Source: Deltaproteobacteria bacterium (lineage in GTDB: Bacteria > Desulfobacterota > WTBG01 > CAIYCZ01 > CAIRTM01). From it: a DNA stretch of 64,000 nucleotides. A model generated the notes under the pieces. That model saw only the letters and a program-made list of their open reading frames with translations. It ran no database searches and had not been told where the DNA came from. Below, piece after piece: positions 1-64,000 of the stretch (the first letter of the stretch is position 1; each line of letters starts with the position of its first letter). The position numbers and the translations under genes were made by a program. The stretch covers positions 1-64,000 of the forward strand of contig JAJRXD010000034.1 of assembly GCA_024276465.1 (NCBI GenBank), given 5' to 3'.

Positions 1-28
1 CATTTCGAGGAAAATGGGGAGGATTAAG

Positions 29-1471
29 ATGAAAGCCGTGTGCAACCCTCAAACCATTTCAGCGTTTGAGGGTTTTTTTATTGAAAAAACAAAGAGCAAG
101 TTTAAATATTTTGTGCTGGTTTTCTTGGGGCTGTTTGTTTGCAACATCCCTGCTGCGCGTTGTTCAGTAGATGAGATATTTATTATTACTTCTGACTATG
201 AAACCGGCGGATACGCCTCTTTGAATATCTCAAGTCAGCAGGCACAACATGAATCAGGAACCATTTACAGTGATGCTGTTGCGCGTTTTTTTGAAGATAA
301 AATTTATGTCATAGAACGTTGGCACGGTGATAATATCACTGTTTTCCAAAAAGACAACCTTCACAATCCCATCATTCAGTTTTCTGTTGGAAGCGGCTCA
401 AATCCTCACGATTTTTTACTCATCAACAACTCCAAGGCATACATAACCCTTTACGAGGAGTCCTTTCTTGTAATAGTAAACCCGTCAACAGGTAAAACAA
501 CCGGCAAAATTGATCTTTCCGGGTTTGCGGACAATGACGGCATACCCGAGATGGACATTATGCTCTATCATGACAACAAGGTTTTTGTGAGCCTGCAGGG
601 CCTTGACCGCAACAGCCTGTTTCAGCCTTCAGGCCTCAGCCGGATTGTTGTAATTGACCCTGAAAAAGATACTGTTATTGATGCTGATCCGGAAAGAGCG
701 GGCATACAGGCGATTGAGCTTAAATTGACAAATCCTCTTGACATGAAATTTGTTCCGGAAGCAGGGAAAATACTTGTTGCTGAAGCCGGCAGCTTCTTTT
801 CAGCCAGCGATGGTGGATTTGAATTTGTAAACCCGTCAACTCTGCAGGCAGAGGGCATCATCATGACCGAATCCGAAATGGGAGGACAGATTGGCGGGGC
901 TTTCAGGTCATTCAGCATGGTTAGCAGGGATGAGGGTTATGCAATTGTGACGACTGGGGACTGGCAGACACAGGTTGTCAGATTTAACCTTGCCACCCGC
1001 AGTGTTTTTCCAGTACATGCTCCGGGCACAGGATTTGTTCATGCGGACATACTTGCTCTTGAGGATATGCTGTTTGTATGTGACAGGAACATGCAGAATC
1101 CCGGCATAAGAGTTTTCGACACAAACACTGATACTGAGATTACCATGGCGCCCATTGATGTGGGTCTGCCGCCTTATTGCATGGTTCCAGTCGAAAAATC
1201 ACTGTCTGCTCCGTCCCGTCCCGGTGATAATGACACAGATCCTGTGCCCCCACCGGAACCGGTTGAATGTCCTGTAGAGTTTCTGTTCGGCCAGGACCAT
1301 AAAATAACGTCATGGTGCCGGTTTTTAAGAGATTCTGTACTCAGCCGCTCTGAAGAGGGCAGAAAAATTATTGAACTCTATTATAAATACCTGCCTGAAT
1401 TTTTGGCAGAGATGAATGAAGGCATGGAACTGTTGTCCATATGTTTCAGCAGTGAAAAGAAAAAAAATTGA
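29..1471 (+). CDS. Secreted YncE/BtuG-like beta-propeller protein with CFI-box-like C-terminus
   Basis: Exported protein with a hydrophobic signal segment (YFVLVFLGLFVCN...) followed by repeats of YncE-like propeller blades (VIVNPSTGKTTG, VVIDPEKDT, GIRVFDTNTD). A Pro-rich linker (PVPPPEPVE) leads to a C-terminal tail with RFLRDSVL, GRKIIELYY and YLPEFL, which resembles the CFI-box C-terminal module from memory. The chosen start, ATG 29, has GGGAGG 6 nt upstream, but the first codons then run through a perfect terminator hairpin. The in-frame ATT at 80, placed after GAGGG and giving a textbook signal peptide (MEKTKSKFKYFV), may be the true start. It heads the TonB receptor/Exb cluster, and its propeller aligns with that of the gene at 8069. 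BtuG-type propellers bind cobalamin beside BtuB in Bacteroides; a corrinoid-capture role here is inferred. Confidence 0.7.
   Translation: MKAVCNPQTISAFEGFFIEKTKSKFKYFVLVFLGLFVCNIPAARCSVDEIFIITSDYETGGYASLNISSQQAQHESGTIYSDAVARFFEDKIYVIERWHGDNITVFQKDNLHNPIIQFSVGSGSNPHDFLLINNSKAYITLYEESFLVIVNPSTGKTTGKIDLSGFADNDGIPEMDIMLYHDNKVFVSLQGLDRNSLFQPSGLSRIVVIDPEKDTVIDADPERAGIQAIELKLTNPLDMKFVPEAGKILVAEAGSFFSASDGGFEFVNPSTLQAEGIIMTESEMGGQIGGAFRSFSMVSRDEGYAIVTTGDWQTQVVRFNLATRSVFPVHAPGTGFVHADILALEDMLFVCDRNMQNPGIRVFDTNTDTEITMAPIDVGLPPYCMVPVEKSLSAPSRPGDNDTDPVPPPEPVECPVEFLFGQDHKITSWCRFLRDSVLSRSEEGRKIIELYYKYLPEFLAEMNEGMELLSICFSSEKKKN
44..79 (+). terminator. Intrinsic terminator/attenuator inside the annotated 5' end of the propeller gene
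   Basis: AACCCTCAAA (44-53) and TTTGAGGGTT (65-74) form a perfect 10-bp stem around an 11-nt loop, followed directly by a T run (73-79). This is the classic Rho-independent form. It lies just after a good SD/ATG pair and just before the signal-peptide codons, so it could be the expression platform of a leader (riboswitch or attenuator) whose sensor lies upstream of base 1. No cobalamin-riboswitch core is visible in the bases present. Confidence 0.7.
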
Positions 1472-1478
1472 TAATCAC

Positions 1479-1617
1479 GTAAAAAGTCAATAATCAGACG
1501 GCTTTGTAAAAAACTCCAGATGCAAGGTGCAGAAAACCGAAGGAATGATGCGTACTTAGTTGTATGTCGCAATGACTGAGGTTGCCCCGATATTCCCGGG
1601 ACAGGTGGACTTTTTAC
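1479..1617. repeat. Palindromic MITE-like element with 10-bp terminal inverted repeats
   Basis: GTAAAAAGTC (1479-1488) and GACTTTTTAC (1608-1617) are perfect inverted repeats bounding a 139-bp non-coding segment between the propeller gene and the TonB receptor gene. ACTTTTTAC also occurs next to another palindromic element near 59758. No transposase is present, so it is at most a non-autonomous element or an intergenic repeat. Confidence 0.55.
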
Positions 1618-1641
1618 GAAGCTGTCAATATTAACCATATA

Positions 1642-3726
1642 ATGTTTAAAAAACTGCTTCTTATGAGTATAAGCCTTTGTGTATTGATGAGAACCGATCC
1701 CCTGCGTTGTGAAGATTCCTACGAAATCGGCAATGTGGTTGTGAGCGCTGATGAGGAGGAGGTAAACACAGGTTCTGCTGATGCCACCGGGTTTGTCACT
1801 GTCATTATGGTGGATGAACTGCCTTCTCAGGCAATATCAATTCCAGAGGTGCTTGACCAGTCGGTCGGTGTCAACGTAAAACAGTACGGGGGGCTGGGCA
1901 GTTTCAGCACAATCTCAATTCGAGGTTCTTCATCTGAACAGGTTGTCATCTATCTCGACGGTATACTTCTGAACAGGGCAGTTTCAGGAGTTGTGAACCT
2001 GGCTGACATTCCTCTTGACAATGTGGAGAAAATAGAAATATACAGGGGCACCTCTCCTGCGAGATTCGGGGCGTCAGGTATCGGGGGTGTGGTTAATATC
2101 ATTACAAAAAAGGCAAAACATTCCAGTACGTCAAAAATCAACTACACATTCGGATCATTCGAGACCCACAAGGCAAACCTGTTTTTATCCAGGAGGTTTG
2201 AGCGCCTGTACTATACGTTTTTTTATAATCATACGCAGAGCAGGGGAGACTTCAGGTTTAAAGATGACAGGGGAACCCGATATAACAGGGACGATGACAA
2301 CTGGACCCGCAGGCGCAATAATGACTTCCGTTCAAACGATCTGCTCATCAAAGCCGGCTACGAGTTTGATTCCGGATATAAACTCGATGTAAACATGAAC
2401 ATATTCAACAAAAATCAGGGAGTACCCGGAATTGGAAGTTATCAGTCACGGGATTCCCGGCTTAAAACATTCAGAAACCTTTCACATGTTAAGCTGTCCG
2501 GGGATGATCTGTTCATACCGGGACTTTCCGGTGAAGCCCTTTTTTCATACAGTTTTCAGCGGCAGAAATTCAGGGATACCAGGGGTGAGATCGGTTTCGG
2601 CAGACAGGACAACAGGGATGACACTGAAAATTTTTCAGGGCAGCTGCTTTTATCCTATCTGTTAGGGGAGTCACATCTTATAACCATTCTTGCTGAAGCA
2701 ACTGAAGAAACCTTTCAGTCCAGAGACAATCTGTCATCGCTTCAAACCCCGGATTCAATAAACAGAATAGCCTACCTTTACGGGTTTACAGAAAAAATGC
2801 GCAGCCCCCGCAAAACCAGATCAGAAGAGCAGAAAAGATTTGCCTATACCTTCAGTCTTGAAGACGAAATTTATCTTTTTAATGACCGCCTGATGATAAA
2901 TCCTTCGCTCAAGTACAACTACTATGACAATGATTTTAAGGGAATGGTGCCTTTTTCATCTGCTCTGATTTCACCGGGATCAAACACTTCGGAGTCACAG
3001 CTGACACGCAAGATAGGTGCGGTTTTGAATATCATGGAGGCAGTAAAGCTCAAAGGCAATCTGGGCAAGTACTACCGGATACCGAATTTTTACGAGCTTT
3101 TCGGAGACAGGGGTGCAATTGTGGGAAACACGGGCCTGGTGCCTGAAGAGGGAATAAACTGGGATGTTGGATTCTCTGTGAGTGGAAAAACCCCTTCCAT
3201 TTTTTTAAAATCATTCAATCTGGAATATTCCTATTTCAGAAACAGGGTAGATAACCTGATTTTGTTCATTCAGAACTCCCAGCGCACATCAATTGCAATG
3301 AATATTTCAAAGGCAAGTATTGCAGGGCATGAGTTTTTCTGGCGGTTCAGGTTTATCTGGCCAGTAATAATTTCAGGAAACCTTACTATCCAGCATGCAC
3401 GTGACAAAAGCTCAATTGCATACTGGCAAGGTAATACTCTGCCAGGAAGGCCCAAATATGAACTTTTTAACAGGATTGAAGTGTTTACAGGCAGGTACAG
3501 GCTGTTTCATGAAATAGAATTTCTTGATGAAAGCTTTCTTGACAGGGCAAATACAAAAAAGATTGACCGGAGAACAATACAAAATCTGGGCTTGTCCTGG
3601 AGCACTGAAAAGCGCTTTACATTTACTTTGGAGGTTAAGAATTTTTCTGATGAAATGACTGAGGACGTTATAGGCTATCCGCTTCCAGGAAGAAGTTATT
3701 TTTTTACAGTGGATTTATCGTTATGA
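1642..3726 (+). CDS. TonB-dependent outer-membrane receptor, BtuB-like
   Basis: Outer-membrane gated channel that imports a ligand using TonB/ExbBD energy. After the signal sequence there is a TonB-box-like stretch (GNVVVSA) and a plug domain with the conserved SISIRGSSSEQVVIYLDG and EIYRGTSPARFGASGIGGVVNI motifs. The 22-strand-type barrel ends YPLPGRSYFFTVDLSL, close to the BtuB C-terminus except that the last residue is Leu rather than aromatic. The start at ATG 1642 (MFKKLLLMSISL) is preferred over an ATG 60 nt upstream because that ATG lies inside the palindromic repeat; the SD is weak. Clustering with exbB, exbD, tonB and two propeller proteins supports a dedicated uptake system. Cobalamin or another corrinoid is the best substrate guess; a siderophore or porphyrin is possible. 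Confidence 0.88.
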   Translation: MFKKLLLMSISLCVLMRTDPLRCEDSYEIGNVVVSADEEEVNTGSADATGFVTVIMVDELPSQAISIPEVLDQSVGVNVKQYGGLGSFSTISIRGSSSEQVVIYLDGILLNRAVSGVVNLADIPLDNVEKIEIYRGTSPARFGASGIGGVVNIITKKAKHSSTSKINYTFGSFETHKANLFLSRRFERLYYTFFYNHTQSRGDFRFKDDRGTRYNRDDDNWTRRRNNDFRSNDLLIKAGYEFDSGYKLDVNMNIFNKNQGVPGIGSYQSRDSRLKTFRNLSHVKLSGDDLFIPGLSGEALFSYSFQRQKFRDTRGEIGFGRQDNRDDTENFSGQLLLSYLLGESHLITILAEATEETFQSRDNLSSLQTPDSINRIAYLYGFTEKMRSPRKTRSEEQKRFAYTFSLEDEIYLFNDRLMINPSLKYNYYDNDFKGMVPFSSALISPGSNTSESQLTRKIGAVLNIMEAVKLKGNLGKYYRIPNFYELFGDRGAIVGNTGLVPEEGINWDVGFSVSGKTPSIFLKSFNLEYSYFRNRVDNLILFIQNSQRTSIAMNISKASIAGHEFFWRFRFIWPVIISGNLTIQHARDKSSIAYWQGNTLPGRPKYELFNRIEVFTGRYRLFHEIEFLDESFLDRANTKKIDRRTIQNLGLSWSTEKRFTFTLEVKNFSDEMTEDVIGYPLPGRSYFFTVDLSL

Positions 3727-3749
3727 CAGAAAGGAGGGTAGTATTTGAT

Positions 3750-4163
3750 ATGAGGAGTTTTTTTAGAGTTGTATTTGCAGTTATGTTAGGTATGTACGCA
3801 ATTGGAGGATTTTCCGGAAAAGTGCATGCAAAGTTGTTTGAAAGCGTGAGCGGCAGGCAGTTTGTCATAGCCGGTGTTTCAACCGGTGAAATTCCTGTTT
3901 TCAATGAAGTTCTTATTTTCAATGAGGATGGATCATTTGTGATGAAAAAAATGGAGAATTACGGTGACGGTGAGTATTTTGAATTTATAAACGGTTTCTT
4001 CTATTTTATTTTTAACAATCGTTCAGGTATTGACATCCAGTTTGCAGAGGCCACAGGCTTTTCTGTTCCCAGTGTGTTCGGCCAGATGATCATCGGGTTT
4101 GGAAGCTTTATGATTGATTACAACCTGGCCCCAACGGCTTTTATCGGAATAGAAGTTTTTTAA
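3750..4163 (+). CDS. Small secreted protein of unknown function
   Basis: A protein of about 137 residues with a clear N-terminal signal peptide (MRSFFRVVFAVMLGMYAIGG...VHA) and a mature part rich in aromatic beta-type sequence (EYFEFINGFFYFIFNN). ATG 3750 is preferred because AAGGAGG lies 12 nt upstream and the signal peptide starts there; an in-frame ATG at 3723 would overlap the receptor stop as ATGA. No family is recognised. Its position between the receptor and ExbB suggests a periplasmic or surface accessory of the same uptake system. Confidence 0.6.
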   Translation: MRSFFRVVFAVMLGMYAIGGFSGKVHAKLFESVSGRQFVIAGVSTGEIPVFNEVLIFNEDGSFVMKKMENYGDGEYFEFINGFFYFIFNNRSGIDIQFAEATGFSVPSVFGQMIIGFGSFMIDYNLAPTAFIGIEVF

Positions 4164-4182
4164 AACAATGGAATGCTTCAGC

Positions 4183-4224
4183 CCTCTAAAAAAACCATCA
4201 CCAGGGTTCAGGGGGGCTTTTCAA
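4183..4224 (+). terminator. Weak terminator-like hairpin before exbB
   Basis: AGCCCTC near 4190 can pair with GGGGGCT near 4216 across a loop of about 20 nt, followed by TTTT. The stem is short and includes a G-T pair, so read-through into exbB is plausible. Confidence 0.35.
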
Positions 4225-4271
4225 ACAGCTGAACTGATAATTAAACAGTAATAGACAGGGATTATTAAACA

Positions 4272-4898
4272 ATGCTTGAAATCCTCAGTAAAGGCGGCAT
4301 TCTCATGCTTCCCATTCTGCTTTGCTCTCTGGCAGAGCTTGCCATTATTGTTGACCGTTCATATCTGTTCTGGAAGATAAGAAAGGGCACAGCCCGGTCA
4401 ATTGGCCACATGCTTGAAAACATTAAAGAGGACTGTGGAGACAAAATCCTGCAAAGCATAAAAGAAAAACCAGGGCCTGTTCCGCAAACAATTGCTGCAG
4501 GCATAAAAGCATATCTGCGCCACAAACAGGAGCACTATGTTGAAAAGATCCTTGCAAGGACAGGGTCAAGGGAGCTGTCCCTGCTTGAACATAATTTAAG
4601 GGGATTGAATGTCATAGCCAATGTTGCCCCTCTTTTAGGACTGTTAGGAACAGTTACGGGCATGATAAAGGCATTTATTCAGATCCAGGAACACGCAGGG
4701 GGAGTTGATGCTGCTCAGCTTGCAGGCGGGATATGGGAAGCCATGATAACAACAGCTGCCGGACTTACAGTTGCTATCCCCTCGCTTCTTTTTTACAATT
4801 ACTTTATGGGAAAAATCAACAGAGTGGAGACAGAAATGAAGGATGCGTCCCTTGATCTGATAGAGGCAGTACGGGAAAAAAACAGCCATGGAGTTTGA
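4272..4898 (+). CDS. exbB: ExbB/TolQ-family proton-channel subunit
   Basis: Inner-membrane component of the proton-driven motor that energises TonB. Three membrane segments are visible: ILMLPILLCSLAELAIIV near residues 9-28, ANVAPLLGLLGTVTGMIKAF near 116-136, and MITTAAGLTVAIPSLLFYNYF near 157-178. The last two carry the Gly/Ala/Thr-rich packing typical of MotA/TolQ/ExbB. The 208-residue length is normal. It overlaps exbD by 11 nt, so exbB, exbD and tonB form a translationally coupled unit. TolQ is an alternative family member, but the receptor context favours ExbB. Confidence 0.88.
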   Translation: MLEILSKGGILMLPILLCSLAELAIIVDRSYLFWKIRKGTARSIGHMLENIKEDCGDKILQSIKEKPGPVPQTIAAGIKAYLRHKQEHYVEKILARTGSRELSLLEHNLRGLNVIANVAPLLGLLGTVTGMIKAFIQIQEHAGGVDAAQLAGGIWEAMITTAAGLTVAIPSLLFYNYFMGKINRVETEMKDASLDLIEAVREKNSHGV

Positions 4899-5307
4899 AC
4901 GTCAGCGCAGAGACTCCGGAGGAATAAACATTACTCCCATCATTGACATGGTTTTCCTCCTCATAATCTTTTTTCTTCTCACATCGAGCTTTATGCGGGA
5001 CAGGGGTATCAGTGTGAATCTTCCGGTATCCTCCTCATCTTTTTCGCAGAAGCAGGAGAGAATTACTGTAACCATCGGCAGTGCCGGAGCTGTTTTTGTA
5101 AACGGACAGCAGATCGCAGAAGGTCTTCTCCTGAATTCACTAAATGAAATTTACAGGCAAAGGGGCTCAAAAAACGTTTTAATTAAAGCAGACAGGGGAA
5201 ATACCGTGGAACGGTTAGTGCAGGTTATGGATATTATAAAAAAATCAGGGGCAAAAAAACTTACTCTTGCAACACAGATAAAAAATTATCAGGTTCCTGA
5301 AAGATGA
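4888..5307 (+). CDS. exbD: ExbD/TolR-family biopolymer transport protein
   Basis: Single-span inner-membrane stator partner of ExbB. Its transmembrane helix INITPIIDMVFLLIIFFLL contains the membrane-buried Asp (D20) needed for proton coupling in this family. The periplasmic domain follows (VNLPVSS..., VLIKADRGNTVERLVQVMDIIKKSGAKKLTLAT). The 139-residue length is typical. The stop overlaps the tonB start as ATGA. Confidence 0.9.
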   Translation: MEFERQRRDSGGINITPIIDMVFLLIIFFLLTSSFMRDRGISVNLPVSSSSFSQKQERITVTIGSAGAVFVNGQQIAEGLLLNSLNEIYRQRGSKNVLIKADRGNTVERLVQVMDIIKKSGAKKLTLATQIKNYQVPER

Positions 5308-6038
5308 AAACAGCACTGTCCCGACCTCTTTCAAAAGCTTTTTTAATTTCCATGCTTGTACATGCTGCTGTTCTGGCAATACTTTTTTCATACAAGCCCC
5401 ACTGGCAGAAAAGAAGATCAAAATCAGTCCATATTTCCTTTGACTTTGAGCAGTTGCGGGTTCCTGCAAAAAGGAGCATCAGCTCTGAATCCAAAACCCG
5501 TCCTGTTAAAAAAAAAGCACCAGGTCGGGGAAAACACTCATTAAAGGCTGCAGAAAATATCAAAAGCATACAGTCTTTGAAACCTGAAATTTTTGATAGA
5601 AAAGAAAGAGAAACAGAGACTGAGCAGAAAGCAGTTCAGGCTGCAGGCAGTTCGCAGGGGAAAAAACAGCTGGAAACAATAAACAGAGCAGTATCAGAGC
5701 CACAGCCCGCATCTGCTCCTGATTCTGCGGCTGAAGCAGAAAAAAAGCGTGCTATTGATGCTTTTCTGGATCAGATCCTTTACAGGATTGAAAAAGCAAA
5801 ACATTATCCGCGCATTGCCAGAAGGAGGAAGATGAAGGGATCGGTTAAGTGCAAATTTGTAATATCAAGGGATGGCACGGTTCTGGACACAAGTATTATA
5901 AATCCATGCTCGTTTGCCATGCTTAACAGCGCAGCGATTGATGCTGTTAAAAAGGGTGTACCCTACCCGGCTTTTCCTCCCTTTCTGCAGGAAGATACTT
6001 TTACCTCCATTGTGGATATTACTTTTGAATTAAAATAG
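5304..6038 (+). CDS. tonB: TonB-family energy-transducing protein
   Basis: N-terminal membrane anchor (AFLISMLVHAAVLAILFSY), a long charged and Pro/Lys/Glu-rich periplasmic linker, and a C-terminal TonB domain (RIEKAKHYPRIARRRKMKGSVKCKF, DGTVLDTSI, AIDAVKKGVPYPAFPPFL) that would contact the receptor's TonB box. It overlaps exbD by 4 nt. It likely links ExbBD to the receptor at 1642 and perhaps to other receptors elsewhere in the genome. Confidence 0.87.
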   Translation: MKTALSRPLSKAFLISMLVHAAVLAILFSYKPHWQKRRSKSVHISFDFEQLRVPAKRSISSESKTRPVKKKAPGRGKHSLKAAENIKSIQSLKPEIFDRKERETETEQKAVQAAGSSQGKKQLETINRAVSEPQPASAPDSAAEAEKKRAIDAFLDQILYRIEKAKHYPRIARRRKMKGSVKCKFVISRDGTVLDTSIINPCSFAMLNSAAIDAVKKGVPYPAFPPFLQEDTFTSIVDITFELK

Positions 6039-6089
6039 TTAAACAGGGGTTGCCTGACGGATAAATTTATACACAGGGAGAAGCTGTCA

Positions 6090-7796
6090 ATGAATAACAA
6101 ACAACAGTGTTCGGTTTTCATGGTATCGATAATCTTTTTTTTGGTTTTTATGCATTTTTGTGCAGATGCTGCTGGAAGCCAGACCAGTCAAACCGGCTTT
6201 AAAGGCGTTGTAAGCGGTATATGTTTTGAGGACAGCAACAGAGACGGTCTGCATGATAAAGCAGAAGCAGGAATGCCGGGCGCAGCTGTATCGCTTGTAA
6301 AAATGCTGTTGGGGCTGATTCCTGTGTCTGTTGCAGCGACAGAAACAGACCCTGCCGGGCTGTATGAATTTTCAGGTCTCAGCCCGGGGGTATACAGGCT
6401 TGAGTGTTTGGTTTCTGAAGATCCGGAAAAGACAACTGAAAACCCTTCTGTGATTTTTCTGGGTATTTTTGACAGAACAGCAGAGGTTGATTTTGGCTAT
6501 GTCCCGCAGACTGTGCCGGATACATTCACAAGCACAACAACATCGGTTGCAGCTGAGCTTCCATTGCCTGCAACTTCTTCTTCAACGACTTCGTCCAGCA
6601 TGTCCACCACTACCACCACCACTGTCTCAGGCGGAGGCAGTGGTAGTGGTGGAGAAAGCAGTACCTCAACCACTACCATAAGCACAACAACAACATCGAT
6701 TACAGCTGAACCGCCTTTACCGGCAACAAATCTTATTGCAGCTGGCAGTGATAAAAAAGTCGGGCTTGCCTGGACTAACCCTGATAACGACAGATGGCAG
6801 GGCACTGTCATCATAAGGGACACGGATAACTATCCAGAGCAGCCTGGTGATGGTGTGCCTGTTTATGACGGGCGGGATTCAGACTGGGTGGATAAGAATC
6901 TCAACAATGGCACAACGTATTATTATACAGCTTTTGCCTACAGCGCGGGCAGGGTTTTTGCTGATCCTCCGGACAATGCCAGTTATTATATAACACCGCA
7001 GATGATAGAAGAGTCTGCCTGGCTTGACAACAGTACTGACTGGAAAAATCAGCCTGACCCGTTTGCTGATGAAGTTTTCATGTATGAACCTGCAATGAAT
7101 CCGGATGTTGTTCCATTTGGATCCAGTAATTTGCCTGATGTTGTACTTGGACCTCCTTCTGGAGGAGGGCAGTTAGGCGGGAGTATGGATGTTCTTTCTC
7201 TTGGTGCCAGGGCCAACGACGACAACGCTACCTCGACGCCATATGGAGGTTTTATAATACTGAAATTTACAGACAATATCATTGTCAATGCGGATGGCCC
7301 TGATTTCACTGTTTTTGAAAACCCCTTTTCTTACAGCAGCGGCGGAATGTCTGGAAGGTTTATGGAGCCGGCTGTGGTTTCTGTAAGTCAGGATGGGGTC
7401 AGGTTTTACCAGATCCCGTGTGATTTTATACCTCTTGAGGCTCAAAACCCTGAGATGGCTGATATAATAGAGCATTGCTCAAATCCTGATAATTATATTT
7501 CGGGTTTTGCAGGCCTTAACCCGGTAATGTCTTTATACCAGACTGACAATGAAACGATGGAAACATATTACGATCCAACTGACCCGACTGTATCAGGGGG
7601 CGACACATTTGATCTTGATGACCTGGTTGATGTGTCTCTGCGCTGGATTCAATATGTAAAAATCCAGTACACAGGTGACAGCTGGCTTAGAGATTCTGAT
7701 GGTGAGCTGATACGCCACAATCCGTTTGCAGGTGCCACCAGCGGATTTTCAGAATCCGGGTTTGATCTTGATGCTGTAAGTGCTGTTAATTATTGA
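6090..7796 (+). CDS. Secreted modular surface protein (SdrD-B-like, FN3-like, C-terminal 'DFxVFEN' domain)
   Basis: After a signal peptide comes an SdrD-B/Cna-B-like module (GVVSGICFEDSNRDGLHDKAE..., YEFSGLSPGVYRLECL). A Thr/Ser-rich linker with two similar blocks (each STTTTS followed by PLPAT) leads to a fibronectin-III-like domain (NLIAAGSDKKVGLAWTNPDN...TYYYTAFAY). The C-terminal domain of about 240 residues carries DGPDFTVFENP, VSVSQDGVRFYQIP, TFDLDDLVDVSL and SGFDLDAVSAV. The same domain is found in the protein encoded at 8069, so the two are paralogous in this part. The gene is 52 nt after tonB in the same direction. A surface-exposed ligand-capture role beside the receptor is inferred. 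Confidence 0.7.
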   Translation: MNNKQQCSVFMVSIIFFLVFMHFCADAAGSQTSQTGFKGVVSGICFEDSNRDGLHDKAEAGMPGAAVSLVKMLLGLIPVSVAATETDPAGLYEFSGLSPGVYRLECLVSEDPEKTTENPSVIFLGIFDRTAEVDFGYVPQTVPDTFTSTTTSVAAELPLPATSSSTTSSSMSTTTTTTVSGGGSGSGGESSTSTTTISTTTTSITAEPPLPATNLIAAGSDKKVGLAWTNPDNDRWQGTVIIRDTDNYPEQPGDGVPVYDGRDSDWVDKNLNNGTTYYYTAFAYSAGRVFADPPDNASYYITPQMIEESAWLDNSTDWKNQPDPFADEVFMYEPAMNPDVVPFGSSNLPDVVLGPPSGGGQLGGSMDVLSLGARANDDNATSTPYGGFIILKFTDNIIVNADGPDFTVFENPFSYSSGGMSGRFMEPAVVSVSQDGVRFYQIPCDFIPLEAQNPEMADIIEHCSNPDNYISGFAGLNPVMSLYQTDNETMETYYDPTDPTVSGGDTFDLDDLVDVSLRWIQYVKIQYTGDSWLRDSDGELIRHNPFAGATSGFSESGFDLDAVSAVNY

Positions 7797-7810
7797 GCTG
7801 AGTGTTAAGT

Positions 7811-8035
7811 GCCTGTGCCTTGATAAATTTTCATGAAAGGAGGTGATTGAAACAGATAATATCAATTAAATATGTGCCTCCTTTGCCCCACATTAAAGTG
7901 TAAGGCATTGGAGGCACAGGCGAAGTCATTTCGCTTGAGTGACAATCCACTCACACCCTCATCGTGTTACAGATTGCTGCTGCTGCGGTAATGACATCCG
8001 TAAAAAAAGGGTAGCAGGATTTACGGGAAGAAACA
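7811..8035 (+). promoter_or_regulatory. Structured leader with mutually exclusive helices upstream of the second propeller gene
   Basis: GCCTGTGCCT (7811-7820) is perfectly complementary to AGGCACAGGC (7912-7921). TGTGCCTCC (7873-7881) is perfectly complementary to the overlapping GGAGGCACA (7910-7918). Both cannot form at once. A perfect SD-like AAGGAGGTGA (7837-7846), followed by a possible TTG-initiated 18-codon ORF, sits between the arms, and its GGAGG can also pair with CCTCC (7877-7881). Three further hairpins follow: GCGAA/TTCGC, TGAGTG/CACTCA and CCGTAAA/TTTACGG (ending near 8026). This looks like an RNA switch or attenuator; no known riboswitch class is recognised. Confidence 0.4.
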
Positions 8036-8068
8036 AGCTAAATTGTTTTACAATCACAAGGAGGAAAA

Positions 8069-10074
8069 ATGAGATTTTCAAGGAAAAACATATTACTGGT
8101 TTTTATTTTACTAATGCTTGTTCCAAAAAAAGGATTGTCTTATCCTTTTGATGTTATAAATGACATAAGGTCAGACCTTGAACAGGATAACAGGGTTGTC
8201 TGCTACAATGAAAGGCTTATATTATAGGAAGGGCAGGACAGTACGCGGCAGGGGACGGGACAATTATGGTTCTGCCTCTTGACAACATGACAGCCGCGCC
8301 TTTTGCCAGTTACAGCGTGGGCAATGGTTCAAACCCCTATGATATGGAATTTCACGACACAACAAAAGCATATGTTTCCCGATACAGCATAAGTGATGTG
8401 GCAGTGATTAATCCTGACAACGGAACAATTATCAGTACTATCATACCGAGTGATTACGGATGTTCTGTTTCTGCCAGCGTCTCTTACATGTGCATGGTGC
8501 AAAAATGGAATGGATTCAGCCTTGAGGAGAGCAGGCTTTTCATTGCTGTTCAGGATGGCTGGGGCAGCCCTGGAAAAGTAATTGTCATGGACACTGTAAC
8601 TGACACGCATCTTGCCACCATATCGCTCAGCCTTCAGAACCCCAACGCTGAGCTTGATTACATTGACGGGCTTTTATATGTGAGCTGTACAGGCGACTGG
8701 AGCACACCGGCAACCAGCGGTATACAGGTTATAGACCCGTGGGCAACAGACGGATTCGGAAACTACACCTATCCTGTATCGGTTCTTGCCACTGCTGCCG
8801 GACTGGACGTGAATGCAGTAACAGTGCATGACATTGAAATAATAAACAGGGATCTGGGTTTTGCTGTTGTCGGTAAAAACTGGGGATATGAATTTAACAT
8901 TGTGATGTTTGACCCAGAGACCGGCCTGCCAATTGACAACCTCTATCTGACATACACAACAGATTATGTTGGCGATCTAAAGGCATATATGCCGGGCTAT
9001 CTTTTTATAAGTCAGACAGATAAAAACATATCAACCGGAACGGATTTTCCGGTATATGATTTCAGGAAGAACGGATTTGCCGGTTCTGTAAGTTCAGGAT
9101 CAGAGGTTGTATATTCCCTTGCCTCGCACAGGGAAAAGGTAATTGCAACAAGCTCAAATTATAACTGGCAGAATCCGGCAGCTTACCTGAATACAATTGA
9201 ACTTGCCAATCCAGCTTATACAGATGCAGGGAGCCTGGTGGCAGGCCTGGTTCGTGGCCCTGTTGACATTTCTGATCCAGGCGGTGACAAGGCAGGCTAC
9301 GGAAGCGAATCAGATGCCATTGGCTTTTCTGACGGAAGTGTTGTGTCCTTAGGTGACGGAGGGTACATAACAATGAGCTTTGGGGAAGGAAAGGTGATTG
9401 ATAACGGCCCAGGGCCTGACTTTGGGGTCTATGAAAACGGATATTTTCAAAACTGGCCTCCTGGACATGCAGGGTATTTTTTTGAACTTGCCTTTGTCGA
9501 AGTGTCAAGCGATGGTGTTCATTTTGCACGATTTCCCGCTAAAACCACAAATGCTGTTTCAGTAACCGGTTTTGATATGGTTTATCCCCTTGATTATTCG
9601 GGTTTTGCCGGCAGATCACTTGCTGCGGTCAGCACAAACTATGATCTTGATGATTTAATCGGCTTTCCGATGGTGGATAATGGAACAGTAGATTTAGAAT
9701 TCATAGAATATGTGCGAATTGTTGACGTTATTGGTAATGGAAGCACTTATGACAAAGAAGGAAACCCGGTGTATGATCCCTACCCCACAGCTTTTAACAG
9801 CGGGGGCTTTGATTTTGATGCAGTTGAAGCATTCACCAGGGCTGATACACGATGTCATGCTGACCTTGACTGCAGCACATCAGTGGATATTTTTGATTTG
9901 CTTATAATGAAAAACGACTATAACAAAACAGAATGTAATCCGGACAATTCGACCTTTTGCTGCCAGGCTGACATTGATAAAGATACAGTTGTAGGTATTT
10001 TTGATTTACTTATAATGAAAAATGAGTATAACAGCACTAACTGTCCAGCGTGTGTTGCCCCCTGTTCCTTCTGA
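8069..10074 (+). pseudogene. Propeller-dockerin surface protein, frameshifted near codon 50
   Basis: AAGGAGG and ATG 8069 start a signal peptide (MRFSRKNILLVFILLMLV) and the sequence ...[11 protein letters not shown], which then meets TAG at 8225. The next frame continues seamlessly with [23 protein letters not shown], matching the first propeller protein block for block ([10 protein letters not shown] against SVGSGSNPHD). One base is missing around 8216-8224. Downstream there is a BtuG/YncE-like propeller, then the same C-terminal domain as the 6090 protein ([30 protein letters not shown]). Two dockerin-type Ca-binding repeats end it ([40 protein letters not shown]). Either a recent pseudogene or a sequencing error; if intact, a surface-anchored ligand-binding protein. 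Confidence 0.72.
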
Positions 10075-10094
10075 ATGGACAGATGCAATTGCTG

Positions 10095-10128
10095 CAGAGA
10101 CAGGGATTTCAATACCTGTCTCTGTTTT
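10095..10128 (+). terminator. Intrinsic terminator closing the uptake island
   Basis: CAGAGACAGG (10095-10104) and CCTGTCTCTG (10115-10124) form a perfect 10-bp stem followed by TTTTATTCTTTTATTT, 20 nt after the propeller-dockerin stop codon. Confidence 0.88.
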
Positions 10129-10286
10129 ATTCTTTTATTTTGTCCGGGATGTTTCAGAAGAGATCATAACAGGGAGCTTTCAGGAACAGCCCGGTCTGCA
10201 GCCGGTTTTTTTGAATCTGCCTTGACATTAAAGCTGATATGATTATAAAAATTTGAATAAATCCATGGCATAACCAAAGTATTCAT

Positions 10287-11363
10287 ATGTCAACCCTGAA
10301 AAAAATCGAAGATAAAATCAACAACCACGAAAGCCTTACAAAAGAAGACGGCCTCGTGCTTTTGCGCTCCCGTGATATCCTTTCCATTGGAAAGCTTGCA
10401 GATGCTGAAAAAAAGAAAAAAGTTGGCAGCAAGGTCTTTTTTAATGTTAATTGTCACATAAACCTCACGAATGTCTGTGTTTCAAGATGCAGATTTTGTG
10501 CTTTCAGCTGTGACAAAGAATCCCCGGAGGCATATGTTTTGACTGCAGAAGGAGCAATGGAAAAAATTCGAGCTGCATCTTCTGCCCTTATTACAGAGGT
10601 TCATATGGTAAGCGGGCTTCATCCTGATCTTCCCTTCGCGTATTACCTTGAAATAGTTAAAAGCTTGAAAAGCGAGTTTCCTTCTATTCATATAAAGGCT
10701 TTTACACCTGTTGAGATAAAATACTTTTCTGATATTTCGGGTTTTGGCATTGAGCAGGTTTTGGGCCGGTTAAAAGAAGCAGGGCTTGGATCTCTTCCAG
10801 GAGGCGGGGCGGAGATTCTGAGCCACAGGGTCAGGCATCAGCTCTGCCCGAAAAAGGCATCCTCAGGGGAGTGGCTGGAAGTTATGAGAGCTGCACACCG
10901 GACTGGTCTCAGAACAAATGCAACGCTTCTGTACGGACATATTGAAACAAAGGAGGAGATTATTGATCATTTGATTACCCTGCAAATGCTTCAGAAAGAG
11001 ACAGGGGGGTTCCAGGCTTTTATCCCCCTGCCATTTCATCCCGCAAACACCATGATGGATTGCTGCGCAATGCCCACAGCGTTTGAGCAGTTAAGGATGA
11101 TCTCCATCTCCCGTCTTATGCTTAATAACTTTGATCATATCAAGGCATACTGGATAATGTCCGGGCTGAAAACAGCCCAGCTTTCCCTGTTTTTTGGTGC
11201 AGATGATATTGACGGTACAGTTGTTGAGGAAAAAATAGCACACAGGGCAGGGGCTGACACTGCCACCGGAATAACAAAAGAAGAATTAATCAGACTGATT
11301 AAGCAGACAGGCAATGTTCCTGTGCAGAGGGATACGCTGTACAAGGAGATAGAAGCATATTAA
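10287..11363 (+). CDS. mqnE: Aminofutalosine synthase (radical SAM)
   Basis: Radical SAM enzyme of the futalosine menaquinone pathway, joining the MqnA product 3-[(1-carboxyvinyl)oxy]benzoate to SAM-derived adenosyl to give 6-amino-6-deoxyfutalosine. The Fe-S motif CVSRCRFC (C64, C68, C71) is intact. The family-typical VNCHINLTNVC, EVHMVSGLHPDLPFAYY, HIKAFTPVEI and LGSLPGGGAEIL stretches point to MqnE rather than MqnC. The length of 358 residues is normal. It is followed by mqnA and the broken mqnC, making an mqn cluster. Confidence 0.9.
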   Translation: MSTLKKIEDKINNHESLTKEDGLVLLRSRDILSIGKLADAEKKKKVGSKVFFNVNCHINLTNVCVSRCRFCAFSCDKESPEAYVLTAEGAMEKIRAASSALITEVHMVSGLHPDLPFAYYLEIVKSLKSEFPSIHIKAFTPVEIKYFSDISGFGIEQVLGRLKEAGLGSLPGGGAEILSHRVRHQLCPKKASSGEWLEVMRAAHRTGLRTNATLLYGHIETKEEIIDHLITLQMLQKETGGFQAFIPLPFHPANTMMDCCAMPTAFEQLRMISISRLMLNNFDHIKAYWIMSGLKTAQLSLFFGADDIDGTVVEEKIAHRAGADTATGITKEELIRLIKQTGNVPVQRDTLYKEIEAY

Positions 11364-11424
11364 TTAAAGGGGGGTAGCCACTCAGGAGTTGTTTCCTGTA
11401 TCATGGTGGCAAAAAAAATCAAAT

Positions 11425-11456
11425 GTTACGGGTTGAAATATTTTTTAACCCGTAAC
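11425..11456. repeat. Inverted repeat in the mqnE-mqnA spacer
   Basis: GTTACGGGTT (11425-11434) and AACCCGTAAC (11447-11456) form a perfect 10-bp stem around an A/T-rich 12-nt loop. Degenerate CGTAAC copies follow to 11476. It may end some mqnE transcripts or be a REP-like repeat. Confidence 0.5.
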
Positions 11457-11492
11457 ACGTAACTCGTAACCTGCAACATAGATAGGTAAGTC

Positions 11493-12353
11493 ATGAGACC
11501 CCGCGTTGGACACATACAGTTTCTGAATTGCCTGCCGCTTTATCACATGCTTGTAAAAAACGGTGTGGTTTTCGACATAGATCTTTTCAAGGATCATCCT
11601 GTGGACCTCTGTAACAGGCTTCTCAGTGGAAAGCTTGATATCAGTCCTGTCCCTGCAATTGAATATGCCCGTCATGCAGATAAAGTACATCTGATGCCTC
11701 AATTGACAGTCAGTTCAAGCGGAAGGGTTATGAGTATTATTATCGTAAGCAAGGTTCCGGTACAGGAGTTGGATGGAAAGCCTGTAGCGCTTACAAATAC
11801 GTCTGCAACCTCGCAGGTAATGGCAAAAATAATTTTCAGGGAAAAATACAGTATAACCCCGGTCTATTTTGAAAGCCCCCCGGATCTTCCGGAGATGTTC
11901 CGTGAGGCAGAAGCAGCTCTGTTGATTGGTGATGATGCACTGAGGGTGTTCCAGAAACCGGGCAACTTTTACATTTATGATCTTGGTGAAGAATGGCAGC
12001 AGTTAACAGGCAAAAAAATGGTATATGCTGTCTGGGCTGTTCGGAAGCCTTATGCTGAAAAACATCCTGATATTGTCTCTGATGTTTTTCGGGCATTTCA
12101 GTTGTCCCTTGACATGAGCATCGAACACCTGGATGAAATAGCAACAGAGATAGCCCGGTGGGAAAATTTTTCCGCAAATTTTTTAAAGCAATATTTCAGA
12201 ACCTTAAAGTTTGAATTTGGCGATGATTATCAGCGTGGCCTCAAGAACTATTATAAAATGGCGCACAAAATTGGTGCAATTGATGCGGTTCCTGAACTCA
12301 GGTTTGTTGAGATAAAACAGTTTGTAAACTCAAAAAACAGGATTAATAAATAA
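11493..12353 (+). CDS. mqnA: Chorismate dehydratase (menaquinone biosynthesis)
   Basis: First enzyme of the futalosine pathway, dehydrating chorismate to 3-[(1-carboxyvinyl)oxy]benzoate. Family signatures are VGHIQFLNCLPLYH at the N-terminus, LSGKLDISPVPAIEYAR, the ALLIGDDAL motif and the YDLGEEW...TGKKMVYAVWAVR block; this is the periplasmic-binding-protein-like fold of MqnA. The 286-residue length is normal. It lies between mqnE and mqnC in one direction. Confidence 0.9.
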   Translation: MRPRVGHIQFLNCLPLYHMLVKNGVVFDIDLFKDHPVDLCNRLLSGKLDISPVPAIEYARHADKVHLMPQLTVSSSGRVMSIIIVSKVPVQELDGKPVALTNTSATSQVMAKIIFREKYSITPVYFESPPDLPEMFREAEAALLIGDDALRVFQKPGNFYIYDLGEEWQQLTGKKMVYAVWAVRKPYAEKHPDIVSDVFRAFQLSLDMSIEHLDEIATEIARWENFSANFLKQYFRTLKFEFGDDYQRGLKNYYKMAHKIGAIDAVPELRFVEIKQFVNSKNRINK

Positions 12354-12382
12354 AATTAATTGTTGAAAAATTACATCATCCT

Positions 12383-13460
12383 ATGATTTCCCCTGACTTG
12401 CCGGATATTATAAAAAAAACAGAGAATTCATTGAGAATCTCAGAAGCAGAGGCCCTGATGCTTTTCAGGGATGCTGATCTTTTGATGTTAGGGCAGATGG
12501 CACAAAAGACAATGACTAAGTTTCATGCTTCAGGCAGGGCAACATTTCAGATTGACCGGAACATAAACTATACTAACATTTGCGAAAGCAGATGCCGGTT
12601 TTGTGCTTTTTACCGTGAAAAGACAGACCATGATGCATATCTTTTAAACGAAGAGGAGATATTTCAAAAAGTCAGGGAGGCTGTCTCTTTAGGGGCAACC
12701 CAGATAATGCTTCAGGGCGGGCTTCATCCGGATCTGGATATGGAATACTTTGAGGGGGTGGTGAAAAAAATCAAGGCTCATTTTGATGTGTTTGTCCACT
12801 CGTTTTCCCCCCCCCGAAATATATCATCTGGCAAAGCTTGCAGGGTTGTCCGTAAAGGATGTGCTGCTCCGTTTAAAAAAGGCCGGGCTTGATTCTCTGC
12901 CTGGTGGTGGTGCAGAGATACTTTCTGACAGGGTCCGCCGGATAATAAGCCCCCATAAAGTAAATGCGCAGAAGTGGCTGGATGTTATGGAAACAGCACA
13001 CAATACAGGGTTGAAGACAACCGCGACCATGATGATTGGCAGTGTTGAGACTGTGGAAGAGCGAATGGAACATTTGCAGAAAATCAGAAAGCTTCAGGAC
13101 AGGACAGAGGGGTTCAGGGCGTTTATTCCGTGGACATTTACAGCCGGCAACACTGAACTTGGAGGCGCTGAAGCTTCCTCAGTTGACTATCTCAGGACCC
13201 TTGCAGTTTCAAGGATATTTCTGGACAACATTGAAAACATTCAGGGCTCCTGGGTTACCCAGGGAAAGGAGATAGGGCAGATGAGCCTTTTTTTCGGGGC
13301 AAACGATCTTGGAAGTATTATGCTTGAAGAAAATGTTGTAAGGGCTGCCGGGGCATCCAGCCAGATCACAGAGGCAGAGATGGTAGAGCTTATAAGCAGC
13401 GCTGGGAAGAGACCGGAACAGCGGAATACTGAATATAAAATAGTGAAGACCTATGGTTAG
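12383..13460 (+). pseudogene. mqnC: Cyclic dehypoxanthine futalosine synthase, interrupted by a C9-tract frameshift
   Basis: Radical SAM cyclase of the futalosine pathway. The first frame (12383 onward) carries the cluster motif CESRCRFC and the MqnC-typical IMLQGGLHPDLDMEYF. At the run of nine C (12807-12815) the reading frame is lost (...HSFSPPRNI). Continuation in the next frame (PPEIYHLAKLAGLSVKDVLLRLKKAGLDSLPGGGAEI...) is complete to 13460. Eight C residues would restore one protein of about 358 residues. Because mqnE and mqnA are intact and the pathway needs MqnC, a homopolymer sequencing error or transcriptional slippage is as likely as true inactivation. Confidence 0.88.
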
Positions 13461-13471
13461 AAAAATCCGGG

Positions 13472-14785
13472 TTAATAAATTTTCTTCAGTTCTGCCCCCC
13501 TGAAATAGTGACAAAGAATTTTTTTGCAGTCACAGCCCTGCTCAGCCATTGCAGCAGCACCGATCTGACAGAGTCCCACACCGTGTCCCCAGCCTGCACC
13601 GCTGAGTTTAAAGCCTTTACTGAATGGCTCAACAACAAACGCAGAGCTGTACAGATGTGCTGGTGACAGAACACGCCGAATTTCAAGTTCCTTGCCAAAG
13701 ATTTTTTCCTGCTTTTCTCCTCTGATTTTAAGCCTGTAGATGCGCCCGGAGTCACCCCTTGAAAGAGGCAGGATCTGCCTTATTTCTCCAAAATCAATGC
13801 CCGTCTTATTAAAAAGAATATTCCTGAGTTCATCCCGGGGTATTGAGATCTGCCAGCGGAAAAAATTTTCAGTCTTAAAGTCAAATTCAGGAAGTATTCT
13901 GGTGAGAAGGTTTATATTCTTTTCAATGTTGCAGTATGCTCCAGGTCTGGAGAATATAAAATGCCTTGCCTGTGTTTCATTAAAAACAGGCTGAAGAAGT
14001 CCATGATCCGGGTCAGGGCAGTCTGAAACTGATCTTAAGTATGGAACTTCGCGGTCATCCCAGGCAGTTGAAAACCTTTCAGTAATTCCTCCGCAGCATT
14101 TAGAAAACCGCGTGTCGCAAATCTCATTTTCAAAAACAAGTACCTCGCCCCTGGTTTGGTGGACTGCCTTTTGTGTTTTGGTATTGACATGCTCTGTCCC
14201 GTGATAGCGCTGGCAGTGGTCGTCAGCACAGACATCAAAGTGCCGGTGAAATCCTGAATCAGTCCAGGTGCTGTCTTTACGGCAGACAGGAGATGTTTTA
14301 AAATTTTTCTTCTGGAGCTGTGCCAGCAGCCAGCTTCTGGAAATAACACAGTGGGTGTTCAGAAACTCCTCAGGACATTCACTGCTCATCTCAGAGCATA
14401 TGACCGATTCGAGATACATTTCAAGGGGGATTCTGTTAATTACTGTAAGTATTTTCGATGGAGATGTTTTAAGAATTAATCCGCCCTGAAATTTCTGGTT
14501 CTGAAACTGCTCCCAGTGAAAGTTTCGGCCTATTGTTACAGCAGGGATGGTAAAAAAGCATGCAGTGTTTTCCCTGTTGAGAAAGTGAAGTTCAGGAGAT
14601 TTTGCAATACATTCACCCTTACTGTTTAGAAGGGTAACAGTTTCTCTGCCTGCATATGCTTCATATCTGCCCTGGGAAACAGCTGTATTGTCAAGAAGAT
14701 ATTTACCTGTAATGTCGAAAATTATTCTGCTTGAGCTTTCTGCAAGGCCCACTGAAATCACGGGCTCATTTTGTGGTAAAGGCAT
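13472..14785 (-). CDS. SpoIID/LytB-domain protein
   Basis: A 437-residue protein of the SpoIID family; SpoIID itself is a lytic transglycosylase acting on denuded glycan strands of peptidoglycan. Seen here are the family features IPLEMYLESVICSEMS, HCVISRSWLLAQLQK, TRGEVLVFENEICDTRFSKCCGGITERF, and the C-terminal GAGWGHGVGLCQIGAAAMA. There is no N-terminal signal peptide, which is unusual for a wall enzyme. The start ATG 14785 has AAGGA about 9 nt upstream. It begins 11 nt after the DUF4922 gene, so the two are almost certainly one operon. The organism need not sporulate; SpoIID-like proteins are common in Gram-negatives. Confidence 0.82.
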   Translation of the reverse strand: MPLPQNEPVISVGLAESSSRIIFDITGKYLLDNTAVSQGRYEAYAGRETVTLLNSKGECIAKSPELHFLNRENTACFFTIPAVTIGRNFHWEQFQNQKFQGGLILKTSPSKILTVINRIPLEMYLESVICSEMSSECPEEFLNTHCVISRSWLLAQLQKKNFKTSPVCRKDSTWTDSGFHRHFDVCADDHCQRYHGTEHVNTKTQKAVHQTRGEVLVFENEICDTRFSKCCGGITERFSTAWDDREVPYLRSVSDCPDPDHGLLQPVFNETQARHFIFSRPGAYCNIEKNINLLTRILPEFDFKTENFFRWQISIPRDELRNILFNKTGIDFGEIRQILPLSRGDSGRIYRLKIRGEKQEKIFGKELEIRRVLSPAHLYSSAFVVEPFSKGFKLSGAGWGHGVGLCQIGAAAMAEQGCDCKKILCHYFRGAELKKIY

Positions 14786-14796
14786 GTTTTTAATCC

Positions 14797-15837
14797 TTAT
14801 GCAAGTTGCCTGAAAAACTCAGGTCCATAACTCACTTCAGAAAATATTTTCAGTGTAATTTCCTGATTCATTCTGGCGTAATCCTCTTTTCTTGGCATAA
14901 TAATGAGGCCTCCCATGTCAACCGTACCAGGGCTTATAATCATCATCTCATTGTCTTTTCTGTAGTAGCAGGCGGGCCTGTGTGCTCTTCTTGGAAATAT
15001 TATTCCCATATAGTTTTTCCCCGTGCCTGACACTATCAGGTTTACCATTGGCTCATCAGCAGCCCCTGATTGCTCCTTTATGAAAATAAGGGCTTTTTCC
15101 ATCTGTTCAAATAAAAATTCATGCTCAGGTGTTACACACAAAAACAGCGCCCTTTTGTCAAGAACGCCGGCAAGACTTTTAATATTACTGTTTTTCCCCA
15201 CAGAAAAAAGAGGGGATTCAGGGAGGTGTGAGTGTAATATTTTTGCTGCCTGACCAGTTATGGGCAGCCCCCCATCAGGACATGCCTGGAAATGAAGATG
15301 GTCCGGTGCAGACGCACCGCAGGAGGGGCCGTTATAAAATGCTGTAAATGACAACCCTGTATCCTTTACAAAGCATATCATTGTGCCAAGTGCTTTTTCT
15401 ATAAGCTGTGGCTGGTGGCTGAGAGAGGAAACAACAAGATGATCAGCAAATACTGGAAAAGGATTGTTAAGAATAAGCCAGTCTTTTTTATAAGCAAGCC
15501 CCAGCTGTTTTTTGTACAGATTATCCGGGCAGAGAAAACAGAGCCGTTTTTCAATGGATTCTCTGTCAACAGATGAAGAAGAACTCTTTATTCTCTGCGG
15601 GTTATGCTGCAGGTATACGTCAAGGTCGGATAGAAAGATTTTCCTTGTGGTACTCTTTTTCAGCAGCTCCCGTGCCTGCTTAAGGCCTGGCCAGACAGCA
15701 ATCTGCTGTCTTACAAAGGCTGATAATTTTTTAACAAAAACCTCGCTGCTGCTGTTTTCCATAAAGGGCTGCAGAAGTGCATCATTAATAATAACATCAG
15801 CCTGGTTTGTTTTTTTGTTTGGGTTTGTTGGGTGCAT
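14797..15837 (-). CDS. DUF4922 protein (HIT/phosphorylase-like fold)
   Basis: A 346-residue cytosolic protein with RLCFLCPDNLYKKQLG near residue 95 and the HIT-like signature YNGPSCGASAPDHLHFQACP near 170-187. This places it with nucleotide phosphorylase/adenylyltransferase-type proteins annotated as DUF4922. The His-x-His-x-Gln triad suggests nucleotidyl transfer or phosphorolysis of a nucleotide-activated compound; the substrate is unknown. It lies directly upstream of the SpoIID gene and downstream of a glycosyltransferase, which suggests a sugar-nucleotide or wall-related role. Confidence 0.7.
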   Translation of the reverse strand: MHPTNPNKKTNQADVIINDALLQPFMENSSSEVFVKKLSAFVRQQIAVWPGLKQARELLKKSTTRKIFLSDLDVYLQHNPQRIKSSSSSVDRESIEKRLCFLCPDNLYKKQLGLAYKKDWLILNNPFPVFADHLVVSSLSHQPQLIEKALGTMICFVKDTGLSFTAFYNGPSCGASAPDHLHFQACPDGGLPITGQAAKILHSHLPESPLFSVGKNSNIKSLAGVLDKRALFLCVTPEHEFLFEQMEKALIFIKEQSGAADEPMVNLIVSGTGKNYMGIIFPRRAHRPACYYRKDNEMMIISPGTVDMGGLIIMPRKEDYARMNQEITLKIFSEVSYGPEFFRQLA

Positions 15838-15912
15838 AAAATAATAAGAGCAAAAAGCATGTAAGTTTAAGTTGTTTTAAAAACCTTGGTCCTCTGCCCA
15901 GAATTTTTGCTT

Positions 15913-17381
15913 TTATGACATATTCAGCTTTTGCCTTTCCAGAATTTCGCGGGTTCTCAATTTGTCTTTATTAAAAGCAAGCCTGTTTTCTTCCAGCAGT
16001 GAAAGGTTTGAATCTGTATTTTCCTCCCACCTTCGGCAAAGATACAGGGGCTTATAAATGCGTCCGACACGGAAATTCCTGGCAATCCTGAGTGCAACTG
16101 CATAGTCCTCTCCATAGCTCAGATCCGGGAAGGGAAACTGTCTCAGAACAGCAGTGGGGAATGCCCTGGGAGCCCCTATCCCCTGGACCCTGAGAAGGTT
16201 GTTCCTGCCGTTTTCATCAGTCCACTCCCTGTGATCAACAATTCCGGGTGGCACCTGCTCGAGGTTAAAGTTTACGACTCTGTACGCCCCGGCAACCATG
16301 CCGTATTTTCCTGCAGCAAGGGTGTTTATCATTTCGGACAAGGTGTTTTCTCCATCATAAAGATCATCCGAATCAAGCTGGCACACATATCTTCCGCACC
16401 GGGCAGAGCTGATTGCCACATTCCAGCATCCTCCAATCCCCAGGTTTTTCTGTTTTGGGATAATCTGAAAAAGCCTTGAATCATGTTTTGCAATCCTTTC
16501 AATTTCATGACCTGTTCTGTCACTTGAGTGGTTCTGAACCACAAGGACATTGAACTGGAAGTCAGTTTTCTGGCTTAAAGCGCTTGTGACAGCATCTGCA
16601 ATGGTCTTTTCACGGTTTTTAACCGGTATTACAACACTTGCTTTAACAGGATAAGCTGTTTTGTCCTCAGGCACAGGTTTTAATGCATGTGAGCAAAATG
16701 CTCCTATACACTTCAGGTGCGCTGTTGCTATCTTTTCCATTTCCCTCTGATAATCAAGCAGTTTGGGGTTAACATATCTGAAATGGCAGGTCTTTCCCAA
16801 TGAACTGTTTTTTGCAAGGCAAAGAGGTTCCGGAATTCTTATTAGGTCGCCTTCAGTGGAAGCTTTAAGCCTCAGTTCATACAGACCTGCCCATTTTGAA
16901 TCAGTCAGTCCCCCCCCTTTTTCAAAGGCTTTAGAGATGTGTTTTAAAGAGACAAATTGAACCGGGCCAAAAAAAAGTCATCCCGGATGCTTCCTTTCTG
17001 ATAATCAATTACAGGCCTGACATTAGAGGGGGCTCTTATCTCAAAATAATAGTCTGCATAGTAAAAAGCCCCGTCAACCTTTTTTGCAATATCTAAAAAC
17101 CGTTTTGTTTCCTCAGTTGAGATATCAACTCCTGAAGGTTCAGAAATGATTAAAGCATAAGAGCAGGGGCAGGCTTTTTCAAGTGCCTCGGCAACAGATC
17201 TGCCGCTAAACGGGAAATCTGCTGTAAGGGATGAAACACCCCTGCCTGCCATGTCAGGTGAATCAGTATGTTTTACAAGAATAATTTTTTTAATTAATGG
17301 ATTGTTTTTCAGGGAAAAGAGAAGATCCTGGCTCGGGATTTGTGATTTTGTGCAAAAAATGATGGCTGCTAAGGGGTTCAT
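15913..17381 (-). pseudogene. Family 2 glycosyltransferase split by an A8-tract frameshift
   Basis: The upstream part (17381 down to about 16977) encodes an N-terminal domain (MNPLAAIIFCTKSQIPSQDL..., DGAFYYADYYFEIR). The downstream part encodes a GT-A domain with KASVVIPVKNREKTIADAV, VVQNHSSDRT, NLGIGGCWNVAISSA and the DXD-like QLDSDDLYDG. At the A8 run 16969-16976 (T8 in the coding sense) the first frame ends soon after; adding one base gives DDFFFGPVQFVSLKHISKAFEKGG..., open all the way into the second part. A single protein of about 490 residues with two glycosyltransferase-like halves is the likely ancestor. It heads the GT-DUF4922-SpoIID operon. Confidence 0.75.
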
Positions 17382-17464
17382 GATTTTTTATGTCTATAGT
17401 TGATGGCTTTGTAAAATCAATTCAATTGGATAACATTATACATATATGATGGCTGAAATTGTCA

Positions 17465-17532
17465 ACCTGTTTTACAAAACAGGTGTCAGGGCAGCAAAAT
17501 TTATCTTGACGCTTATTTGGTTTTAATATAAA
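17465..17532 (+). promoter_or_regulatory. Perfect palindrome and possible promoter upstream of moaC
   Basis: ACCTGTTTT (17465-17473) and AAAACAGGT (17476-17484) make a 20-bp palindrome with a 2-nt centre, which could be an operator. TTGACG (17506-17511) with TATAAA (17527-17532) resembles a sigma70 promoter, although the 15-nt spacer is short. Confidence 0.35.
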
Positions 17533-17576
17533 AAACAGAAGAAAACTAAACAATTTCAGGCAAATAGAAGATTTTT

Positions 17577-18053
17577 ATGAAAAAACTGACCCACTTTGAC
17601 AAATCAGGAAGATCCAGAATGGTGGATGTAAGCGAAAAGAGGGAAACACTTCGTGTGGCCACTGCAACAGCCAGTGTCACCATGAAACCGGAAACATTTC
17701 AAAGGATTATTGACAGAAAAATTGAAAAGGGTGATGTGTTGGGGGTTGCCCGGGTTGGCGGAATCATGGCTGCCAAAAGGACATCTGATTTGATACCAAT
17801 GTGCCATCCTTTAAACATTACATCTGTTTCCCTGGAATTCCTGCCAAAACAGGAGCTCAACCAGATTAAAGTACAAGCCACTGTAAAAATCAAAGGCAGA
17901 ACAGGCGTTGAGATGGAGGCTCTGGTGGCAGTGACAGCAGCAGCACTGACTATTTATGATATGTGCAAGGCTGTTGACCGTGCAATGACCATATCTGATA
18001 TAATGCTTGTCAGAAAAAGCGGGGGGAAAAGTGGCACTTTTGAAAGGGACTAA
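17577..18053 (+). CDS. moaC: Cyclic pyranopterin monophosphate synthase
   Basis: Molybdenum/tungsten cofactor biosynthesis enzyme converting the MoaA product into cyclic pyranopterin monophosphate. The 158-residue protein keeps the MoaC signatures [31 protein letters not shown] (active-site His) and [26 protein letters not shown] (catalytic Asp/Lys). It stands alone without other moa genes nearby. Mo or W enzymes such as formate dehydrogenase would be expected elsewhere in the genome. Confidence 0.94.
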
Positions 18054-18138
18054 CAGCACAGATTTTTTTTTACTCTTAAGATTTATTATGGTAACCTAAT
18101 CTGAGAGATTGAGAGATTTTTCAGATAAAGACAGCATA

Positions 18139-18297
18139 GTGTAACAGCATATCACTCATTCTCAGCAGACATCCATGTCTGCTTCCGAGGTAAGCATTAC
18201 ACTTCACCATCCAGGTGAAGCTTATGTAATGCTTAAATCCGTTCAATGCTGTTACACAAATCCCGACATAGCGGGATTTGTTGCATCATGTTTTTTT
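18139..18297 (+). other. Structured palindromic element (three-way-junction-like) upstream of dksA
   Basis: Outer arms GTGTAACAGCAT (18139-18150) and ATGCTGTTACAC (18246-18257) are a perfect 12-bp inverted repeat. They enclose GCAGACA/TGTCTGC (18165-18171 with 18176-18182, loop TCCA) and a two-part helix, TAAGCATTACA/TGTAATGCTTA (18191-18201 with 18225-18235) capped by CTTCACC/GGTGAAG (18202-18208 with 18214-18220). Immediately after comes CAAATCCCG/CGGGATTTG (18257-18265 with 18272-18280), then a T7 run at 18291-18297. No known RNA family is recognised. It could be an RNA regulator of dksA, a small RNA with its own terminator, or a palindromic mobile repeat. The flanking 18054-18138 shows nothing else. 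Confidence 0.55.
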
Positions 18298-18361
18298 GGA
18301 ATTGCTCAAATTAGGGGTAAGTTAAATGTTTTAGATTCATGTTAAGGGAGGTATCAAAACC

Positions 18362-18724
18362 GTGGACAAAAAAAATCTGACATATTTCAGAACCCTTCTT
18401 AGCAAACGCCTGGAGGAGCTTTTGGATGAAGTTAAAGGCACAGTTGTAGAGATGACTGATGATGATGAAACGTTTCCTGACCCAAGCGACAGGGCAACAC
18501 TTGAATCCGACCGTAATTTTGTTCTCCGTATCAGAGACAGGGAGAGGAGACTGATAACAAAAATAAAAAAGGCTCTTGAGCGTATAGAAGACGGATCTTT
18601 TGGTGTTTGTGAAGAGTGTGGCGAAGACATCTCAGTACGGAGACTGAAAGCCAGACCAGTAACAACTTTATGTATAGATTGCAAGGAGGAACAGGAAAAA
18701 CTGGAAAAGCTCAGGCCTTCATAA
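18362..18724 (+). CDS. dksA: RNA polymerase-binding transcription factor DksA
   Basis: A 120-residue DksA/TraR-family protein. The coiled-coil tip has the DPSDRATLESD block, with D40 and D43 matching the functional acidic tip of E. coli DksA (DPADRA). The zinc finger has four Cys (C83, C86, C104, C107) and the LKARP...LCIDC linker, so this is the zinc-containing type. It is shorter at the N-terminus than the 151-residue E. coli protein. It starts with GTG 18362, 10 nt after AAGGGAGG. It acts with ppGpp on RNA polymerase through the secondary channel. The structured element upstream may regulate it. Confidence 0.9.
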   Translation: MDKKNLTYFRTLLSKRLEELLDEVKGTVVEMTDDDETFPDPSDRATLESDRNFVLRIRDRERRLITKIKKALERIEDGSFGVCEECGEDISVRRLKARPVTTLCIDCKEEQEKLEKLRPS

Positions 18725-18850
18725 TGACAATCTCATCAGTATTTCCATGCCCTCCTGTAAGACAAAAAATCAATGTTTCTTAATTCTGCAACTTGTTTGT
18801 TTTGCATAACAATTTGCTGCTGATCAGTTTTTGACATAGGGTGATTATTT

Positions 18851-21058
18851 ATGGGAAAGGTTCAGTTTCTGTTTGGTATTCATAACCATCAACCTGTTGG
18901 CAATTTTGACCATGTTTTCAAAAAAGCTTTTAACCTTTCATATAAACCTTTTGTATCAGTTCTTGAACAACACCCTTTGATCAGGACTACTCTGCATTTT
19001 TCCGGGCCGCTGCTTGAGTGGATGGAATCTGAAGAGACTGAGTTTTTTGAAAAAATCGGGGAGCTTGCGGAAAAAAAACAGGTTGAAATCATGAGCGGGG
19101 GATTTTACGAACCGATTTTTTCTGTTCTCAGAGAGCAGGATGTTCTGGGGCAGATAGGGATGATGAATGATTTTATAAGGCAGAAGTTCAGGACAACACC
19201 CCGGGGAGCATGGATTGCAGAAAGGGTATGGGACCCTGTTCTGCCGCGGCTGATTTGCGATGCGGGGCTTTCATACACACTTCTTGACAGCACACATTTT
19301 CTGAAGACAGGAGTCTTGCCCGAGAATATTCGAGGCTATTACGTGACAGAGAGAGAGGGTAAAACCCTGGCAATTTTCCCAATCGATGTTAACCTTCGCT
19401 ATACAATTCCTTTTGAACCACCTGAAAAAACCACTGAATATCTTTGTGGTTTTGCAGACAATACAGAGCAGGACATTGCAGTTACCTACGGGGATGATGG
19501 TGAAAAGTTTGGAATGTGGCCAGGCACTTTTTCCTGGGTCTACGAAAAGGGGTGGCTTGAAGCTTTTTTCAAGGAGCTTGAGAAAAACCGGGACAAGATC
19601 AGTATGGTAACATTTTCTGAATATCTTGACTCACATTCTTCCGAAGGTTTGATATATCTTCCCACCCTTTCCTATGAAGAAATGATGGAGTGGGCGCTTC
19701 CTGCAGAGGCTGTTATGCGGTATGAAGACATGTTAGAGAATTTAACTGATCTTCAGATTAAAGACAAATACAGTTCATTTATCAGCGGCGGGTACTGGAA
19801 CAACTTTTTTGTTAAATATCCTGAGAGCAACAACATGCACAAAAAGATGCTCATGGTAAGCGAAAAATTTGAGGAGTGGCAAAACAGCAGGAAAGGGGCG
19901 CAGGACAATGGGCTTGTAAATTCGGCTCGAAAGGAATTGTACATGGGGCAGTGCAATTGTTCTTACTGGCACGGGCTTTTTGGGGGAATTTATATTAACT
20001 ATTTACGCCACGCAATTTATGAACACCTTATAAACGCGGAAAAAATTATCGACTCATCATCTAATGGAGATGATGCATGGATTGATTACAAGATTGTTGA
20101 CTTTAAAAAAGACCGGTCAGAAGACATTTTGATTTCCGGAAAAAACCTTAATGCATTTTTTTCTCCGGGGGATGGCGGCGGGTTGTTTGAGCTTGACTTT
20201 AAACCATGCTCTTTTAATGTTTTAAACACCATGGCCCGAAAAATGGAAGGATATCATCGCAAACTGATACTTGAGAACACTGAGCCTGATTCTCCGGGGG
20301 ATAGCAGACAGCCGGTTTCAATACATAATATGTTGAAGGTAAAAGCTGAGGGACTTCAGGACCAGCTTGCCTGTGACTGGTACAGGCGCTATTCCTTTAT
20401 AGACCACTTCTTGGGGGAAGGAACCACCCCGGAGGCTTTTTTCATGTCAAGGTATTCTGAGATTGGAAATTTTGTCAACACCCCCTATTTGCTGGAAAAC
20501 ATTGAAAAAGATTCCTCGGATCCGAAGGTCTCATTTACTTTAAAAAAAGACGGGATGGTTCTGCAGGATGACCGGAAAATGCCTTTGAGTATTGAAAAAA
20601 GATTTTCTGTGGATGATTCCCTGATGGAAATACAGGCAGTTTATTCTGTAAAAAACAGGGGTGAAAAGGATATCTGCCTGTGGTTTGGGGTTGAGTTTAA
20701 CTTTACTCTTCTTGATTCGGATGATTCCCTGCGTTACTATTGTTTCCCTGAACACAACAGGGAAAAACTGTTAATTAATTCAAAAAGGGTTTTTTCAGAC
20801 ATCTCTTTTTTTGAAATAAATGATGACAGGGATGGTTTTGGAATGAAGTTCGAGTTGACGCCTGAATCAGATGTCTGGATGTTTCCCCTTGAAACAGTTT
20901 CTCAATCAGAAGAAGGTCTGGAGATGACATATCAGGGCTCAACCCTTTTAATGCACTGGAAAATATCCATCCAGCAGGGAAAGCAGCAAAGCAGATCAAT
21001 AAAGCTTACGTTTAACAAATTCCAGGAAGAGAATGGAAAAAATATAATGGAAATTTGA
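18851..21058 (+). CDS. GH57 alpha-amylase / 4-alpha-glucanotransferase
   Basis: Glycoside hydrolase family 57 enzyme acting on alpha-1,4-glucans. Conserved regions in order: HNHQPVGN (from H11), MSGGFYEPI near 77-85, WIAERVWDP near 117-126, and TYGDDGEKFGMWP near 212-224, corresponding to the catalytic Glu and Asp regions. The C-terminal half (about 380-735) matches the DUF1925/DUF1926 beta-rich domains of Thermococcus-type 4-alpha-glucanotransferase. At 735 residues it fits that subgroup. No signal peptide, so it acts on intracellular glycogen or maltodextrin. galT follows 32 nt downstream. Confidence 0.87.
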   Translation: MGKVQFLFGIHNHQPVGNFDHVFKKAFNLSYKPFVSVLEQHPLIRTTLHFSGPLLEWMESEETEFFEKIGELAEKKQVEIMSGGFYEPIFSVLREQDVLGQIGMMNDFIRQKFRTTPRGAWIAERVWDPVLPRLICDAGLSYTLLDSTHFLKTGVLPENIRGYYVTEREGKTLAIFPIDVNLRYTIPFEPPEKTTEYLCGFADNTEQDIAVTYGDDGEKFGMWPGTFSWVYEKGWLEAFFKELEKNRDKISMVTFSEYLDSHSSEGLIYLPTLSYEEMMEWALPAEAVMRYEDMLENLTDLQIKDKYSSFISGGYWNNFFVKYPESNNMHKKMLMVSEKFEEWQNSRKGAQDNGLVNSARKELYMGQCNCSYWHGLFGGIYINYLRHAIYEHLINAEKIIDSSSNGDDAWIDYKIVDFKKDRSEDILISGKNLNAFFSPGDGGGLFELDFKPCSFNVLNTMARKMEGYHRKLILENTEPDSPGDSRQPVSIHNMLKVKAEGLQDQLACDWYRRYSFIDHFLGEGTTPEAFFMSRYSEIGNFVNTPYLLENIEKDSSDPKVSFTLKKDGMVLQDDRKMPLSIEKRFSVDDSLMEIQAVYSVKNRGEKDICLWFGVEFNFTLLDSDDSLRYYCFPEHNREKLLINSKRVFSDISFFEINDDRDGFGMKFELTPESDVWMFPLETVSQSEEGLEMTYQGSTLLMHWKISIQQGKQQSRSIKLTFNKFQEENGKNIMEI

Positions 21059-21090
21059 GATAAACCTGTTATTGCAAAGGAGACTGTATT

Positions 21091-22131
21091 GTGCCGGAGT
21101 TAAGAAAAGACCCCATTATTGGAAGATGGGTTATAATTTCAACTGAAAGAGCTAAACGACCATCAGATTTAGTAGTGGAAAAGAGCAAATCCCACGGGGG
21201 TTTCTGTCCCCTTTGTCCGGGCAATGAGGATAAAACACCACCGGAGGTCTTTGCGTTTCGTGAGGGGAATACCCAGCGGGACATGCCGGGATGGAAATTG
21301 AGAATTGTGCCAAACAAGTTTCCTGCTTTAATAACAGAGGGAGTAATTAACAAAAGAGGTGAGGGTATTTATGATAAGATGGACGGGTTTGGTGCACATG
21401 AGGTAATAATTGAAACAACGGATCACAATGCCACTGCCACGTCCCTTTCCACTGATGATTTTTCCACGATTCTCCTCTCTTATAAACAGAGAATAATGGA
21501 ATTAAAGAAGGACAGCCGTTTCAGGTATCTCTCAATCTTTAAAAATTACGGGGAAGTAGCCGGGTCATCTCTTGAGCATCCACATTCACAGATCATAGCC
21601 CTTCCCGTTGTCCCGAAGCGGGCAATGGAAGAGATAGATGGTGCACAGGCTTATTATTCATATAAAGACAGGTGCGTGTTTTGCGATATAATAGACCAGG
21701 AACTGTCAGACGGCAGGAGGGTTGTGGCTGAAAATAATGATTTTCTGGCTGTTGAACCTTTTGCATCGCGTTTCCCCTTTGAAACATGTGTGCTTCCCAA
21801 AAAACATATGTCATCATTTGAGGATACGGACGACAGCATGTTTGAATCCATGGCAGAAGTGTTTGGTCTTGTTTTGAAAAAGATTGACAGATTGTTGGGG
21901 TTCCCTCCGTACAACTATATGCTTCACAGCTCTCCATTTAATAAAAATGTGAGTGAATTTTATCACTGGCATTTTGAGATCATACCAAGGCTTACCAGGA
22001 TAGCCGGGTTTGAATGGGGTTCCGGATTTTATATAAACCCAACTCCGCCGGAACAGGCTGCCCTGTATTTGAGGGAGGCGCTTGTAGGAAAAAGATTAAC
22101 AGTTGTCGGAAATAAAGGAGGGCTTCTATGA
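21091..22131 (+). CDS. galT: Galactose-1-phosphate uridylyltransferase
   Basis: Transfers UMP between UDP-glucose and galactose-1-phosphate (or a related sugar phosphate). Visible are RKDPIIGRWVIISTERAKRP, the metal-site CPLC (GGFCPLCPGNED near residue 37) and the catalytic HPHSQ (EHPHSQIIALP near 161), plus FYHWHFEIIPR near the C-terminus. The length of 346 is typical. It starts with GTG and overlaps the next receiver gene as ATGA. Between a GH57 glucanotransferase and a UAP1-like pyrophosphorylase it probably serves glycogen/sugar-nucleotide metabolism rather than galactose catabolism alone. Confidence 0.88.
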   Translation: MPELRKDPIIGRWVIISTERAKRPSDLVVEKSKSHGGFCPLCPGNEDKTPPEVFAFREGNTQRDMPGWKLRIVPNKFPALITEGVINKRGEGIYDKMDGFGAHEVIIETTDHNATATSLSTDDFSTILLSYKQRIMELKKDSRFRYLSIFKNYGEVAGSSLEHPHSQIIALPVVPKRAMEEIDGAQAYYSYKDRCVFCDIIDQELSDGRRVVAENNDFLAVEPFASRFPFETCVLPKKHMSSFEDTDDSMFESMAEVFGLVLKKIDRLLGFPPYNYMLHSSPFNKNVSEFYHWHFEIIPRLTRIAGFEWGSGFYINPTPPEQAALYLREALVGKRLTVVGNKGGLL

Positions 22132-22484
22132 GCAGGCTACTATTTGTAGATGACGAAGAGAGCATAAGGCTCCTCTACAAAGAAGAGTTTGGCGACAGGG
22201 GATATGATGTTGTTTTAGCCAGCAACGGGGAAGAGGCTCTCGAAAAATTTGCTGCAACAGACCCGGATCTTCTCGTGATTGATATTAAAATGCCGGGAAT
22301 GGATGGTATAGAAGTTCTGAAAAGAATCAGGGAGCAGTCCAGGAAGGTTCCGGTAATTCTTTGTACAGCATACGGAGAGTATAAGCAGAATCTGGAGACA
22401 TGGGCCTCAGATGACTATGTTGTAAAATCTGCAAACCTTGAAACTCTTTTCAGGAAGGTTGAAAGACTGCTGTCCAGGAAGTGA
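22128..22484 (+). CDS. Stand-alone receiver-domain response regulator
   Basis: A 118-residue CheY-like protein with no output domain. Phosphorylation pocket: acidic D8/D9, phospho-acceptor D52 (DLLVIDIKMPG), T80 and K100. It overlaps galT by 4 nt, so it is translationally coupled to carbohydrate genes rather than to a kinase. It may act by protein-protein contact on a diguanylate or kinase network; its partner is not in this window. Confidence 0.85.
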   Translation: MSRLLFVDDEESIRLLYKEEFGDRGYDVVLASNGEEALEKFAATDPDLLVIDIKMPGMDGIEVLKRIREQSRKVPVILCTAYGEYKQNLETWASDDYVVKSANLETLFRKVERLLSRK

Positions 22485-22547
22485 TAATTGAGATGCATGT
22501 ATGAACCCGGCATAATGTGAATCCCTCTACCCCCTGTACAGACATCT

Positions 22548-23936
22548 ATGAACACGGAAATATCTGACTTTTTAAGAAAATTTAATCAGGAGCATATTCT
22601 CAGGCACCTGGATCTCATGACTGACAGGGAAAGGATTGGTCTGCTGAGTGATATTGAGCAGATTGATTTCAGGCACCTTGCAGAGCTTTATGAATCTTAC
22701 AGGCTGGATCTCAGCAAAAAGAATAGAAAGAAGATTTTTCAGGAAATTGAAGTGCTTTCGTTTTGCAGGGGTGAAGTATCTGAGAAGTACAGGAAAAGGC
22801 TCTGTTGTCTTGGGGAAGATTATCTGATGCAGGGCAAGGTTGCCATATTTTTAGTTGCAGGCGGCCAGGGAACACGCCTTGGTTTTAACGGGCCTAAAGG
22901 CTGCTATGCAATCTCTCCGGTTAAAAATAAAACCCTTTTTCAGCTGTTTGCTGAAAATATTCGTGCACTTAAAAACAGGTATGGTAAATGTCCCAAATGG
23001 TATATTATGACCTCCTGTGAAAACAGCGGGGAGACCAGGAGTTTTTTTGAAAAGAGCAATTTTTTCGGACTGGAAAGAGACAGTATCTGTTTCTTAATTC
23101 AAAAACAGATACCAGCACTTGATCTTAATGGCAGGCTTATAATTTCAAGGGATAAAAAAATTTTTAAAAATCCGGATGGACATGGTGGTGCAATCAGGGC
23201 GCTTTTTGATTCAGGGGCACTTCAGGAGATGGCCAGGGAGGGAATAGATGAGATATTTTACTTCCAGGTTGATAATCCCCTGGCAAAAATAGCAGATCCT
23301 CTTTTTATCGGGGCACACGTGGAACACAATGCTGAAATGTCTTCAAAGGTTGTAAACAAGGAGAATGCAGATGAAAGGGTCGGCATAATTGGCAGGGTGG
23401 ACGGGAAGCTGGGATGTATTGAATATAGTGAGCTGTCTCAGAAAGAGGCACAGGAGAGAAGAAGTGACGGCAGTCTTCGATTCAGAAGTGCAAATATTGC
23501 CATTCACATGCTTAACAGGAATTTTGTAGAGAAGCTAAACAGAGATAAAAATTTCAGGCTTCCTTATCACAGGGCAATAAAGGAAATTGAGTGTCTGGAT
23601 GTTAATGGTCATCTGCCCAGGAAGATTCAGGGAATAAAGTTTGAGCTGTTTATTTTCGATGCCCTCGGATTTGCAGAACGTTCTGTTAGTCTGGAGGTTC
23701 CCAGGAATGAGGAGTTTTCGCCGGTTAAAAACAGAACAGGTGCAGACTCTCCTGAAACAGCCCGCAGAGCCATGATAAATATTCACACAAAATGGCTGAA
23801 AAGCTCGGTGAAATTATCATCGATCCCTGAAAACCTTGTTGTTGAAGTGAGTCCGCTTTATGCCCTGGATGAGGAGATGTTCAAGGAAAAATTTATTGAG
23901 CCCCCACAGATTTCATCGCCCTTTTATCTGGAATAA
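22548..23936 (+). CDS. UDP-N-acetylhexosamine/UDP-sugar pyrophosphorylase (UAP1-like)
   Basis: A 462-residue member of the eukaryotic-type UDPGP/UAP1 family rather than the bacterial GlmU or GalU type. Signatures: LVAGGQGTRLGFNGPKG near 102-118 (nucleotide-binding loop), NPDGHGG near 208, FYFQVDNPLAKIADP and VGIIGRVDGKLGCIEYSEL. It forms UDP-sugars from UTP and sugar-1-phosphate; GlcNAc-1-P is the most likely substrate by family, but specificity cannot be read here. It sits with galT and the GH57 enzyme, indicating a nucleotide-sugar cluster. Confidence 0.85.
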   Translation: MNTEISDFLRKFNQEHILRHLDLMTDRERIGLLSDIEQIDFRHLAELYESYRLDLSKKNRKKIFQEIEVLSFCRGEVSEKYRKRLCCLGEDYLMQGKVAIFLVAGGQGTRLGFNGPKGCYAISPVKNKTLFQLFAENIRALKNRYGKCPKWYIMTSCENSGETRSFFEKSNFFGLERDSICFLIQKQIPALDLNGRLIISRDKKIFKNPDGHGGAIRALFDSGALQEMAREGIDEIFYFQVDNPLAKIADPLFIGAHVEHNAEMSSKVVNKENADERVGIIGRVDGKLGCIEYSELSQKEAQERRSDGSLRFRSANIAIHMLNRNFVEKLNRDKNFRLPYHRAIKEIECLDVNGHLPRKIQGIKFELFIFDALGFAERSVSLEVPRNEEFSPVKNRTGADSPETARRAMINIHTKWLKSSVKLSSIPENLVVEVSPLYALDEEMFKEKFIEPPQISSPFYLE

Positions 23937-24029
23937 CAGACAGATGTGTGATCGGGACCATGCAAAAACCTGTCATGTAGCCCACATGATCCATTTTCCG
24001 AATCATTTTCTTTCCCTTGAGTTTTTTCT

Positions 24030-26528
24030 ATGACAGCAGACCCCCCAGGTAAAAAAAAAACCGATATGCCTGAGGCGCTTTGCAACAGCTGCCTGGTTGA
24101 GGTTGCAGTACCCCTGCCTCTTTTTAATACTTTTACCTATAGATATCCCAGTGGATATTCTGAAATCATAGGTGTGGGCATGCGTGTGATAGTCCCCTTT
24201 GGCAGAAGGCGCCTGACAGGCTATGTGGTAGGATTCCCGGAAAACGAGCCACAGCAGGAATTTGACATCAGAGAAATTTATGATGTTCTTGATGAAGAGC
24301 CGCTGTTTGAGGAAGCTGACCTGAAGCTTTACCGCTGGATTTCAAATTATTACTATTACCCTGTAGGACAGACCATAAAGACTGCCCTTCCACAGGGGCT
24401 TAACGCTGAATTCAGGTTTGTTGTTTCAATAACAGAAAAGGGCAGCGCGAAGTTGTCAGAAAAAAAATCAGGTCAGTTGCAGGGGCAGCATATTTTGCAT
24501 GAACTTTCAGATGGCAGGGAGAGCTCTTTAAAGCATTTAGAAAAAAAGGCCGGGAAACAGGGCTTTAACTATAATGTCAACCGCCTCAAAGACAAGGGGC
24601 TTGTCAGGCTTTGTCTGAAAACCAGGGACGGGGTGCGTATCAAAAAAGAAAAATGGTTTTCTACCACAGGCCAGGATATTGAACAGACACTGAAAGGCAG
24701 GCAAAAAGAGATTTTTACCTTTATTGCTGAAAAGAGAAGTGTTTCTTCAACAGTTCTCAGGCAGTATTTCGGAAACTGTTTAAGTTCATTGAAAATACTT
24801 GAAAAAAAGGCAGCTGTTTGCTCAGAAGAGAGGGAGGTTTTCAGGCGACCTTTATTGCAGGAGGAGGTTTTCACAGAACCTGTTCATAAACTCACATCAG
24901 AACAGAAAAAGGTTCTGGGGAAAATCAGTCAGGCTGTAAGCCGGAAAAAGTTTCTCCCTTTTCTTCTGCATGGAGTTACAGGAAGCGGAAAAACAGAAAT
25001 ATACCTTAAGGTAATGGAACAGGTTTTAAAGCAGGGAAGACAGTGCCTTTACCTTGTTCCTGAGATATCCCTTACTGCACAGCTTTGGGACAGGATAAAT
25101 TCAAGGTTAAAGGCTAATATTGCAATGCTTCACAGCAGCCTTAAGGATGCAGAGCGCTTTGACGCATGGAGGATGATCAAAAAGGGGGAGGTAGAGGTTG
25201 TTATAGGGGCAAGGTCAGCCATATTTGCTTCATTTTCAGATCTTGGTGCAATTATTGTGGATGAGGAGCATGACACATCATTTAAACAGGATGAAAAGCT
25301 GAGATATAATGCCAGGGACATTTCACTTTTAAAAGGAAAATTTTCAGATTCAGTAGTGGTTCTTGGATCTGCAACACCATCGCTTGAATCATACCATAAT
25401 GCCATGAAAAGGAAATATTTTTTCGGCAGCCTCCCAAACAGAACCGGAAACAGAACTCTTCCGCAAATAAAGGTTATTGACATGAGGGCAGAGACAAGCC
25501 TGAAAAAAAAGAAAACAGGTATTATTTCAAGGTGTCTTCAGACCGCTCTTCAGCAGCGGCTCTCAGAAGGTGAGCAGAGTCTTCTGTTTTTGAACCGCAG
25601 GGGTTTTTCACCTGCTTTTTTATGTCAGCAGTGCGGTTATACTTTTAAGTGCTCAAACTGCGATGTATCGCTTATTCACCACAGTGGCCAAAAAAAGCTC
25701 CGCTGTCATTACTGTGAATTTTCAATGCCGCTTCCGGAGGAATGCCCGGAATGCGGCAGTTATTTTCTTACTTCTCTTGGCTGGGGAACAGAACGGCTTG
25801 AGAAGGAAATTAAAAAACTTTTTCCAGGAGCACGGATAGCGAGAATGGACAGGGACACAACATCTGCCAGGGGTGTTTTCCGTTCAATACTGAAGGATGC
25901 TTACCTTGGTGATATTGATATCATTATAGGAACACAGATGATAGTAAAGGGGCTTCATCTGCCTAAGGTTACCCTTGTTGGAGTGATTTGTGCTGATCAG
26001 TCTCTTAGTTTTCCTGACTACAGGGCAGCAGAAAGGACATTCCAGCTTCTAACTCAGGTGGCTGGCAGGTCCGGCAGGGGAGATGTGGAAGGAGAAGTGC
26101 TTGTGCAGTCATATAACCCCGGTCATTACAGCATTACATGCGCCAGGCAGCACGATTACAGGAAGTTTTATGAAACTGAGATGATATACAGAAAGGAGCT
26201 TGGGTATCCTCCTTATAAGAAAATAATTAATTTCCGCTTTGAAGGGCCGGACAGATCAGTGGTTGAAAACTGTTCAAGGAAATTTGGAAGTTTTGCCAGG
26301 CACCTGTTAGAGTGTTCAGGGCAAGGGGAAACAGTGGAAATTTTAGGGCCTGCACGTGCTCCATGGGAAAAAATTAAAAATCGTTACAGGTATCAAATGC
26401 TTATAAAAGATGACAACCTCAGGCGTCTGCGACTGTTTGCATCCAGAGTAATTGAAAAAGGGGGTGGGCATGTCAGAGAAAAAGGAGTCAGGCTTATTGT
26501 AGATGTTGACCCGATGTTCATAATGTAG
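24030..26528 (+). CDS. priA: Primosomal protein N' (replication restart helicase)
   Basis: 3'-5' superfamily 2 helicase that reloads the replisome at stalled forks. The N-terminal DNA-binding domain (VEVAVPLPLFNTFTYRYP...) is followed by Walker A GVTGSGKTEIY near 314, the DEEH box (IIVDEEHDTSF) and a zinc-binding insert with paired Cys (CQQCGYTFKCSNC, RCHYCEFSMPLPEECPECGS, about 531-575). C-terminal helicase motifs include IIGTQMIVKGLHLP and QVAGRSGRG. The length of 832 is slightly above the usual 730-820. Confidence 0.94.
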   Translation: MTADPPGKKKTDMPEALCNSCLVEVAVPLPLFNTFTYRYPSGYSEIIGVGMRVIVPFGRRRLTGYVVGFPENEPQQEFDIREIYDVLDEEPLFEEADLKLYRWISNYYYYPVGQTIKTALPQGLNAEFRFVVSITEKGSAKLSEKKSGQLQGQHILHELSDGRESSLKHLEKKAGKQGFNYNVNRLKDKGLVRLCLKTRDGVRIKKEKWFSTTGQDIEQTLKGRQKEIFTFIAEKRSVSSTVLRQYFGNCLSSLKILEKKAAVCSEEREVFRRPLLQEEVFTEPVHKLTSEQKKVLGKISQAVSRKKFLPFLLHGVTGSGKTEIYLKVMEQVLKQGRQCLYLVPEISLTAQLWDRINSRLKANIAMLHSSLKDAERFDAWRMIKKGEVEVVIGARSAIFASFSDLGAIIVDEEHDTSFKQDEKLRYNARDISLLKGKFSDSVVVLGSATPSLESYHNAMKRKYFFGSLPNRTGNRTLPQIKVIDMRAETSLKKKKTGIISRCLQTALQQRLSEGEQSLLFLNRRGFSPAFLCQQCGYTFKCSNCDVSLIHHSGQKKLRCHYCEFSMPLPEECPECGSYFLTSLGWGTERLEKEIKKLFPGARIARMDRDTTSARGVFRSILKDAYLGDIDIIIGTQMIVKGLHLPKVTLVGVICADQSLSFPDYRAAERTFQLLTQVAGRSGRGDVEGEVLVQSYNPGHYSITCARQHDYRKFYETEMIYRKELGYPPYKKIINFRFEGPDRSVVENCSRKFGSFARHLLECSGQGETVEILGPARAPWEKIKNRYRYQMLIKDDNLRRLRLFASRVIEKGGGHVREKGVRLIVDVDPMFIM

Positions 26529-26558
26529 GGCGTTCCGATGTCTTACCCCCCCTTTACC

Positions 26559-26588
26559 TTGACAAGACTGTCAATACAAGTGTACAAT
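26559..26588 (+). promoter_or_regulatory. Near-consensus sigma70-type promoter
   Basis: TTGACA (26559-26564), 18-nt spacer, TACAAT (26583-26588). Transcription would start near 26595, giving an 80-nt leader to the FG-GAP gene. Confidence 0.65.
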
Positions 26589-26673
26589 AACAGTAAAGTA
26601 TGCAAAGTTACGTCTGTTAATCAAAAGGCAATTGTAAACATGTTCTACAGCAAAAGGAGAGGAATGGAATAAA

Positions 26674-28170
26674 ATGGCTAAAAACCTACTGTTATTGTAT
26701 GGTATTATTTTTTGTCTTGCAGCAAACAATGTATCTGCCGGTGTATCAGATGGCTGGGAAAAACATGTAATGGGCGACATGACAAGCCCCATTTACCTGT
26801 ATGTTACAGATATGGATGGAGATGGTGATCTGGATGCTGTATCTACTTCAACCATGCATCCAGGCCTGTTTGATTCTGAAGTGGCATGGTATCAGAACAA
26901 TCTTAACGAAGGCGGGCAGTGGAAAAAAATTATTATAAGTTCAAAAGAACCTGATGAAAACCCCATTACCAACACCAATGGAATAGTTGTGTCTGATATT
27001 GATGGTGACGGCAATGAAGATGTAATCGTGTGCACCGGAAGGGTGACGGAAATTACAGGAGATGTATACTGGTTCAAGGCACCTGATGACCCGGAAGGAC
27101 AGTGGGAAAGATTTGATATAGAAGTAGATGTAATGAATTCATATTTCAAAATTTATACAATAGATGCCAACGAAGACGCAATGGACGATATCATTGTGGG
27201 TGGAAACCAGGGGGCCATGCTTTTTATAAACCCCGGAAACCCTGATCAGCAGGAAGCTGTATGGGAAAAGGTCGCTTTGCCGGAGGATTTAGGGGAAACA
27301 GGAAGTTCGCTTTATCTGGATGACCTGAATGAAGATGGAAAAACCGATCTGCTTAATACCTATACAGGAGCAGTAACTGATGATCCGGGCAATGTTTCCT
27401 GGTTTGATCTGAGTTACAACACTGCTGATGGAGAACTAATATTTGACCGAACAATGATTGCTCCTGAGCTGATAAGGGCATTTGATGTTAACTGCGTGGA
27501 TGTAAATGAGGACTCAAGGAAAGATGTAATAGTAACAGTTTTTCAGCAGCCATTTATCTACTGGTACGAAGCTCCGGAAAACAGCGGGGGTATATGGACG
27601 CAGCATCTTATTTAAGATGACTATGAGGGAACAGACATTTTTACCGGAGACATAAATAAAAACGGAAAAGATGATATTATAATTTCCGGCCTTTTCCAGA
27701 ACAAAATTTCATGGTTTGAGTATAGCGTGAGTCAGCAGTCATGGACAGTAAATCCGGTTGATGATGATATCACCTTTCCCGGTGATATCTCTCTTGATGA
27801 TCTTGACAATGACGGAGATCTGGATATTGTTCTTGCAGGAATGGGCGTTGACCAGATGATATGGTATGAGAACAAGCTGGAAAACCCGGTGGAACAGGAA
27901 TGTGAATTAAACAGTATCACACCTGGCAGTGTTAAAACCGGACTTGGAATCCTGCCAAGATTTAATGTTGTAACAATTGCCGGGAATGATTTTTCAGACT
28001 TTAATGCTGACAGTACTGTTGAAATTGAAACAGAGGGTGTAACCGTGCTTTATTCAACAGCTGTAGACAGACAGACAATACAGGCGTTTATAATGACATG
28101 GGGAGCTGAAAAAGGAACTTACAATGTTAGTGTTGACAGTTGCAGCGGCATAACTTTCACTGTTGAGTGA
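26674..28170 (+). pseudogene. Secreted FG-GAP/VCBS-repeat protein with an in-frame TAA
   Basis: Signal peptide (MAKNLLLLYGIIFCLAANNVSAG) followed by integrin-like FG-GAP repeats with Ca-loop motifs: DMDGDGDLDAVS, DIDGDGNEDVIV, DLNEDGKTDLLN, DVNEDSRKDVIV. A TAA at 27613-27615 interrupts the reading frame, yet the same frame continues for 185 codons with further repeats (DINKNGKDDIIISG, DLDNDGDLDIVLAG) and ends in a beta-sandwich-like tail at 28170. The gene is therefore one unit broken by a single nonsense change (or a base-call error). The intact product would be a cell-surface beta-propeller protein of about 498 residues. Function unknown. Confidence 0.8.
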
Positions 28171-28389
28171 AAAAAGGCCTGACCTCGCACATTTAGGGTG
28201 GTTAAATACAGCCTGCTGCAAGATTTTTGCAGACCCTTATCTAATACTTTTTTCGTATAAATTTCGTAGAAAAAGTTTATAAAAAATACGAAGAAAAACC
28301 ATACTCTTCGGTGATTGCTTTTTGTTTGTAACAGGTGCTATATCTCTATTTAGTGCTAAAAGTATATCCAAAACTGAAAGGACCTGTAG

Positions 28390-28722
28390 ATGAATCATTT
28401 TACCGAAGATAAAAGGGAATTTGAAAGATTTGAGCTGGCATTTCCTGCAACGGTTGTAACCGGTGAGAAGGAGCATAAACTGCAGCTTCACACAAAGGAT
28501 ATAAGTGCCGGGGGAGTTTTTTTAAATACAGAGGAACCCCTTAAAGAAGGGACCAAAGTCACTCTGGAAATTGTCATTTCAAATGAAACTCTTAAAAAAC
28601 TTACCGGATATGAAAGCTGTATTAAAGTGGGCGGAACAGTTGTGAGGTCTGAGGGGGAAGGTATCGCAGTGAGCTTTAATGACCAGAAGATTATGCCTTT
28701 AAGAAGCATGATGGACCATTAA
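28390..28722 (+). CDS. PilZ-domain c-di-GMP receptor
   Basis: A 110-residue single-domain PilZ protein. Both ligand motifs are present: RxxxR (R9EFER13) and D37xSxxG42 (DISAGG), so c-di-GMP binding is expected. The rest follows the PilZ barrel (GTKVTLEI, GTVVRSEGEGIAVSF). Located between two large secreted surface proteins, it may tie c-di-GMP level to adhesion or secretion; this is inference. The 219-nt region before it shows only a small CTGCaagattttTGCAG-type hairpin. Confidence 0.85.
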   Translation: MNHFTEDKREFERFELAFPATVVTGEKEHKLQLHTKDISAGGVFLNTEEPLKEGTKVTLEIVISNETLKKLTGYESCIKVGGTVVRSEGEGIAVSFNDQKIMPLRSMMDH

Positions 28723-28815
28723 ATTTTAATTAATAATGACTTTATAGAAAGATGGGATTATTAATTTTTATATAAATACTAAGAAATGGATATCTTAAGA
28801 AAGGAAGAAATAAAA

Positions 28816-31806
28816 ATGAAAAAATTATTAGCAATATTATTTGGAATAGCCCTGGTTATGGGCTTTATGATAAGTCCTGCAACAGCTCAAAACCCATACG
28901 TGGCATTTGACTATGATCTGGATGGAACTGTAGATACAGCAGGGGCCATGGATCTGACTACGTGCGATGGGTCACCGGTAACTGTTGATGTTTACTTAGC
29001 CAACTGGGATGCCCTGTATGCGGGTAATGATGTGTTTGGTGTAACAACCGAAATGTGCATTAATACTGCAGAACTTACACTGGCAGGCGATATTGTGAAT
29101 TTTGATGAAACCCAGGTCGGAGGCGTATGGGACAGCTCCTTTAACTCTAATATTGATTGGGGTGACGGATGCTACGATATTGCTGTCGGAAACTTCAACT
29201 GTGTAGCATCAGGTGATCAGATTAAAATTGCGACCATACAGCTTGAGTGCGCAGGAATTGTGGCTACTCCTTCAACTGTTACAGCAACTCCAGTAGCATT
29301 TATTGACGGTGGTATAGCTTGTAATGGCCCCTGGGGCCCGGTTGCCGGTGATGACGGTCAGATAGATATTACTATTGACTTTTTGCCAACTACTACTGTT
29401 CCTCCTACAACAACAGTACCAGGTGGAACTACCACTACCACTGCCTCAGGCCAGGGCCTGCCATTCTATGATGATTTTAATGATGGGAATGCTGATGACT
29501 GGGATGTTGTTTCAGGGACATGGCAGGCCACAGCAGGGCAGTATGTTCAGGCTGCCAGTGTTGCAAACGCACTTGCAGTCAATGGAAACACAGCCTGGCA
29601 GGACTATACTTTTTCTGTTGAGGCAACAGGTGACCCGTCTGACCGGGACATAATGGGGATAGTATTCCGGTATAATGATTCTGACAATTATTATCTGCTT
29701 GATATGGATGCAACTGTTCAAAGCCCCAGCAACCCGTTTAGAGGGCGCTACAGACTGCGGAAAAAAGTTTCCGGTACGCTGAGTTTATTAGCAGAACAGT
29801 CTGGAGTCTTTAATCCAGGACAGACATATGTGATAAAAGCAGAGCTTCTCGGGAATAATATAAAGGTCTATATAGATTCTTTCCTTCTTTTTGATGTAAC
29901 TGATAACAGCCATTCAGGAGGCAAGATAGGGCTTTATTCATCCTATTATGATGTTTGGTTTGATAATGTTCCAGTTGAGGGGTCCTCACCTACAACAACA
30001 ACAGTTCCTGTGACAACAACAACGGTTCCTGTGACAACAACAACGGTTCCTGTGACAACAACAATTCCTGTGACAACAACAACAGTTCCTGTGACAACAA
30101 CAGTTCCAGGTGAATGCGGGCCGGATAATACAATTCCAGTAAGATGCGAAGGAGCATGGAGACCAGTCACTTTAGACCTGCCGGATGCGGACTGTGACGG
30201 CATTGCAGAAGGTCCCTGCCCTGGTGGAATGATCTGTCTTGATGGTGACTGTGATGACAACTGTCCTGAAACCCCGAATGGTCCGAACCTTGGAACCTGC
30301 ATAGAAGATATCAATATTGGAGACAGTTGCCTGAGTGATGGTGAATGCTCTGGCGGAGCATTGTGCAGCATGAATCAGGAAGATGCTGATTCCAATGGCA
30401 CAGGAGATGTGTGTCAGGTAGCAGAATGTCTGTCTGTAAGGCCTTCTCAGGGTACGGCCGGGATGACAGACCTGCAGCTGAAAATAGGCTTTGTAACTGC
30501 AGGAATTCTTGAGGAGGGTACAATAATAGACACGAGTGATGTTTCCTTTGAATGTGACGGCATAACTGTGCTCAGCAGCTCATTGACATTCGGAGATGAT
30601 GGCCAGACAGAGGGGAGCAATACTGCAAATGTAGTGATAAACATTTCTGATGAAGCTGCTGTCTGCTCAGGGTATGTAACACTGAATGTTGCCGGTGAGG
30701 AGATAGTCTGCGATGATGCTTTTGAAATTAACAGGTGTCTGACTGTTGAGCCGCCTGAAGGAACAGCCGGAACAACAGATCTGGATCTCAGGATAACTTT
30801 TGAGTCCATGGGCATGCTTGGGGAAAGCACCACTGTAAACAATCTTACTTTTGGATGCGACGGCATAACCGTGCTCAGCAGTTCATTAACATTCGAGGAT
30901 AATGGACAGACAGAGGGCAGCACCACTATTACCATTATCGATGCCATAGTAGATATTGCGGAAGATGCCGGAGGCTGCACAGGTAGTGTGACGGTAAACA
31001 TAGGTGACCAGGGGATAACCTGTTCGGATGCTTTTTCAACTGTCTCAAGCAGTTCCTCCAGCAGTGGAGGCGACGGTAGCAATTCTTCCAGCAGCAGTTC
31101 TTCCGGTGGCGGTGGTGGTGGCACTCCACCTGTTACCATCCCGATACTGTCCATAACCGGATTTCTTGACATGGGCAGTGTGGATGTAAGCAAGGGCTTC
31201 ACGATTTCAAACAGCTCAGGTGCTGGGACCCTGACATGGAGCATAGGAAATGTTTCCTATAACAGCGGAGATGCATGGATTACCTCAATTGATCCAACCT
31301 CAGGTGTCAACACAGGCATTGTAACAGTAACTGTAAGCAGGGCAGGGCTTGCTCCCGGAACCTACACAGCTGTAATTCCCATCAGCTCAAACGGTGGCAG
31401 TGCAGGTGTTAATGTCCGGATGGTGGTGGAGGAACAGGGATCCACTACGACAACGACTATATCTACTACTACCACTATAATTCCTCCTCTTCCTCCCATA
31501 CAAGCTTCCAGTCTGCCATCTAAAATTTTCAGACCTCTTTTGCGCGACAAGAGATGCCTCTGGTTAGTGCTGCAGCCTGAACAGGAAAACAGTTTTGACC
31601 CTGCTGCAAGCACAATAAATGTTAGCGGAACATCAGATGATTTCCAGGGTGTGACAGTTAATTAAGGGAGAGACCCTCTTGAAATATCCGGTTTTATCCT
31701 GTTACCTTTGTGTGTTGAAAAAGATGCTACTACCGGGAACTGGACAATACAAATAGAAAACACCGATGCTGGTGAAACCATAGTGTCTTCTTTCTCAGTT
31801 AAATAG
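28816..31806 (+). pseudogene. Large modular surface protein (cohesin-like, LamG-like, TSP3-like, BACON-like) with an in-frame TAA near the end
   Basis: ATG 28816 follows AAGGAAG and starts a signal peptide (MKKLLAILFGIALVMGF). Modules in order: a cohesin-like beta domain, a TTV linker, a LamG/concanavalin-like domain (FYDDFNDGNADDWDVVSGTW...KIGLYSS), a VPVTTTT repeat linker, and a thrombospondin-3-like Cys/Asp-rich segment (DCDGIAEGPCPGG, DGDCDDNCPETP). Two tandem beta repeats share GITVLSSSLTF, then come a Ser/Gly linker and a BACON-like domain (NSSGAGTLTWSIG...GLAPGTYTAVI). TAA at 31663-31665 interrupts the frame, but it stays open for 46 more codons to TAG 31804-31806, just before a strong terminator, so the true end is probably 31806. 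Confidence 0.7.
29991..30108 (+). repeat. In-frame 18/21-bp tandem repeat (VPVTTTT linker)
   Basis: About five near-identical units built on GTTCCTGTGACAACAACAAC encode alternating VPVTTTT and VPVTTT. Both 18- and 21-bp unit lengths occur, so changes in copy number keep the frame. A likely length-variable linker. Confidence 0.75.
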
Positions 31807-31832
31807 GCTTTTAAAACTGATTATGTATGGAG

Positions 31833-31870
31833 AAAAGGCAGAGGCTTTAAACGCCCTCTGCCTTTTGTTT
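31833..31870 (+). terminator. Strong (probably bidirectional) intrinsic terminator
   Basis: AAAAGGCAGAGG (31833-31844) and CCTCTGCCTTTT (31855-31866) pair perfectly over 12 bp around a 10-nt loop, with A and T runs on the two flanks. It lies 26 nt after the TAG at 31806. Confidence 0.88.
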
Positions 31871-31885
31871 AATGAGCATAAATTC

Positions 31886-32947
31886 ATGCAGAAATTTATT
31901 ATTTCCTGGGTTTTGGCTGTTTCTGTGATCTCTGGATGTGATTTTTCCCAGAATCCGGCCATTCTCTGGGAGTTTGAAACATCGTATTCCGGGGGAGCGT
32001 TTCCTGTTGTTGACGGGAAAAATGTTTATGTGGGAAGTGACAAGTTTTACTGCCTGAATGCTGAAACAGGGCGACTTATCTGGGATTTTGAAACATTTGG
32101 AACTGTTTCTTCTCAGGCCCTGGTGCAGGATGGTTATGTCTATTTGCAATGCGGCGGGCTTTACTGTCTGAATGCTGAAACAGGGCAGCTTGTCTGGGAG
32201 TTCTGGACAGGCATCTGGTCTGACAAAAAACCCGCAATATCAGAAGGCTATATATACAGCATGTTCAAAAACAGACTGTACTGTCTGGATGCAAAAACCG
32301 GAAAAAAAATCTGGGATGCTGCTTCAATTAAAACCAGGTCATGGCCCATAGTGTCAGATGGTCAGGTTTATGTCGGAGGTTATGGAAGGATCCAGTGCTT
32401 TGATGCAGAAAAAGGTGTAAATATCCGGTGGCTTAATATTGGCAGGGGCTGGCTTCATCCGGCAGTATCCAATGGCAGGGTGTATGCTGTAACACAGGAC
32501 AACAGGCTTTATTGTATTGAGGCTGAAGGAGGAAAAATCAGCTGGCTTTATGATTTTAAAGGCCCTGTTGTTGAACATCTGACAGTGACGGATGAATATG
32601 TCTATGTAATTATTACAGATGCCAGGGTGTTTTGTCTGGATGCAAAATCAGGCAGCCTCATATGGAAGACTGATTTCAAAGATCATCAGATTTTGTTAAA
32701 CTACCCCATACTCTCAGGAAACTATCTGTATGTAAGAAGTGCTGAGACTGAAAAGATAGCTTCTGATACAGGCGCCTTTGTTAACAAAAGGTCCCCCTTC
32801 CGGATAAACTGTATTGATGCTGGAACAGGAGAAAAACTGTGGGATTCCAGAATGCTGTCCGGCAGATATGCTGTGGCAGGTGATCTGTTGTATTGTGGTC
32901 CTGTGAACTACAGGGTTTACTGCCTGAAGGCTGAGGGTGAAAATTAA
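31886..32947 (+). CDS. PQQ-like beta-propeller lipoprotein
   Basis: Start ATG 31886 is preferred because an earlier in-frame ATG (31823) would place coding sequence across the terminator. The signal peptide ends VSVISGC, a fair lipobox with Asp at +2. Seven to eight PQQ/quinoprotein-type blades are visible (YCLNAETGRLIWDFET, YCLNAETGQLVWEF, YCLDAKTGKKIWDA, FCLDAKSGSLIWK, NCIDAGTGEKLWDS). Such propellers include BamB and non-enzymatic scaffolds; no PQQ-dehydrogenase active-site motif is evident, so a structural or binding role is more likely. The O-antigen-ligase-like gene begins at the next base. Confidence 0.78.
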   Translation: MQKFIISWVLAVSVISGCDFSQNPAILWEFETSYSGGAFPVVDGKNVYVGSDKFYCLNAETGRLIWDFETFGTVSSQALVQDGYVYLQCGGLYCLNAETGQLVWEFWTGIWSDKKPAISEGYIYSMFKNRLYCLDAKTGKKIWDAASIKTRSWPIVSDGQVYVGGYGRIQCFDAEKGVNIRWLNIGRGWLHPAVSNGRVYAVTQDNRLYCIEAEGGKISWLYDFKGPVVEHLTVTDEYVYVIITDARVFCLDAKSGSLIWKTDFKDHQILLNYPILSGNYLYVRSAETEKIASDTGAFVNKRSPFRINCIDAGTGEKLWDSRMLSGRYAVAGDLLYCGPVNYRVYCLKAEGEN

Positions 32948-34804
32948 ATGAATTTATCCAAAAGGCAATTAAAGCATATAAAAAAAGAATATCCCGGAAA
33001 GACAGTTGAAGAGATTTCAAGAGAATTAAACATCAAGCCCGGCCGAATTTATAAAGCCCTTGGGCTGCAAACTGAATTCTGGACTTTTTGTTTTGAAAAT
33101 TTGACAGGGTATCTTGTCTGTTTGCTTGTCCTTATCGCACCTTTTGTCTTTGACAGGCAGTTGAGTGACTTTGCCGACCTGCCCCAGAGAGCTTTTATAC
33201 AGGCAGTAACGGTTTTTCTCTTACTGCTTTGTGCAATGAGATTAACCGTTAAAACCGATATAAGGCTTTCAAAAAATCCTCTCTACATGTTTGGGGCTGC
33301 ATCTGTTTTGTGGTCGTGCGCATCAATGCTCTGGGCTTACAATATGCATGAGGCATTTTTATCAGCAGCTCACTGGGCAGCCTGTGTGGCTGTTTTTGCT
33401 GTTGTAAGCACCTCTCTTTATAATGAAAAATGGCTTGAGCTTATCCCGGTATCAGCACTTGCTGCTGTGACTGGTGTTGTTTTCCTTGGCCTTGGCCAGC
33501 AGTTTTGCAGTATTGACTGGGTTCCGATGCTTCAGCCCCCTTCAGCAACCTTTGCAAATGCAAACATGGCAGCCCAGTATGTAGCAGCTGTTCTGCCGAT
33601 TGCCCTGGCAGCAGGGTTTTGCCGTAAAAATAATTTTTTAAGATGCGGGGTGTCTGCTGTTGCAGTACTGTCATTGATATTTTTGTTTTACACTCAATGC
33701 AGAGCAGCCTGGATTGCCATTGTGTGTGCCCTGGTATGGTCAGTGCTCATGCTTGCCAGGAAAAGGTATGGCAGGGTATTGTCCTCTAAAACTTCTGCCT
33801 GCATTATTATTGCTCTGGCTGCAGTGGCTGTTGTGTGGACAGGGTCAGTGAGTGTTGGAAGCATCAAAAAAGTGGCTGGGGGCAGTGCTCTTTACAGGCT
33901 TATAGTCTGGAGAAACTGCATTGAGATGGTGAAGGAAAAACCCGTGCTGGGCTTTGGGGCAGGAAACTTTAAAGTATTTTATCCCCGGTATATTCACAGG
34001 GCGGCAATAGACAGTGCTTTTGATAAAAAGAACCAGATTCGCCGTGTGCACAATGATTATATTCAGACGGCAGTTGAGCTTGGATTTGCGGGTTTGCTGA
34101 TGTTTATTGCATTGCCTTTATACGGGCTCTACATGGCATGGCAGCTCGTTTATTACAGAAAAGATTTTAAATTTAATGTGGTAACAATAGGGGCTTCAGC
34201 AGGAATTATATCATTTATGGTAACAGCAGTTTTCAGCTTTCCATTGCAGAGGTCAAATCCCCCCCTGATATTTTTTATCTGTCTCGGTGTCCTGACTGTT
34301 TTATATAATCGCCATGTTTTGAATGAAAAAATATTGAGGTTGAAAATGCCCAGGGCCATGGGCCTGACAGCAATGCTGCTTTTACTTGCGGCAGGGGGGG
34401 GCTTGATCCGGTACAACTGGAATAATATAAGCTGTGACAGATTTTTTCGTACAGCACTGCGCATGGAAAAAAAGGGTGCGAACAGCCAGGCTCTTACTGC
34501 CGGTATTACGGCAAATAAATATAATCCTGACAGGATGGATGTTCTTTCCATTGTGGGACGGGCCTACGTGACAACCGGAAAACCGGAAAAGGGGATTGAA
34601 GTGCTGAACAGAGTGATAAGCAGATACCCCTATAATTTAAATGCGCTTTTTATTCTCGGGGTGGCGTATATAAATGCAGGGGACCGGGAAAAAGCATTGG
34701 AGACTTTGAAAAGGACATTAAAAATACAGCCCAGGTTTAAAGATGCAAAGAGCCTGATATCAATAATTAAGACAGGCGGGAAAGTGAATGTTGACCTTTC
34801 ATGA
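32948..34804 (+). CDS. O-antigen ligase/polymerase-like membrane protein with C-terminal TPRs
   Basis: A 618-residue polytopic protein starting directly after the PQQ-propeller stop. The first 40 residues look like a small helix-turn-helix (KTVEEISRELNIKPGRIYKALGL), odd for this family. About ten to twelve membrane segments follow, with the Wzy_C/ligase signature in the large loop (RNCIEMVKEKPVLGFGAGNFKVFYP, RVHNDYIQTAVELGFAGLLMF). The C-terminus has TPR units (AYVTTGKPEKGIEVLNRVISRYPYNLNALFILGVAYINAGDREKALE). Probably ligates or polymerises a surface glycan or glycosylates proteins; the acceptor is unknown. Confidence 0.8.
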   Translation: MNLSKRQLKHIKKEYPGKTVEEISRELNIKPGRIYKALGLQTEFWTFCFENLTGYLVCLLVLIAPFVFDRQLSDFADLPQRAFIQAVTVFLLLLCAMRLTVKTDIRLSKNPLYMFGAASVLWSCASMLWAYNMHEAFLSAAHWAACVAVFAVVSTSLYNEKWLELIPVSALAAVTGVVFLGLGQQFCSIDWVPMLQPPSATFANANMAAQYVAAVLPIALAAGFCRKNNFLRCGVSAVAVLSLIFLFYTQCRAAWIAIVCALVWSVLMLARKRYGRVLSSKTSACIIIALAAVAVVWTGSVSVGSIKKVAGGSALYRLIVWRNCIEMVKEKPVLGFGAGNFKVFYPRYIHRAAIDSAFDKKNQIRRVHNDYIQTAVELGFAGLLMFIALPLYGLYMAWQLVYYRKDFKFNVVTIGASAGIISFMVTAVFSFPLQRSNPPLIFFICLGVLTVLYNRHVLNEKILRLKMPRAMGLTAMLLLLAAGGGLIRYNWNNISCDRFFRTALRMEKKGANSQALTAGITANKYNPDRMDVLSIVGRAYVTTGKPEKGIEVLNRVISRYPYNLNALFILGVAYINAGDREKALETLKRTLKIQPRFKDAKSLISIIKTGGKVNVDLS

Positions 34805-34896
34805 GACGAAGGCTGGGTTGTCTGTTTAAATCCCGATTCAGTTTTTCATTGACAGACTGTAGCAGTTGAATTGTTTTTTAGTGTGAACAATCAGAG

Positions 34897-36795
34897 CTAA
34901 AAAACTCCGGGAATGAACTTCCATGGCACCTTTTTTTTATATTTAATGTATTCCGGGTCAAGAGACAGATGCCTTTCTTCTGTCCATGCCCTCAAAAAAT
35001 AGATCAATATAAATCCCAGCAATATACCCACACCAAACCTGGCAAAAAAAACACCCTGTATCAACCATAGTAAAAGTTTTGCGCTATAGGCAGGGTGGCG
35101 AACAAAACAATATGGTCCTGATGAAACTATGCCTCTGTTGGTAAGGTTTGAGGCTTTAAAACCCAGGGCCACTGAAGCCCATGTAAAAACACCCCATAAC
35201 AGAGAAACCGCACAGGTCATTGCTGTGGTTGCCCACAGAGGATACTCCCGGGCGATATTAATTACCGGGTAATCAAAAAGCCTGAATGAGAATACATTAA
35301 ACGGCGGGTAACACCAGAGGCAGACAACCCAGCCAAAAAAAGTTGGCTCAACAGATTTAATTCTGTTTTTCAGAAATTTTGATTCTACCAGATAACCAAA
35401 GGAGTAAATAATAGTGTCTGTATAAATGAACAGAGCAACCAGAAAAGAATTTACTGTCTGGAGATCCCAGCGGAATGAGGCGGCAAGATTGCTCTGGTGA
35501 AAGGTGTTGTTTATTACCCAGGAGACCAGGTAGGGAATATAAAACACCTTAACTCCAATTGTAAGCATGCCCAGCCTGCTGTAATAATTCCAGTATATTT
35601 TTTTTCCTCTGAACAGATTAAAAACTGATAGTAAAGTTTTTAAAAAGCAGGAGTATTTATCCCTGCAAAGGGGCTTGTCAGAATCACAATAGTAAAGGTA
35701 AGGAAAAGACAGCAGCAGGCATGCGCCCCAGTAATAATCAATGAAGTATTGAAAAAAATAGTTGTAGTTTGGTCCTGTGAAGTTATCCCTCATGACACCC
35801 AGCAGGTAATTTGCAGGGTCCCAGCTGATCAGGGACAGGGAGAAATCCAGCCAGGTGTGGATATTTTTCAGGCAGAAATAGAAAAAAGTTATATAAAACA
35901 TCCGGCTTGTGTATTTAGTCAGCGTTGCTGAAAACCCCGTTTCAGATCTGCACGTTTTCAGCAGATACCATGAGGAGAATAAAAAAATCAGGGCCTGGGC
36001 AAGGAGGATCGAAGACGGCAGGTTTCCGCGTTTACTGGAAACAGTATTTTTGAAGCCGGTTTCAAGGACTGTCTGACGCATGATTGAATGATGTTTGCCA
36101 TCCACTACCTCCTCTGCAACAGCAAAGAATGTGTACCTGTTACGAAATCCGGCAACACTTGTTTTAACATGGAAAATCCTTTTGCCAGGGAAGGTTGAAA
36201 CAGAGATAATTTTAACCTCATCAGGAAGAATCAGTCTCAGGATGTCCGGCCTGCTGGATTTAACAATAATGTCCCCCTTGTCATGAATGGTTGCTTTTTC
36301 GGGAAAACACGTGGTGTCAAGCCCTGCAGGTTCCAGATAATTGAACATTGCAACGTGTTTAAGCGACAGGGTTGTTCCATCATTGTAATATCGCAGTGTT
36401 GCTGTGAGGGGATATGTTCCTGGCAGAGAGGGGTATTCTATCTTGTAGAAAAATTCTCTTTTGCCGTGCGGCGGGATTGTTTTGTTAAATGTCTGTTTGT
36501 ATTTTTTCTTATCAAGTTCAACAGAAACCGTTTCAACCTTTACACTTACTGAAGATCGGTTTTCTATGCCCACGATGACATTGTCATTGATGCTGCGGTG
36601 GGTCAGGCTCAGCTTTATATCAGCCCCGAAAGAACAGGTGGGGAACAGGAACAGAAAAACAATTACAAGTGGCAGGGAGATGATTACCCCCTCTTTAATG
36701 AACCTCTGGCAGAAAAAACAGGGGGGGCACGGGATTACTGCTTTATTTAAATATGTATCGGCCTTTGATTTGGGCATCCGAACATCAAGATTCAA
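34897..36795 (-). CDS. Membrane protein with extracytoplasmic beta domain and C-terminal isoprenylcysteine-methyltransferase-like domain
   Basis: A protein of about 630 residues. The C-terminal part has the ICMT/PEMT pattern: GPYCFVRHPAYSAKLLLW and TEERHLSLDPEYIKYKKKVPW. Ahead of it lie several membrane helices and an extracytoplasmic beta-rich domain (ADIKLSLTHRSINDNVIVGIENRSSV...) preceded by a hydrophobic signal-anchor. The start is uncertain: TTG 36795 and ATG 36777 both lack a clear SD, and the proposed first 40 residues (with CPPCFFC) may not be translated. Methyl transfer to a lipid or membrane substrate is inferred from the domain. It is convergent with the O-antigen-ligase-like gene. 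Confidence 0.65.
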   Translation of the reverse strand: MNLDVRMPKSKADTYLNKAVIPCPPCFFCQRFIKEGVIISLPLVIVFLFLFPTCSFGADIKLSLTHRSINDNVIVGIENRSSVSVKVETVSVELDKKKYKQTFNKTIPPHGKREFFYKIEYPSLPGTYPLTATLRYYNDGTTLSLKHVAMFNYLEPAGLDTTCFPEKATIHDKGDIIVKSSRPDILRLILPDEVKIISVSTFPGKRIFHVKTSVAGFRNRYTFFAVAEEVVDGKHHSIMRQTVLETGFKNTVSSKRGNLPSSILLAQALIFLFSSWYLLKTCRSETGFSATLTKYTSRMFYITFFYFCLKNIHTWLDFSLSLISWDPANYLLGVMRDNFTGPNYNYFFQYFIDYYWGACLLLSFPYLYYCDSDKPLCRDKYSCFLKTLLSVFNLFRGKKIYWNYYSRLGMLTIGVKVFYIPYLVSWVINNTFHQSNLAASFRWDLQTVNSFLVALFIYTDTIIYSFGYLVESKFLKNRIKSVEPTFFGWVVCLWCYPPFNVFSFRLFDYPVINIAREYPLWATTAMTCAVSLLWGVFTWASVALGFKASNLTNRGIVSSGPYCFVRHPAYSAKLLLWLIQGVFFARFGVGILLGFILIYFLRAWTEERHLSLDPEYIKYKKKVPWKFIPGVF

Positions 36796-37002
36796 AACCT
36801 TATTCTATTGTTCTGTCACAGATGAAATGTCATTTTCCCCTTATCGCCTGTCTGAGATTTATCGGGGTTCATTTGAAATGCCAGTTGGATGTTGGCATGA
36901 CACTATGCTCTTTACTTCACTTAACAGGGAATATTTTATCAGCTGAATCTGCCTTCTGTCTGAGTTTTGATAGCAGGCAGATTCAGGGTGAAAGCAGGTT
37001 GC

Positions 37003-39891
37003 CTATAGAAACGGAACAAGCATAAATACAGTCACATTTCTTTTTCCGCCATTTGACGTAATAGGGATTTTGGCCATGTAAATACCGGAGTTAAGCCCCT
37101 CTCTTGTAATGTTGACAAAGATATCATCATCCTCGGTGGTGGTTTCACCGGCTTCAGGTGATATGGAGGTGATCCATCCATCCCCATTAGTATAATCAAT
37201 TGTTCCGACCTCCCAGGTTAAAGTTCCGGACTCACCGTTAGTAATGATAATCTTGCCTTCGTCAACATCTTTATTCAGGAATAAAAGCAGAGAAGGATTG
37301 ACATTCAGAACAGGTCCTTCATCAACCAGCATGATTACAGTAATTGTTTTATTCCCCCCGTTTGATTTTATCGGCAGGGTTGCGCTGTAAAGGCCTGTTC
37401 CAACACTTTCCTTGTTGACAGCTACAGTGACAGTTGCAGTTTCTGTAGTGTACCCGGAAGACGGGCTGACAGTAATCCAGTCTTTTCCCTTGTGATACAC
37501 AGGGGCCTCAATTTCCCAGGTAAGGGTTCCTGTGGATGTATTGGTTATGTTGAAAGTCCGCTCTGTAGCAGCCCTGTTCAAAAACATCATAACCTGGCTG
37601 CTTATTCTTATGGCCGGGGTTTCGGTTCTTGAAACTTCCATGCTTACATCAAGGTCAAGGGTCCCGGCATTTGATGTGACCGGCAACCGCGCACTGTAGC
37701 TGTCTGGTTCAAGCCCTTTTCTGTTCACCGTTACTGTAACGCTCTCAGGGGAGTCCTCCACTGACCCGGCTTTGGGAACAACGGAGAAAATCCATCCGCT
37801 GCCCTTGTCATATTCGGTTTCATTGTCGCTCACATTCCAGGTAAGCGTCCCTGTGCCTGTGTTTGAAATTGCAACCTTCAGGGCAGTTTCATTGTCCATA
37901 AAATCAAGGGTGGCGGGGCTCACATTAAGTATCGGGTCTCCGGCAGTGCTGGTTGTTGTGGAACCGGAAGAATCAGTGCTTGTTGTGGTTGATGATGATG
38001 TGGTGCTTGTGCCTGTCACTGATGTTGTGGTCGAGCTGGAAGTGGAAGAAGAGTTGCTACTGCTGCTTTTGGTTGAAGTTGTCGATGATGAGCCAGAAGT
38101 GGTTGTTGTTGTTGAGCTGCCGCTTCCTCCTGTTCCCACAAGGGCAAAGAAGGTCTGTGTGACACGGCTGTTCATTGTTGTGCTGGTAATATAGCTTATG
38201 CTTGTGGGTGTTACATAGGAAACTGCTGTATCGGTAATATATGCTGTAACAGCAGGCCCGAATGTATGTGTAATATAGTAGGTGGCTGTTGGGAATGAAA
38301 TGCTCCTGCTTAAGATGTTGCGCGCTGAGGTTGTGGTAATAGCATAACTTGCGAATTTAACCCATGATGACCCGTTATACCAGTACAGAGGATTTGACGA
38401 GTCAAGGGTTGAGCCTGAAGGGGAATAAAATGTTGCTGTTATTGCCCCGATGTTTTCAGTGCCTGACTGCAGGCCAAGACTGTAATAGGATATTGCGCTG
38501 CTAAGGCTGGTGCCTGTCGGGTTTCCTGTATACCTGGTTGGAATAAGGGTTGCAGCAGTCCCTTCGGTTTTGATTTTCAATGACATGTGGCTGTTCAGAA
38601 TCTGTGTGCCTGTTATTGTCTGTACAGCTGTTGTTGCATCCAAATCATATAGCGTCCCTCCTGAAACTTTTGCGCGTGACCATGGATGATAGCCTGCATG
38701 GTTGGACAGATCAGCGATAGAAGCGGATCCGGAATCGCTTTCATAATCCCTTGGGCCTGTTGTTGCACCCCACCAGTTGCCTGTGGCCGTAATGTCTGTC
38801 GTGAAGTAGGTGGAGGATACAAAGCCGATGACCGGATAAAAGGGATTCCCGGTATCGTCCTGCAGAAAGTTGTTAAAATGCAGCGCAAAATTTGTTTCCC
38901 AGTCATTTCCTGCATCGCTTTCCTCAACATTGTTGTCTATTACAAAGCCAAATTCCTTTGGTGCAGTGCCGGTGCTGTTGTTAAAAGTGTTATGTGTCAA
39001 TGTAATACCCTGTATGATGTTCAAAGCATCATCGGATGGTTCCTCAACAAGGATATAGCCATAAGTCTCAGACAAACGGGAATCAGCATCTGTTATGTCC
39101 CAGCTGTTACTGAAAGTGTTGTTTGAAAAATAGATATTTTTTATGGAATTGTTAAGCTGAAGGCTTGACATGGTGTTTGTGATTTCACTGTCTTCAATTC
39201 CAACATTGTTTACAGATCCTCCATCCCCGTTGTCTCCAACAAAAAACCACTGGCTGGTATTTGTTGTCTGGCCGGTAAACTTGCAGTAGCTGATCGAGAG
39301 ATTGCTGCCGGTGGATCCATAGTCAACAGCCACGCCTTTATCCACTGCATTCAGTTCGCTTGTGCCCATGTCAAAACTGCAGTAAGACAAAGTGACATAA
39401 TTGACAGTGGGGGTAACACTGGTTCCGATTGCAGTGCAGGTAATTGCACTTTGCGCCTGGCCAATGAAGTTGAAGCCCACTATTTGAGTGTTGTCCTTTG
39501 CAATCAGGGCCAGATTCCTGTAGTGCGGAAGGTCCGATCCGTTATACATGATTTTAGGTGCTGTGCTTGAAGCTCCTGCGGTTCCATCTGTCCAGGCAGG
39601 CTGTCCGCTGCTTGTCAGGCCAACAAGTGTTATTGCCCGGGTAACCGTAACCGCTATGGGGCTGTAATAAGCAAGGGCCCCAAAAGTATCAGCTACAGGT
39701 TTAACATAAATAGTATCATATTGGGCGGGGTCGGTTATTGCAGCCTGAATGGAGCAGGTTGGGATTGTTGAGATTTGCGAACAACCGACAATTTTCTCAA
39801 CAGTAATACTGCCCCCCCCCCATGCTGTTGTCCCAAATGCTGCGATTATGAAAAGCGACAGGATCAGAGAAGATAATTTTTGTCTATTCAT
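37003..39891 (-). CDS. Secreted parallel beta-helix protein with Ser/Thr linker and three BACON-like domains
   Basis: Signal peptide (MNRQKLSSLILSLFIIAAFG) followed by a right-handed parallel beta-helix of about 350 residues (repeated ITLTHNTF, IYFSNNTF, VTLSYCSF and a NWWGATTGP turn). A middle beta segment, a Ser/Thr-only linker of about 75 residues and three tandem BACON-like Ig domains follow; each has TGTLTW or SGTLTW, WI...P and a GLxxGxY/ARLPVTSNxG-type ending. The last domain type is shared with the protein at 28816. Nothing catalytic is obvious; a surface adhesin or polysaccharide-binding role is plausible. A short run of C (39818-39827) lies within the coding start. Confidence 0.72.
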   Translation of the reverse strand: MNRQKLSSLILSLFIIAAFGTTAWGGGSITVEKIVGCSQISTIPTCSIQAAITDPAQYDTIYVKPVADTFGALAYYSPIAVTVTRAITLVGLTSSGQPAWTDGTAGASSTAPKIMYNGSDLPHYRNLALIAKDNTQIVGFNFIGQAQSAITCTAIGTSVTPTVNYVTLSYCSFDMGTSELNAVDKGVAVDYGSTGSNLSISYCKFTGQTTNTSQWFFVGDNGDGGSVNNVGIEDSEITNTMSSLQLNNSIKNIYFSNNTFSNSWDITDADSRLSETYGYILVEEPSDDALNIIQGITLTHNTFNNSTGTAPKEFGFVIDNNVEESDAGNDWETNFALHFNNFLQDDTGNPFYPVIGFVSSTYFTTDITATGNWWGATTGPRDYESDSGSASIADLSNHAGYHPWSRAKVSGGTLYDLDATTAVQTITGTQILNSHMSLKIKTEGTAATLIPTRYTGNPTGTSLSSAISYYSLGLQSGTENIGAITATFYSPSGSTLDSSNPLYWYNGSSWVKFASYAITTTSARNILSRSISFPTATYYITHTFGPAVTAYITDTAVSYVTPTSISYITSTTMNSRVTQTFFALVGTGGSGSSTTTTTSGSSSTTSTKSSSSNSSSTSSSTTTSVTGTSTTSSSTTTSTDSSGSTTTSTAGDPILNVSPATLDFMDNETALKVAISNTGTGTLTWNVSDNETEYDKGSGWIFSVVPKAGSVEDSPESVTVTVNRKGLEPDSYSARLPVTSNAGTLDLDVSMEVSRTETPAIRISSQVMMFLNRAATERTFNITNTSTGTLTWEIEAPVYHKGKDWITVSPSSGYTTETATVTVAVNKESVGTGLYSATLPIKSNGGNKTITVIMLVDEGPVLNVNPSLLLFLNKDVDEGKIIITNGESGTLTWEVGTIDYTNGDGWITSISPEAGETTTEDDDIFVNITREGLNSGIYMAKIPITSNGGKRNVTVFMLVPFL

Positions 39892-40333
39892 TGTTTTTAT
39901 TTCCTTTCCAAAAACAAGTGTTCAAACCATAGGTCTGTTAATGTTTCATAAAACTTAACAAAATATAACAGCCTGTCAATAAAAATATTACTTTTTTTAA
40001 GTGATAATCCCACAAAAATGAATCCCGGCTCAGAGGTCGGGATGAGGGATTTTAATCAGTTGGGTTTCCATAACGAAAGATTTCCCGCTGTTGCCCGAAA
40101 TGACATAAAACAACATTACAACACAGTCCGGGCATGAGAAATCCTTGTTTTGCGTTAAGCATACAACAAATATATTTATGTTTTTTCTACCAGGTGACGA
40201 AGAGAAAACTTGTAAAATCCAAGATGTTTTTTCTTGCTTATTTTTTTCTTTTCTTGTATTGCTTTTCAAAAGAAAGAAGATAAAAGTGATTGTTATCCTG
40301 TTTCAGGCATAAAATTCAGGAGGTATTACACAC
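39892..40333. other. Divergent intergenic region between the beta-helix gene and the ATPase operon
   Basis: An A/T-rich region of 442 bases that must hold the promoters for both divergent units. The only clear structure is ATCCCG (40022-40027) with CGGGAT (40038-40043). AGGAGG at 40318-40323 is the ribosome-binding site of the first ATPase gene. I see no convincing gene or consensus promoter. Confidence 0.6.
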
Positions 40334-40648
40334 ATGATAGATTCTCTTAAGAGAATAAAAGAGGCTGAAAAAAAGGCAGTCCAGCAGATTGAAAAAGCAG
40401 AAAAAGAGTCCCAGACCATGGTCAGCAAGGCACATGCTGAGGCTGAGGAATTAATCATAAAAGCCGCTGAAAGCGCCCAAAAAAAAGTTGCTGAAATGTT
40501 GGAAAAGGCATGTACAGAAGCACATGCTGAGGCTGAAAAGATTGTACAGGAGGGATTGGAAAGTTCCAGGGCAGTAAAGAACAATGCTGAATCCAGAATA
40601 GGCTCTGCTGCAAAGATTATTGTCAGCCGTATTACAGGAGAATCCTGA
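40334..40648 (+). CDS. atpH: V/A-type ATPase peripheral-stalk subunit H (G)
   Basis: A 104-residue highly charged, Ala/Glu/Lys-rich coiled coil (EKKAVQQIEKAEKESQTMVSKAHAEAEELI...), as expected of the H/G subunit that pairs with E in the peripheral stalk. It is the first gene of the operon and abuts the I-subunit start with no spacing (TGA-ATG). Sequence is low-complexity, so the call rests on composition and position. Confidence 0.78.
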   Translation: MIDSLKRIKEAEKKAVQQIEKAEKESQTMVSKAHAEAEELIIKAAESAQKKVAEMLEKACTEAHAEAEKIVQEGLESSRAVKNNAESRIGSAAKIIVSRITGES

Positions 40649-42604
40649 ATGTTTTTCCCTGAGCGAATGCAGAGAATCAGATTTTTAGTACACGGGTCCG
40701 TGAAGGAAAAGGTTGTTAAAAAACTTCATGAGCTGGGAGCTGTGCAGGTAACAGACTACAGGCAAAACCTGTCAAAGAAGGAGTGGGGCGAACTTCTTGA
40801 AGCTCATCCTGTGTCGCCTGATGCAAGAAAAATAACGACCCAGTTGATGTCGGTTGCCAGGCTTCTTGATGTTTTTTCCATGGTAGACCCGGAGGAAGAG
40901 GAAGGGTTTTTTAAGCAGATGTTTTCCCCTTCTCCGCCTGAAAAGATTCCTGTAGAGGATACATCAGGGGAAAAGCTGTTTGAAGAGGTTTCATCTGTTG
41001 TGTCCTCAGTTGAGTCAGAGGTTTCGGACCCCCTTGATGGGCTTGAGAGAATGGGTGCGGAAAAATCCGATCTTGCAGCACAAAAAGAGGCTTTTGAAAG
41101 AATCAAATCCATAGACATACCCCTTAATGCTCTTGGAGAGGGTTCTTTTGTCAATGCAATTTTCGGAATTGCTCCCAAAAAGGACTTCAGACCACTGATG
41201 GATGAAATTGAAAAGGCGGCAAACAGCACTTTTTTCTTTTCCGAATCAGGCATTTCAGAATCAGAGACAGGCCTTCTTGTAGTATGCCTTGTGTCAGATG
41301 CTGATGAGGTTTCAGCATGCCTGAGAAAGTGGGATGTCGAAAGGATAAATCCGGGTGCTTTCAAAGGTACGCCATCTGAGTCAATATCTGAAATAGATAA
41401 AAAACTGGCAGTTATTGATCTGGAGCAGAATAAATGCAGGGATAAAATCAGCACTGCGGCAGGGCAATGGCGCAAGAAGCTCAAAGCTTTAAGGGAGCTG
41501 CTTGTAATAGAAAGAGAGCGTGCCGAGGTGCATTCAAGTTTTGCAAAAACCGGGACAGTCACTGCAATTGAGGGCTGGGTAACGAAAAAGCAATCAGCGA
41601 AAATTGAGCAGGAAACAGAAAGCTGCTGTGACGGTCTTGCGGCTGTAAAAGTAACCGAGCCGGACGCGCCTGCAGAAAAGCTTCCTGTGAAGCTTGACAA
41701 TCCTGGCATTTTGAAGCACTTTGAACTTCTGGTCAAGCTGTATGCCTCGCCAAAATATGATGAAATAGATCCGACAGTCCTTATTTTTCCCTCATTCCTT
41801 TTTTTCTTCGGACTTATGATAACTGATGCCATGTATGGTTTTATGACCCTGCTTCTTGGCATTTTTATTCTTCGGGGTGGGGGCAGGTATTATTCCCTCC
41901 ATAGAAGTGCCGGAATTCTGCTCAGCCTTGGCGGGGCTTCAACCGTGGTTCTTGGTGCGCTGACAGGAGGGTGGTTCGGCAACCTGGCAACTGACTACCT
42001 TGGCATGAAATTTTTGAACAGCCTGATTGTGATAAACCCAATGGTTGATGTTTCCCTGTTCCTGCTTTTTGCAATAGGGGTCGGCCTGTTGCACCTGAAC
42101 CTTGGTATAGTTGTGGGAATAATAAAAAATATCAGGAATAGTGATGTTTCCGGAGCACTGAAACATGTCTGGATTTTCTTTCTGGAAATTTCCCTTGCTT
42201 TTTATTATTTTGGCGTCACAATCCCTGCGTTGATTTTTGCAGTGCCTGCCCTGCTCCTGCTTCTGTATGCTGAAAAGGGTATGGCACTTTTTGGTGTGAC
42301 AGGACTTCTTGGTGACAGCCTGTCATATGCAAGACTTATGGCTTTAGGGCTTGTAAGCTTCGGGCTTGCTGTTGCAATAAATGCTTTGGCAAAAATGGTG
42401 TTTGGCATAAGCTATGTGGGGTGGCTTATTGCGATTCTTATTCTCATCGGCGGGCACCTTTTCAGCTTTGTTCTTAACCTGATGGGAGCATTTGCTCACG
42501 GGATAAGGCTTCACTTTGTTGAATTTTTTGGAAAATTCTACAGTGGCGGTGGGGATGAATTTGACACGTTCAGGATAAAACGCAAAATAACGGAAATCAA
42601 GTGA
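40649..42604 (+). CDS. atpI: V/A-type ATPase membrane subunit I (a)
   Basis: A 651-residue protein with a cytoplasmic N-terminal half and a C-terminal membrane half of about seven to eight helices. Typical features: MQRIRFLVHGSVKEKVVKKLHELGAVQVTDY at the start, ...YDEIDPTVLIFPSFLFFFGLMITDAMYGFMTLL at the first helices, and GDSLSYARLMALGLVSFGLAVAINALA containing the Arg that faces the rotor ring. It forms the ion half-channels with subunit K. Confidence 0.92.
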   Translation: MFFPERMQRIRFLVHGSVKEKVVKKLHELGAVQVTDYRQNLSKKEWGELLEAHPVSPDARKITTQLMSVARLLDVFSMVDPEEEEGFFKQMFSPSPPEKIPVEDTSGEKLFEEVSSVVSSVESEVSDPLDGLERMGAEKSDLAAQKEAFERIKSIDIPLNALGEGSFVNAIFGIAPKKDFRPLMDEIEKAANSTFFFSESGISESETGLLVVCLVSDADEVSACLRKWDVERINPGAFKGTPSESISEIDKKLAVIDLEQNKCRDKISTAAGQWRKKLKALRELLVIERERAEVHSSFAKTGTVTAIEGWVTKKQSAKIEQETESCCDGLAAVKVTEPDAPAEKLPVKLDNPGILKHFELLVKLYASPKYDEIDPTVLIFPSFLFFFGLMITDAMYGFMTLLLGIFILRGGGRYYSLHRSAGILLSLGGASTVVLGALTGGWFGNLATDYLGMKFLNSLIVINPMVDVSLFLLFAIGVGLLHLNLGIVVGIIKNIRNSDVSGALKHVWIFFLEISLAFYYFGVTIPALIFAVPALLLLLYAEKGMALFGVTGLLGDSLSYARLMALGLVSFGLAVAINALAKMVFGISYVGWLIAILILIGGHLFSFVLNLMGAFAHGIRLHFVEFFGKFYSGGGDEFDTFRIKRKITEIK

Positions 42605-42664
42605 CTAAAGTGAGCTAAAGGTCAATTCAATTTATTTATATATATATAGGGAGGTATGACAAAT

Positions 42665-43153
42665 ATGGAAACTATTCATTTTACGTTAGGTCTGGGGCTG
42701 GCAGCTTTAGGAGCAGGACTTGCCATGGGTATTGCAGCAATAGGCTCAGGAATAGGTGTTGGCATTGCAGGGGCAGCAGGAGCAGGTGTTATTGCTGAAG
42801 ACCCTAAGAAGTTCGGCCCTGTTCTCATCCTTCAGGCATTTCCCCAGACCCAGGGTATTTACGGGTTTGTTACTGCTGTTCTTATTCTCATGGGAGTTGG
42901 GTTGTTAGGCGGAGAGGTTAAGCCTATTTCCATGGAACTGGGACTTGTCTGTCTTGGAGCAGGACTCTCATCAGCGTTAGGCGGAATAACTGCTATTGGA
43001 CAGGGAATCACGGCAGGAGCAGCCATGGGATCTGTTGCAAAAAAACCGGAAACTCTGGGCCAGAATATGGTGCTGTCCGTTATGTCTGAAACCTTTGCTG
43101 TTTTTGCACTTCTGATTGCTATCCTGATCCTGGTTGGCGCAAAAATAATGTAA
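42665..43153 (+). CDS. atpK: V/A-type ATPase rotor-ring subunit K with Na+-ligand pattern
   Basis: Start ATG 42665 is favoured because GGGAGG (42649-42654) is 10 nt upstream; an ATG at 42656 is too close. Four helices form two duplicated hairpins. Numbered from this start, T62 and Q63 (PQTQGIYGF), Q113 (IGQGITAG) and E142 (MSETFAVF) correspond to the Na+ ligands T64, Q65, Q110 and E139 of Enterococcus hirae NtpK. The first hairpin lacks a carboxylate (Gln in its place), as in other NtpK-type rings with one ion site per subunit. A Na+-coupled motor is therefore likely. Confidence 0.88.
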   Translation: METIHFTLGLGLAALGAGLAMGIAAIGSGIGVGIAGAAGAGVIAEDPKKFGPVLILQAFPQTQGIYGFVTAVLILMGVGLLGGEVKPISMELGLVCLGAGLSSALGGITAIGQGITAGAAMGSVAKKPETLGQNMVLSVMSETFAVFALLIAILILVGAKIM

Positions 43154-43263
43154 GAAAGCGAACTAAAGTTAAAGAATAAGAACAGGCACAAAAAAATGAA
43201 AAAGAGGGGTAGGAGCGCATTCATGCGCGAGAGCATTGAGACACAGAGCCTCTCAAAGGAAAT

Positions 43264-43397
43264 GTCAAATGACAAAGTCCAAAATTCAAAAAATATCAAA
43301 TCACAAAAGAACAAAGCCACTAAATTTTTTACAGGTTTTGCATTATTGTTTTTGAACTTCATGTGGCATTTGGAATTTTGCATTTTGATTTTTTGAC
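43264..43397. repeat. A/T-rich imperfect palindrome in the K-E spacer of the ATPase operon
   Basis: The 292-nt gap between atpK and atpE holds an A/T-rich imperfect inverted repeat bounded by GTCAAA (43264-43269) and TTTGAC (43392-43397), with internal CAAAATTC and GAATTTTG. Similar 'CAAATGACAAA' spacer repeats are common in related genomes (from memory). A 66-codon ORF across it looks like a by-product. Confidence 0.5.
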
Positions 43398-43445
43398 AAA
43401 AGCGTAATCTGATACCAGAAACCCGAGCAAGAAAGGATACAGCGC

Positions 43446-44096
43446 ATGTCATTGGATGGAGTTCAGAAAATAATTGGAGAAATTGAAAAAAGCACTGAAA
43501 AGAAGATTTCTGCAATTCTGTCAGAAGCCAGACAAAAGGCTGATGCAATATTAAATGAAGCCAGACAAAAGGCTGCTGAGCAGGAGAGTTCCATTGTGAC
43601 CCGGGGTGAGCAGGATGCGCGTCGTGAATCCCAGCGTATTCTGGCAGAAGCCAGGATAAAGGCCAAGAGGGAAAAGGTAAATGCCCGGGAAGAGATGGTT
43701 CAAAAATCTTTTAACAGTGCACTGGATACCTTGAACCAGATGGCAAAGGAACGCAGTGTTAAGGGAATTCAATATGCAGATGTGCTTATAAGACTTATAA
43801 AGGAGTCTGCTGTTGCATCAGGTGCCGGGTCCCTTGAGGTTCTTTTGACCAGCCGTGACAGGGATCTTGTTTCGCATGACATTCTTCAGGGTATTTCCCG
43901 GGACCTGGAGTCAGGGTCTGGATCCAGAATAGATTTGCGAATGTCCGAAGATTTGCTTTCAGGCATTGGCGGAGTTGTTGTCCGGGGGGTTGAAGGGAAA
44001 GTACGGGTGGATAATACCTTTGAGGCACGGATTGAACGTTTCAGGGAAACTGTAAGAACACAGGTGGCAAAGGAACTTTTCGGGCAGGAGTTATAG
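43446..44096 (+). CDS. atpE: V/A-type ATPase peripheral-stalk subunit E
   Basis: A 216-residue protein with a long N-terminal coiled coil (KIIGEIEKSTEKKISAILSEARQKADAILNEARQKAAEQE, containing a near-duplicated ARQKA unit) and a C-terminal globular domain (GGVVVRGVEGKVRVDNTFEARIERFRETVRTQVAKELF) characteristic of subunit E. It dimerises with H to form the stator stalk. Confidence 0.9.
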   Translation: MSLDGVQKIIGEIEKSTEKKISAILSEARQKADAILNEARQKAAEQESSIVTRGEQDARRESQRILAEARIKAKREKVNAREEMVQKSFNSALDTLNQMAKERSVKGIQYADVLIRLIKESAVASGAGSLEVLLTSRDRDLVSHDILQGISRDLESGSGSRIDLRMSEDLLSGIGGVVVRGVEGKVRVDNTFEARIERFRETVRTQVAKELFGQEL

Positions 44097-44099
44097 AGA

Positions 44100-45221
44100 A
44101 TGGACAGCAAATTTTTTCTCATCCTTTTATTGCTGGTTCTTGGATTTTTACTTCCTTTCCTGATCTTTCTTATCCGCAATCTGAAAAATATCCTTCCGTA
44201 CCTTTATATTAACGCACGTATCAGCGCTAAAGAGGCAAGGCTTTTAAAGCCCGAAACACTGGATGAAATGGTAAATACCGGCTCTGTTGCTGAAATTGCT
44301 TCAATACTTGAAAACTCGGAATATGCTTTTGCCATGCAGGGGCTGGTGCTTGAGAATTCCGAATCGATTGAAGAGTTGCTTACCCGCCAGACAGCTGATA
44401 CTTACAGTGAAATAGCGAAAATGCTACCCGGAAACATTGAAAAAGTGTTCAGCTTTCTGCTGCAGCAGTGGGATGTGATGAATTTAAAAACCATAATACG
44501 CGGGGTCAGGAAGGGCATTCCTGCAGAGGAGATAAACGAAAAAATGATATCGTTCGGCCAGATGGACGAAGAGACTTTAAAGAAAATGGCAGAATCATCC
44601 TCTGTTGAGGACCTGCTGCCGCTGTTTGAAGGGACATGCTTTGCGCAGTTAGCTGACATGCTTCCTTCCTATGAACAGGAAAAAAGCCTGCTGCCCCTGG
44701 AGTTTCTGCTTGACAAAATACTGTTAGAGGAAATGTGGCGCCACGTAACATCGGACAGGGAACTTCTTGCACTGCATCCGGGCCTTGCTGCAAGGATTGA
44801 TGCAGTAAATCTTAAAATAATTTTCAGGGCAAAAAGGGATCATCTGCTTTTCAGCGACATAGAAAAATATCTTATTTCCGGAGGAGAACTGCCGGAGGCA
44901 ATCTGCAGTGTGTTTGATGAGGTGGACGATGTTGGAGCACTGATTACAGAGCTTGAAGGAACTGTTTTTTATAAAGCTCTTATGGATGCTCTGCCTGAGC
45001 ATGAAAAGGATGGCTCGCTCTTTCACCTTGAAAAATTTTTAGAGGAAACCGCCCTTTCTATCGGCAGGCAGACATCTGTAAAACAGCCATACGGGATTGC
45101 TCCTGTTTTAGGGTATCTGTCCCGGAAGGATATGGAGGTAAGAAATATCAGGGCCATTTCCAGAGCAAAGGAAGCAGGAATGCCCCCGGAAAAAATAAGG
45201 GAATTTGTTTTAGGAATTTGA
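44100..45221 (+). CDS. atpC: V/A-type ATPase central-rotor subunit C (d)
   Basis: A 373-residue protein with a single hydrophobic N-terminal helix (FFLILLLLVLGFLLPFLIFLI) not expected in most C subunits. The typical C/d-type helical repeats follow (INARISAKEARLLKPETLDEMV, WDVMNLKTIIRGVRKGIP, IDAVNLKIIFRAKRDH, MEVRNIRAISRAKEAGMPPEKIREFVLG). It couples the central shaft to the K ring. The gene begins 3 nt after atpE. The added N-terminal membrane helix is worth checking. Confidence 0.87.
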   Translation: MDSKFFLILLLLVLGFLLPFLIFLIRNLKNILPYLYINARISAKEARLLKPETLDEMVNTGSVAEIASILENSEYAFAMQGLVLENSESIEELLTRQTADTYSEIAKMLPGNIEKVFSFLLQQWDVMNLKTIIRGVRKGIPAEEINEKMISFGQMDEETLKKMAESSSVEDLLPLFEGTCFAQLADMLPSYEQEKSLLPLEFLLDKILLEEMWRHVTSDRELLALHPGLAARIDAVNLKIIFRAKRDHLLFSDIEKYLISGGELPEAICSVFDEVDDVGALITELEGTVFYKALMDALPEHEKDGSLFHLEKFLEETALSIGRQTSVKQPYGIAPVLGYLSRKDMEVRNIRAISRAKEAGMPPEKIREFVLGI

Positions 45222-45224
45222 TTT

Positions 45225-45533
45225 ATGGAAATTGTTGTTATCGGTGATCAGCATACAGTTACAGGTTTCAGGCTGGCAGGTATTAAAAAAACCTATGGTA
45301 CAGAAGATGGAAAAGAGAACCTGAAAAAAATCCTGTCGGATGAAGCAGTGGGTGTTTTGATCCTGACAGAGAGGTTTGCAGATGATAACCGCGGAACCGT
45401 GGAAGACCACAGGTCCTCAAAAAAGATGACCCCTATAATAGTTGAAGTCCCTGATGTTTCCGGCCCTGTTGACAGGGCCGTTGATCCTATCAGGGAGCTT
45501 ATAAAAAGAGCCATTGGTGCGGATGTAAAGTAG
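45225..45533 (+). CDS. atpF: V/A-type ATPase subunit F
   Basis: A 102-residue protein beginning [25 protein letters not shown] with [13 protein letters not shown] and [12 protein letters not shown]. This is the Rossmann-like F subunit of the central shaft. It is 3 nt after atpC. 124 nt separate it from the A-subunit start. Confidence 0.92.
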
Positions 45534-45657
45534 CACCCGCACGAAAAACCATGTTCAGGCAAAATATGATGAGCTGAGAAGTCCAGCAGTTGTTTTGTAC
45601 AACAGCTTAAAAGCCAGTAGCATAGCAGCTAATTTTTTTATGGGGAGGGATGTGACA

Positions 45658-47427
45658 TTGTCCGAATTTAAAGAAGGAAGCATAAAAAGTATCGCCGGCC
45701 CGCTTGTAATTGCAAAGGGAATGAAGGGCTGTGAAATGTATGAGGTGGTTAGAGTCGGGGAAGAAGGCCTGATGGGAGAGACCATAAGGCTGGATCAGGA
45801 CGAGGCATATATACAGGTATATGAAGATACTTCAGGCCTGAAACCCGGAGAAAAGGTTGTGCGCACCGGGGAGCCTCTTTCCGTTGAGCTGGGGCCAGGC
45901 ATAATAAAAAATTTCTATGACGGCATTCAGAGGCCTTTACTCAGGATAAAGGAAAAAGTCGGTGATTATATTACACGAGGTATTAATGTTCCGGGGCTTG
46001 ATCCTGAAATTAAGTGGGAGTTTACCCCCACTGTTGAGAAAGGCACAGATGTTGTTGAGGGTGACATTATCGGCACTGTTCCGGAATCAAAGGTTATCGA
46101 CCATAAGATTATGGTTCCGCCCGGTGTCTCAGGGAAGGTGTCCGAGATAAAAAAGGGATCATTTACTGTTAATGATGTTGTTGCTGTACTTGAAAAAGAC
46201 GGGAAAGAAACACCGGTTACAATGAAGCAGAGATGGCCTGTGCGTAATGACAGACCTAACAAAAAAAAGGTTGATCCGAGCGTTCCGCTTCTTACCGGAC
46301 AACGGATATATGATACCTTCTTCCCGATTGCAAAAGGTGGAACTGCTGCTATCCCCGGCGGTTTCGGGACAGGCAAAACCGTCAGCCAGCACCAGGTTGC
46401 ACGGTGGGCAGACTCCCAGGTGGTTGTGTATGTTGGTTGCGGGGAACGCGGGAATGAGATGACTGAGGTTCTTGATACGTTTCCTGAAATTGATGACCCG
46501 AAGACCGGCTACAAACTTATGGAACGCTCTACGCTTATTGCAAACACATCGAATATGCCGGTGGCTGCAAGGGAGGCCTCCATTTATACGGGAGTTACAA
46601 TTGCTGAATATTACCGGGATATGGGATATGATGTTGCTATTATGGCTGACTCTACCTCAAGGTGGGCGGAAGCTTTGCGGGAAATTTCAGGAAGGCTGGA
46701 AGAAATGCCCGGCGAGGAAGGATATCCAGCGTATCTTGCAACAAGGATTGCAAGTTTCTATGAACGGGCCGGCAGGGTAATAACTCTTGGCAGTGAAGAA
46801 AGATATGGCTCTGTTTCAATCATCGGGGCTGTTTCTCCCCCAGGTGGAGACCTTTCAGAACCTGTTTCACAGAATACCCTCAGGGTGGTCAGCTCTTTCT
46901 GGGCGCTTGATTCAACACTTGCTGACAGGCGCCATTTCCCAGCCATTAACTGGCTGAGAAGTTACTCCCTCTACCTGGATTTTACAAAGAGCTGGTATGA
47001 TGAAGCACTGTCTCCTGAATTCAGGAAGATGAGAAGCAGAGCAATGGTAATTCTGCAGGAGGAGTCGGAGTTGGCGGAAATTGTTCAGCTCATAGGACCT
47101 GATGCGCTTCCGGAAAGGGAGCGGCTGACACTTGAAGTTGCCCGAATGGTAAGAGAAGATTTCCTTCAGCAGCATGCTTTCCACAAGATGGACTCTTACT
47201 GTCCTCTGGAAAAGCAGTGCCTGATGCTTGAAGTAATAATAAAATTCTGCGATCTGGCAAATCAGTCTCTTGACAGGGACGTTTCTATTGAAAGCATAAA
47301 CAAGCTTCCGATAAAAGATGAAATATCAAGGATGAAATATATCTCAAACAAAACATTTGCCGAGGAGATTAAATCGTTAGAGGGCAGGCTCAAAGAACAA
47401 TTCAATTCATTAGGAGAGGCAACATGA
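45658..47427 (+). CDS. atpA: V/A-type ATPase catalytic subunit A
   Basis: Catalytic nucleotide-binding subunit. P-loop [14 protein letters not shown], catalytic-site [13 protein letters not shown], the non-homologous insert characteristic of V-type A subunits ([21 protein letters not shown]...[29 protein letters not shown]), and the [27 protein letters not shown] block. TTG 45658 ([17 protein letters not shown]) lies 9 nt after GGGGAGG. In-frame GTG 45652 or ATG 45640 are less well placed. It overlaps atpB by 4 nt (ATGA). Confidence 0.94.
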
Positions 47428-48818
47428 ATGCTGACATAAAAACCAGAGAATATAAAACGGTCAAAGAGGTTGCAGGCCCTCTGATGGTGGTTGAGGGGGT
47501 AGACGGGGTGGCATATGGAGAGGTTGTAAAGATTCGGACCGGAACCGGAGAGGAGAGAACAGGTCAGGTCCTGGAGTCACGCGAGGGATTGTCAGTTATT
47601 CAGGTTTTTGAGGGCACAGCAGGCATTGATACAAAAAATACAACAGTGCGCTTTATTGGTGATACCATGAAGCTTGCTGTTTCAAAAGAGATGGTGGGAC
47701 GTTTTTTTGACGGGTTAGGAAGGCCGATTGATGACGGGCCGGAGATAATTTCCAACACCAGGCTTGATATTAACGGAGCATCAATAAATCCGACTGCCAG
47801 GGCTTTTCCTGATGAATTTATTCAGACCGGTATTTCCACAATCGATGGCATGAACACACTGGTTCGTGGGCAGAAACTGCCCATATTTTCGGGAGCAGGT
47901 ATGCCCCATAACGAGCTTGCTGCACAGATTGCACGCCAGGCAAAGGTTTTGAGTTCAGAAGAGCCTTTCTCGGTTGTTTTTGCTGCAATGGGTATTACCA
48001 GTGAAGAAGCGAATTTCTTTATGATGGATTTTGAACGCACAGGTGCAATGGAGCAGATTGTTGCATTTATTAATCTTGCTGATGATCCTGCAATAGAGAG
48101 AATAATTACACCGAGAATGGCGTTGACAACAGCAGAGTTCCTGGCGTTTCAGTGTGATATGCATGTTCTTGTAATTCTTACAGACATGACAAACTATTGC
48201 GAGGCTCTTCGTGAAATTGCAGCAGCCCGTGAAGAAGTTCCCGGAAGGCGAGGGTATCCGGGATACATGTATACTGATCTTGCAATGAATTATGAAAGGG
48301 CAGGCCGGATACGCGGGCGCAAGGGATCAATCACCCAGATGCCGATACTTTCCATGCCGGATGACGATATAACACATCCGATACCTGACCTTACAGGGTA
48401 TATTACAGAGGGTCAGTTTGTGCTCTCAAGAGATCTTCACAGGCGTGGTATTTATCCGCCTGTTGATGTTCTTCCAAGCCTTTCGCGCCTTATGAATCAG
48501 GGAATAGGAGCTGACAAAACCCGGGAGGATCATCTTGGCGTGTCGGATCAGTGTTATGCAGGATATGCTGAAGGACGCGATGTCAGGAACCTGGTTGCAG
48601 TTGTGGGGGAAGAGGCGTTAACAGAAAGGGACAGGAGGTTTCTGAATTTTGCCGATGGTTTTGAAAAGGAATTTGTTGTCCAGGACAGAGACGAAAACCG
48701 GTCAATAGAAGAGACGCTGGATACCGGATGGAAGCTTTTGGAGATTTTGCCGGAGAAAGAGTTAAAGAGAATTGATGAAGAACATATAAAGAAATACCAT
48801 CCTAAATATAAAAAGTAG
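47424..48818 (+). CDS. atpB: V/A-type ATPase regulatory subunit B
   Basis: Non-catalytic nucleotide-binding homologue of A (464 residues). Features: [78 protein letters not shown] (degenerate P-loop) and the B-type [49 protein letters not shown]. It ends 129 nt before atpD, a spacer with no visible structure. Confidence 0.94.
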
Positions 48819-48947
48819 GGAAAACCTGGAAGTTGTTTTTTTGTATTTATTGCAAAAAATGTGTTTGAGATCAGCTGGTGAAAATAAGTGTTATGCGTTG
48901 CGTGTTAAACCAGCAACAATATAGAGTAACTCTGGGGATAAAAGAAC

Positions 48948-49607
48948 ATGGCAGCAGATATCATTGAGGGAATTAAACCAACCAGAATGGAGCTTCTCCA
49001 TCTCAGGAAAAGGGCTGTTTTAGCGGAACGCGGGCACAAACTGCTGAAAGAAAAAAGGGATGCCCTGATTTCGGAATTTTTAAATATTGCAGGCAGTGTA
49101 CGTAATATACGGCAGGAGGCTCAGGCACATCTTTCAAAGGCATATGAGGATCTGCTGGCATCCCAGGCCATAATGGGTACAGGGTCAGTCAAAGAGATTT
49201 CGTGGAATACTGATCAGGATATTCAAGTTCAGATGAAGTCAAGAAATATTATGGGGGTAACGGTTCCCCTTATAGAAATGAACAAGGCAGAGAGGACTTT
49301 TATACGGCGTGGATACGGATTAGTCGACACGTCTTCACGGCTTGATGAAGCCTGCGGGAAACTGGAGCATGCCCTGTCAATGATTGTTAAGCTTGCCGAG
49401 GTGGAAGAGACAGTCAGAAAACTTGCCCTTGAGGTGGAAAAGACCAAACGAAGGGTAAATGCCCTTGAATATATTGTTATGCCCAGGCTTAAGGCCACGG
49501 TTAAATACATCAGGATGCGGCTTGATGAGATGGAAAGGGAAAGCTTTACCAGGCTTAAAAAGATTAAGGCCGTGTTAGATGCCCGAACAGAGGGGGCCGG
49601 AGCATAG
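48948..49607 (+). CDS. atpD: V/A-type ATPase central-shaft subunit D
   Basis: A 219-residue coiled-coil shaft subunit: IKPTRMELLHLRKRAVLAERGHKLLKEKRDALISEF at the N-terminus and RRVNALEYIVMPRLKATVKYIRMRLDEMERESFTRLKKIK near the C-terminus are the two helices of the D hairpin. It is the last named gene of the H-I-K-E-C-F-A-B-D order. The stop TAG overlaps a small GTG-initiated ORF by one base. Confidence 0.93.
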   Translation: MAADIIEGIKPTRMELLHLRKRAVLAERGHKLLKEKRDALISEFLNIAGSVRNIRQEAQAHLSKAYEDLLASQAIMGTGSVKEISWNTDQDIQVQMKSRNIMGVTVPLIEMNKAERTFIRRGYGLVDTSSRLDEACGKLEHALSMIVKLAEVEETVRKLALEVEKTKRRVNALEYIVMPRLKATVKYIRMRLDEMERESFTRLKKIKAVLDARTEGAGA

Positions 49608-49780
49608 TGCAAAACAGCCTGCTGTATAAGCACCATCTGCAAAAAAACAGACAGGGAGAAAACAGGGGGTTCAGGCTTTTTCTTCTTGCGCAGTTTTTTC
49701 ATTACGGAACCATGTTTTTACTTCTTCTGGGTGGACTTTTCTTTATCGTGATAGCCCTGAGAGCAATATTTTGCGACTAA
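49607..49780 (+). CDS. Small membrane protein (57 residues) coupled to atpD
   Basis: GTG 49607 shares its first base with the atpD stop (TAGTG), a typical translational-coupling arrangement. The product is a basic N-terminal segment (QNSLLYKHHLQKNRQGENRG) followed by one strongly hydrophobic helix (MFLLLLGGLFFIVIALRAIF) and a short CD end. No family is recognised. Its position suggests a small ATPase-associated membrane peptide or assembly factor. It may also be a chance ORF. Confidence 0.5.
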   Translation: MQNSLLYKHHLQKNRQGENRGFRLFLLAQFFHYGTMFLLLLGGLFFIVIALRAIFCD

Positions 49781-49827
49781 AATTTACAAACAACTGAAGC
49801 GCCTTAAAAGTAGAAAGGGGGTGGCAG

Positions 49828-50256
49828 ATGGCTTTACCTGTTTTCCACATTATGAGGTCAAAAGTTGCATTTTGTGAAGAAAACACAGTACTCAGGAAGG
49901 TTGCGCAGAGAATGATTTCTGAAAGCATGGGTTCAATCCTTGTCAAAAGGGGTGAGGAAACTGTCGGCATAATCACAACGAACGACCTTGTAAGGGCTGC
50001 GCTAAAAACTCTGGATTATGATAAAACAGAAGCAAAAGATATCATGTCTCATCCCCTTGAAATATGTGACAGCCATCAGGATCTTGATGAGGCTTTGAAA
50101 CTATTTGACAAGACAGGTCGTACACGTCTTGTTGTTAAACAGGGTGATAAGGTTATAGGCATTCTTAAAAAATCTGTCGCAGAAAGATTTAAAGGGGTTA
50201 GCGGGGTCTACAAGTTTTCGCCAGGCACTCGTTCACTGCCTTTCAGGAGGGGTTAG
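49828..50256 (+). CDS. Two-CBS-domain protein
   Basis: A 142-residue protein consisting of a Bateman pair: first CBS VAQRMISESMGSILVKRGEETVGIITTNDLVRAAL, second DIMSHPLEICDSHQDLDEALKLFDKTGRTRLVVKQGDKVIGILKKSV. Bateman modules bind adenine nucleotides and sense energy state. Located just after the ATPase operon (48 nt after the small ORF) and before map; an energy-sensing link to the ATPase is tempting but unproven. Confidence 0.87.
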   Translation: MALPVFHIMRSKVAFCEENTVLRKVAQRMISESMGSILVKRGEETVGIITTNDLVRAALKTLDYDKTEAKDIMSHPLEICDSHQDLDEALKLFDKTGRTRLVVKQGDKVIGILKKSVAERFKGVSGVYKFSPGTRSLPFRRG

Positions 50257-50290
50257 GGAAGTTTACAGGGATAGGATTAGGGAATAATTT

Positions 50291-51040
50291 GTGATTTTGT
50301 TAAAAAACAGGGAAGATCTGAACCGCTTGCGTAAAGCCAACCTGATTGTTGCCGAAACACTCAATGAATTGAAAAAAAACATCACACCAGGCATATCTAC
50401 GGCTCAACTGGACAGCATAGCTGAAAATTTCATAAAAAAAAAAGGAGGAATTCCAGCCTTTAAGGGTTACAGGGGGTATCCTGCTGCCCTTTGCATTGCT
50501 GTAAATGAAGAGGTTGTACATGGAATTCCAGGACCAAGGAAATTAAAAAATGGTGATATTGTAAGCCTTGACATAGGTGTTTTGCTTGACGGGTATTATG
50601 GTGACGCTGCAATTACTGTCAGTGTGTCTGAAATCAGTCATGAAGCAGAGAAACTTATCAGGGCAACCGAGAAATCACTTTATGCAGGGATAGAGAAGGC
50701 TCTGGTCGGAAACAGGCTTTCTGATGTCTCCATGGCTATTCAAAACCATGTTGAGGCCAATGGGTTCAGTGTTGTCAGGGATTTTGTTGGCCATGGTATC
50801 GGCAGAAACCTCCATGAAGATCCCCAGATTCCCAATTTTTACTCTCCATCAGCGTATAATCCCAGACTGAAAGAGGGCATGGTTTTTGCTCTTGAGCCCA
50901 TGGTAAACCAGGGTGACTACAGGATTAAAATTCTTGGTGACGGGTGGACAGCGGTAACAAATGACGGAAAACTTTCCGCGCATTTTGAGCACTCTATTGC
51001 AATTACAGGCAAGGGTCCATGGATTTTAAGTAGTGCCTGA
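50291..51040 (+). CDS. map: Methionine aminopeptidase, type I
   Basis: Removes initiator Met from nascent proteins. Metal ligands are all present: D94 and D105 (VSLDIGVLLDGYYGDAA), H168 (GHGIGRNLHEDP), E202 (FALEPMV) and E233 (HFEHSIAIT); H77 in the substrate pocket is conserved. GTG start. The length of 249 is typical. The functionally linked peptide deformylase gene follows 220 nt downstream. Confidence 0.95.
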   Translation: MILLKNREDLNRLRKANLIVAETLNELKKNITPGISTAQLDSIAENFIKKKGGIPAFKGYRGYPAALCIAVNEEVVHGIPGPRKLKNGDIVSLDIGVLLDGYYGDAAITVSVSEISHEAEKLIRATEKSLYAGIEKALVGNRLSDVSMAIQNHVEANGFSVVRDFVGHGIGRNLHEDPQIPNFYSPSAYNPRLKEGMVFALEPMVNQGDYRIKILGDGWTAVTNDGKLSAHFEHSIAITGKGPWILSSA

Positions 51041-51061
51041 ACGAAAAGTCCTGATTAACAG

Positions 51062-51170
51062 CTGTCATTGCGAGGAGTGAGGAACCCCGATAAAATCGGG
51101 GCAGGCCCCGACGAAGCAATCCCCCTGTTTTCAAGAGATTGCTTCGGTCATGCTTCCCTCGCAATGACAG
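51062..51170. repeat. Palindromic intergenic repeat (CTGTCATTGCGAGG family)
   Basis: CTGTCATTGCGAGG (51062-51075) and CCTCGCAATGACAG (51157-51170) are perfect 14-bp inverted repeats. They enclose a CCCCGAT/ATCGGGG-type hairpin and GCAATC/GATTGC pairs. The TGTCATTGCGAGG family is widespread in deltaproteobacterial intergenic DNA (from memory). A second diverged copy is at 59675-59755. Confidence 0.8.
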
Positions 51171-51260
51171 AAAAATACCATTAATGGGGTTTTTGTTCAG
51201 GAACTAAGTAAAATGGAAAATCAAAGCAATTCATTAAAACTGACAGGATGATAAACTGCC

Positions 51261-51749
51261 ATGGCTGTTCTGGAAGTGTTGAAATTTCCAAATTCTGTTC
51301 TGAGAAAAAAATGCGGTCAGGTTCAGGAAATCAGTGCTGACATTGTAAAATTTGCTCAGGACATGGCTGATACCATGTATGCATCAGGCGGTATCGGCCT
51401 TGCAGCACCTCAGGTGGCTGTTACAAAACAGATAATTGTACTTGATATCGGAGAGGGGCTCATAACGCTTATTAATCCTGAAATTACAATGGCTGAGGGG
51501 AAATCAAAAATGGAAGAGGGGTGTCTGTGTCTGCCGAAGTTGTCAGTGGAGATTGAAAGAAACGAAAATGTTCAGGTAAAGGGAACCAGCCTGGAGGGAA
51601 CGCCACTGTTCTTTAATGCAGAGGGGCTCCTGGCAAGGGTTTTTCAGCATGAGATTGATCATCTTGCAGGAACTCTTATTATTGACCGGCTTTCAAAGAT
51701 AAAGAGGGATCTGGCAATTAAGGAATACAGAAAGCTTAACAAAGAATAG
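51261..51749 (+). CDS. def: Peptide deformylase
   Basis: Removes the formyl group from nascent N-termini. The three PDF motifs are present: GIGLAAPQV (45-52), EGCLCLP with metal ligand C88, and FQHEIDHLAG with H130, E131 and H134. The usual EGCLSLP has Cys instead of Ser at position 90. The length of 162 is normal. Confidence 0.94.
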   Translation: MAVLEVLKFPNSVLRKKCGQVQEISADIVKFAQDMADTMYASGGIGLAAPQVAVTKQIIVLDIGEGLITLINPEITMAEGKSKMEEGCLCLPKLSVEIERNENVQVKGTSLEGTPLFFNAEGLLARVFQHEIDHLAGTLIIDRLSKIKRDLAIKEYRKLNKE

Positions 51750-51778
51750 ATTTTAGCCGGTTTTCATGCGTGACAAGT

Positions 51779-52576
51779 TCATTCCCTCCCCCATGCTTCC
51801 ACCCTGCTTTTAATAAACGAAACAATCTGTTCGTGCTCTTTTTTCCCATTCCCTTCTATATTCATTGGTTCTCCGAATTCAAAATGTAATATTTTTTTCT
51901 GATCAAGAGGGCCAAGATCCTTCACGATTTTTCCCTCTTTCCAGAAATCAGTCTTCAATGCGAGTGGAATGACAGGAACATTGCTTCTTCTTGCAAGCTT
52001 GATTCCTAATGTGTTGAAGGTTGACGGGTCGAAAGTCACGTTTCTTGTTGCCTGGGGGAAAATTATTATAGAATAGCCCTTTGAGATCATTTCAGCCCCC
52101 ATTGTCATTACCTGCTTGAAGTCTTCGGAAGGGCTTTTTCGTGTAACAGCAATACACTCCTGTAAAAAAGCTCCGAAGAAGGGGATGTGCAGCAGCTGTT
52201 CTTTAATGACAAACACCGGGTTTTTATACGGGTAAATCATTGCCGGAAGAATGAGTGTTTCTGTTGTGCTCATGTGATTTGAAACAAAAACCACCGGGCC
52301 TTCAGTTTTTCGGAAACTGGAAAGTCCTCTGATGCTGAACCTGCCACCGCTTTCTTCAAGTATTTTAAAAATATGGAAAGCTGCTTTATGCCATGTTTCC
52401 ATATCAAAATCTCCCCTGCGCGCAGCAGGCCAGTAGCCGAAAACAACGCCAAGAAATCTTATTATGTAATAGATCCTGGAACGTAAAAGCAGTTTGTGGA
52501 GCAGCTGTTCTCTGCCAGGTGGTGTATTGTAGCAGTCCTGTGTGAAAAAAGAGGTCTGTGATTCTGCCCTGTTCAT
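51779..52576 (-). CDS. PlsC-like lysophospholipid acyltransferase
   Basis: Membrane-associated 1-acylglycerol-phosphate-type acyltransferase fold. Start ATG 52576 overlaps the RND stop as ATGA with GGAG upstream, so it is translationally coupled to the pump. Motif I is N100-H101-MSTT-E106, giving HX4E where PlsC has HX4D. Motif III reads FPQATRN where FPEGTRS is usual. KEQLLHIPFFGAFLQ is the central motif. The two deviations suggest a divergent acyl donor or acceptor, or reduced activity. Confidence 0.78.
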   Translation of the reverse strand: MNRAESQTSFFTQDCYNTPPGREQLLHKLLLRSRIYYIIRFLGVVFGYWPAARRGDFDMETWHKAAFHIFKILEESGGRFSIRGLSSFRKTEGPVVFVSNHMSTTETLILPAMIYPYKNPVFVIKEQLLHIPFFGAFLQECIAVTRKSPSEDFKQVMTMGAEMISKGYSIIIFPQATRNVTFDPSTFNTLGIKLARRSNVPVIPLALKTDFWKEGKIVKDLGPLDQKKILHFEFGEPMNIEGNGKKEHEQIVSFIKSRVEAWGRE

Positions 52577-55500
52577 TGTTTCTCCTGTTTTTTCTCCCAC
52601 CACAGACCAAAGTCATCCACAATAATTGTATAGACTGCAGGCAGGATAAAAAGGGTCAGGAAGGTTGCAAATCCCAGCCCCCAGAAAAGTGTGTTTGCCA
52701 TTGGAGCCCAGATTTTTGACTTTCCGCCAAGTACCAGTGCCATTGGCAAAACCCCGAACATTGTTGTAATTGAGGTTAACAGGATAGGCCTCAGCCGCAG
52801 CCTGCCTGACTTCATAATCGATCTCCAGCGGCCTGCCCCATGCTTTCGTGCATTATTAATAAAACTGAGCATTACTATTGCATCATTAACAGCAATTCCT
52901 GCAAGGCCTATAAAACCATATAATACAATAATGGAAAAAGGATCATTGGTCATTATAAGTGAGATAATTGCCCCGATAAATGCAAATGGAACTGTTAAAA
53001 GAATAATAAATGGCTGGGTGTATGATTTGAACTGGGAACCTAATATAATATAGATAAAGAAAATTCCCAGTGCAAAAAGTTTGTAAAGCGATGAAAACGC
53101 TTCCTTCATATCCCTGAAAGCTCCCTCAAACCTGAGCCTGCAACCCGGATATTTTCTCATTAATTTTTTTGTTTTATCCTGAATCAGCTGGTTAACCTTT
53201 ACTGTTGAACTTATTTTTTTATCCACACTTGCTGTAATTGTTGCTGCCCTGTCAAGTTTAAAGTGTCTTATCTTGGTATAGCCTGGTTCGAGTTTAACAT
53301 AACCCAGATTGCGAAAAGGTATAAGTCTGCCCTGGGAAGTCATGATTTTAATATTTTCTATGTTTTCAATATTGCCTACCTTATCCGGGTCAAACTTGAC
53401 TATTACGTCAACCTCCTCATCACCTTCACGAAAAACCGTTGCAACTTTGCCATCATAGGCATTGCGTATGGCGGAAGCAATTCTGAAAAAATCAAGACCG
53501 TACAAAGCTGCCTTGTCCTCGTCAATATATATTTTCAGATCCTTTTTCCCGAAACTGAGATCATCTTTGATATCAAAAACACCCGGGATTAACGACAGTG
53601 TTTTCTTGACTTCTTCAGAAGCTTTTTGAATTTTTGACAGGTATTTACCAACAACTTTTATCTCAACATCAGCAGACATGGGGGGGCCGGCCCTGAGTTT
53701 GCGAAATTCTATGCTTGTTGGCCTGGCCACATTTTCGAGACTCTTCCGGCACTGCCTTATTATTTCATCTATTGACCGCCTTGTGCTGTTTTGTTCAACG
53801 AGGTCAACCATTATATGTCCGCAGGATGTGTTAACAATCCATTCATTTTCGGTAAAAATCACACCGGCATTGGTTACAATTGCCTCAAGTTCATGAGCGG
53901 GCAGTGTTTTAACAATCCGGTTTTCTATTTCTGAAAGCACGGTATTTGTGTTTTTGAGGTTTGTTCCTGCAGGCATTCTGACCTGGACATAAAACTGTGA
54001 TATCTCCTCCATAGAATACATGTCAACATCAATAATACCGAACATGAGAAGAGACAGACATGCAGTAAAAGAAGCAAGTGTTCCGGAAACAAACAGATAA
54101 CGGCGTTTCAGAACGAATGCAATCTGGTTTGTATAAATTTTCCCAAGTACGTTCATGACCCGTTCACGCAGGCGGCTGTGTTTACCCTTTGTGCTCCAGT
54201 CAGCAATGTGCGATGGGAGGATGAGAAAGGCTTCAAGCAGGGAAGCGGTAATTGCAAGGCATATTACCACAGGAACTACCCGCAGGAACTTTCCTATAAT
54301 GTCGGTCATCAGCATGAGAGGTAAAAATGCTGCAATAGTGGTCAAACAGGCGGCAAACACAGGGCTCATAACCTCAGTAGTGCCGATAATTGCCGCCTCA
54401 CGGGGGGATAAGCCCTTTTGGATGTAGCGGTAACAGTTTTCAATAATAACAATAGCATCATCGACAATTATACCCACTACCATCATAAGGGCAAAAAGGC
54501 TGCTTGTGTTCAGGCTTTCTCCTGCAAAATCCATAAAAATAAATGTGCACATAATGGATACCGGGATGCCTATACCGGCAAACAGTGCATTTCGTTTGCC
54601 AACAAACAGGCACAGGAGAATTACAACAAAAAATGTGCCCATTATGGCATTTGTCCCCAGTTTGCGGATTGCGCTTCTGATTTGAATGGAACTGTCATTG
54701 GAGATGATGATCCGGCACCCTGGAGGCAGTCTGTACTCTTCAAACTCTTTTGCAAGTTCTTTTATCTGATCTACTATGGCAATGGTACTGCCCTTTTTTT
54801 TCTTTGAAATGTTAAAGCTGACACCATGTTTCTGGTTGAAGAAAGACAGAGTACGGGCCCGCTCAAAAGTGTCTTCAACCTCGGCAATGTTTCCTATTTT
54901 CACATGGTGTCCTTCGGGATCGGACCTGACAATCACATTGGTTATTGCCTGGGGTCGTTCATACTCGCCCATTGTTCGAATCAGATATTCCGAGCTTCCA
55001 ACCTCAAGGGTTCCTGCAGGCATATTGAAATTTGTTGACTTGAGTGCCTGTACAATCTGTTCAAGTGACAACCCGTGGCTGTAAAGAAGGTCAGGATTGA
55101 CCTTTACCCATATCTGGCGTTCCCGTGAACCTGTAAGTTCTATCTTTCCAATATGATCAATTTCAAGAAGTCGATTGTTGAACTCATCGGCAAGTTCCTT
55201 CAAAGAAGCTTCCGGGAGATCGCCTGTAATGCTTACCTGAAGGGCAGGCAGCAATTCCCCGGACTCAAGCTCAATGATGGAAGGGTCTTCGGCGTCTTCC
55301 GGCAGGTCATGCACTTTGTTTACGGCAGATCTCAGGTCCTGAAGAATCATCTTGAATTCATTTTCAGACATATCCTCAAAGCGTACAAAAACTAGTGACC
55401 GTCCTTCGCTTGACTTTGAGGCGATAAAATCGATGTTGTCAACATCTCTGATTTCATCTTCAATGGGTATAGTGATAAGCTTTTCAACATCCTCGGGGGA

Positions 55501-55662
55501 CGTGCCCGGGTATGCAGTTACAATAATAGCCATGTTGAAGCTGACATCAGGCATATATTCTCTGGGAAGTTTTGAAAGAGAGATGAGTCCCAAAAATATT
55601 ACCGTAACCATTATTGTATTAACTGTCACGGAGTTGTTGACGGAAATTCTGGCAAGGTTCAT
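52573..55662 (-). CDS. RND (HAE1/AcrB-type) efflux permease
   Basis: Inner-membrane proton-antiporter subunit of a tripartite pump, about 1030 residues. Twelve membrane helices in the usual 1+5, 1+5 pattern. Proton-relay Asp pair in VVGIIVDDAIVIIENCYRY. N-terminal MNLARISVNNSVTVNTIMV... with PREYMPD and VTAYPGTSPEDVEKLITIPIEDEI, as in the AcrB family. ATG 55662 is chosen over a TTG 21 nt upstream. It lies downstream of the MFP gene and upstream of the PlsC-like gene; the cognate outer-membrane channel is not in this window. Confidence 0.92.
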   Translation of the reverse strand: MNLARISVNNSVTVNTIMVTVIFLGLISLSKLPREYMPDVSFNMAIIVTAYPGTSPEDVEKLITIPIEDEIRDVDNIDFIASKSSEGRSLVFVRFEDMSENEFKMILQDLRSAVNKVHDLPEDAEDPSIIELESGELLPALQVSITGDLPEASLKELADEFNNRLLEIDHIGKIELTGSRERQIWVKVNPDLLYSHGLSLEQIVQALKSTNFNMPAGTLEVGSSEYLIRTMGEYERPQAITNVIVRSDPEGHHVKIGNIAEVEDTFERARTLSFFNQKHGVSFNISKKKKGSTIAIVDQIKELAKEFEEYRLPPGCRIIISNDSSIQIRSAIRKLGTNAIMGTFFVVILLCLFVGKRNALFAGIGIPVSIMCTFIFMDFAGESLNTSSLFALMMVVGIIVDDAIVIIENCYRYIQKGLSPREAAIIGTTEVMSPVFAACLTTIAAFLPLMLMTDIIGKFLRVVPVVICLAITASLLEAFLILPSHIADWSTKGKHSRLRERVMNVLGKIYTNQIAFVLKRRYLFVSGTLASFTACLSLLMFGIIDVDMYSMEEISQFYVQVRMPAGTNLKNTNTVLSEIENRIVKTLPAHELEAIVTNAGVIFTENEWIVNTSCGHIMVDLVEQNSTRRSIDEIIRQCRKSLENVARPTSIEFRKLRAGPPMSADVEIKVVGKYLSKIQKASEEVKKTLSLIPGVFDIKDDLSFGKKDLKIYIDEDKAALYGLDFFRIASAIRNAYDGKVATVFREGDEEVDVIVKFDPDKVGNIENIENIKIMTSQGRLIPFRNLGYVKLEPGYTKIRHFKLDRAATITASVDKKISSTVKVNQLIQDKTKKLMRKYPGCRLRFEGAFRDMKEAFSSLYKLFALGIFFIYIILGSQFKSYTQPFIILLTVPFAFIGAIISLIMTNDPFSIIVLYGFIGLAGIAVNDAIVMLSFINNARKHGAGRWRSIMKSGRLRLRPILLTSITTMFGVLPMALVLGGKSKIWAPMANTLFWGLGFATFLTLFILPAVYTIIVDDFGLWWEKKQEKQ

Positions 55663-55798
55663 GGATAAAAACTCGGGTTGCAAGTTGTGTGTTTCGGGTT
55701 AAAAGGATTGTATATTTATATCGTTGAATATAGCAAAGTTGAAGCTGTTACTGCCTGTTAAAAAGTGATTGTTAACCTGAAACATACAACTCTCAAAT

Positions 55799-57004
55799 CT
55801 ATTCTTTTATAATATGGACACTGCTTCCTTCAAAAAGTCTTTCAAGTCCTGAGACAACCACATACTGGCCCGGCTTCAGGCTGTCTTTTATTACAATTTT
55901 CGAACCTAAAGTATCAATTGGTGTAACAGGAACCTTATGTGCCCGGCCGCTGTTAACGGTCCATACATGATAACGTCCGTTTCTTTCTGCAACAGCTTCC
56001 TGAGGCAGAGAAATTGCATCTGAATATGTGCCTGTTTTAATGGCAATTCGGGCTGTCATTCCAGGCTTCAGAATAAGGTTATGGTTGTTATACACCACAA
56101 TTTCAACCGGAAATGACAGGGTAAAATCATCTGCCTTTGTGCCGACACTGTACACGGTGCCAGAATAGATTTTACCGGGATAGGCATCTGTTTCAACCTC
56201 AACCTGCTGCCCCTCTTTTATTTTTGCAATCTCCTTTTCAGACAGCCCGGCATTTATTTTGACCCTTTCAATGTCTATAACAGTTGCCACCTTTGTTCCA
56301 CGGGCAACATTTGTCCCGATGTCAACAAAGCGTTCTGCAAGAATTCCTCTGATAGGACTTGTTATCAGGGATTCACGAAGATCCCTCCTGACAATTTTCA
56401 GAGATGCTTTTGCAGAATCAAGCAAAGCATGGTCTGCTTTTTCCCTTGCCCTGATCAGATCAAATTCAAGCTCTGAAATAATTTTGTTTTTAAAAAGCGC
56501 TTTTTTTCTCTCAAACTCCTTTCTGCTGGTTTCCCTGTTGGCTTCAAGCTGGTGAACGTGGGCTTCAGCCTGTTCAAGAGTGTATCTTAACATTTCATCA
56601 TCAATTTTAAGTATAGGGGCTCCAATCTCCAGGCAATCACCTACTTTTGCACTGATGGATTCAACCTTTCCTGCTGTCTCGGACAAAATAATGGCTTTTT
56701 GCCAGGCACGGATAACACCTGATGACCTTATGAACTTTGATATGTCCCCTGTTTTTACCGGAAAGACTTCTACAGGAATTATGCTTTCCTCCTTCGCTGA
56801 AGCGTCAAGGGACTGAAGCCTTTTTTTTTCTATTATTCGCAGTGTAAGTGCTGCGCCAAGGGAAACTATTATAAGCCCGGGAACAAGAATCCACAGAAAT
56901 ATATTTCGCCTGGAACGTTTTTTCCTGGTTGAGCGCATTTTCTTATGTTTTGCGGATTCAGGCTTCAAACTGTTTTGTTCTTCAGGTTTTGGGAGTATAG
57001 GCAT
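55799..57004 (-). CDS. RND periplasmic adaptor (membrane fusion protein)
   Basis: A 401-residue HlyD/AcrA-type adaptor. N-terminal basic segment, a single membrane anchor (NIFLWILVPGLIIVSLGAALTL), a biotinyl-lipoyl-like domain (VESISAKVGDCLEIGAPILKIDDE), an alpha-helical hairpin (TLEQAEAHVHQLEANRETSRKEFERKKALFKNKII...), and beta-barrel and membrane-proximal domains (VNAGLSEKEI..., RNGRYHVWTV). It ends 136 nt before the permease start. Confidence 0.88.
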   Translation of the reverse strand: MPILPKPEEQNSLKPESAKHKKMRSTRKKRSRRNIFLWILVPGLIIVSLGAALTLRIIEKKRLQSLDASAKEESIIPVEVFPVKTGDISKFIRSSGVIRAWQKAIILSETAGKVESISAKVGDCLEIGAPILKIDDEMLRYTLEQAEAHVHQLEANRETSRKEFERKKALFKNKIISELEFDLIRAREKADHALLDSAKASLKIVRRDLRESLITSPIRGILAERFVDIGTNVARGTKVATVIDIERVKINAGLSEKEIAKIKEGQQVEVETDAYPGKIYSGTVYSVGTKADDFTLSFPVEIVVYNNHNLILKPGMTARIAIKTGTYSDAISLPQEAVAERNGRYHVWTVNSGRAHKVPVTPIDTLGSKIVIKDSLKPGQYVVVSGLERLFEGSSVHIIKE

Positions 57005-57133
57005 GATTTTTTCAACGACTAAAATGAACTAAAATGACAAAAGATTGAAAAATAAAACTCAAATTTTTTCTTTGTGATAAAAATATGTTAAGAAAGAAAA
57101 AAAGTAAAGAAAAAAGAGCTTTTTAACAGCCTG

Positions 57134-58522
57134 TTAAGATGTTACTGGAAGTGTGAATGCAATGCATGTCCCCTCACCAAGCCTGCTTTCTGCGTGTATT
57201 TCCCCTCCGTGGACTTCCACAAACCGCTTGGCAATAGCAAGCCCAAGGCCTGAGCCACCGGTTGAGCGTGAACGGGATTTGTCGACCCTGTAAAAACGCT
57301 CAAATATAAAGGGCAGTTTTTCCTCTGGAATTCCCGGCCCTGAATCCCTTACCCAGATTTCTGCCATGCTGTCTTTTTGTTTCAGGCCTACTTCAATTGT
57401 GCTGCCCCTGGGTGTGTACCGGAGAGCATTCATCAGGAGGTTTGAAATGACCTGCCCGATCCTTTTAGGATCAATCATTACAGGGGGGATGTTTTCTGCA
57501 ATATCCTGTTTCAGGATTATGCCCTTTTCCTCTATTTGAAGGACAAAAAGAGAAATTGCCTGTAAAATCAGATCCTTTAAAGATGAACGCCTGAATGAGA
57601 CTTCCACCATATTCTTTTCATAACGGGACAGAGTGGAAAGATCCCCGATCAGCTGGTCTAAATTTTTTACTTCGTCGCAGATTGCCTTCAGGTGCTGTGT
57701 TCGCTCTTTTGGTTCCATCTGTCTGTCAATAAGTATTTCAGCATCGGTCAGGATCCTGGCAAGGGGAGAGCGGATTTCATGAGAGATATCCGCGAAAAGT
57801 TCCCTTCGCGACCGCCGGTGCTCTTCAAGGCGCCTGGACATGTTATTGAATGTTTTTGCAAGCTGGCCCACTTCATCATGTGATCTGATTTCAACCTGTG
57901 TTCCGAAATGCCCCTTTGCCATTTTTTCTGTTGCTCTGGTCAGTTCCCTGATGGGTCGTGTCAGATATCGTGATAAAATTACAGTCAGACCCCCAAGGAT
58001 AATAATAATGATAATTACAGGCAGGCCGTGGGGCAGAATGCGCCCCTTTGTCAGGGGATAATAGCCCTGAAGAATGAGGGTCTCCCCACCGCTGATTTTC
58101 AGGGGAACAGATACTATGGTGGACAGTACCCACCATGGATAGACAAGCTGGATATCCCATCCGGTTTGCAGTGTGTTGTCAATAATTTCTTTGGAAAGCA
58201 GTTTTGTTTTTTTCAGCCTTTCTTCCATAGAGGCCGCAATTTCTTTTCCGGTTTTGTCAAAAATTCTCAGGTTGGTTTGTTCTTTTTCATGCATGTCTTT
58301 TATGATCTTTTCAAGAGTTACATGAGATGTTTGAAACCTGGTGTTTATCTGATCTGCAATCTGATGTGTTTGCTGAATAAGGCTTTTTTTAATTTGAGGA
58401 TGGATTTTTGTCTTTGGGGCATGCTCAAGGTACATGACGGCAATAACAAAGGAGCTTATGATCATGCATGCAAGGATGGTCAAAAAAATTTTCCAGTAAA
58501 TGCCGATTTTGAACTGACCCAT
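57134..58522 (-). CDS. Sensor histidine kinase (CpxA-like architecture)
   Basis: A 462-residue kinase with TM1 near residues 8-30, an extracytoplasmic sensor of about 130 residues, TM2 (LPVIIIIIILGGLTVILS), and a HAMP domain (RYLTRPIRELTRATEKMAKGHFG). Then come HisKA with the phospho-His (ELFADISHEIRSPLARI) and the ATPase domain with N, G1 (DSGPGIPEEKLPFIF) and G2 (STGGSGLGLAIAKRF) boxes. It follows its response regulator by 2 nt and precedes the efflux genes, which it probably regulates in response to envelope stress. Confidence 0.9.
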   Translation of the reverse strand: MGQFKIGIYWKIFLTILACMIISSFVIAVMYLEHAPKTKIHPQIKKSLIQQTHQIADQINTRFQTSHVTLEKIIKDMHEKEQTNLRIFDKTGKEIAASMEERLKKTKLLSKEIIDNTLQTGWDIQLVYPWWVLSTIVSVPLKISGGETLILQGYYPLTKGRILPHGLPVIIIIIILGGLTVILSRYLTRPIRELTRATEKMAKGHFGTQVEIRSHDEVGQLAKTFNNMSRRLEEHRRSRRELFADISHEIRSPLARILTDAEILIDRQMEPKERTQHLKAICDEVKNLDQLIGDLSTLSRYEKNMVEVSFRRSSLKDLILQAISLFVLQIEEKGIILKQDIAENIPPVMIDPKRIGQVISNLLMNALRYTPRGSTIEVGLKQKDSMAEIWVRDSGPGIPEEKLPFIFERFYRVDKSRSRSTGGSGLGLAIAKRFVEVHGGEIHAESRLGEGTCIAFTLPVTS

Positions 58523-58524
58523 AT

Positions 58525-59217
58525 TCAGTTATCCTCAAATTTATAACCGATTCCCCAGACTGTAACAATGTGCCTGGGGTTTTTAGGGGAGTCCTCGATT
58601 TTTTTGCGAAGATGGCTGATGTGTGCATCAATAGATCTGTCAAAAGGTTCCAGCTCCCGGTCCCTCAATTCATCGAGAAGCCTGTCCCGGCTGAAAACAA
58701 TGCCGGGGCGGGAGGCCATCAGCCAAAGAAGGTTAAATTCCGTGCTGGTCAGGATGATTTTGTTACCCTTTTTAAAAACCTCTCTTCTGGAGTTGTCCAC
58801 GGTCAGGTCACTGCAGATGATAACGTCTTTTCCATGAGAGGAACTGCCCTGAGCTGACGATGGCCTTCTGAGCCGGGCTTTGATTCGGGCAACAAGCTCG
58901 CGAAGGCTGAAAGGCTTGGTAAGGTAATCATCTGCACCGACCTCAAGCCCTGATACAACGTCAGATTCTTCACCGCGGGCAGTAAGCATTACAATCGGGA
59001 CGGAGCTTGCCTTTCTGATTTCTCTGCAAATCTCAAGACCATCAATTTCAGGCATCATCAAATCAAGAATTATGAGGTCGGGCTGAAAGGATTCAACCTG
59101 TTTCAGACCTTCCCTGCCGTTGAGAGCAGATTCTGTCCGGTAGCCGAAGTCTTTAAGGTATGTCTCAACATTTTCGACCAGGTGTGCGTCATCATCTATA
59201 ATTAAAATTTTCTGCAT
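58525..59217 (-). CDS. OmpR/PhoB-family response regulator
   Basis: A 230-residue regulator with a receiver domain (phospho-acceptor D52 in LIILDLMMPEIDG; K in DDYLTKPFSLREL) and a winged-helix DNA-binding domain (IILTSTEFNLLWLMASRPGIVFSRDRLLDELRD..., RSIDAHISHLRKKIEDSP, VWGIGYKFE). First gene of the efflux operon on the minus strand, paired with the kinase 2 nt downstream. Confidence 0.93.
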   Translation of the reverse strand: MQKILIIDDDAHLVENVETYLKDFGYRTESALNGREGLKQVESFQPDLIILDLMMPEIDGLEICREIRKASSVPIVMLTARGEESDVVSGLEVGADDYLTKPFSLRELVARIKARLRRPSSAQGSSSHGKDVIICSDLTVDNSRREVFKKGNKIILTSTEFNLLWLMASRPGIVFSRDRLLDELRDRELEPFDRSIDAHISHLRKKIEDSPKNPRHIVTVWGIGYKFEDN

Positions 59218-59326
59218 GATAGAATCCTGCCATATTTTTTTACATTAACCTTAATAATATTATCCGGATGAAAAAACTTCAAGGAATATATGCAATTTAA
59301 TATATTTTCCTGGATGTAAAGTTTGT

Positions 59327-59454
59327 GAAACTGTGTCGCAATTATGAATGAGGAGGGTAGCTGTCCTGCTTAGGGGGCGTAACATATTGAAATTATGTGC
59401 CAAAGGCGCAAACTGAAGTTTGCGGCTACCAAAAGCCTGTTACGACACAGTTTC
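59327..59454. repeat. Palindromic element with GAAACTGTGTCG terminal inverted repeats
   Basis: GAAACTGTGTCG (59327-59338) and CGACACAGTTTC (59443-59454) are a perfect 12-bp inverted repeat. Inside are GGTAGC (59356-59361) and GCTACC (59425-59430), and the compact hairpin CGCAAACTGAAGTTTGCG (59407-59424). The latter belongs to a widely distributed 'GCAAACTGAAGTTTGCGGCTA' repeat family, recalled from other genomes. Confidence 0.75.
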
Positions 59455-59463
59455 TGCACGGGT

Positions 59464-59520
59464 ATGACAGTTTGAGTCCGTGCTGACAAACAGTACTGTC
59501 ATTCCCGTGAAAACGGGAAT
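59464..59520. repeat. Compound inverted repeats with an ATTCCCG hairpin
   Basis: ATGACAGT (59464-59471) and ACTGTCAT (59495-59502) bound one palindrome. Directly overlapping it is ATTCCCGT (59501-59508), loop GAAA, ACGGGAAT (59513-59520), the common 'GTCATTCCCG' repeat type. Confidence 0.7.
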
Positions 59521-59674
59521 CTGTTTGTTAAATTTATAATCTTTTCCTGTTGCGGTTCCGTGGGAGTTTTGTTACAAATTCCCCTGTAGAGGTTTAAATT
59601 TTTAAAGGGAATTTCTTTGAAAATTGTGCATGGACAAAATAGTATTGTGTCAAGTCTGTGACGACTCAGCAAAG

Positions 59675-59755
59675 CATGTCATTGCGAGGCCGCAGGCCGT
59701 GGCAATCTTTTTGACAAATAGTACAAGATTGCTTCGCTATGCCCGCAATGACATG
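59675..59755. repeat. Palindromic intergenic repeat, second copy of the TGTCATTGCGAGG family
   Basis: CATGTCATTGCG (59675-59686) and CGCAATGACATG (59744-59755) are perfect 12-bp inverted repeats. They enclose GCCGCAGGCC and GCAATCTT/AAGATTGC pairs. It shares TGTCATTGCGAGG with the element at 51062. Confidence 0.78.
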
Positions 59756-59811
59756 TGACTTTTTACTGATGACAGGACAATGCTGAATTTATCTGAAAAA
59801 AGACAGAATCC

Positions 59812-61170
59812 GTGAAGAAATACTATTTTACAGGAATCGGGGGGAGCGGGATGAGCTCTCTTGCGCAGATACTTCATCAGCGTGGAAACTGGGTGGGAGG
59901 ATCTGACCGCAATTTTGACCAAAAGAAAAACAGGGTTTTTTTTAACAAATTACAAAAACAGGGAATTTTTTTGTTCCCGCAGAATGAAACTTCAATTTCA
60001 GAAGATATTGACTTTATGGTTGTGTCATCTGCAATTGAAAAAAACAACACAGAGACAGTAAAGGCCAGATCATTAAATATCCCTGTGATCCACAGAGCCG
60101 GGCTTCTTGCAGAGCTTTTCAATATGTCTTTCGGAATCGGCATAGCAGGCACAAGCGGTAAAAGCACGGTTACCGGTATGGTTGCCTCAATACTTGATGC
60201 AGCAGGAAAGGACCCTACAGTCATTAACGGGGGTGTGATAAAGCATTATGTGTCAGGCAGTATTATTGGTAATGCTAAAAAGGGAAGCTCTGATCTGCTG
60301 GTTTCAGAAGTTGATGAAAGTGACGGAAGCATCACAAAATTTTTTCCTGAAATCGGTGTAATTACCAATATATCCAAAGATCATAAGGAAACAGATGAAC
60401 TGAGGGATCTGTTTCAAACCTTTTCTTCAAATACCTCGAAACATTTTATTATGAATGGTGACTGCCCTGAGTCAGGAAAAATCGGGTTACAGAATGCAGT
60501 AACATTTGGTTTGAACAAAACGAACTGTTTTTCAGCGAAAAAGATTGAAAGTTGCGGAAACGAAACACGGTTTCAGGTTGAGGAAACTTCTTTTATCATA
60601 AATGTCCCGGGAACTCATAATGTTTACAATGCGCTGGCATCTATTGCTGTTGGCAGGGCACTTGATGTTCCAATGGAAACAGTAAAAAAGGGTCTTGTGC
60701 TTTTCAGGGGAATAAAAAGGCGGCTTGATATTGTGGGTCAGAAAAACAGCATAATCGTAATTGATGATTTTGCTCACAATCCGGATAAGATTACTGCATC
60801 CATATCCACTCTTAAACAGATGGGCAAAAGGGTTTTTGTGGTTTTTCAGCCTCACGGTTATGGGCCCACAAGGTTTCTGCTGAAGGAGCTTGCCCGTGCA
60901 TTCAACAGTGCTCTCAGCTTGCCGGATTTTCTGATCTGTCTTGATATTTATGATGCAGGGGGAACAGCAGACAGAAACATCTCTTCAATGGACCTGCTTA
61001 GCAGAGTGAATGTGCCGGGTGCCTTATATGTTAAGGACAGGAAAGAGGCTGTAATGGCCGTAAAAAAGAGGGTTCAGCCCGGTGATGTCATTGCTGTTAT
61101 GGGCGCAAGGGATGATACTTTGAGTGATTTTGCGGGAAAATTGTTTAGAGAAATTACCAAAACTGATTAG
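59812..61170 (+). CDS. Mur ligase family protein (MurC/Mpl-like)
   Basis: ATP-dependent UDP-MurNAc:amino-acid or peptide ligase. N-terminal Rossmann domain (YYFTGIGGSGMSSLAQILHQRGNWVGGSD), P-loop AGTSGKSTVTGM near 116, DESDGS and NISKDHKETDEL in the central domain, and C-terminal IDDFAHNPDKITAS and FQPHGYGPTRFL. At 452 residues and isolated from the dcw cluster, the Mpl peptidoglycan-recycling ligase is a good guess, but a stand-alone MurC cannot be excluded. GTG start. Confidence 0.82.
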   Translation: MKKYYFTGIGGSGMSSLAQILHQRGNWVGGSDRNFDQKKNRVFFNKLQKQGIFLFPQNETSISEDIDFMVVSSAIEKNNTETVKARSLNIPVIHRAGLLAELFNMSFGIGIAGTSGKSTVTGMVASILDAAGKDPTVINGGVIKHYVSGSIIGNAKKGSSDLLVSEVDESDGSITKFFPEIGVITNISKDHKETDELRDLFQTFSSNTSKHFIMNGDCPESGKIGLQNAVTFGLNKTNCFSAKKIESCGNETRFQVEETSFIINVPGTHNVYNALASIAVGRALDVPMETVKKGLVLFRGIKRRLDIVGQKNSIIVIDDFAHNPDKITASISTLKQMGKRVFVVFQPHGYGPTRFLLKELARAFNSALSLPDFLICLDIYDAGGTADRNISSMDLLSRVNVPGALYVKDRKEAVMAVKKRVQPGDVIAVMGARDDTLSDFAGKLFREITKTD

Positions 61171-61181
61171 GGTTTACCTTT

Positions 61182-61679
61182 TTACGAATTCAGATCAATT
61201 ACCTCTACATCCATTTTTAACAGATCAAGAACAGCTATGGTTGACCTTCCTTTGAGCCATCCTCCTGCTTCCCCCGGATTTATGACAAGAGGATGCCCCT
61301 GCCTGATATCCACTTCATGGGTGTGGCCATATATTATAATATCAATACCACCGGATTTTACGGTTTCTTCAAGGCACCCCTCCTCGTGCATTATGAGAAA
61401 CCGCTTTCCGTTGTGCTGGAATGTTCTGGGTCCGGGCAGAAGGTTGCCCAGGCTTTTAAATGCCCTGTCAAGGCCGATCCTTTCACCGTCATTATTCCCA
61501 AAAACCATTTCCATGGGGCAGTTTAACCTGCTGAAATCAAGGACAGTAAATGGTGCGATAAAATCCCCTGCATGAATGACAAGCCCGGTTTTTCTGGTGT
61601 TGAAAATTTCAACTGCTTTTACAATATTTTTTCTGTTGTCGTGGGTGTCAGAAATGATGCCTATTATGTTTTTTTTCAT
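61182..61679 (-). CDS. YfcE/MJ0936-type metallophosphodiesterase
   Basis: A 165-residue calcineurin-like phosphoesterase. Metal-binding motifs in order: D-x-H (ISDTHDN, D11/H13), GD (VIHAGDF), GNND (VFGNNDGER) and GHTH (IIYGHTHEVDI). The length and the NPGEAGGW ending match the YfcE/MJ0936 group that hydrolyses small phosphodiesters. It is convergent with the Mur ligase gene, 11 nt apart. Confidence 0.88.
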   Translation of the reverse strand: MKKNIIGIISDTHDNRKNIVKAVEIFNTRKTGLVIHAGDFIAPFTVLDFSRLNCPMEMVFGNNDGERIGLDRAFKSLGNLLPGPRTFQHNGKRFLIMHEEGCLEETVKSGGIDIIIYGHTHEVDIRQGHPLVINPGEAGGWLKGRSTIAVLDLLKMDVEVIDLNS

Positions 61680-62013
61680 GATTGAACTTTTTAAACCACG
61701 GGTTTCAGCTGTGCGGTCCGAACAGCTTTGAGCAATTCAGGGAGAAAGAAATAAATAAGACGCAAGCGCCCCATACTTTTCTTTGCTGGCCAAAGAAAAG
61801 TATGCAAAAGAAAAGCCACCCTTTGTCCGGGCCTGCGGCTACCCTCGCAAGGGGATTTTCAGCGGCGGCGTCACAAACTCGCTGCGCTCAAACATGTGAC
61901 GCCTTGTACCTGCAGAAAACCACCCGTACTCGACACAGACAAAATGGGATAAAAGACCCCGTAGCAATCAAGCTGTTCACAAACTTTTTTAGCGTGAATA
62001 ATTTGGGTCAATT
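61680..62013. repeat. 334-bp non-coding region with a CATACTTTTCTTTG hairpin repeat
   Basis: CATACTTTTCTTTG (61772-61785), loop CTGGC, CAAAGAAAAGTATG (61791-61804) is a perfect 14-bp hairpin. It is followed by GC-rich sequence unlike the surroundings (GGCGGCGTCACAAACTCGCT...). The hairpin belongs to a common dispersed repeat. A 123-codon ORF through the region reads like repeat translation and is not credible. Confidence 0.6.
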
Positions 62014-62253
62014 TTATCTCCTGCAGCATCCTGTATCACAGCCAGAACTGTAGCATTGTTCTTCTCCACCCCCACAGCATGCTTTGCTGGTATCAGGAAA
62101 AGAATTTGAAGGGATAGATGTAACAGATAACATCTTTTCCAGGTTTTTGCTTCCACATGACCTGCAGGCAAGTGTTTTGCCGGTATCTCCCATTTTTGAA
62201 AGAAACTCGTTAACAGTGCTGCACTGTTTGCATCTGAACTCATATATGGGCAT
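62014..62253 (-). CDS. FmdB-family zinc-ribbon protein
   Basis: A 79-residue protein beginning MPIYEFRCKQC with two Cys pairs (C8/C11, C30/C33) forming the FmdB-type zinc ribbon. A Cys-rich tail follows (CCGGGEEQCYSSGCDTGCC). Putative regulators of this family were first noted near formamidase genes; the real function is unclear. Confidence 0.87.
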   Translation of the reverse strand: MPIYEFRCKQCSTVNEFLSKMGDTGKTLACRSCGSKNLEKMLSVTSIPSNSFPDTSKACCGGGEEQCYSSGCDTGCCRR

Positions 62254-62301
62254 TGGTTTTACCTCCTGAGAAATAATTAACTACAAATATGACAGGCTCT
62301 C

Positions 62302-63588
62302 TTAGTGAGAAAAATGTTCTTCCAGTGAACGCAGCAGATTATAGAAATCTCCCCGTTTATCAATGTTGCGATTTCTGACCCTGAGAGTTTCAGGGTCTAT
62401 AAGCTTGCCGAAAGGTATGCCATCAATTTCAAGGTTGTCACGGACTGTTACCATTTCACCAAACCGACCCTGTTCGCAAAGACGATATGCGCCCACCCCA
62501 AGCTGTGATGTCAAAAGAGCATCATAAAGGGATGCTGGATTTTGTCTGGTTTCATAACCTGCAATCTGGGATTTGAAACTTTTTCCCCTTCCTGTTTTTT
62601 CACTGTACAGACGTTCCAGCTCTTTTACCAGCTTTTCCCCTATTTTTGCTTCAGACATTTTAAGGTTGCCGTGCCTGTCTTTATCCATTTTTTCCTTTTC
62701 CTCTTCAGACAGTTTGTCAGCCAGTCCCTCTGCTATACAGAAAAGGCCATATCCTTTGTCGTCTGCTTCACGCCTGATAACAATATTGAGGAGGTCACTG
62801 GCAGCCTCCTCAATATTGAAGGGTTTGTTGCCTTCATAGTCTTCAGGTATAATGGCTTTTGTGCCTCTGGCATAGATGCTTGCTGCAGCAGTGTACCACC
62901 CGGCCTTTCGGCCCATTAATTCCACAACATGATAACAGTTAGTTGCTTTTGCATCATCATACAGACCGCGCACCACACGGCCGGCTCCTTCTGCCGCGGT
63001 AAAATAACCAAAAGTCCATGGTATCCCGTAATAATCATTGTCAATTGTTTTAGGAACATGAATAACAGCCCCCTGAAAAAGCTGCTCATGATTTTCAATC
63101 AGCCTTCTTCTGGAAATTTCACAAAGATAATTTGCTGTCTTAAGGGTGTCATCCCCCCCAATGGAAATAAGGACCCCAACTTCCAACTGTTCAAACATGT
63201 CAAGGATATGGTCCAGCCTTTTGGTCTTCTGGGGATCATTTAAATCATAAATGTTTTTGATATCTTTCCCAGGGTTGGCTCTTGATGTTCTCAGAATAAA
63301 ACTGTTCATATCTATGGCCTGGGAAATTACACTTCTGGTTATTTCTATATAATGTCTGTTTACCCCAATGTCTTCAGGGGCAACTTCCTGTATAAACTCA
63401 TATCCATTTAAAAAGCCGATTACAGGAACCCCAATGTCAAGAAACTGTTTGGCCCCTCCTGCAAGTACCCTGTTGCCGCCAGGAGCTGGTCCACCTGAAT
63501 GGAGAATTGCTGCCTTAAGTTTCAAGGCTTTCAGCCTTGCAATTGAAGGTGTTATCCCTTCTTTATGTATAATGGGAATACGTGTCAC
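62302..63588 (-). CDS. Diphosphate (PPi)-type 6-phosphofructokinase
   Basis: A 428-residue phosphofructokinase-family enzyme. The donor-site motif is GGDDT (144-148) and the neighbouring motif PKTIDND (179-185). In this family GGDD together with PKTIDND marks PPi-dependent enzymes, whereas ATP enzymes have GGDGS and GTIDND. It therefore probably catalyses reversible F6P + PPi = FBP + Pi. Other conserved parts: SGGPAPGGNRVL, ELMGRKAGW and AEG. GTG start with AGGAGG 7 nt upstream. Confidence 0.87.
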   Translation of the reverse strand: MTRIPIIHKEGITPSIARLKALKLKAAILHSGGPAPGGNRVLAGGAKQFLDIGVPVIGFLNGYEFIQEVAPEDIGVNRHYIEITRSVISQAIDMNSFILRTSRANPGKDIKNIYDLNDPQKTKRLDHILDMFEQLEVGVLISIGGDDTLKTANYLCEISRRRLIENHEQLFQGAVIHVPKTIDNDYYGIPWTFGYFTAAEGAGRVVRGLYDDAKATNCYHVVELMGRKAGWYTAAASIYARGTKAIIPEDYEGNKPFNIEEAASDLLNIVIRREADDKGYGLFCIAEGLADKLSEEEKEKMDKDRHGNLKMSEAKIGEKLVKELERLYSEKTGRGKSFKSQIAGYETRQNPASLYDALLTSQLGVGAYRLCEQGRFGEMVTVRDNLEIDGIPFGKLIDPETLRVRNRNIDKRGDFYNLLRSLEEHFSH

Positions 63589-63694
63589 ACTTTGTCCTCC
63601 TTTTTAATTTGCATGTTTTTATAATTTTTCCATTATAAAAACCTTTTTCATAAAGTCCACTTTAATTTTCAGATTAAGCCCCTGTATTTTTTTC

Positions 63695-63724
63695 TTGACG
63701 AGTCCCAGTTTTTTTGTATATAGT
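63695..63724 (+). promoter_or_regulatory. Sigma70-type promoter of the nuo operon
   Basis: TTGACG (63695-63700), 18-nt spacer, TATAGT (63719-63724). It would give a leader of about 155 nt before nuoA. Confidence 0.6.
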
Positions 63725-63885
63725 AAGTACATTTATTTCAGGGTTGTTTTGTGCCCTGTGACTACAAACTGTATTTTCAGTATCCGGAAAGTATTTGTAA
63801 AAAGAGAAACTGACTTTTCGGTGTTTTTTTAATCTCCGCTTCAATACTTTTGTTACTGCCTTTTTGTCCGGATAAGGAGAAAGAA

Positions 63886-64000
63886 TTGCTGACTAATTAT
63901 ATCCCCGTGCTGGTCATGATACTGGTGGGAGTCGCCTTCGGTGTTTTTTCAGTGGTGGTTTCCAGTAATCTTGGCCCCCTCCGTCGCTTTAAAGTAAAAA
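63886..64000 (+). CDS. nuoA: NADH-quinone oxidoreductase subunit A, 5' part
   Basis: TTG 63886 follows AAGGAGAAAGAA and opens LTNYIPVLVMILVGVAFGVFSVVVSSNLGPLRR, the first helix and the conserved loop start of complex I subunit A. The gene leaves the window after 38 codons. Complex I of the mqn/menaquinone chain probably continues downstream. Confidence 0.82.
   Translation, partial: MLTNYIPVLVMILVGVAFGVFSVVVSSNLGPLRRFKVK

Follow-up and report, generated by a model that had tools for sequence, protein, structure and literature searches.

The window, which is the whole 64,000-nt stretch of deltaproteobacterial DNA that was analysed, contains moaC (17577-18053, plus strand; PF01967, 3.4e-58) and, downstream of it, dksA (18362-18724, plus strand; PF21157, 1.3e-26, and PF01258, 9.3e-14). 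A MITE of 221 bp (18095-18315), with a TIR that begins with CCTAATCTGAGAG and ends with GCTCAAATTAGG, lies between these genes and is flanked by GGTAA target-site duplications at 18090-18094 and 18316-18320, which match at 5/5 positions when the ends are compared. The same element ends are found in ~40 genomic copies and in the core-less copies L042-L051. Alignment of the copies places the start of the true unit at CCTAA and its end at TTAGG, making it larger than the 18139-18297 segment in which the structure was originally noticed; the palindromes of that segment form the apex of the MITE. The TIRs are common to dispersed copies and the target-site duplications are of constant length, 5 bp in the genome of the window (G000) and ~8 bp in OS_PC_MetaG.mb.142. 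The structure was carried into the moaC-dksA interval by this TIR- and duplication-bearing transposon. Elsewhere in the window, a 24-nt sequence (59777-59800) is 87.5% identical to a piece of the left end of the element and is possibly a remnant.

The three-way-junction core

The structure is enclosed by an outer helix, P1, in which 18139-18150 pairs perfectly with 18246-18257 over 12 bp when the window region is folded, and which is preserved on the minus strand as judged from mismatch counts. All the parts of the fold that follow are likewise assigned to the minus strand. The first joint, CTCATTCTC (GAGAATGAG on the minus strand; 18155-18163), is invariant, with a per-base conservation of 84-98% in ~195 copies. 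It leads into hairpin P2 (18164-18183), supported by paired double changes, in which 18164-18171 pairs with 18176-18183 (8 bp) around a loop reading TCCA on the plus and TGGA on the minus strand. P2 is extended by CTC (18161-18163) and GAG (18187-18189) around a TCC bulge, and this bulge and the adjoining GAGG joint (18184-18190) are also invariant, TCC being present in 159 of 186 copies. Hairpin P3 (18191-18235), recognised by folding and covariation, pairs 18191-18208 with 18214-18235 in 11 + 7 bp with a 4-nt bulge, CTTA, and is followed by the third joint AATCCGTTCA (18236-18245), the CCG of which is invariant in an alignment of 28 sequences. The core is thus ~130 nt long, with three helices and the motif CTCATTCTC..TCCGAGG..CCG. 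The paired helices that the original prediction had described as perfect and unlikely to arise by chance are all present, with a minimum free energy of -66 kcal/mol, compared to -36.9 +/- 3.8 kcal/mol in shuffled sequences (z -7.7; 0/200 shuffles as stable as the window fold).

An additional hairpin with an immediately adjacent T7 run had also been described, and this description holds in part. The hairpin, AATCCCG..CGGGATT, is present at about 18257-18280, on neither strand in particular, but it is absent from about half of the copies, and the T7 run (18291-18297, plus strand) begins ~10 nt past it and therefore does not form a canonical terminator. Copy alignment and the terminator search identify the run as part of the right end of the MITE. 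No terminator or sigma-70 promoter consensus was found in the promoter and terminator search of the moaC-dksA copy which, with the dispensable distal hairpin and the displaced T7 run, speaks against a terminator-ended small RNA. The statement that no known RNA family is recognisable is borne out, as Rfam yielded no gathering-level match within the window and, at the E-value threshold, just weak unrelated matches, including one near the element.

Dispersal of the element and its core

A search across the source genome, as had been proposed, returned 42 matches in G000, nearly all at separate places, and the suggestion of a structured mobile repeat proved right, given these dispersed places, the TIRs and the 5-bp target duplications. 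Where both ends could be recognised, in 28 G000 copies, the duplications match at 109 of 140 positions, mostly at 5/5 per copy. Many G000 contigs start or end within a copy (L011, L012, L015, L016, L020, L022, L025 and L026), so that the true copy number is uncertain. The alternative suggestion of a cis-regulatory RNA leader of dksA fails on the ground which the original prediction had itself laid down, the existence of many copies at unrelated loci; judged from where the copies lie, the element is not a conserved leader of dksA orthologues, and the strand on which folding is maintained is not the one transcribed with dksA. As the other copies adjoin unrelated genes, dksA represents an insertion site rather than a regulated partner, and an effect of the element on dksA, if any, would be incidental.

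There are 35 left-end (TIR) matches in G000, and the ten core-less ones examined are short elements, with shells down to ~70 bp. An identical clean junction, CACTCATTCAATG, from which the core is absent, occurs in two core-less shells, L048 and L050, and may reflect either precise excision or deletion between TTC repeats. Another palindromic repeat, ACCCCCCTTTCATCCCCCC..GGGGGGAAAGAGGGGGGT, which is rich in G+C, sits within the P3 apex of the G000 copies L038, L039 and L046 and is also found inside the core-less shells L042, L045, L047 and L051. In L033 of the same genome the CCCGACACAGCGGG hairpin sequence lies on the other side of the core, which suggests that the core has been inverted by way of the P1 arms.

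BLAST comparison with 58 relatives detected the core only in G024, which has 26 copies whose outer arms differ from one another yet still pair. A scan of 84,980 species genomes with a degenerate pattern, which itself demanded CATCC in P2, located 40 loci in Thermodesulfovibrio, other Nitrospirota, Omnitrophota and unclassified bacteria. Using a covariance model, the core was found in 11 of the 395 genomes of the window's phylum, with a lone, weak match in G001, and in 55 of the 296 genomes of the phylum of Thermodesulfovibrio (Nitrospirota group). Many of these carriers have at least 8 or at least 11 copies among the matches listed, and 34 matches are present in the closed genome G205. The core therefore occurs in at least three bacterial groups and is typically multi-copy within a genome. 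It was not found in plasmid and phage records, nor in viral contigs with a stricter pattern. A loose pattern gave 116 matches in viral contigs, and the 80 checked with the covariance model were chance matches.

The core rides in several unrelated MITE shells. The G000 shell has the ends CCTAAGCTGAGCG and 5-bp duplications, while in OS_PC_MetaG.mb.142 the core lies within a ~194-bp element with the ends GTAACTATTCA and ~8-bp target duplications, a combination of GTAA ends and 8-bp duplications that may resemble that of IS66. Yet other ends are found in the Omnitrophota and several Nitrospirota copies, and the copies of G517 and G519 have no obvious shell. The outer flanks of shell-less copies are copy-specific which, together with the lack of promoter or terminator at the moaC-dksA copy, argues against a self-contained transcription unit.

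Constraint, folding strand and genomic context

Both the helices and the joints of the core are constrained. There is almost no variation in the joints CTCATTCTC, TCC-GAGG and CCG, and in P2 and P3 15 of the 21 pairs include changes on both sides among 28 sequences. Both sides of a single P2 pair are changed in up to 16 of the 28 sequences, with no G-U intermediates. The P1 pairs of G517 and G519 switch among all four Watson-Crick types, and comparison of orthologous sites in three genomes shows double changes in the P1 arms that preserve pairing. In orthologous copies of G517, G519 and G468 the core is 93-97% identical, compared to 53-83% in the adjacent sequence.

The constrained fold is that of the minus strand. 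Read on the minus as opposed to the plus strand, the mismatches in P1 comprise 91 versus 30 G.U, 28 versus 6 U.U and 12 versus 1 G.G, when each non-Watson-Crick combination is counted once per genome and position. By genome, the bias favours the minus strand in 20, the plus strand in two and neither in five (p=1.2e-4), a tally in which related genomes and inherited mismatches are partly non-independent and which concerns mismatches that RNA and ssDNA both tolerate. The mismatches in P2 and P3 run in the same minus-strand direction (7:2 and 18:6, respectively). The helix imperfections are thus of the kind that a minus-strand fold tolerates, so that the strand bearing the structure is complementary to the one originally read. 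The bias is seen in both orientations of the copies relative to genes (51:17, and 23:11 in antisense-oriented copies, p=0.06), making transcription of the host genes an unlikely cause.

Among 110 copies situated between co-directional genes, as delimited with our own ORF caller, the plus strand is the sense strand in 82 and the antisense strand in 28 (p=2.5e-7), and the median distances of copies between tandem genes to their two neighbours are 43 and 57 nt. In G205, which is a closed genome, the 34 matches show no replication-strand bias, unlike what lagging-strand ssDNA transposition predicts. No recurrent neighbour gene family was found, the search yielding just small heterogeneous clusters that were not identified as transposases. 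A Y1 (RAYT/IS200) transposase was considered as a partner and rejected, being absent from five of 22 carriers, including G024 with its 26 copies; the Y1 genes of G000 are not flanked by the element.

A single nuo operon of L118 (Thermodesulfovibrionales Yes70-02) holds two copies, at 3462 and 5920, which seem to lie in the nuoJ-nuoK and nuoL-nuoM intervals (gene names from reading of the translations); G491 and G519 have the element at the same positions. At these two sites the element keeps its place across species while P2 and P3 differ and core identity is 60-67%. The copies there resemble the other copies of their own genome, suggesting homogenisation or replacement between copies. Shell-less copies were also compared with candidate empty sites. 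At one intergenic site, shared by L309 (G517) and L400 (G519), the flanks are 84-86% identical and the elements are opposite in orientation, with different P1 and P3 sequences, which may represent site turnover or repeated insertion.

Interpretation and relation to known systems

The explanation we prefer, with slightly less than even confidence, is that a non-autonomous MITE inserted between moaC and dksA, with a widespread three-way-junction core as a passenger at its apex, and that this core folds on the minus strand and is recognised in trans. The minus strand would fold as a single-stranded nucleic acid, most likely DNA exposed in replication or transposition, and its junction would be recognised by a putative enzyme supplied in trans, which may allow the core to spread and to be homogenised between copies. 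We lean towards DNA because transcription signals are lacking at the copy examined, the outer flanks of shell-less copies are copy-specific and the minus strand mostly lies antisense to the adjacent genes. Several observations weigh against this explanation: neither an enzyme nor a recurrent neighbour family was found, Y1 is missing from 5/22 carriers, replication-strand bias is lacking in G205, and both core-less junctions could trace back to a single deletion between TTC repeats and subsequent transposition. Moreover, RNA explains the excess of U.U over A.A no less well than DNA does, and the orientation of the copies follows gene direction (82:28), which points to transcription. According to the main and serious rival, transcription of the minus strand yields a structured three-way-junction RNA with a function of its own, in mobilisation, as a decoy that binds a protein or as antisense RNA after processing. 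The tolerance of G.U, U.U and G.G follows the mismatch hierarchy of RNA, and the invariant single-stranded joints and the conservation of the core in place are in keeping with such a transcript; nevertheless, the window copy has no promoter or terminator, 82 of the 110 tandem gene pairs have the minus strand in antisense and no Rfam family corresponds, and we consider this RNA possible but somewhat unlikely.

Orientation and proximity to genes (plus strand sense in 82/110 tandem cases, medians of 43 and 57 nt), together with retention across species in nuo operons and at other sites, could also point to a plus-strand cis-acting mRNA element, such as an intercistronic stabiliser or a processing or read-through site, spread through operons by the MITE and acting here on the moaC-dksA transcript. 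This is improbable, as A.C, A.A and C.C mismatches accumulate on the plus strand, the opposite of what selection for a plus-strand fold would produce, the same trend is seen, more weakly, in antisense-oriented copies (23:11, p=0.06), and the element is not linked to particular genes. A selfish, unconstrained MITE, whose arms are kept alike by template-switch repair alone and whose core is conserved through recent spread, would account for the multiple copies with target-site duplications and for the P2 double changes without intermediates. It is disfavoured, and its probability slim, since orthologous cores are far better conserved (93-97%) than nearby sequence (53-83%), the non-palindromic joints are invariant across phyla and template switching predicts no strand-specific mismatch bias. 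The least probable explanation is a CsrA sponge, in which GGA motifs presented by the minus-strand hairpin loops and bulge would be putative binding sites. Most copies have GGA both in the P2 loop and in the bulge, and csrA was found in 14 of the 16 carriers tested, but the scan pattern itself demanded CATCC in P2, the P2-loop GGA is present in just half of the G024 copies, the P3-loop GGA is missing in G517 and G519, the joint GGA is not conserved and csrA was not found in G400, a carrier of at least 11 copies. As GGA is conserved only in the P2 loop and bulge, a sponge is considered very unlikely.

As a tentative proposal, the core may represent a kind of mobile structured nucleic acid that has not been described before: a minus-strand three-way junction that travels separately from its unrelated shells, or passes from one to another, across phyla and is kept in place by selection or homing conversion. 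No description of the core was found in the open-access literature searched, and one may exist elsewhere, for example in supplementary lists. That a conserved fold recurs in at least three groups, in transposons whose ends and duplications differ, implies that either a mobile module rides on other mobile elements or many hosts maintain a structured nucleic acid. The analysis yields an invariant motif, a covariance model and a directly testable strand prediction, and cautions that multi-copy palindromes upstream of genes can pass for gene-specific riboregulators.

An outer closing helix around hairpins is also the layout of retron msr-msd and HEARO/omega RNAs, and HEARO, which is included in Rfam, often occurs without a protein gene. 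Here, however, there is no recurrent adjacent gene and HEARO was not matched in the Rfam search. The REP/BIME/REPIN repeats associated with RAYT (GTAG and CGTC REPs) are also hairpins repeated outside genes, in which conserved motifs stay unpaired, and some of their families have no dedicated transposase, but REPs are single hairpins of 20-40 bp, as opposed to a three-helix unit of ~130 nt (PMC3733652). A REP/RAYT assignment was rejected on this ground, and because the core has no invariant GTAG or CGTC tag and the Y1 distribution does not fit. The MRSC-65-2 motif, with thousands of dispersed copies and a covarying stem that possibly acts as DNA, is a single long stem bearing a UYCCGG repeat according to its description (PMC11109978) and was set aside on that basis, the core having three helices and other invariant joints. 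As a mobile element, the unit belongs with the MITEs. It shares with MITEs and with small mobile palindromes such as ERIC and RU (PMC10969869, PMC2229807, PMC2759123) a length of ~200 bp, TIRs, target-site duplications, an intergenic location, the lack of an ORF, a strong palindromic fold and dozens of copies. It differs from these elements in its apex, a sequence-conserved asymmetric three-way junction common to phyla and to shells of differing TIR and target-site duplication length, and in its minus-strand structural signature.
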